Shown one piece after another: positions 1 through 22,479 of a stretch of DNA of 22,479 nt; the first letter of the stretch is position 1; each line of letters begins with the position of its first letter. Below the pieces are notes generated by a model. That model was not told where the DNA came from. It saw only the letters and a list, made by a program, of their open reading frames with translations, and searched no databases. This DNA comes from a virus. Location: the IMG/VR virus record IMGVR_UViG_3300030419_002273, positions 1 to 22,479 of that record; one strand, 5' to 3'. The position numbers and the translations under genes are program-made.

Positions 1-1
1 A

Positions 2-244
2 ACCCATACCCTAACTGGTGTTAGTGGGTTATCCGCAGACCATGCAGATGATGTTCCTGTTCAAGAGGGCGAGTTTGCCCATGTATTGAGAGAGATATGC
101 GCCGACCTTGCCGCATCGTATTACCTTGAGGATGAAAGCCTATTTCAGACCACAGGGCCGGAAGGGTCGTTGCGTGGTGTAGCATTGAGAGAACGCGGTG
201 AAACAAACCTTAGAAGGTTGGCTCACTTGGGTAGTGTAGATTAG
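2..244 (+). CDS. C-terminal end of a probable head-tail connector protein (5' end outside window)
   Basis: Frame 2 is open from the window edge to the TAG at 242-244 and encodes the last 80 residues of a protein whose start lies upstream. The end is rich in Ala, Glu and Asp and looks helical, with segments such as FAHVLREICADLAASYYLED and a basic tail (RGETNLRRLAHLGSVD). No known motif is certain. It ends 8 bases before an HK97 gp10-like gene, which in tailed viruses is where a gp6-like head-tail adaptor is encoded, and the compact helical character agrees with such adaptors. The connector role is inferred from position. That this is a real coding end is well supported by the reading frame and by the ribosome binding site AGGTG that overlaps its stop codon. 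Confidence 0.6.
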   Translation, partial: THTLTGVSGLSADHADDVPVQEGEFAHVLREICADLAASYYLEDESLFQTTGPEGSLRGVALRERGETNLRRLAHLGSVD

Positions 245-252
245 GTGTTTCG

Positions 253-906
253 ATGTTAGGCAAACCAAACCAATTTCTACATCCGGGGTTTCCGCGCATA
301 GGCGCAATAGAAATGTTTAGGCAAAATGTTGCCAAAAACATTAAAGAAATAGATAAGGATGTTCAGGAAGATATTAGACAATTTACTCCATACGATGAAG
401 GTCATGTCACCCACTCAGGTAGAAACGCAATTAAAATGAGGAAAGTACCCGACTCCCCCCTTATATTTAATGCTTACTTTGACAAATCTAGTTTCAAGTC
501 GGGTATGAGTCATATTAACGAACAGATGCAAGGTATTATGCTTGACGGTATGAGAGATGCTATCGAGTTGGCTTCACAACAAACTAGCCAAGATATTAAT
601 AAAAAGGGAAGAAGTTTCAAAAGTAAAATTAAGCCCAAAACCAAAGCGAGTGGAGACTTATACGAAACTATAGGTGATTCTCTTACTTATGAGGAGTCAA
701 AAAATCAAGGAAACCAGTTTGCTTCATTTAAGGCTGGTTCTCGTAATCAAATTACAGGTGACTTAAGTGGTGTTGATGGTAGTAGAACAAGACCGGGCGA
801 CCCCAACCTAATACAAATAACAGAAGAAGGAACATCTCCTTTCTTTGCTCATTTAGTGTACAATGTATTTGAGCATCCGGCAAAAAGACATTTGAAAAAT
901 AGGTGA
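253..906 (+). CDS. Putative tail completion / neck protein, HK97 gp10-like
   Basis: The product has 217 residues. The N-terminal third is helical (NVAKNIKEIDKDVQEDIRQF) and is followed by TPYDEGHVTHSGRN. This resembles the 'TPvDTGrLr' segment typical of HK97 gp10-like proteins, which join the tail to the head completion complex. Near the C-terminus, ITEEGTSPFFAHLVYN followed by HPAKRHL resembles the 'EfGT...p.PFlrPA' ending of that family. The middle is Lys-rich and polar. The family is usually 110-150 residues, so this one is longer and the match is distant. The ATG at 253 is chosen because AGGTG (243-247) lies 5 bases upstream. Its stop codon TGA lies inside the ribosome binding site of the next gene, so the two are probably translationally coupled. 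A minor head protein is an alternative. Confidence 0.5.
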   Translation: MLGKPNQFLHPGFPRIGAIEMFRQNVAKNIKEIDKDVQEDIRQFTPYDEGHVTHSGRNAIKMRKVPDSPLIFNAYFDKSSFKSGMSHINEQMQGIMLDGMRDAIELASQQTSQDINKKGRSFKSKIKPKTKASGDLYETIGDSLTYEESKNQGNQFASFKAGSRNQITGDLSGVDGSRTRPGDPNLIQITEEGTSPFFAHLVYNVFEHPAKRHLKNR

Positions 907-907
907 T
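901..907 (+). promoter_or_regulatory. Ribosome binding site AGGTGAT overlapping a stop codon
   Basis: AGGTGAT lies 3 bases before the ATG at 911 and contains the TGA stop of the preceding gene. It is complementary to the AUCACCU end of archaeal 16S rRNA, and it fixes the start of the tail-terminator-like gene. Similar GGTGA-type sites precede the starts at 6982 and 19608. Confidence 0.75.
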
Positions 908-910
908 TAA

Positions 911-1966
911 ATGGCAGTAGCAACAAAAACCGAGTATTGGAATAGCCGTATGAACGGCACAGACCCGTCTGCTTTAACAGGCACATTTAACGATACTTGG
1001 TCCGGTAGCGGTGGTTCTGCGTCGGGTGGAAACTGGGTAATAACTAACGGTACTTGGACTATTACTCCTACTACAAACGCATATACGCTTGTGGCGTGCT
1101 TAGAATACACCACAGCGCCTGATAATGGGGAAGTTCTTATGCGCCTAGATAATGGTACACACAAGGTCGAGGTTCAATCTACAGGAACAAACACAAGCCT
1201 TTCTCTTGTGGGTACTTCTACCGTAACAATAAGCGACCTAGATTTGGCACTAGATGAGGAAAAACCAGTTGCGCTTTTTCTTAGACTAACTTTGGCCTCA
1301 GATGGGTCAGCAAAACTATACACGCATGAGATAATTAACGACGATGACGCTAATGCCGTTTTTAGTACGGTTACGGGCTCATCAGGCTCAGGAAAGACGG
1401 TCAGGTGGGGTAATACCACCGGAAGCGTTAAATGGGCCTCAGTTTACTACTCTAAATTTGGTGCATTTTCACCCGAAGAATTACTAATTTCTGATTTCGC
1501 TCAAGACACTCTCGCTAGAATGGGTATAGGTATAGTGGACCAAATCAAAAATAGTCCTCGTCCTTACCTAAAAACCCAAGTTGACGACTCATCCATAGTA
1601 TATGGTTATGATATTTCTTCTCAAATGATTAATAGAATAGGCTCCCCCAGTATTCATGTCTTAGTAGAACAAGTAGATTCTCCACAATTTGAATCTCTTG
1701 GTGGTGCTAAAATTACACAACAATACGATGTAAAGGTATTTATAAGTGTGAAAGGTACAAACTATGAAAACGCATACCGTAAATCATTAAACATTATGGG
1801 TGAAGTATTTGATGAACTATATGTAAATACTGGTGTAGAGGGCACTACAGATAGTATAATTGGCTTTACAGCAGACCTTGACCCCAAGATGGATAACGAC
1901 GAAGTAGTCTGTGTTCATGTCCTCACACTCACATATATGCGCAGAATTGATATGCGTCACCGATGA
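911..1966 (+). CDS. Putative tail terminator with N-terminal concanavalin/LamG-like domain
   Basis: The product has 351 residues and appears to have two parts. Residues about 15-185 are beta-rich, with the pattern WVITNGTWTI, EVLMRLDNGTHKVEV, VALFLRLTLASDGSAKLYTH and VKWASVYYSKFGAF. This looks like a concanavalin-A/LamG-type sandwich that often binds glycans. Residues about 190-351 (DFAQDTLARMGIGIVDQI, SIHVLVEQVD, ITQQYDVKVFISVKG, VVCVHVLTLTYMRRI) resemble the small alpha/beta tail-terminator proteins, which cap the tail tube and dock it to the head. Its position just before the tail tube gene agrees with that role. Typical terminators have 120-170 residues, so the N-terminal domain is an addition. 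Both assignments are by pattern only; the terminator half is the firmer of the two. Confidence 0.5.
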   Translation: MAVATKTEYWNSRMNGTDPSALTGTFNDTWSGSGGSASGGNWVITNGTWTITPTTNAYTLVACLEYTTAPDNGEVLMRLDNGTHKVEVQSTGTNTSLSLVGTSTVTISDLDLALDEEKPVALFLRLTLASDGSAKLYTHEIINDDDANAVFSTVTGSSGSGKTVRWGNTTGSVKWASVYYSKFGAFSPEELLISDFAQDTLARMGIGIVDQIKNSPRPYLKTQVDDSSIVYGYDISSQMINRIGSPSIHVLVEQVDSPQFESLGGAKITQQYDVKVFISVKGTNYENAYRKSLNIMGEVFDELYVNTGVEGTTDSIIGFTADLDPKMDNDEVVCVHVLTLTYMRRIDMRHR

Positions 1967-1971
1967 TAATG

Positions 1972-1979
1972 TTTATAGG
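1972..1979 (+). promoter_or_regulatory. Possible archaeal TATA box before the tail tube gene
   Basis: TTTATAGG lies in the 52-base gap between the terminator-like gene and the tail tube gene. A start about 26 bases downstream would give a short leader that includes AGAGGT (2007-2012), the ribosome binding site for the ATG at 2019. An extra promoter for an abundant protein such as the tube is plausible, but this box is an imperfect match and is unconfirmed. Confidence 0.3.
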
Positions 1980-2018
1980 TCAGCCTAGTCGTAGATTAGA
2001 ACACCTAGAGGTACTATT

Positions 2019-3041
2019 ATGGTTGATTTCAATAACAGATACATTTCAATACACAAAGAAGGCTCTACCTATAAGTCCACTTCGGGCGGTGGAACAGAAG
2101 TTTATGGTGAGATAGATGATGAGTCATTTGCTCACAGATATAATTTGCTAACCCGACAAGATATGAGTCGCCCTATCGCATCAAAGTCTGTGACAGGACT
2201 TGAGTATTCCGAGGGCGGGTTGAATTTGGCCGCACAAATAGACCCATTTGTAGCAAATGTATTTCGTGCTTTCTTCAAGGACACCGCATCGGGTACAGTA
2301 CACACATTTACTGAGCCAAGCGGTGCAGAAACACTACCTTCATTCACAATTCAGGTTGGTAGAGAAAGTTCAGAACATGAGTTTACAGGAATGATGGGTA
2401 ATACTCTATCAATGTCTGCGACTGTTGGAGAGTATGTTATGCTTTCAGCAGATTTTATCGGATGCGCACAAACACACAGCGCAGGTGGTTCGACTTTACA
2501 AACACCAACCTTTACAGACGCGCTAGATGCTCTTTACTTTGCTAATGGAAGCATTGTCTTTGATGACGGAAGCGGAAACACAACTGCGTCAGCAACTGTT
2601 AAGTCGTTTTCTTTTGATATAAACATGAATAGAGACACAGATAACGCTACTGCTCTTGGAAACGCAACTTATGTTCGCGCCCCACTTTCACAACGCAGAG
2701 AGATTAGTGGAACCATAGAATTAAATCAAGTTATATGGGGAGCAAACCCAACTGGTGATGACCCATCATACGATAATCTAATTAAGGCCGATGGTGATTT
2801 GTATAATCCAAGCGGCGCTACTCCAGCAATTAAACTAACTCTAAACGAAGAAACTGGTTCAGACTATATCGAAATTTCCTTCTACAAAGTAAGATTTGAA
2901 GCGCCTGATGCATCTGTAAGTGGACGAGATGCAAACACAATGAGTGTTAATTTTGTCGCTCTATACGACGCCGGTGGTGCTGACAAGGCTATGCAAGTCA
3001 AGATGAGTGGTTCTTCTCTTGCTGACGGTACTGCTTACTAG
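2019..3041 (+). CDS. Major tail tube protein
   Basis: The product has 340 residues, is beta-rich and acidic, and is very poor in Cys. It follows the architecture of siphovirus tail tube proteins. An N-terminal arm ends in DMSRPIASKSV, then comes a segment describing the subunit core (DPFVANVFRAFFKDT), then a strand-turn pattern with FTIQVGRESSEHEFTGMM, LSMSATVGEYVMLSADFIG and, later, ASATVKSFSFDINMNRD and REISGTIELNQ. The alternating 'sl.is...Ge.v..s.dfiG' strands are characteristic of tube proteins, which stack as hexameric rings around the tape measure. The gene lies between terminator-like and chaperone/tape-measure genes, as expected. The ATG is supported by AGAGGT at 2007-2012. Family assignment is from pattern and order, not from a search. 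Confidence 0.72.
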   Translation: MVDFNNRYISIHKEGSTYKSTSGGGTEVYGEIDDESFAHRYNLLTRQDMSRPIASKSVTGLEYSEGGLNLAAQIDPFVANVFRAFFKDTASGTVHTFTEPSGAETLPSFTIQVGRESSEHEFTGMMGNTLSMSATVGEYVMLSADFIGCAQTHSAGGSTLQTPTFTDALDALYFANGSIVFDDGSGNTTASATVKSFSFDINMNRDTDNATALGNATYVRAPLSQRREISGTIELNQVIWGANPTGDDPSYDNLIKADGDLYNPSGATPAIKLTLNEETGSDYIEISFYKVRFEAPDASVSGRDANTMSVNFVALYDAGGADKAMQVKMSGSSLADGTAY

Positions 3042-3050
3042 GGTGTTTAG

Positions 3051-3236
3051 ATGGATTTAGTAGAGTTTGCACTTACATTGGGTAAGGATATACCCAAGAA
3101 ATATCTAAAAGACATCAAAGAGATGGCTGATAGAAAGGTAGTAATGCAATACTGTAAGAGATTTCCTGACGCCACTACTAAGAAAAGTGCCCCCGCACCC
3201 AAAACCAACAAGAAGTTGGAAACAGAAGAAGAATGA
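3051..3236 (+). CDS. Small charged tail-module protein, unknown function
   Basis: The product has 61 residues, starting 9 bases after the tail tube gene and preceded by AGGGTG. The first 40 residues look helical (VEFALTLGKDIPKKYLKDIK). The last 20 are a low-complexity Lys/Pro/Ala/Glu tail (KKSAPAPKTNKK then LETEEE) that is probably disordered. The ribosome binding site and the tight spacing indicate a real gene. Small proteins between tube and chaperone genes occur in many siphoviruses, but no specific function can be read from this sequence. Confidence 0.55.
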   Translation: MDLVEFALTLGKDIPKKYLKDIKEMADRKVVMQYCKRFPDATTKKSAPAPKTNKKLETEEE

Positions 3237-3240
3237 ACTC

Positions 3241-3248
3241 TTTATTAA
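3241..3248 (+). promoter_or_regulatory. Possible TATA box before the tail chaperone gene, with a small hairpin downstream
   Basis: TTTATTAA lies in the 51-base gap before the ATG at 3288. A start near 3270-3274 would leave a short leader with the purine-rich GAGAGTGA. Just after the box, ACCCA (3249-3253) and TGGGT (3261-3265) can pair into a 5-bp stem with a 7-base loop. No U-tract follows, so the hairpin is not an obvious terminator. Both are weak signals. Confidence 0.25.
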
Positions 3249-3287
3249 ACCCATAAAGTGTGGGTATTATAGAGCGAGAGTGAAACT

Positions 3288-3638
3288 ATGCCAGTAATGA
3301 AGAAAGAAATAGAGTTAGAAGATGGTACTAAAATTTGGGTTAGACAAGCATCCGGTATGGAGCGCCTAAAGATTACCAATATACAAGGAAAGGCGTTTCG
3401 TAAGATGCGACACGCTGGCGACCCTACAGAATGGACTGACGAGCAAAACGAGGAGTTTGCCATATTAGTTGATGAAATGGGTGGCGGAATAGAAGCACAA
3501 ATGGAAGAATGGATTGGTCCCTGTGTTATTGATGAAAACATAGATATTAATTTATTGACCTTTGATGAATTGAATACTATACTTCAATTCGTGCGTGGTG
3601 ATGATGAAGAAGGCGCTGTACCTTTTCAGAGTTCCTGA
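3288..3638 (+). CDS. Tail assembly chaperone, G-like
   Basis: The product is an acidic 116-residue protein: a short beta start (KKEIELEDGTKIWVRQASGMERL) as seen in many tail assembly chaperones, then helices containing EEFAILVDEMGGGI and LLTFDELNTILQFVRGDDEE. It lies between the tail tube and tape measure genes, the invariant place for lambda G/GT-type chaperones, which coat the tape measure protein during tail assembly and are absent from the virion. The next open frame is in the -1 frame and overlaps its end, which fits a programmed frameshift that makes a longer G-T form. The purine-rich GAGAGTGA just upstream serves as ribosome binding site. The chaperone role is inferred from position, size, charge and frame arrangement. 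Confidence 0.65.
   Translation: MPVMKKEIELEDGTKIWVRQASGMERLKITNIQGKAFRKMRHAGDPTEWTDEQNEEFAILVDEMGGGIEAQMEEWIGPCVIDENIDINLLTFDELNTILQFVRGDDEEGAVPFQSS
3608..3638 (+). other. Candidate -1 programmed frameshift window (G to G-T)
   Basis: The -1 frame relative to the 116-residue G gene is open from 3608 (after a TGA at 3605-3607) into the downstream T gene, so a shift must occur within 3608-3638. The best candidate is CCTTTTC at 3621-3627, where a tRNA on TTT (3624-3626) can slip back one base and still read TTT. After the shift the frame reads SEFLIVAPSLC straight into the Met at 3659, giving a product of about 219 residues. The heptamer is not a perfect X-XXY-YYZ site because the preceding CCT codon would re-pair poorly. 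Confidence 0.5.
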
Positions 3639-3658
3639 TAGTCGCACCTAGCCTTTGC

Positions 3659-3946
3659 ATGGCTTTCAAAGGAACAACCCCCTCAGATTTATGGCTAAAG
3701 TATTCTGTTGAGGGTGGTCGCCGCCTAATGGAGTTAGACCTTATTATAGCGGCAGAAATTAACGATAAAATAGCGGAAGCAACAAAGGATGTAAAAGATA
3801 CAAAAGGTATGGTTGCGCGACGCGACCAAAAGCGTCACCAACGCAAACTATTATCAAACAATAACGAACTACTCGGCATATTGAGAGATAGCGGGGTTCC
3901 TGTAGTGGAATCTAAGAGTGGAGAGAATTTGAATGATAGGGACTGA
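3659..3946 (+). CDS. Tail assembly chaperone, T-like extension (probably expressed by frameshift)
   Basis: From its first ATG this frame encodes 95 residues, with the helix-rich segment WLKYSVEGGRRLMELDLIIA followed by a charged region (VARRDQKRHQRKLLSNNNE). No ribosome binding site precedes the ATG, whereas nearly every other gene here has one. The frame is open upstream to 3608 and encodes a hydrophobic helix (FLIVAPSLC) that leads naturally into MAFKGTTPSDLW. I therefore infer that it is the T part of a G-T fusion made by a -1 frameshift, as in lambda. It overlaps the start of the tape measure gene by 14 bases, also usual. Independent low-level starting at 3659 cannot be excluded. Confidence 0.6.
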   Translation: MAFKGTTPSDLWLKYSVEGGRRLMELDLIIAAEINDKIAEATKDVKDTKGMVARRDQKRHQRKLLSNNNELLGILRDSGVPVVESKSGENLNDRD

Positions 3947-6900
3947 AATAGCACTCAATTTTCTTGAGTTTACACCATTAGCAGCAATTGCTTGTGCTGT
4001 TGCGATGGTAGTTCTTCGTGCTAGTGGTTCAAGGGTTTTCTTCGATGTAGTAGGTACTTGGCAAGCAACAAAAATGCTAACTGATGCCAACGCCACAGCC
4101 ACAGTTCTTGAATCTCTTTACATGGATTCTTTGATGGCTATACAAGAAAGCGCATCAGAATTAGCACAAATGTTTGATTTTGTAGATGAGGTTATGCCTT
4201 TAACACAAGAAATAGAAAACGCTAGAGTTGAGTTTGAAAAGTTCGTAGATAATATGGATGAGGCTAAAGCGTTAGAGAATCAAATTCAAGACATAGGTTT
4301 AGCGTTTGGGTTTGCGGCTGATGAAGCCTTCGTAGCGGGTGCGCGTATGGCGCAACTTAGCGGTGTCTTAGGCGGTCAAGGCAGTACAGCAGTAGGAACA
4401 GAAATGGGTATGATGTTTGGATTAATTAGCGGTATGGAAACAGAAGCGGCCATGCAAAGACTAATTAACCTAAATCAACAAACTAAGTTTATGACCGAAA
4501 ACATCGAAGAAGGTATGGAAGCACAAGAAAAGGCTAACATAATTAGGCGTGATACTATACGGGTTCTCGACCAACTTAACACAGTTGAGAACAGGTCGGC
4601 TGCTACTATGACGCAAATAACTTTCGTTATGAATCAATTTGCTTCACAGGCTCATCTTACTAATGAAAGTATTGCGGCTATGGCTGCTATGTCGGCTACA
4701 TTGATTGAGGCTGGTGAGGAGCAAGGTAAGGGTGGTCGTGCGTTGCGTATGATTTACGCTCGTCTTGGTGCTGATACTAACGGCGCTAGAAGTGAATTAG
4801 AAAGATTGGGAATAGCAGTTTATGACGCAGATGGAGCCATGCGACCATTTAGTGATTTATTGCAAGAATTAGCAGTACATTATGAAGGTATGAATGATAA
4901 ACAAAAGATGGCTACTGTTCAAACTGTTGCTGGTAATAGGCACTATACTCGTCTTATTAAACTACTTGAAAATGTAGATAGAGTAAGAGAACTTGAGTTA
5001 GAGGCGTTGTTAGCACAGTTCCCAGCGAGAGATGAATTGCAAAGAAGATTAGATTCTGAAATCTTCAAGTACGAACAAGCAGAAGCATCTCTTAAGAATT
5101 ATAGTGCCGCATTTGGAAACTCCATGTTGCCAGCACTAACTAGGGTGACTGAACAACAAGCGTTATTCTATAAAACATTAGTTGGGTTTACTGAGGGTAA
5201 ATTTGGTGGTGTCGTAAGTGGATTCATTATGATGTCAAGATTGATGTCTAATTTCGTTGGTCCTACAGCGGCAGCAATTATTGCTATCAAAAACTTACAA
5301 ATTGCTATGCAAACACAGATATTGGTAAGTAGGGCATTAAGGGGAGAACAGATAGCCGGAAATCAAGCGATGGTAATACATAACTTACAAACCGGTATAA
5401 TGATGCAACGAAAGCACGAACAAGTAATGGTTATGGAAAAGGAAAATGCGGTGTCTAGTGTTGCGGCCATGAGACTTAGAGAAGAAATAAACAAGCGAAT
5501 AGTGCTGATAAACCAACTTGACCGAAGTAGCGCAAGTAGGGCGGCGCACGAAAAATGGCTACAACGGGATATAAACTCATTAAAACAATTGGGTGTTGAA
5601 GTAGAAATACTGACACAAAAAGAAAAGGCAGCAAAAGCCACAACAGATTTATTGAATAATAGTATGTTGCAAAGTAGTTTGGCGGCTACTCAATTATCAA
5701 TAAAGTTAGGTGGATTAGGTAGCATATTTATGATGTTTTCAGAATCTGAGCGCGGTATGAGAGTAGGTATGGTTTTAACTACTGCTGCTATGGCTGTGCA
5801 AATGGCCCAAGTGTATAACAGCATTACTGCTATGCAACAAAAAAATGTAGTAGATGCTAGAAATATCGTGGTGCAGCAAACAACAATGATAACTTACGGA
5901 AAGCAAATAATCCAATTGTTTACTTTGACATCGCTAAAGAAGGCGTGGGCATCTGCTATGGTTATGGCTACAAAAGCAACAAGGGGTCTTAGTATAGCGA
6001 TAAAAAGCCTACTGAGAGCAACAGTTATATTTGCTATTATTGATTTCGCTTTAAGCACTTTGGGAGAAACAATTGGATTATTTAATGATAATATCGAAGA
6101 TATTAAAGTAGATGCTATGGCAGGTCAGATTGCTGATACTGCGTTAGTTATGGACTATCTAAGTATGAGTACAACTGAATTAAATGCCGCGTTAGAAGCC
6201 CAAGATACACTAATACAAGGTGTGGGCGAAAACGCAGATTCAACAAGCACTAGAATAGTAAATGCAGCAAATGCAGAAATAATTGCTATTAATGAAGTTT
6301 TGCAAATGCGTGAACTTGAAGAAATACAGTTGGAAGGCTCAATAGACCGAGTTAATGAATATATTGACGCAAAGGAAGAACTCAAAAGACTTGAGGAAGG
6401 CGAAAAGAAAGCCGGGTGGTTGGGTATAGGCACAAAATTGGATTGGCTCAATGAAAATGTCACTAAAAAGTTATTTGGTCGTTGGGGAGTCGGTGAAGGA
6501 AGTATAGCAAATGCATTAACTGGTGGTCTAGTAGATGATAAAGAGGAGGCCGCTAAGATAGTAGAGGATTTTGCAATTGACTTTGTGGACCTACACGACT
6601 TTATGAAAGACAGACATTTTGAAAACTATGCTGATATGGAACATACGCTTTTAGAATACATTAGAGTCGCTAACAATATCGGAGAAGATGAATGGATGGG
6701 AGGACTTGGTAGTTCTATTGAAGCGGCAACCGATGAAATCTATAACTTCAATAACGCAAGAGAAGAATTATTCTACGGTTTTGCATCTGATAGACTTACT
6801 GGCGACCTTGTAAGACAAGTTCACCAACAGGGTGTAGAAACACTTATTACTACTACAGAAGTAATTATGACTAATAATTTCAATGGCATGACAACAGCAG

Positions 6901-6977
6901 AAGTCGCGCAAGAGATTTTAGATGAAATAGAGAACGGAGCGAAGCGCAGAAACATTAACATTGATGCGATAGGGTGA
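3933..6977 (+). CDS. Tape measure protein
   Basis: The product has 1014 residues, is Ala- and Met-rich and mostly helical. The region at roughly residues 200-400 has the typical tape-measure core: a helical bundle ending in GKGGRALRMIYARLG, then SELERLGIAVYDADGAMRPF, then LLQELAVHY and MATVQTVAGNRHYTRL. This corresponds to the 'lG..v.d.dG..r...dll..l' signature of phage tail tape measure proteins. Hydrophobic stretches (about residues 14-30, VVSGFIMMSRLM, MRVGMVLTTAAMAVQMAQVY, ATVIFAIIDFALS) are expected for a protein that enters or crosses the host membrane during genome delivery. At about 1.5 angstrom per residue its length suggests a tail of very roughly 150 nm. GGAG (3920-3923) is the ribosome binding site. 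Its stop lies inside the ribosome binding site of the hub gene. Confidence 0.85.
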   Translation: MIGTEIALNFLEFTPLAAIACAVAMVVLRASGSRVFFDVVGTWQATKMLTDANATATVLESLYMDSLMAIQESASELAQMFDFVDEVMPLTQEIENARVEFEKFVDNMDEAKALENQIQDIGLAFGFAADEAFVAGARMAQLSGVLGGQGSTAVGTEMGMMFGLISGMETEAAMQRLINLNQQTKFMTENIEEGMEAQEKANIIRRDTIRVLDQLNTVENRSAATMTQITFVMNQFASQAHLTNESIAAMAAMSATLIEAGEEQGKGGRALRMIYARLGADTNGARSELERLGIAVYDADGAMRPFSDLLQELAVHYEGMNDKQKMATVQTVAGNRHYTRLIKLLENVDRVRELELEALLAQFPARDELQRRLDSEIFKYEQAEASLKNYSAAFGNSMLPALTRVTEQQALFYKTLVGFTEGKFGGVVSGFIMMSRLMSNFVGPTAAAIIAIKNLQIAMQTQILVSRALRGEQIAGNQAMVIHNLQTGIMMQRKHEQVMVMEKENAVSSVAAMRLREEINKRIVLINQLDRSSASRAAHEKWLQRDINSLKQLGVEVEILTQKEKAAKATTDLLNNSMLQSSLAATQLSIKLGGLGSIFMMFSESERGMRVGMVLTTAAMAVQMAQVYNSITAMQQKNVVDARNIVVQQTTMITYGKQIIQLFTLTSLKKAWASAMVMATKATRGLSIAIKSLLRATVIFAIIDFALSTLGETIGLFNDNIEDIKVDAMAGQIADTALVMDYLSMSTTELNAALEAQDTLIQGVGENADSTSTRIVNAANAEIIAINEVLQMRELEEIQLEGSIDRVNEYIDAKEELKRLEEGEKKAGWLGIGTKLDWLNENVTKKLFGRWGVGEGSIANALTGGLVDDKEEAAKIVEDFAIDFVDLHDFMKDRHFENYADMEHTLLEYIRVANNIGEDEWMGGLGSSIEAATDEIYNFNNAREELFYGFASDRLTGDLVRQVHQQGVETLITTTEVIMTNNFNGMTTAEVAQEILDEIENGAKRRNINIDAIG

Positions 6978-6981
6978 GTGA

Positions 6982-9900
6982 ATGGTAAGAAGCGTAAACA
7001 AAAAGTACCAAGTGTGGTTGGCTGGCTACTATGATGACTTTAACGGAGCGAGAGCAATACCGGATGACCGCAACCAACCAAGCGATACAACTTATTCGGC
7101 TACCAAAAGTCATTTTGGAAACCCAATGAACGGGGAAGCATTTATCAATCCTCGTTTTAGATTTTCGGTAGAAGAAAGAACTCAAGATTCAGCGAAGAAG
7201 GTTGCGTCAACCACTAACCAATATCTACAAAACGACGGTATTTTTGAGTGGCTTACATTTGATGATACTAGGCTATCTAACGATGCTTGGGAAGGTAGAG
7301 CGCAACTACAATATCCCGATGGTCATGTAGCCAACCGATATAAGTTCGACAATGATTCAGGTTATGGTAGTGATTTCTACCAACGATTTATCAATGGACA
7401 TAATAGTAATGCTTCTTACATTGTACCTACAGGAGACAATGATGCTACTTTCGGTCATAGCGACATGAAAGCCTATGATGATACTAATTACAACGCAGAC
7501 AATGCTGGGCTACACTCTACAACAGGAAACTTCGTACAGAGAGCGCATTTGACTGGGGTGTTTATGGGAGAAAAACTACAGCAAAATAGCAGTACCACAA
7601 CTCCCGGCGAGATATTTCAAGAAATACATTCACCTTCAAAACAACCGTTCTTATGCATACAAGCAGCAAGAAAAACAGATACAGATTCTAATACTACACC
7701 AAGTATAATATATGATGGTCATTTGAATACTCGTCTTGACGGAGATATATTTACCGCAAGAATAGCATTACAAAGTATGATTTCAAGTGGCACTTGGTCG
7801 GATGTAGGTATTCATTTTGAAGTAGGGTTTCCTGTGGCACAGGCTGGTATTTTGAACGATGAAGGATATACAGGAACACCAGCAATTAATTTTACTCTCG
7901 ACCTTGATGATATTAGTTATGATACCCAAGCACTTTTGGGCGGTGGTAGTTATGATACACCACAAGTGACAATAGATAATGCTTGGTTAGATATTGACTT
8001 TGTATTTGATTATACCAATAATAAATTCAAGGCATACTATAATGGAACCGAAATTACTTCTACTAACTCTACAGCCGGGTCTTATAGTAGTGGTTATACT
8101 ATGTCCGGTGGGTCTGCAACTACGGCTTCTAATTTATATGGTTATCAGATTACTGTCACTAATACAGGTAGTAGTGGTACAAGTGGGTTTGTATCTTATT
8201 TGATGCTTGATAGAGTAGGTCTTGTGAGGTATCTTACTGATGATATTTCTACTACAGAAGAAGTACATATTACAGAATTAAACATACAACAAACAGTAAA
8301 TGGAATATCTACATGTCAAATTAGTATTGCAGATGACCCCGATTTAACTGGGGGAGTAAGAGGCGCTGCTGCTACTGATTATGTACTTAATCTTAAAAAC
8401 CTATTTGTCGCCTCTACGCCCCTAGATTGGAACCTATTAGTTTTTGCCGACTCAACTAGCAGAATTGATAGGCCCGTATGGAAAGGGGAAGTATCTACTT
8501 TTAACATTAAAGAAAAAAGGCGTAATAGAATTATTACTTTATCGGCGCAAGATACCATGAGTTATTTTGATAAACAAATACCATTATGGGATGTAGGACA
8601 AAAGGGGCAAAACACCTCAGAAGATTCTACCGACTATTGGAGTTATGATGCTCACGGCTTTAGAAATGCTATGTATCTTGGTGCAGATAAACTAAAAATA
8701 CTTGATGGAAATGTTGGTTTTGAATCTGACAGTTCATACGCGGAAACAGCAGACCAAAGAACACAACTAGGTTCAGGACACCCCATACAGATGTATAATA
8801 ATGAGGACACTTATGGACCAAATAGTATAGAAGATGATTACGAAGGTTATGCAATAGACGGGTTTGTTCAAAAGGTAGGCTCAACAAACACGATAGCGAT
8901 TATGAAAGATTCATCGCACGGTATTACTACATCTGTTCCTTCGGGTGGAGTAAATATGCAAAGCACAAACCATAACGGTAGTGGTTTAACAGTAAGTGCT
9001 GTGAGTGGTGCTGATGTTGAGTTTGCTAATACAACTCTTGCTTATGCACCCGAAACAGCAAAAATTGTCTATATAGGTAAATACCCAAATGTTCCTGAAT
9101 CAGAAAGAATTGATTACTATACTGCTACAGGTACAATACAAGGCGACCCGTATTTTGACTGGATAACAAATGTCCTTAATGTTGCCCCATCAACAAATAA
9201 TTGGCCCGCTGGTACAACAGTTCTTAACAAACTTTATGTCTATTTTGATGCAGACCCTAATTTAGAAGAAGGAGATACTTTCTATATTAATAGAAAAAAT
9301 GATGGTGGTAGTGGTAATCTTACTGCGGCTTATAATGTAAAACACACAGTAAATCGTATAGTAAAAATCCGTAATTATTTTGGTAATACTTATGGTACAG
9401 GAACTTATCTTGCTACCAACTTAATGTATTTGTGGGTAGTCAAAACAAATACTGATTACGACGGTGCTGAAAATCACGGTGTATATGCAGCAAACGCTTA
9501 TGCTCCTTCTGATGTTTTGTTAGTAAGTAGTAATAGGTTTTCTTGGTCGAAAGATACTGGAACAATTAGTAATGTTTTTGGTACAAACCAAGAGACAATT
9601 AAACATAGACCTATTCACGCACGATGGATGCGTGACCTTAGCAATTCATTGTGGTTTAAGTATCACTTTGGTATAGTAAAGAGGGACCCCAAAGACGAGC
9701 CCCCACCAGCCCCACAAACAGGTCATATTGCTGGTACTTCAAACGCTAGTTATAGTAGGGTTAGCGTGAGCCAAACCCTTTCACCTACTACTACCGTAAT
9801 ACAAGTTGACGAAACAGCCTATGATGCCGCACCTAATGCTGGTGTTGCAGAAATATGGTCAACACCGAATGTATCACCAGCACAATATACAAACGCAACA

Positions 9901-12900
9901 GAGTTTAAGGAAAAATTTATCTACAAAGGAAAGGCCACTACTGGTAGCGCGTGGTATCTTATAGGGGTACAACATATTCATGGCACTTACGCAATAGATT
10001 CTTCTTATAATTATTCGGAGAATGGAACCAACAAACGCATTTATCTCAAGTTCCAAGATTTTGAAGATGATTACAAACATATATGGTTGCTTTGGTCAGA
10101 TATGAGAAACAACGGAAATGCTGACGCTGATGGTAGCGAGAGAAAAACAGACTTTGGTTTACAATATCCAGTAAACGAAAATTATGATTTTGATTTATAT
10201 TTTGCTGACCAAGTAGATGCTAACGGAAACATAGACAAGTTTGGTAGCCTTAATGTGGGAGAGGATTTAGATGTTTGGAATGTTGATGCTACAACAGAAC
10301 CAATAACCGGAATACCATTCTCAAAACCAGTTGACTATAACTCAAAACAAGCAATTGCTCTTACAGATAGCGGTAGTAAACTAAGAATAACTACAAGCGA
10401 AACTGGTACTGTTGCTGCCGGTGATTATATCTATATCATTAATAGTACGAGTCATGATGGTGCGCACTTAGTAGATTCAGTAAGCAACGATACCTATATA
10501 CACACAACCACTACTTATGTTGGAAACGGCGAAGGTACGGGCGGTGCATATTATTGTCCAACTACAGAAGATGCATTAGATGTGTACCACGATTGGGAAA
10601 ATAAGGGAGGTGCATTTTTAATCATTGATGCCGCGAAGTTTTTCAATCTCAACACACATATAAACGGTGGTAAAACAGGCCAAGATGCCGGAGGAAGAAC
10701 AGACTTACAAAATTATGTTGTTGAAGGAAGAAGTGGTTTCCCTGCGCTTATAGATAATTATTGGACTGAGGCTCTTGCATCTTACCAAACTACAGGAGAT
10801 ATAACAAAAGAAAATAAAAACCAAAACTATTTAATTTCTTCTGCAACTTTAGCAAGTATTGGTTTCGTAGATGGTTTAATAGGATTACCTGTAAACGACG
10901 CATCTTTGTTTCAGGATAAAGGTATGGGTAAACTAATTACTGTGTACCAACAAAACAGAAATGAAAATCCGGGCGATATTAATTATTTTGCATGGGATGG
11001 TAAATTAGAAACAGAAGTAGATGGAACAATTGATACTGTTAGTTCGGAGACTACAGTAGCCGCACAAGCCCCATATACGGGCTTCTCTGTAGTAAATATA
11101 GTCACCGATGATAATACATTTGAAACCGATGGTATAAAAACAGGTATGGTTATAGAAAGGACTAACACATCAGGTACTATTACTTACCATAACATATATA
11201 GTGTAGTTGGACAAAAAGAATTACAAGTTGTAAGCGATGGCTCTTGGGCAACCACAGATACTGTTAAAATACCCCAACAACTAGCAAAGATATATGTTAT
11301 AGACGGAACACATATAACAGAGTCTATTTCACAAGATTTGCTAAATCTTGAATCTAATTTGTGGGAAATCTATGATGCGATGGCAGTTGATTGGTCAGAC
11401 TTAGGAATTAATATGAGTCTTGGTACTACAAGTGGTAGCGAAACAACACCAATAGCATACGAAGTACACTCTACTGTTTATTCTGCGTATATGTTGCGTT
11501 TGATGATGCATATTGATGGTTTCTATGAAAGCGAAAACGGAGGAACATATTGGGATAGCGACAAGTTCCGTATGTTATGGAATGCGGCAATCATGGACAC
11601 TTGGTTGCCATCAGCGAGAATTAATTCTATGTTTGATATAAACAATGTTCCAGTCACTAAGATGATGACTACCTACAATGATACTTCTTCAAATGATTCC
11701 TACGGGTCTATTATGGATAGTAGAGGGAAAACATTAGGGGCTCTTATAAGTTCTATACAAGAAAAGACTGGCTATGGTACTACAAATAGCCTTCACACAT
11801 CATTTTCATATCTAATAGGCAAAGACAACAGATTTGAGTTTAGACCAAAATATAATTCAGGTCTAGTATTCAACAGAGATAACATACATATTGGTAGCAT
11901 AAGAACCAACTTAACAGGACAAATAACAAATGTTCGTGTATATTACAACAATGGTTTATCCTTTGTTGATTGGCCTTCTGTAAGTCTAGGAGATACTACA
12001 AGATGGAATATAGTAAATCATCCTGAAATAACTTCGGGTGACGAAGCCTTGCTTGTCGCTAAACAAGAGTATGATTTGAGAAAAACTAATCCACTTGAAT
12101 TATCTATTACTCCAATACTTGAAAGCGATGTTGAACATAAAATGATAGAGAGTGGAAGATATGGCTATATAGCAGACCCTTATATTGCTTTAGCAGGTAC
12201 AAATGATACTGTAGCAAATGTATGTAATTGGTCTATTCTTGGTACTGGCGGTGTATTGTTCCCCGGAATGGTTAATGCGTTAGATGGCAACATAAATGTG
12301 GATATAGACCCATTAGAAACTAGATATGGTTCCTCCAAAGACACTAATGCTGCTGGAGATGTAGAGTGGAAACATAACTATTATTGGTATGGAAGTAATT
12401 CTATTTCTAACGCTGTACAAATAGTGCATATACCAAACAAAACACCGCTTACTAATAGTAATGGGCACTCTATGAGAATGACTGTTGATTTGAAAAACCA
12501 AACAGGCACAAGCATAGATGAAGCAGAGTTTGTAGTGACAATAGCAGATTATAACTATAGTAATGATAAAGACAAAACAGTAAGTGGTGCTACTTCATCT
12601 ATGGTAAGCACAAAAGATGTAAAACATAGTGGGTTTTATGAGATAGATATTCCAAGTACATACGGAGCAGTTGCTGGCGCAAAAATAGTATTTTCGTTTA
12701 ATGCAGAATACTGTCGTGCCCTTCTACGACACAGGTGCGGCGACCCTACACAAACAGCACACGGGTCAGCAGACTATATTTTAGATAGTAGCGTGGATAA
12801 TGGAAGCGGGTCAACAAACTTACATAGTATTTTCCCATTGGGATTAAGAGTGTATAGCGAAATGGGGGGTGGGTTTAGAGATGCTAGAAAGTGGTGGTAT

Positions 12901-13974
12901 GCACCACGCATTCAGATTTGTCGTGATTTATCATACACCCCAGCAACTTATGTTAGTGTGACGGATGCTGGTTTGGAGTTAAATTCGGAACCTATGGTTA
13001 TACAAGACATTTTATGGAAGGTTCCATCAGGTAGAGCAGAAGAAGTAAGTCTAGTATTAGAAAGGGATGAGTCTATTGCTACTGGTGGTCTAATATCTTA
13101 TCTTTTCCCTAAACATTCACCCGGAAGGCAGAGTAGTTCTCCTGTAGGTGGCGGTGGCGACGATGGTAGTTATCAAGAGCCACCAGTAAACGGTAGGCCA
13201 CCAGTAAATGATTCTGATACCTTGACTGACCCAAGCAAACAAAAGCCCGGAGGCAACACTAGAGATTCTACTGGCACTATCTATGATGCATCTAGTGGTA
13301 TAGGATTAGGTAGCCTTTCGGGTACTACCTATGGTAGATTAAGTGGTAGGATGGACTTACCAAATAACGACCTTTCGGGAGACTCAAAGTTTTCTGTTCT
13401 AGGTCAAGGGAAAACTGGTAGTACACCTTCAACCAAGAGAGGTATTGAAGGTATGGGTGTAGATATACATGTGACTGGTGGTTCAGCATCGGTAACAGCA
13501 GACGGGTATATGTTTGGTGGTAAGGGTCTTTTAGGTGTAGGAGATGCCGTAGCAACATCACAAGAAACAAACATAGAGACTACATTTACTATACCTACAG
13601 ATATTTTGAGTAATAGACTTACAGTACAAGCAAATATAACGCATAGTCCCTCGGTAGGAAATACTGTAAGCACAACATTTACAAGAGGAATACTATATAT
13701 TACTGTCACCATAGAAGAAACTGGAGAAACTATTACTAACGAAGTCAAAGTAAGAACAGGAATCAGAAATAAAACTATAACTTTGTTGTCAAATAAACCC
13801 ATTACAGGGCTTAGAAACTCCGGTAAAAAAGTTAAGATAACAATAACTAGAAAGGCTGGTATAGGAGAAGATAATGCCGACACAACAGGTATAACAATAC
13901 ATAACTTGGATGTAAAGATGCAGAGAGCGTCTGCTCACACAACTTCTATATCCAATCAGTTTTCGCCTAATTAA
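6982..13974 (+). CDS. Giant baseplate hub / tail-tip protein
   Basis: The product has 2330 residues, is rich in Asn, Thr, Ser, Gly and Tyr, and is almost all beta. Residues about 200-415 look like a LamG/concanavalin-type sandwich (WLDIDFVFDYTNNKFKAYYN). Residues about 421-530 (ITELNIQQTVNGISTCQISI, then PVWKGEVSTFNIKEKRRNRI) resemble the first part of a gp27/tail-hub fold. Residues about 1585-1740 (LGALISSIQEKTGYG, RFEFRPK, QITNVRVYYNNG) resemble its second part. Between them lie about 1000 residues of beta-rich repeats, including IIDAAKFFNL and DGAHLVDSVSNDTYI. After another sandwich region comes a Gly/Ser/Pro linker (about 2046-2150) and a C-terminal beta domain with ITVTIEETGETI. It probably closes the tail tube and displays host-binding domains at the tip. 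The start is supported by GGTGA at 6973-6977. Boundaries are approximate and the hub assignment is by pattern. Confidence 0.6.
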   Translation: MVRSVNKKYQVWLAGYYDDFNGARAIPDDRNQPSDTTYSATKSHFGNPMNGEAFINPRFRFSVEERTQDSAKKVASTTNQYLQNDGIFEWLTFDDTRLSNDAWEGRAQLQYPDGHVANRYKFDNDSGYGSDFYQRFINGHNSNASYIVPTGDNDATFGHSDMKAYDDTNYNADNAGLHSTTGNFVQRAHLTGVFMGEKLQQNSSTTTPGEIFQEIHSPSKQPFLCIQAARKTDTDSNTTPSIIYDGHLNTRLDGDIFTARIALQSMISSGTWSDVGIHFEVGFPVAQAGILNDEGYTGTPAINFTLDLDDISYDTQALLGGGSYDTPQVTIDNAWLDIDFVFDYTNNKFKAYYNGTEITSTNSTAGSYSSGYTMSGGSATTASNLYGYQITVTNTGSSGTSGFVSYLMLDRVGLVRYLTDDISTTEEVHITELNIQQTVNGISTCQISIADDPDLTGGVRGAAATDYVLNLKNLFVASTPLDWNLLVFADSTSRIDRPVWKGEVSTFNIKEKRRNRIITLSAQDTMSYFDKQIPLWDVGQKGQNTSEDSTDYWSYDAHGFRNAMYLGADKLKILDGNVGFESDSSYAETADQRTQLGSGHPIQMYNNEDTYGPNSIEDDYEGYAIDGFVQKVGSTNTIAIMKDSSHGITTSVPSGGVNMQSTNHNGSGLTVSAVSGADVEFANTTLAYAPETAKIVYIGKYPNVPESERIDYYTATGTIQGDPYFDWITNVLNVAPSTNNWPAGTTVLNKLYVYFDADPNLEEGDTFYINRKNDGGSGNLTAAYNVKHTVNRIVKIRNYFGNTYGTGTYLATNLMYLWVVKTNTDYDGAENHGVYAANAYAPSDVLLVSSNRFSWSKDTGTISNVFGTNQETIKHRPIHARWMRDLSNSLWFKYHFGIVKRDPKDEPPPAPQTGHIAGTSNASYSRVSVSQTLSPTTTVIQVDETAYDAAPNAGVAEIWSTPNVSPAQYTNATEFKEKFIYKGKATTGSAWYLIGVQHIHGTYAIDSSYNYSENGTNKRIYLKFQDFEDDYKHIWLLWSDMRNNGNADADGSERKTDFGLQYPVNENYDFDLYFADQVDANGNIDKFGSLNVGEDLDVWNVDATTEPITGIPFSKPVDYNSKQAIALTDSGSKLRITTSETGTVAAGDYIYIINSTSHDGAHLVDSVSNDTYIHTTTTYVGNGEGTGGAYYCPTTEDALDVYHDWENKGGAFLIIDAAKFFNLNTHINGGKTGQDAGGRTDLQNYVVEGRSGFPALIDNYWTEALASYQTTGDITKENKNQNYLISSATLASIGFVDGLIGLPVNDASLFQDKGMGKLITVYQQNRNENPGDINYFAWDGKLETEVDGTIDTVSSETTVAAQAPYTGFSVVNIVTDDNTFETDGIKTGMVIERTNTSGTITYHNIYSVVGQKELQVVSDGSWATTDTVKIPQQLAKIYVIDGTHITESISQDLLNLESNLWEIYDAMAVDWSDLGINMSLGTTSGSETTPIAYEVHSTVYSAYMLRLMMHIDGFYESENGGTYWDSDKFRMLWNAAIMDTWLPSARINSMFDINNVPVTKMMTTYNDTSSNDSYGSIMDSRGKTLGALISSIQEKTGYGTTNSLHTSFSYLIGKDNRFEFRPKYNSGLVFNRDNIHIGSIRTNLTGQITNVRVYYNNGLSFVDWPSVSLGDTTRWNIVNHPEITSGDEALLVAKQEYDLRKTNPLELSITPILESDVEHKMIESGRYGYIADPYIALAGTNDTVANVCNWSILGTGGVLFPGMVNALDGNINVDIDPLETRYGSSKDTNAAGDVEWKHNYYWYGSNSISNAVQIVHIPNKTPLTNSNGHSMRMTVDLKNQTGTSIDEAEFVVTIADYNYSNDKDKTVSGATSSMVSTKDVKHSGFYEIDIPSTYGAVAGAKIVFSFNAEYCRALLRHRCGDPTQTAHGSADYILDSSVDNGSGSTNLHSIFPLGLRVYSEMGGGFRDARKWWYAPRIQICRDLSYTPATYVSVTDAGLELNSEPMVIQDILWKVPSGRAEEVSLVLERDESIATGGLISYLFPKHSPGRQSSSPVGGGGDDGSYQEPPVNGRPPVNDSDTLTDPSKQKPGGNTRDSTGTIYDASSGIGLGSLSGTTYGRLSGRMDLPNNDLSGDSKFSVLGQGKTGSTPSTKRGIEGMGVDIHVTGGSASVTADGYMFGGKGLLGVGDAVATSQETNIETTFTIPTDILSNRLTVQANITHSPSVGNTVSTTFTRGILYITVTIEETGETITNEVKVRTGIRNKTITLLSNKPITGLRNSGKKVKITITRKAGIGEDNADTTGITIHNLDVKMQRASAHTTSISNQFSPN
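13971..13974. other. Convergent operon junction: shared TTAA stop codons
   Basis: The rightward hub gene ends with TAA at 13972-13974 and the leftward ERCC4 gene ends with TAA on the opposite strand at 13971-13973. The two genes overlap by four bases with no space for a terminator. I see no hairpin or T-tract immediately beyond either stop. Confidence 0.9.
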
Positions 13975-14660
13975 TAATCTTCTCTAAGCGAAAGTATTGC
14001 GCGGGCCTTTCTTCTTGAAATACCATTAACCCCCATCAGCGCCTTCTGTGTAGTTCCTTTCCTTAGTATGCTTGGTATGCTACCGAACTCCGCTAATAAA
14101 TCTTCTGCTTGACCTACGGTGACACCATCCACAGAAGATAGAATTTGGATTCTTGGGTCTAGTTTAGATTTTTTAATGGCATTTTTTTCTTCTGTTTTAT
14201 GGCGATAATATGCTAACCCCTGTTGTGTATGATTAACGACAAGCCATTCTACAAACTCGTCCATAGTAGTGACTTCCATGTATTTAATTTTAGGGAATCT
14301 TTGATAAAATGTGGTCTTGAATTGTTTAATTACCTTCTTCATCCTAGCCATCTCTACTGCCAAAGCCTTAGCAGTTGGCTTACCATTAGGCACAAATGGC
14401 TTTAGTTCAGTACCGTACACCACCAAGAAGGGGTGTTCACAGGACTCCTCTAAGTCTTTCAGTTGGTCAACAATGGTGCGTGTGCGTCCGAAGCCCATGA
14501 TAGACCTATACAGGTCGTTTATCTCTTTGGCCTCTATACCCCACTCACCTATGGTGTAATCGGATGCTTTCATCCGACATACTTTTACCTCATCTTTACC
14601 CATACGCATGAGTAATTTGTTGATGACCTTCGGATTTTCGCGGTCATCTACTAAGAGCAT
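13971..14660 (-). CDS. ERCC4-type (XPF/Mus81-like) structure-specific nuclease with HhH domain
   Basis: The product has 229 residues. The N-terminal nuclease domain starts at once with LLVDDREN (Asp5/Asp6, Arg7, Glu8), followed by SDYTIGEWGIEAKEINDL. Here Asp34, Glu43, Lys45 and Asp49 correspond to the 'GDy......ERKt..D' metal-binding motif of ERCC4 nucleases, with Ala replacing Arg in ERK. The C-terminus (about 167-229), with SSVDGVTVGQAEDLLAEFG and LMGVNGISRRKARAIL, is a helix-hairpin-helix pair that binds branched DNA. There is no helicase domain, so it is like the short archaeal/viral forms. It should cut forked or flap DNA during replication or recombination. An in-frame TAA four codons upstream fixes the start region. 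No ribosome binding site is seen, but a TATA box lies at 14682-14689, which suggests a leaderless transcript. It is the last gene of the leftward operon. Confidence 0.85.
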   Translation of the reverse strand: MLLVDDRENPKVINKLLMRMGKDEVKVCRMKASDYTIGEWGIEAKEINDLYRSIMGFGRTRTIVDQLKDLEESCEHPFLVVYGTELKPFVPNGKPTAKALAVEMARMKKVIKQFKTTFYQRFPKIKYMEVTTMDEFVEWLVVNHTQQGLAYYRHKTEEKNAIKKSKLDPRIQILSSVDGVTVGQAEDLLAEFGSIPSILRKGTTQKALMGVNGISRRKARAILSLREDY

Positions 14661-14681
14661 GACATAAAATTACATGGGGCT

Positions 14682-14689
14682 TTGATAAA
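14682..14689 (-). promoter_or_regulatory. TATA box TTTATCAA for the ERCC4 gene
   Basis: On the minus strand TTTATCAA occupies -29 to -22 relative to the ATG at 14660. That would put transcription start at or next to the start codon, giving a leaderless mRNA. The absence of a ribosome binding site before this gene supports the idea. The spacing is within one base of the two stronger TATA elements upstream in the operon. Confidence 0.45.
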
Positions 14690-14692
14690 GGT

Positions 14693-14860
14693 TTACCATC
14701 CTCTATCGAAATAAACCTCATCTTCTATGATAATTATTTGAGTCTTACACCTATCACAATAGCGTTCCATGTCTGTAAAGAGCGACCACTCTGCTTTACA
14801 TGTCACACACAAACCATGCTCGTACATTTCTTTAATTTGGTGTTCTTTCATCATAACCAT
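14693..14860 (-). CDS. Small zinc-ribbon protein (55 aa)
   Basis: This 55-residue protein begins MVMMKEHQIKEMYEHG and carries two CxxC knuckles, CVTC (Cys18, Cys21) and CDRC (Cys35, Cys38). They are separated by 13 residues, which is a classic zinc ribbon. It ends in an acidic/aromatic tail (EDEVYFDRGW). It is supported as a gene by an excellent ribosome binding site, GAGGTAAT at 14864-14871, which contains the stop codon of the primase gene, so the two are almost certainly translated together. Zinc ribbons of this size bind nucleic acids or proteins. Its place directly after primase suggests an accessory replication role, which is inference. Family not recognised. Confidence 0.8.
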   Translation of the reverse strand: MVMMKEHQIKEMYEHGLCVTCKAEWSLFTDMERYCDRCKTQIIIIEDEVYFDRGW

Positions 14861-14863
14861 AGT

Positions 14864-14871
14864 ATTACCTC
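14864..14871 (-). promoter_or_regulatory. Ribosome binding site GAGGTAAT overlapping the primase stop
   Basis: On the minus strand GAGGTAAT lies 3 bases before the ATG at 14860 and includes the TAA stop of primase at 14865-14867. It identifies the short zinc-ribbon frame as a real, coupled gene. Confidence 0.8.
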
Positions 14872-15914
14872 TTTACTCCATCGTGTGCCCAACAAGGGCC
14901 AGCGTCCACACAGCACTTGTTAGGTGAATGCTCATAGTCTATGATGCTTTCAACATGAAACCTTGTAGTGTGTTCGTTATAGTCTCTCCAACCTAACTTT
15001 GACATAAAAGCAACAATTGTTTCGATGCATTGTTTCCTCTGTTCGGGTGTGAGTGTTGAAGGGTGTGCAAACCATCTTAGGTTTTCCGCTAAGTGTTGTG
15101 TTAGTGCTATCCTTACTGTGTGTTTAGGGTTCTCGTCACGCATGGCCTTCTCTAAACAAGGAGGAATAGGTATCTGACCGGCAGAGCCAATCTCCCCCTC
15201 AAACTCCCCTACGGGGGTAGTTTCTTCGACTGGGTTGTTTGCTATCCATGCTCGTATATTGAAGCCACCTATAGGTGGCTCTCCCGTATATGGGTCGTAG
15301 CACTTAAGTTCCTTTAATGGTTTTGTGGGTATTTCGTAATCATCTTTAATGTAAAACCCTGTCGGCTCTATATTCACAGCCCACCTACCTCTCTTTGGAT
15401 TGTAAGTATCAGGAATGCGTGTGAGTTTTTGAGGGAAACCTACACCATCAAGTGTTTTTAGTCCTCGCGCCTGTAGCCTTTGGTAGCGGTCTATGTGTTT
15501 TGCGATGGCTGTTCCCTTCACAGGGGTATCAAAGAATTGATGAACATGAAATCCCCTGCCTGTGAAAACTATTCGTATGTCTCCTACAATAGAAAGGTGG
15601 GTAGGATTAAGTCTTTTTATCAATTTGAAAACATCTTGCTTAACATCTTCAAGCGTGCCTCCCTCTATCATATCAAAATCCCACCATGCTCTATCCATAA
15701 CCACAGATTCCACATCCATTTTCCATGTTCGTATTTCGTCGCGCCTTTCAAAAGAATAAAGAGAAGTATAACATGATGCCTTACCATTTACTTTTGAGAT
15801 ATAATTATCATAATCGTCGCGGGTTTCGCAGAGAGTGCGTCGCAGACCTATCTCTCGCGGAAACAGCATAGTCATATAATCACGCCGCTTGTTGGTGTCC
15901 GCATTCACAGCCAT
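14865..15914 (-). CDS. Archaeo-eukaryotic DNA primase, PriS-like with PriL-like C-terminus
   Basis: The product has 349 residues. The catalytic domain shows AWWDFDM (Asp79, Asp81: the metal-binding DxD), TGRGFHVHQ (118-126: the 'sGrGfHvh' nucleotide-binding motif) and LTRIPDTYNPKRGRW (164-178), all hallmarks of the archaeo-eukaryotic primase catalytic subunit. The C-terminal third (about 248-349) begins IPIPPCLEKAM (Cys253) and ends KCCVDAGPCW (Cys334, Cys335, Cys341). This resembles the start and middle of the 4Fe-4S domain of the large subunit PriL. Cys296 or the adjacent Cys335 might complete a cluster, because the chain stops before the usual last Cys. So this may be a one-chain primase that makes primers for PolB. 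An in-frame TAG two codons before Met1 limits the start to Met1, Met14 or Met16. The preceding small gene overlaps the first 35 bases, so Met14, which follows GCGTGAT, is a real alternative. Confidence 0.82.
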   Translation of the reverse strand: MAVNADTNKRRDYMTMLFPREIGLRRTLCETRDDYDNYISKVNGKASCYTSLYSFERRDEIRTWKMDVESVVMDRAWWDFDMIEGGTLEDVKQDVFKLIKRLNPTHLSIVGDIRIVFTGRGFHVHQFFDTPVKGTAIAKHIDRYQRLQARGLKTLDGVGFPQKLTRIPDTYNPKRGRWAVNIEPTGFYIKDDYEIPTKPLKELKCYDPYTGEPPIGGFNIRAWIANNPVEETTPVGEFEGEIGSAGQIPIPPCLEKAMRDENPKHTVRIALTQHLAENLRWFAHPSTLTPEQRKQCIETIVAFMSKLGWRDYNEHTTRFHVESIIDYEHSPNKCCVDAGPCWAHDGVKR

Positions 15915-16032
15915 ACACTAAGATTTCTTCGGGGGCTGAACCCTCTTGTCCGTTAACTCTCCAAACCTTTTCTGACCCTTCCCACAAATCATCGTGACCA
16001 CAGGCCGCACATACTATTACCGTATTATTCAT
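15880..16032 (-). CDS. Small zinc-ribbon protein (50 aa) between Cas4-like and primase genes
   Basis: This 50-residue protein has CAAC (Cys8, Cys11) followed by GHDDLWEG, and near the end GCECGHQ (Cys42, Cys44), a likely zinc ribbon of CxxC...CxC type. The start is strongly supported: its ATG overlaps the TGA stop of the Cas4-like gene as ATGA (16029-16032), and GGGTGGGA lies just upstream. Its 3' end runs 35 bases into the primase gene in a different frame. Function is unknown. Its location between a nuclease and a primase suggests a nucleic-acid-binding or assembly role, which is inference. Confidence 0.78.
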   Translation of the reverse strand: MNNTVIVCAACGHDDLWEGSEKVWRVNGQEGSAPEEILVYGCECGHQQAA

Positions 16033-16880
16033 ACTTCCCACCCACTTATTCCGTTTAATTCTGCTTCACAATTTAATGAAAAGTCACACCACATAGGACA
16101 GAAATAGTCATTCCATTTCATAGTCCATTGGTGGGAAGTTAATGATTCAATAGTGTCATATAATGATTCCTCAAAGGCATTATAAGAGCGTTCCAACATT
16201 GGCTCCATTAGAGCGAACCCACGCTCCGGCCCAAGCCACATGGTTTTCCCTCGCTTATTACCTTCAAGTAAAAGTTTGTCGTTGTTATCCTCCGGCACTT
16301 CATAGTCGGGTGTGATATACAAGAAGTGAGTGACCTCATCATATCCTAACATACGCAATAAACGAGCATAATACACCAACTCCTTTCTTGTGCGCCCTAA
16401 CTTACCCATGTTCATATTTCCGGTTTTCAATTCGACTAGGATTAATCCTCCAGTTTCCGGGTGTCGTAGTACACCATCAATAAGACCGACCCACACTATT
16501 TGGTGTCCGTCAAACTCCTCAAATACTTCGTGTTTTACTTCCGCCTCTACTACATCAAACCCACCTATGTCGTGTGCTACCTGATGCAATAACAAGTTTA
16601 GAGAATCTACTCCTTCATCTTCCTGTACCCCCTGCTCTATCGCAGTAGGCATTATCATGTCCGGCCCTTGAAGCAACCCGCTTTCCATGACCGTGTGAAT
16701 ATGTGTCCCGCGTATCATCTCCTCAGTAGGAGGTGGTCGCGGTATGTCTGCTACATAACCCCAGTAGAATTGACGGGGGCACATCTTGTAGCCCATTAAG
16801 GAGGACTTACTTATACGAATAATATCCGCACCTATCGGATTGTAGGACGAGGCTGATGTTTGTTCTGCTGTCGCTTGCAT
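16029..16880 (-). CDS. Cas4/RecB-like PD-(D/E)XK nuclease with iron-sulfur cysteines
   Basis: The product has 283 residues. It has ISKSSLMGYKMCPRQFYW (Cys34), the RecB-family 'S.s.l..y..CP..f' opening, then IRGTHIH (His60), VGLIDGVL (Asp135) and LILVELKTG (Glu150, Lys152), which form the PD-(D/E)XK active site. The QhxxY-type helix appears as ELVYYARLL. Near the C-terminus FCPMWCDFSLNC (Cys261, Cys265, Cys271) together with Cys34 would hold a 4Fe-4S cluster, as in Cas4 and AddB. The role is probably 5' or 3' resection of DNA ends during viral recombination or replication. No cas1/cas2 or repeats are nearby, so a CRISPR role is not supported. It starts 4 bases after the upstream zinc-ribbon gene and overlaps the next small gene by ATGA. 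Confidence 0.85.
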   Translation of the reverse strand: MQATAEQTSASSYNPIGADIIRISKSSLMGYKMCPRQFYWGYVADIPRPPPTEEMIRGTHIHTVMESGLLQGPDMIMPTAIEQGVQEDEGVDSLNLLLHQVAHDIGGFDVVEAEVKHEVFEEFDGHQIVWVGLIDGVLRHPETGGLILVELKTGNMNMGKLGRTRKELVYYARLLRMLGYDEVTHFLYITPDYEVPEDNNDKLLLEGNKRGKTMWLGPERGFALMEPMLERSYNAFEESLYDTIESLTSHQWTMKWNDYFCPMWCDFSLNCEAELNGISGWEV

Positions 16881-16884
16881 TGTA

Positions 16885-17190
16885 TCATTCTTCCTCGCCG
16901 CCTTGTGTTATGCCTTCGTCATCCCACGATTCAAATGTAGTCTGTTCTTTACCGTAAATGTTCTCACCACAATTAGGGCACATATCGCTCTTATCCACAT
17001 TTTGAACAACAGGTATCATTAGTTGTTCTTTACAAGCAACACAAATAGGTTTCTCTATCTTACCCATTTCATCAAGTAGATTATACATGATAGTTTGCAT
17101 CTTCATGATGTCTGCACCCATTATTGATATAACACCCGCAACCTCTCTAACGAAGTTCTCAAATGCTTCTTGTTCGACTTTCTTTGCCAT
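16885..17190 (-). CDS. Zinc-ribbon protein with N-terminal helical domain (101 aa)
   Basis: The product has 101 residues. Residues 1-45 form an amphipathic helix rich in Met, Glu and Lys (FENFVREVAGVISIMGADIM) that could oligomerise. Residues 50-74 hold CVAC (Cys50, Cys53) and CPNC (Cys71, Cys74), a zinc ribbon with a 17-residue spacer. The tail is acidic (DDEGITQGGEEE). A TATA element lies 22 bases upstream of its ATG and GGTGG lies between them, so it can be the first gene of a transcript (with the Cas4-like and primase genes following) as well as part of the longer operon after PolB. An in-frame TAG two codons upstream fixes the start. Function unknown; transcription-factor-like, replication-accessory and protein-adaptor roles are all possible. 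Confidence 0.75.
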   Translation of the reverse strand: MAKKVEQEAFENFVREVAGVISIMGADIMKMQTIMYNLLDEMGKIEKPICVACKEQLMIPVVQNVDKSDMCPNCGENIYGKEQTTFESWDDEGITQGGEEE

Positions 17191-17206
17191 AATCTATCCA
17201 CCACCG

Positions 17207-17222
17207 ATTACACATATAAACT
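17207..17222 (-). promoter_or_regulatory. Repeated promoter element, copy 1 (TTTATATG TATA box)
   Basis: The minus strand reads AGTTTATATGTGTAAT, with a consensus archaeal TATA box TTTATATG at 17213-17220. The box ends exactly 22 bases before the ATG at 17190. The same 16 bases occur at 21898-21913 with identical spacing to another start codon. Transcription would be expected to begin at or within a few bases of the ATG. Confidence 0.7.
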
Positions 17223-17225
17223 GTT

Positions 17226-19445
17226 CTATATCCACACCAATTTCCCAAGACCGTTTTTAGCATTCTCAAGCGGTTGCGTGTCCCAACCGGCCAAGTTATA
17301 GTATGGAGAAACTTTCTTGATAATGAATCTATCAACTAGAGTCTTATAACCAATGTTAGTAATACCCTCAATTTCTTTGGGGTTATCAAACGCTATGTAT
17401 TTACCTTTATCATTAATAGTCACAAGGAAAAACGAACCTTTACGATAACCTTTCCCAAGATTTTCATTGGCCCAATTTGCGGCGGCAGACGAACCCGAAA
17501 GAACCTTGTACTTATTTAGGTCTTGTTCTATCTTACCTTTCATACACAATTTTTCCGGTTCTATTCCACCCCCCATTATTGCGTCAATTAGTCCTTGATT
17601 TCGCATTGTGACAGCGTTCTCAGATTTACGGTTTAAGATGCCTTCTATGGTGTGTTGCATGGCTTCTTTCATCACAGGAGGCATACGAGATTGCTTCATC
17701 TCAATACCTTTAACATAAATGTTGGGTTCATGATACTCACCATCAGTCCACTTAACCATTCCTGTGTATCGGTTCTTCGCTACCATGATAAGGCGCGAAC
17801 ACCATTTTTCAAACTCCACTACGATTGGCGACATTCTCTCATTAATTTTCGGTAGAATTTCCATCCCTTCTTCGGGTGTTGGTATAATACAAAACACAGA
17901 ATCGGTATGTCCATATATTACCTTGAATCCAAGACTCATAGCCTCTGCCATTAACTCACCCAATGTGTTTCGTGATGTGTGGGTGATAGCGGCGGCTATT
18001 TCGGGGTGATACATTCCATACTTAGCATCTCCGGCCACCCCATACATAGAAGCAACGAGAGTCTTTGCGGCAAACTGCATTGTGTCCCACTTCTGTTTTT
18101 CGGCCCCATCGCTTACAAACATTTTTGTCTTGAATATATTTCTTAACTCAGTCATCTTATCCATCTGTCTGACAAGCAAGCCCTTTTCGTTCTGTGAAAA
18201 CTTAGTACCATTACCACAATCTTGTCCGTTATCATCAAGGGTGTCCCATGAGATGTTGTATTTTTCTGCGTTGCTGTGGTACATGGCGCGTATATCTAAG
18301 ATGCCTACATTATCATACACGGCTGGCTGTACCTCTAATATATCAGCACCCTCATACTCCACCTTGTCAAACTGCGGTTTAGATGGGATTCTTCGGTTAA
18401 AGTCAGGGTCTGTGAGTACCAACTGAGTGAACATTTTTGTGATAAAGGGAGTTGAACGAATATCGCATTGTACAATATGTTGCAGAGATGTATAGTAGTC
18501 AAGAGCATTAACAGCCTCATCCAGTTTAGGTAGTAGGCGCACATCCTGTCGGCAGTAGTGCAGATACAATGCTTTATCCTCAAACCATGTGTCGTGTCCG
18601 TGTTCCAACTCAATTTTCTTTTCCCCTAAGATTTCGTAGGCGACATCATCGAGTTTGTATGAAGGTAGTTTTCCATTCTTCAACTCCCATAACTTAGATA
18701 CTGCGAGCATCAAGTCTATACAGTTCCTACCAACGATAGGTTGCGCCCAATCTTTGAACTCATACCGTATCTTTCTCATAGGAGAAAGAGATAACTCGGA
18801 CAATCCATTGGCCCGACATCTTTCAATAATAGTCTTGATGTCTGCACCGACTACATACCACCCAGTAATAATGTCGGGGTCACACGCTTTCATGTGGCGC
18901 AGAAAATGAATAAGCATTGACTTCTCATCACAGAAACCCATAGCAGGTGTCTCGTAGGTATAGTCTCCATAACTGTCAAACTTCTTACCTGTTTGTTCTT
19001 CTATACTATGCTCTATAAACCACACATATTCCTTTTCCTTAAAGTTATCATACACTACTATACATCTCAATTTGCCTGTGGTTGGCGACCACTCCGCGTC
19101 GAGATACCATGTGCGATGTTTATAGTTTTCTATTGGGGCGTTCCCCTCATTGATATAGTCAGCGAGAACCTGATTAGGATAAGGGATGTTTGCTTCCCAT
19201 GTTTGTCCATTCCTACCTATCTGTTTTACATCATAGTCGGTAGCACAGATTATCTTTGTAAGTTCTTCACCGTAAAGACCAGTATAACCTTCTTCTGTTC
19301 TTACGGCCTCTGCTATATATTTAGCATCTTCACTACGGACGAAACAATAAGGCCAATGACCTTTGATAGTTTTTTCGTATCTTTTCCCAGTATTGTCACG
19401 GCCCCGTATGATTATATCTCTACCCCTAGAGTGTTCAATTATCAT
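17226..19445 (-). CDS. polB: Family B DNA polymerase with 3'-5' exonuclease
   Basis: The product has 739 residues, near the usual archaeal PolB size. Exonuclease motifs are intact: TWYLDAEW (Asp116, Glu118), ITGWYVVGADIKT (Asp202) and LHYCRQDVRLL (Tyr297, Asp301). Polymerase motif A is LDIRAMYHSNAEKYNISWDT (Asp384), where DxxSLYPS is usual. Motif B is QFAAKTLVASMYGV (Lys461, Tyr468), with Ala for the usual Asn of KxxxNSxYG. Motif C is VIYGHTDSVF (His513, Asp515), with His for the first Asp of DTD. KGIEMKQSRMP matches the template-binding KxR region. The essential Asp384 and Asp515 remain, so activity is likely. It should replicate the viral genome with the PCNA-like clamp and primase encoded nearby. 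An in-frame TAA two codons upstream fixes the start, and the gene overlaps the end of the preceding zinc-ribbon gene by 11 bases. Confidence 0.93.
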   Translation of the reverse strand: MIIEHSRGRDIIIRGRDNTGKRYEKTIKGHWPYCFVRSEDAKYIAEAVRTEEGYTGLYGEELTKIICATDYDVKQIGRNGQTWEANIPYPNQVLADYINEGNAPIENYKHRTWYLDAEWSPTTGKLRCIVVYDNFKEKEYVWFIEHSIEEQTGKKFDSYGDYTYETPAMGFCDEKSMLIHFLRHMKACDPDIITGWYVVGADIKTIIERCRANGLSELSLSPMRKIRYEFKDWAQPIVGRNCIDLMLAVSKLWELKNGKLPSYKLDDVAYEILGEKKIELEHGHDTWFEDKALYLHYCRQDVRLLPKLDEAVNALDYYTSLQHIVQCDIRSTPFITKMFTQLVLTDPDFNRRIPSKPQFDKVEYEGADILEVQPAVYDNVGILDIRAMYHSNAEKYNISWDTLDDNGQDCGNGTKFSQNEKGLLVRQMDKMTELRNIFKTKMFVSDGAEKQKWDTMQFAAKTLVASMYGVAGDAKYGMYHPEIAAAITHTSRNTLGELMAEAMSLGFKVIYGHTDSVFCIIPTPEEGMEILPKINERMSPIVVEFEKWCSRLIMVAKNRYTGMVKWTDGEYHEPNIYVKGIEMKQSRMPPVMKEAMQHTIEGILNRKSENAVTMRNQGLIDAIMGGGIEPEKLCMKGKIEQDLNKYKVLSGSSAAANWANENLGKGYRKGSFFLVTINDKGKYIAFDNPKEIEGITNIGYKTLVDRFIIKKVSPYYNLAGWDTQPLENAKNGLGKLVWI

Positions 19446-19608
19446 ACCTTACCACATCTACTTGTTCTTGTTCGTTTCTTTTAAGGAAAATGTTGTTGCA
19501 AAATTCGCATTCATAAATCTCTCCTTCTGATATAGTATCAACATATACCCAAGAGAATTTACCCCCACACTTTTCACAAGACATAAATGGGGATTCTGTG
19601 TTGCTCAT
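19435..19608 (-). CDS. Zinc-ribbon protein directly upstream of PolB (57 aa)
   Basis: The product has 57 residues with CEKC (Cys11, Cys14) and CEFC (Cys34, Cys37), a zinc ribbon with strands KFSWVYVDT and EGEIYE between the knuckles, and a charged tail. A longer reading from an ATG at 19641 would add 11 residues. I prefer 19608 because there the ATG overlaps the stop of the preceding gene as ATGA (19605-19608) and GGTGATG (19611-19617) lies directly upstream. Its end overlaps the PolB start by 11 bases. Overlap with PolB suggests coupled synthesis and possibly a polymerase accessory role, but nothing in the sequence proves it. Confidence 0.75.
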   Translation of the reverse strand: MSNTESPFMSCEKCGGKFSWVYVDTISEGEIYECEFCNNIFLKRNEQEQVDVVRYDN

Positions 19609-19814
19609 TTCATCACCGGATGTTTCATTGTCCCTCCACAAAGCCCCATAACATATCTACCATCAGTCCTTGTTGTAAATATAGTACCTGACCTCATGTG
19701 AATAGAGTATGTTGTTCCGGCGGCATTATGCAAATCTAATGTCACCGCAGAAATATCAGCAATACGCAAAACAGTCTGTCCGCTATTAGTGGTTATAGGT
19801 TTAGTCCAAGTCAT
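19605..19814 (-). CDS. Small beta-rich protein, unknown function (69 aa)
   Basis: The product has 69 residues with repeated strand patterns (TVLRIADISAVTLDLHN, TYSIHMRSGTIFTT) and a short tail containing one Cys and several His and Met residues (GLCGGTMKHPVMK). It resembles small SH3-like or PH-like barrels in strand density, but no family is recognised. The start is supported by the ATGA overlap with the upstream gene (19811-19814) and by AGGAGGAGGG just before it. It sits between the clamp and polymerase genes. Confidence 0.65.
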   Translation of the reverse strand: MTWTKPITTNSGQTVLRIADISAVTLDLHNAAGTTYSIHMRSGTIFTTRTDGRYVMGLCGGTMKHPVMK

Positions 19815-20092
19815 ATTAGTCCCTCCTCCTTATCTTCCTCTCCTAACGATTCACTTATAATGTTTTCCCTCTCTATTTTTTCTATGGATAAGTTTTGGGG
19901 ATTAGAGTAGTCCTCATCTAATTCTACACGAACATTAATTGATGCCACATAATTAATACCTTCTTCATCGTGCCATACCACAGTAAAAGGTTCATTATGA
20001 AAATCTACCCGCATTGGGAATATGTGAAATGTACCATCTTTGGTACTTCTCCATCTTTTTACTAAACCTTTATCGTAAATTAAACCCATCAT
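19811..20092 (-). CDS. Small acidic protein, unknown function (93 aa)
   Basis: The product has 93 residues. The first 60 residues look beta-rich (GTFHIFPMRVDFHNEPFTVV, NYVASINVRVELD). The last 30 are acidic and helical (SIEKIERENIISESLGEEDK). The ATG at 20092 overlaps the TGA of the clamp gene (ATGA, 20089-20092) and is preceded by GAGGT. No known domain is recognised. Tight coupling to the clamp gene suggests a DNA-replication partner, which is only inference from position. Confidence 0.65.
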   Translation of the reverse strand: MMGLIYDKGLVKRWRSTKDGTFHIFPMRVDFHNEPFTVVWHDEEGINYVASINVRVELDEDYSNPQNLSIEKIERENIISESLGEEDKEEGLI

Positions 20093-20928
20093 ATAACCTC
20101 GTTTGATATTTGAAATATGAAGTCACCATCACCAAGAGTTATTAGCATAGGATAACCATTATTGACATGGGTGAAGTCCCATACACCTATGTTGACATCG
20201 CTGTTTAGGTGTTGGAATATATACTCAAGCCCCCCGTTATATGTGGCAGTTATCTCCCGTGATTCATCTTCCATGTTAACATACGAATACAAGATTTCAT
20301 TTATCTGAGTAGTAGTTTTACCCTTTAACTCATCACCAACAGTCACCAATAATTTATTGTTTGTATATTGTATGGTGTATTTATTAAACTTCTGTCCATT
20401 CATAGAGTCGCACCTAAATGCTTCGTAAAGAGTAGTGGTGTTAAGGTCAGAAAGGCGTAGCGCAACATCCAAAGCCTCTCCTTCGTTAGTGTAGTATTTC
20501 ATATCATCAACATTTATCTTCTTAGCCAAACTATCTGACTTCTCAGCCCAAAGAGCGATAGTGTCAGGTGTGTGCGGAAACGCTCTCGCCTCTTTATTGG
20601 CACTAAGGGTTGTTTGTTTGCTACTAGACTTAAACTTGACCTTATCTGTTTCAGGTGTAATATATAGAACACCCCCATGATATTTTAGAACACCCAAAAC
20701 ATCCTCAATATCTGTTATCGCAAACTCTCCCTCACCAGTACAAGGTATTGAAAGGCGCATTAATGATGTGACGCCATCCTTTACTAGCGTACAAGCACTC
20801 AACCTACCCTCGTTTGCTTTTAGCAAAAGAGAATGTACCTGTGAGATACTTTTACCGTCAATGGTTTGCTTCCGTTGCATCAACGAAAGTAGCCACTTGA
20901 GCGAGTCAGTCTCAACAACAATAGGCAT
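20089..20928 (-). CDS. PCNA-like DNA sliding clamp (divergent)
   Basis: The product has 279 residues (archaeal PCNA has about 245-250). The first domain opens with a helix (SLKWLLSLMQR) and has RLSACTLVKDGVTSLMRLSI, similar to the 'D..hvalv...l' strand-turn-strand of PCNA. The second half (KYTIQYTNNKLLVTVGDELK, ITATYNGGLEYIFQHLNSD) is followed by YPMLITLGDGDFIFQIS, which resembles the 'P..i......g...yyiAP' C-terminal strand of clamps. A duplicated clamp-domain layout fits the length. It would tether PolB to DNA as a ring around the duplex. The start is fixed by AAGGAGTAAT, which overlaps the stop of the ATPase gene. The assignment rests on weak motifs plus context (ATPase, PolB, primase); structure prediction would settle it. 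Confidence 0.6.
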   Translation of the reverse strand: MPIVVETDSLKWLLSLMQRKQTIDGKSISQVHSLLLKANEGRLSACTLVKDGVTSLMRLSIPCTGEGEFAITDIEDVLGVLKYHGGVLYITPETDKVKFKSSSKQTTLSANKEARAFPHTPDTIALWAEKSDSLAKKINVDDMKYYTNEGEALDVALRLSDLNTTTLYEAFRCDSMNGQKFNKYTIQYTNNKLLVTVGDELKGKTTTQINEILYSYVNMEDESREITATYNGGLEYIFQHLNSDVNIGVWDFTHVNNGYPMLITLGDGDFIFQISNEVI

Positions 20929-20933
20929 GTGGA

Positions 20934-21881
20934 TTACTCCTTCATCCAGTCAAGACCAATGAAGTTAAACTTACCATCCTTGATGCGGGCAACATCAGAT
21001 ACTGTGCCGACCTTCTCGATGTGTTGTCCCTTCATCTCCTCTATCTTAGCACGAACGACCCACTCACCGTCCTTTAGGCTTCTGTCGCCTTCGACTCCGG
21101 CGGCCATATCTGCCTTCTTCATATATCGGGATAGGAAGATTTGCTGTGAGAACTTTCTCATAGTTCCCTTCTCCCACTCCGGTCTGTGTCCAACAGTCAT
21201 TAGAACCTTCTTACCTGTGCCGTCGTCCAAGTATTCAGATACGGCCTTTAAGTGGAATGTGAAATAGACCTTAGCCACATTAAGGCTGTGTAGTCTTGTT
21301 AGAACATTACGGTAAAGTCTGTTGCGCTCACGCCACTCCTTCTGATTGAATGTTCCGTCCTCAGTCTCTATGACTCCACGCGCAAGTAGTGAAGCACGCA
21401 TAGCGTGTTCGCACCACTTAAGGAAAGTAGAGCCACCATCAAAGATTACACCACCTACTGATTCAGGATTCTCCTTCACTTTGTCAGCGAGGATATTTAC
21501 ATAATATGAGGTCTTATCAAGGAGAGCCTTGTAGTCCACATTGTTCTCCTCATCAAAGATGGAGTCATCAGTCTCGTCATGTAGTGGTAGCACTACAATG
21601 TTTGGATTGTTAGGGTACACATGGTCTATCGTTGACTTCGCGGAGTTATCTATATCAAAAACAAATACAGATTTACCGGCCTCAATTTCAGGCTCAAGGA
21701 ACGAAAGAGCAAGCCCTGTCTTGAGGGTGTTCTCATGCCCCACAAGCGCACATCTATGTGTGATAGAATTAGTGCGGTTGTTCTCAAATAGGTTCCTGTA
21801 ATATGCTTCATCGAAGCGTGTGACAGGCTCTACGGTCTTTGGCGTGCTTACTGGCTCAGGTGCTTGTGTTCCCCAACTCAT
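20934..21881 (-). CDS. RecA/RadA-like (Sak4-type) P-loop ATPase
   Basis: The product has 315 residues. CALVGHENTLKTGLALSF (Gly48 to Thr55) occupies the Walker A position, with Leu53 in place of the usual Gly before Lys54-Thr55. VFVFDIDNS (72-80) and GGVIFDGGST (143-152, Walker B with Asp148) follow, then VAKVYFTFHLKAVSEY, like the sensor strand of RecA-fold ATPases. This arrangement fits phage Sak4/AAA_24-type single-strand-annealing recombinases or RadA relatives. The protein probably promotes strand annealing or loads proteins on single-stranded DNA during replication. An N-terminal 20-residue Pro/Thr-rich arm is probably flexible. The gene has its own TATA element 22 bases upstream and GAGGG before the ATG, and it lies 5 bases before the clamp gene. 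Confidence 0.72.
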   Translation of the reverse strand: MSWGTQAPEPVSTPKTVEPVTRFDEAYYRNLFENNRTNSITHRCALVGHENTLKTGLALSFLEPEIEAGKSVFVFDIDNSAKSTIDHVYPNNPNIVVLPLHDETDDSIFDEENNVDYKALLDKTSYYVNILADKVKENPESVGGVIFDGGSTFLKWCEHAMRASLLARGVIETEDGTFNQKEWRERNRLYRNVLTRLHSLNVAKVYFTFHLKAVSEYLDDGTGKKVLMTVGHRPEWEKGTMRKFSQQIFLSRYMKKADMAAGVEGDRSLKDGEWVVRAKIEEMKGQHIEKVGTVSDVARIKDGKFNFIGLDWMKE

Positions 21882-21897
21882 ATTATTCCCTCTTTCT

Positions 21898-21913
21898 ATT
21901 ACACATATAAACT
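21898..21913 (-). promoter_or_regulatory. Repeated promoter element, copy 2 (TTTATATG TATA box)
   Basis: The minus strand reads AGTTTATATGTGTAAT, identical over 16 bases to copy 1 at 17207-17222. The TATA box TTTATATG is at 21904-21911 and ends exactly 22 bases before the ATG at 21881. It overlaps the stop codon of the chaperonin gene, so it would start transcription of the ATPase-clamp-polymerase group independently of the chaperonin. Confidence 0.7.
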
Positions 21914-22479
21914 ATTGCTCAGGTGCTATGATTGCGGCATCGGTCATCAGAACCAATGCGGCGATAGACACCGCGCTCTCAAGACTGTTCAAGACCACTT
22001 GCATAGGGTCAAGCACACCATCTTCAAGAGCGCATCGGTATTCGCCTGTCTTACCACAAACATACCCTGCTTCATCAAAGTGCATCTTAGGGCCAATATC
22101 CCCATACTCAAACTGAATACTTTTACCAGCATTTTCTACGATAGTTTCAAGTGGAGTAGTAAGACCCTTGTAGAATAAGTCGCTGATTACGCTATCCTCA
22201 TTCTCAGGAGTAATGTCCTGTAGGTATTCTGCGGCGCGGAAAAGTGTTGCGCCTCCGCCGATGACTACACCGGACTCAAGAGCAAGACGACTCGCATTTA
22301 CCGCGTCATCAACTCGCTCCTTCCTTTCTACCTGCTCTACTTCGGAAGCACCCCCAACATAAATGGTGGAGATGCCTGTTGTGAGTCTATTGATTCTATT
22401 TTGGTATTGTTCTTCTAACCAATTGTTGCCGACTGTTTCATACATTTCACTTAGGTAGTCTAAATGGTCTTTGTTCGCA
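21912..22479 (-). CDS. groL: Group I chaperonin (GroEL/Hsp60-like), C-terminal part; start outside window
   Basis: The frame is open to the right edge of the window, so the 5' part is missing. The Met at 22445 is internal, because the in-frame residues before it (KDHLDYLSE) continue the family pattern. RINRLTTGISTIYVGGASEV, ERVDDAVNAS and SGVVIGGGATLF match the GroEL segment with the ATP-hydrolysis Asp (RVDDA) and the GGG turn of the equatorial domain. GLTTPLETIVENAG and DGVLDPMQVVLNSLESAVSI match the end of the fold. It stops at TDAAIIAPEQ and lacks the Gly-Gly-Met tail of bacterial GroEL. A region with two Cys (YVCGKTGEYRC) replaces the usual short 'yg.n..t' segment. The motifs are group I, not thermosome. 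It may fold viral capsid or tail proteins. It is followed by a TATA element for the next gene. Confidence 0.88.
   Translation of the reverse strand, partial: ANKDHLDYLSEMYETVGNNWLEEQYQNRINRLTTGISTIYVGGASEVEQVERKERVDDAVNASRLALESGVVIGGGATLFRAAEYLQDITPENEDSVISDLFYKGLTTPLETIVENAGKSIQFEYGDIGPKMHFDEAGYVCGKTGEYRCALEDGVLDPMQVVLNSLESAVSIAALVLMTDAAIIAPEQ

Follow-up and report, generated by a model that had tools for sequence, protein, structure and literature searches.

Conserved Cys4 miniproteins in a viral replication operon and a candidate clamp-docking accessory beside PolB

A stretch of viral DNA of 22,479 nucleotides (IMG/VR record IMGVR_UViG_3300030419_002273; the whole stretch was analysed and is called the window below) carries on its minus strand a replication block in which very small frames with four cysteines alternate with a polymerase, nucleases and a primase. 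Such a locus raises the question of whether these frames are genes at all and, if so, whether their products serve the enzymes beside them. The reading reached here is that all four, named Z1 to Z4, are real, conserved miniproteins of the replication operon, that Z2 would most likely be a replisome accessory docking on the sliding clamp, that Z3 would act together with a neighbour, and that Z1 and Z4 are lineage additions; taken as a whole, we give this combination a probability of about 0.5. Judged by gene content, the source group is probably one of uncultured marine tailed viruses that are magrovirus-like, and a search for relatives in cellular genomes by means of PolB and primase confirmed none. 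At the window edge, 21912-22445 encodes the C-terminal part of a Cpn60/TCP-1 chaperonin, of which the 68.5-kb relative G001 holds a full version of 505 aa. No tRNA gene was found in the window; a tRNA-Ala gene is present at L090:3966-4041 (contig of L062).

Four small Cys4 genes in the replication block

The block is headed by a probable RecA/Sak4-like ATPase, an assignment that draws on our own reading and on a PHROG match of low significance (E 0.01). The features that follow it are, in order:

20089-20928, minus strand: probable sliding clamp or processivity factor, from weak PHROG matches of some family members
19811-20092, minus strand: g93, small protein upstream of g69; its homologue in the Z1-less locus L051 ends in a helix-turn-helix (HTH)
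19605-19814, minus strand: g69, small protein upstream of Z1, with an ATGA overlap
19435-19608, minus strand: Z1, zinc ribbon of 57 aa immediately preceding PolB, lineage-specific
17226-19445, minus strand: PolB, 739 aa (PF00136, PF03104), C-terminus NGLGKLVWI
16885-17190, minus strand: Z2, 101 aa, directly after PolB, with predicted helix, ribbon and disordered tail
16921-16944, minus strand: PIP-box-like motif in the Z2 tail, QTTFESWD (residues 83-90; position derived from the Z2 frame)
16029-16880, minus strand: Cas4-like PD-(D/E)XK nuclease (PF12705), invariant cysteines 34, 261, 265 and 271
15880-16032, minus strand: Z3, 50 aa, a single zinc ribbon between Cas4-like nuclease and primase
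14865-15914, minus strand: archaeo-eukaryotic-type primase, weakly matching PriS (TIGR00335, E 0.0015, short of the cut-off)
14693-14860, minus strand: Z4, zinc ribbon of 55 aa, flanked by primase and ERCC4-family nuclease
13971-14660, minus strand: ERCC4-family nuclease (PF02732)

The sequence-only reading had described four zinc-ribbon frames, each with a CxxC spacing of its own and each coupled to a neighbouring gene, and these descriptions were borne out. All four frames are present and translate to Cys4 proteins of 50-101 aa with four different spacings, namely CxxC-x19-CxxC in Z1, CxxC-x17-CxxC in Z2 (C50, C53, C71 and C74), CxxC-x30-CxC in Z3 and CxxC-x13-CxxC in Z4. Each thus displays the two knuckles and four conserved cysteines of a zinc ribbon, and all may bind zinc. 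The junctions are short or overlapping throughout. The start codon of Z1 lies within the ATGA that closes the upstream gene, and the 3' end of Z1 shares 11 nt with PolB. Z2 begins 35 nt past PolB, and 4 nt separate its end from the Cas4-like gene. The Cas4-like stop and the Z3 start share an ATGA, and 4 nt beyond Z3 comes the ATG at 15875 (which, from the alignment, is probably the conserved primase start). Z4 follows the primase after 4 nt and is separated by 32 nt from the ERCC4-family nuclease. Of 48 contigs scored, 32 have the 4-nt start/stop overlap of the Cas4-like gene with Z3.

The same reading had called the four ribbons unrelated. In profile comparisons with hhalign every pair scored below 15% except Z1/Z3, for which a weak similarity was found (66%), so that the description perhaps fails for this one pair. 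A common origin of all four was rejected, the weak similarity being limited to Z1 and Z3. Searches for curated names for Z1-Z4 in Pfam, PHROGs and NCBIfam returned weak matches only, which fell short of the curated cut-off wherever there is one; the best of them was that of Z1 to phrog_6422 (E 8e-5), a Lar-like restriction-alleviation family.

Slot conservation and selection among relatives

Related loci were collected from IMG/VR by PolB and primase searches, down to about 51-55% identity, and members of each family were gathered by iterated HMMs over the open reading frames of 69 sequences. Slot occupancy was counted over the contigs spanning a slot, with loci obtained twice from a single contig merged by a hand-made list; near-identical contigs remain, and the counts are therefore of contigs, not of independent lineages. 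On this basis, Z2 occupies the slot between PolB and the Cas4-like nuclease in 49/49 contigs, and Z3 that between the Cas4-like nuclease and the primase in 48/49, the remaining contig (L061) having a divergent Cys4 frame there (8755-8991). Z4 was found in 28 of 44 spanning contigs and Z1 in 34 of 56. The expectation that position and cysteines would be conserved in related genomes consequently holds for Z2 and Z3, which are near-universal in their slots with their cysteines kept. Z1 and Z4 keep their cysteines too, but they are additions of particular lineages, each at a fixed slot.

The four cysteines are invariant in every family alignment (31, 25, 17 and 16 sequences in the four alignments; one short tandem Z3 copy of L021 is excluded from that of Z3). 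The spacing within a knuckle is more flexible: the second knuckle of Z3 alternates between CxC and CxxC among family members, and the first knuckle of Z2 is CxC in L044/L049. Purifying selection acts on the coding frames, as dN/dS was below 1 in all pairs compared for Z1-Z4, with medians of 0.33-0.37 versus 0.06-0.09 for the enzymes. In the block of G001, a greedy list of open reading frames contains no small genes besides the four families, and genome-wide these make up four of the six small frames that pass the Cys4 pattern (P about 3e-5); of the other two, at least one looks like a chance frame. Because homologues are recovered by HMM, the cysteines are invariant, dN/dS is below 1 and the families cluster in G001, the frames are not products of chance, and Z1-Z4 are real, conserved miniproteins of the viral replication operon.

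Two loci hold additional copies. A tandem Z3 pair lies between the Cas4-like nuclease and the primase at L021:11465-11611 and 11616-11741, and a second Z2-like protein, which lacks the PIP-like motif, is encoded at G005:C1:67735-68061 (in L090; contig of L062).

On the PolB tree, the distribution of Z1 fits one gain and one loss. HTH-bearing proteins precede PolB in many other, Z1-less groups; at L051:4672-5004 and similar loci, for instance, a helix-turn-helix closes the small protein that immediately precedes PolB (in L051 it is UPF0122-like). Among the loci listed, Z1 and an HTH protein never occur together, and some loci have neither. This exclusion is weak evidence of a shared function, since very few events on the tree underlie it. 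The slot between primase and ERCC4-family nuclease holds a different Cys4 miniprotein in several Z4-less groups. As for roles, we infer those of Z1, Z3 and Z4; for Z3, the conserved slot suggests that the protein may work with one neighbour, either the Cas4-like nuclease or the primase. Its predicted model is a three-stranded ribbon (pLDDT 86.5) that weakly matches RPB9 (1qyp, E 0.017) and chains of TFIIS type, and a viral protein in BFVD is 64% identical to it.

Z2 as a candidate clamp-docking accessory

The AlphaFold2 model of Z2 consists of a long helix (residues 2-41), a confident Cys4 region in which only short bridges are assigned, and a low-confidence tail. The ribbon spans residues from about 44 to 83 and is followed by a predicted-disordered tail with the PIP-like QTTFESW (residues 83-89) and an acidic end. 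Fold searches of Z2 and Z3 against the PDB gave weak hits, with no match at E 0.001 and Z-scores of 3.5 or less, the best weak ones of the Z2 ribbon being archaeal MCM zinc domains. The tail motif is conserved. Among 44 distinct Z2 tails, 42 match its loose form, where 1.25 would be expected after shuffling each tail, and 37 match the strict form; two of the 44 distinct sequences lack it. Its core is Q-x-x-hydrophobic-x-x-aromatic, with Q at 90% or more in the Z2 alignment and conservative variation at the other key positions (F/I/V/L, then W/F/I/L). The second aromatic of the textbook PIP box is missing, and the residue after the first aromatic is mostly D. A scan of the last 40 residues of the other families of the block found no comparable tail motif except in the ERCC4 family (16/40), whose matches we read as part of a folded helix-hairpin-helix region.

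In G001, two adjacent small proteins have the PIP-like endings QETLEDW and QTLLERF (G001:C1:42521-42805 and 42807-43244, in L078), for which no homologues were found in the other genomes searched.

A partner for the tail would be at hand in the product of 20089-20928, probably a virus-encoded sliding clamp. It is treated as such because some members of its family match PHROG processivity-factor families (weakly, best E 6.4e-5 and 4.2e-4), because of its place in the replication block, and because G001 encodes an RFC-type clamp loader ATPase; the window copy had no match in Pfam, among PDB sequences or in phage records. PolB itself shows little sign of a canonical C-terminal PIP motif, with 0 of 37 distinct C-termini matching the strict and two the loose form in the last 15 residues. 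Its C-termini share an NGLxxxxW-like ending instead, through which PolB may contact the clamp directly, as T4 gp43 does through its own C-terminus. Six halovirus PolBs, taken from the best PolB matches and not a census, do end in a PIP-like motif when read by eye.

The universal slot, the PIP-like and acidic tail, the probable clamp in the operon and the precedent of PBP1, discussed below, support an accessory role for Z2. The earlier suggestion that the ribbons are accessory subunits thereby gains ground for Z2, at the level of sequence; this protein is most likely an accessory of the replisome that binds the clamp and is similar in kind to PBP1. A possible arrangement is that the ribbon and the N-terminal helix would form a body, probably touching PolB, DNA or a second Z2 copy, while the flexible tail would dock on the viral clamp; thus docked, Z2 could either modulate the polymerase or hold it to the clamp in trans. 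Both the binding of Z2 to the clamp and its contact with PolB are what we infer from such features. The fuller picture, a viral PolB holoenzyme in which a separate Z2 subunit provides clamp tethering in trans to a polymerase devoid of a canonical C-terminal PIP motif, and in which the other miniproteins serve primase and nuclease, is put forward tentatively.

A point against this reading is that several contigs hold another gene in the interval between PolB and Z2. A PAPS-reductase-domain gene lies there at L001:4688-5500 (PF01507) and, by resemblance, at L010:10488-11309 and L011:3317-4138, and a frame resembling a DNA methyltransferase directly follows PolB at L005:5068-5907. Mom-family DNA-modification genes adjoin Z2 at L012:3304-4191 and L033:7395-8033 (both PF25680) and, by resemblance, at L069:5660-6316.

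It could be argued that the miniproteins are generic zinc-ribbon proteins, binding nucleic acid or regulating genes, which ride in the operon without contacting its enzymes. Ribbons of this kind are common in archaea, Haloferax volcanii having 49 C(P)XCG proteins (PMC11241148), the annotation of Halorubrum virus Serpecor1 also places CxxC genes close to PolB and the Cas4-like nuclease, and the constraint on the miniproteins is, as seen above, weaker than on the enzymes. A bystander role is nevertheless unlikely, given that Z2 and Z3 hold the same slots in almost all contigs and that the Z2 tail motif lies far above its shuffled expectation.

Zinc ribbons are found in transcription factors, and Z2 might be a clamp-tethered coactivator that connects RNA polymerase with the replication clamp and so lets late transcription follow the onset of replication. 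The C-termini of T4 gp43, gp55 and gp33 bind the T4 clamp by similar hydrophobic and acidic motifs (PMC2988020), and gp33, with 112 residues, is of a size with the 101 aa of Z2 and its hydrophobic and acidic tail; a coactivator like gp33/gp55, and with it the earlier idea of a transcription switch, therefore stays a live rival. No transcription factor stood out among the sequence or fold matches of Z2, and the gene sits inside the replication block beside PolB, which makes such a function rather improbable.

The use of PCNA and PIP boxes by archaeal hosts would also allow the Z2 tail to target the host clamp, inhibiting host replication or diverting host PCNA. With a probable viral clamp in the same operon and Z2 tied to the replication block in every contig that spans its slot, we consider this very unlikely.

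Least probable of all is the proposal that the ribbons replace zinc or Fe-S modules absent from the neighbouring enzymes, as the adjoining slots and the lack of a further C-terminal cysteine in some primases could suggest. It finds no support in the neighbours, which keep cluster-type cysteines of their own: the Cas4-like nuclease has its four in 42/42 sequences, largely refuting the idea for this enzyme, and equally invariant (42/42) are C253 and C341 of the primase, whose C-terminal cysteines we read as PriL-like. The further primase cysteine is confined to some lineages and, compared by eye, does not track with Z4. The ribbons hence fill no evident gap. A survey of B-family polymerases (PMC7544198) describes Cys modules at the C-terminus for the PolBs of eukaryotes and of two groups of archaea, while the PolBs of magroviruses and haloviruses are related there to the B5/T4-like part; nothing thus points to the loss of such a module from the PolB studied here.

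If Z2 does tether PolB to the clamp, annotation has overlooked small replisome subunits in these viruses, and processivity in the group comes from a separate protein, not from the polymerase tail. The precedent set by PBP1, of an archaeal PolB with several subunits, would then reach into viruses as well, and there would be a concrete handle on the Cys4 miniproteins that crowd around replication genes in archaeal viruses.

Comparison with known systems

Z1, Z3 and Z4 are like the haloarchaeal C(P)XCG microproteins in being one-domain Cys4 proteins of less than 70 aa, although the latter are host genes; the Haloferax volcanii set has varied functions, and several of its members do not bind zinc (PMC11241148). 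Z3 may also resemble the zinc ribbons of TFIIS and RPB9 type in its three-stranded model, with weak matches at Z 3.5 or less.

For Z2, one set of counterparts consists of small proteins encoded downstream of halovirus PolB. Those of HRTV-25 (with an upstream start) and HRTV-27 (Cys4, QTGLGDF) end in a PIP motif, and HRTV-2 has a protein of 38 aa with QSSLYDF and an acidic end. Like Z2, they are small, carry a C-terminal PIP-like motif and, in two cases, are Cys4 proteins, but the halovirus PolBs carry a C-terminal PIP of their own.

PBP1 of Saccharolobus binds PolB1 and limits strand displacement; it has conserved cysteines and a 19-residue tail with 12 Glu (PMC5418573). Z2 shares with it, going by the description of PBP1, a size of about 100 aa, cysteines of metal-binding type, a strongly acidic C-terminal tail and the pairing with a B-family polymerase. 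The finger of PBP1 was modelled as C2H2, in contrast to the Cys4 of Z2, and the term 'PIP motif' is absent from that paper. The hydrophobic and acidic C-terminal segment of Z2 is, finally, like those of T4 gp33, gp55 and gp43, for which clamp binding has been seen, while Z2 differs from the T4 proteins by its Cys4 ribbon and its Q-x-x-hydrophobic-x-x-aromatic core.
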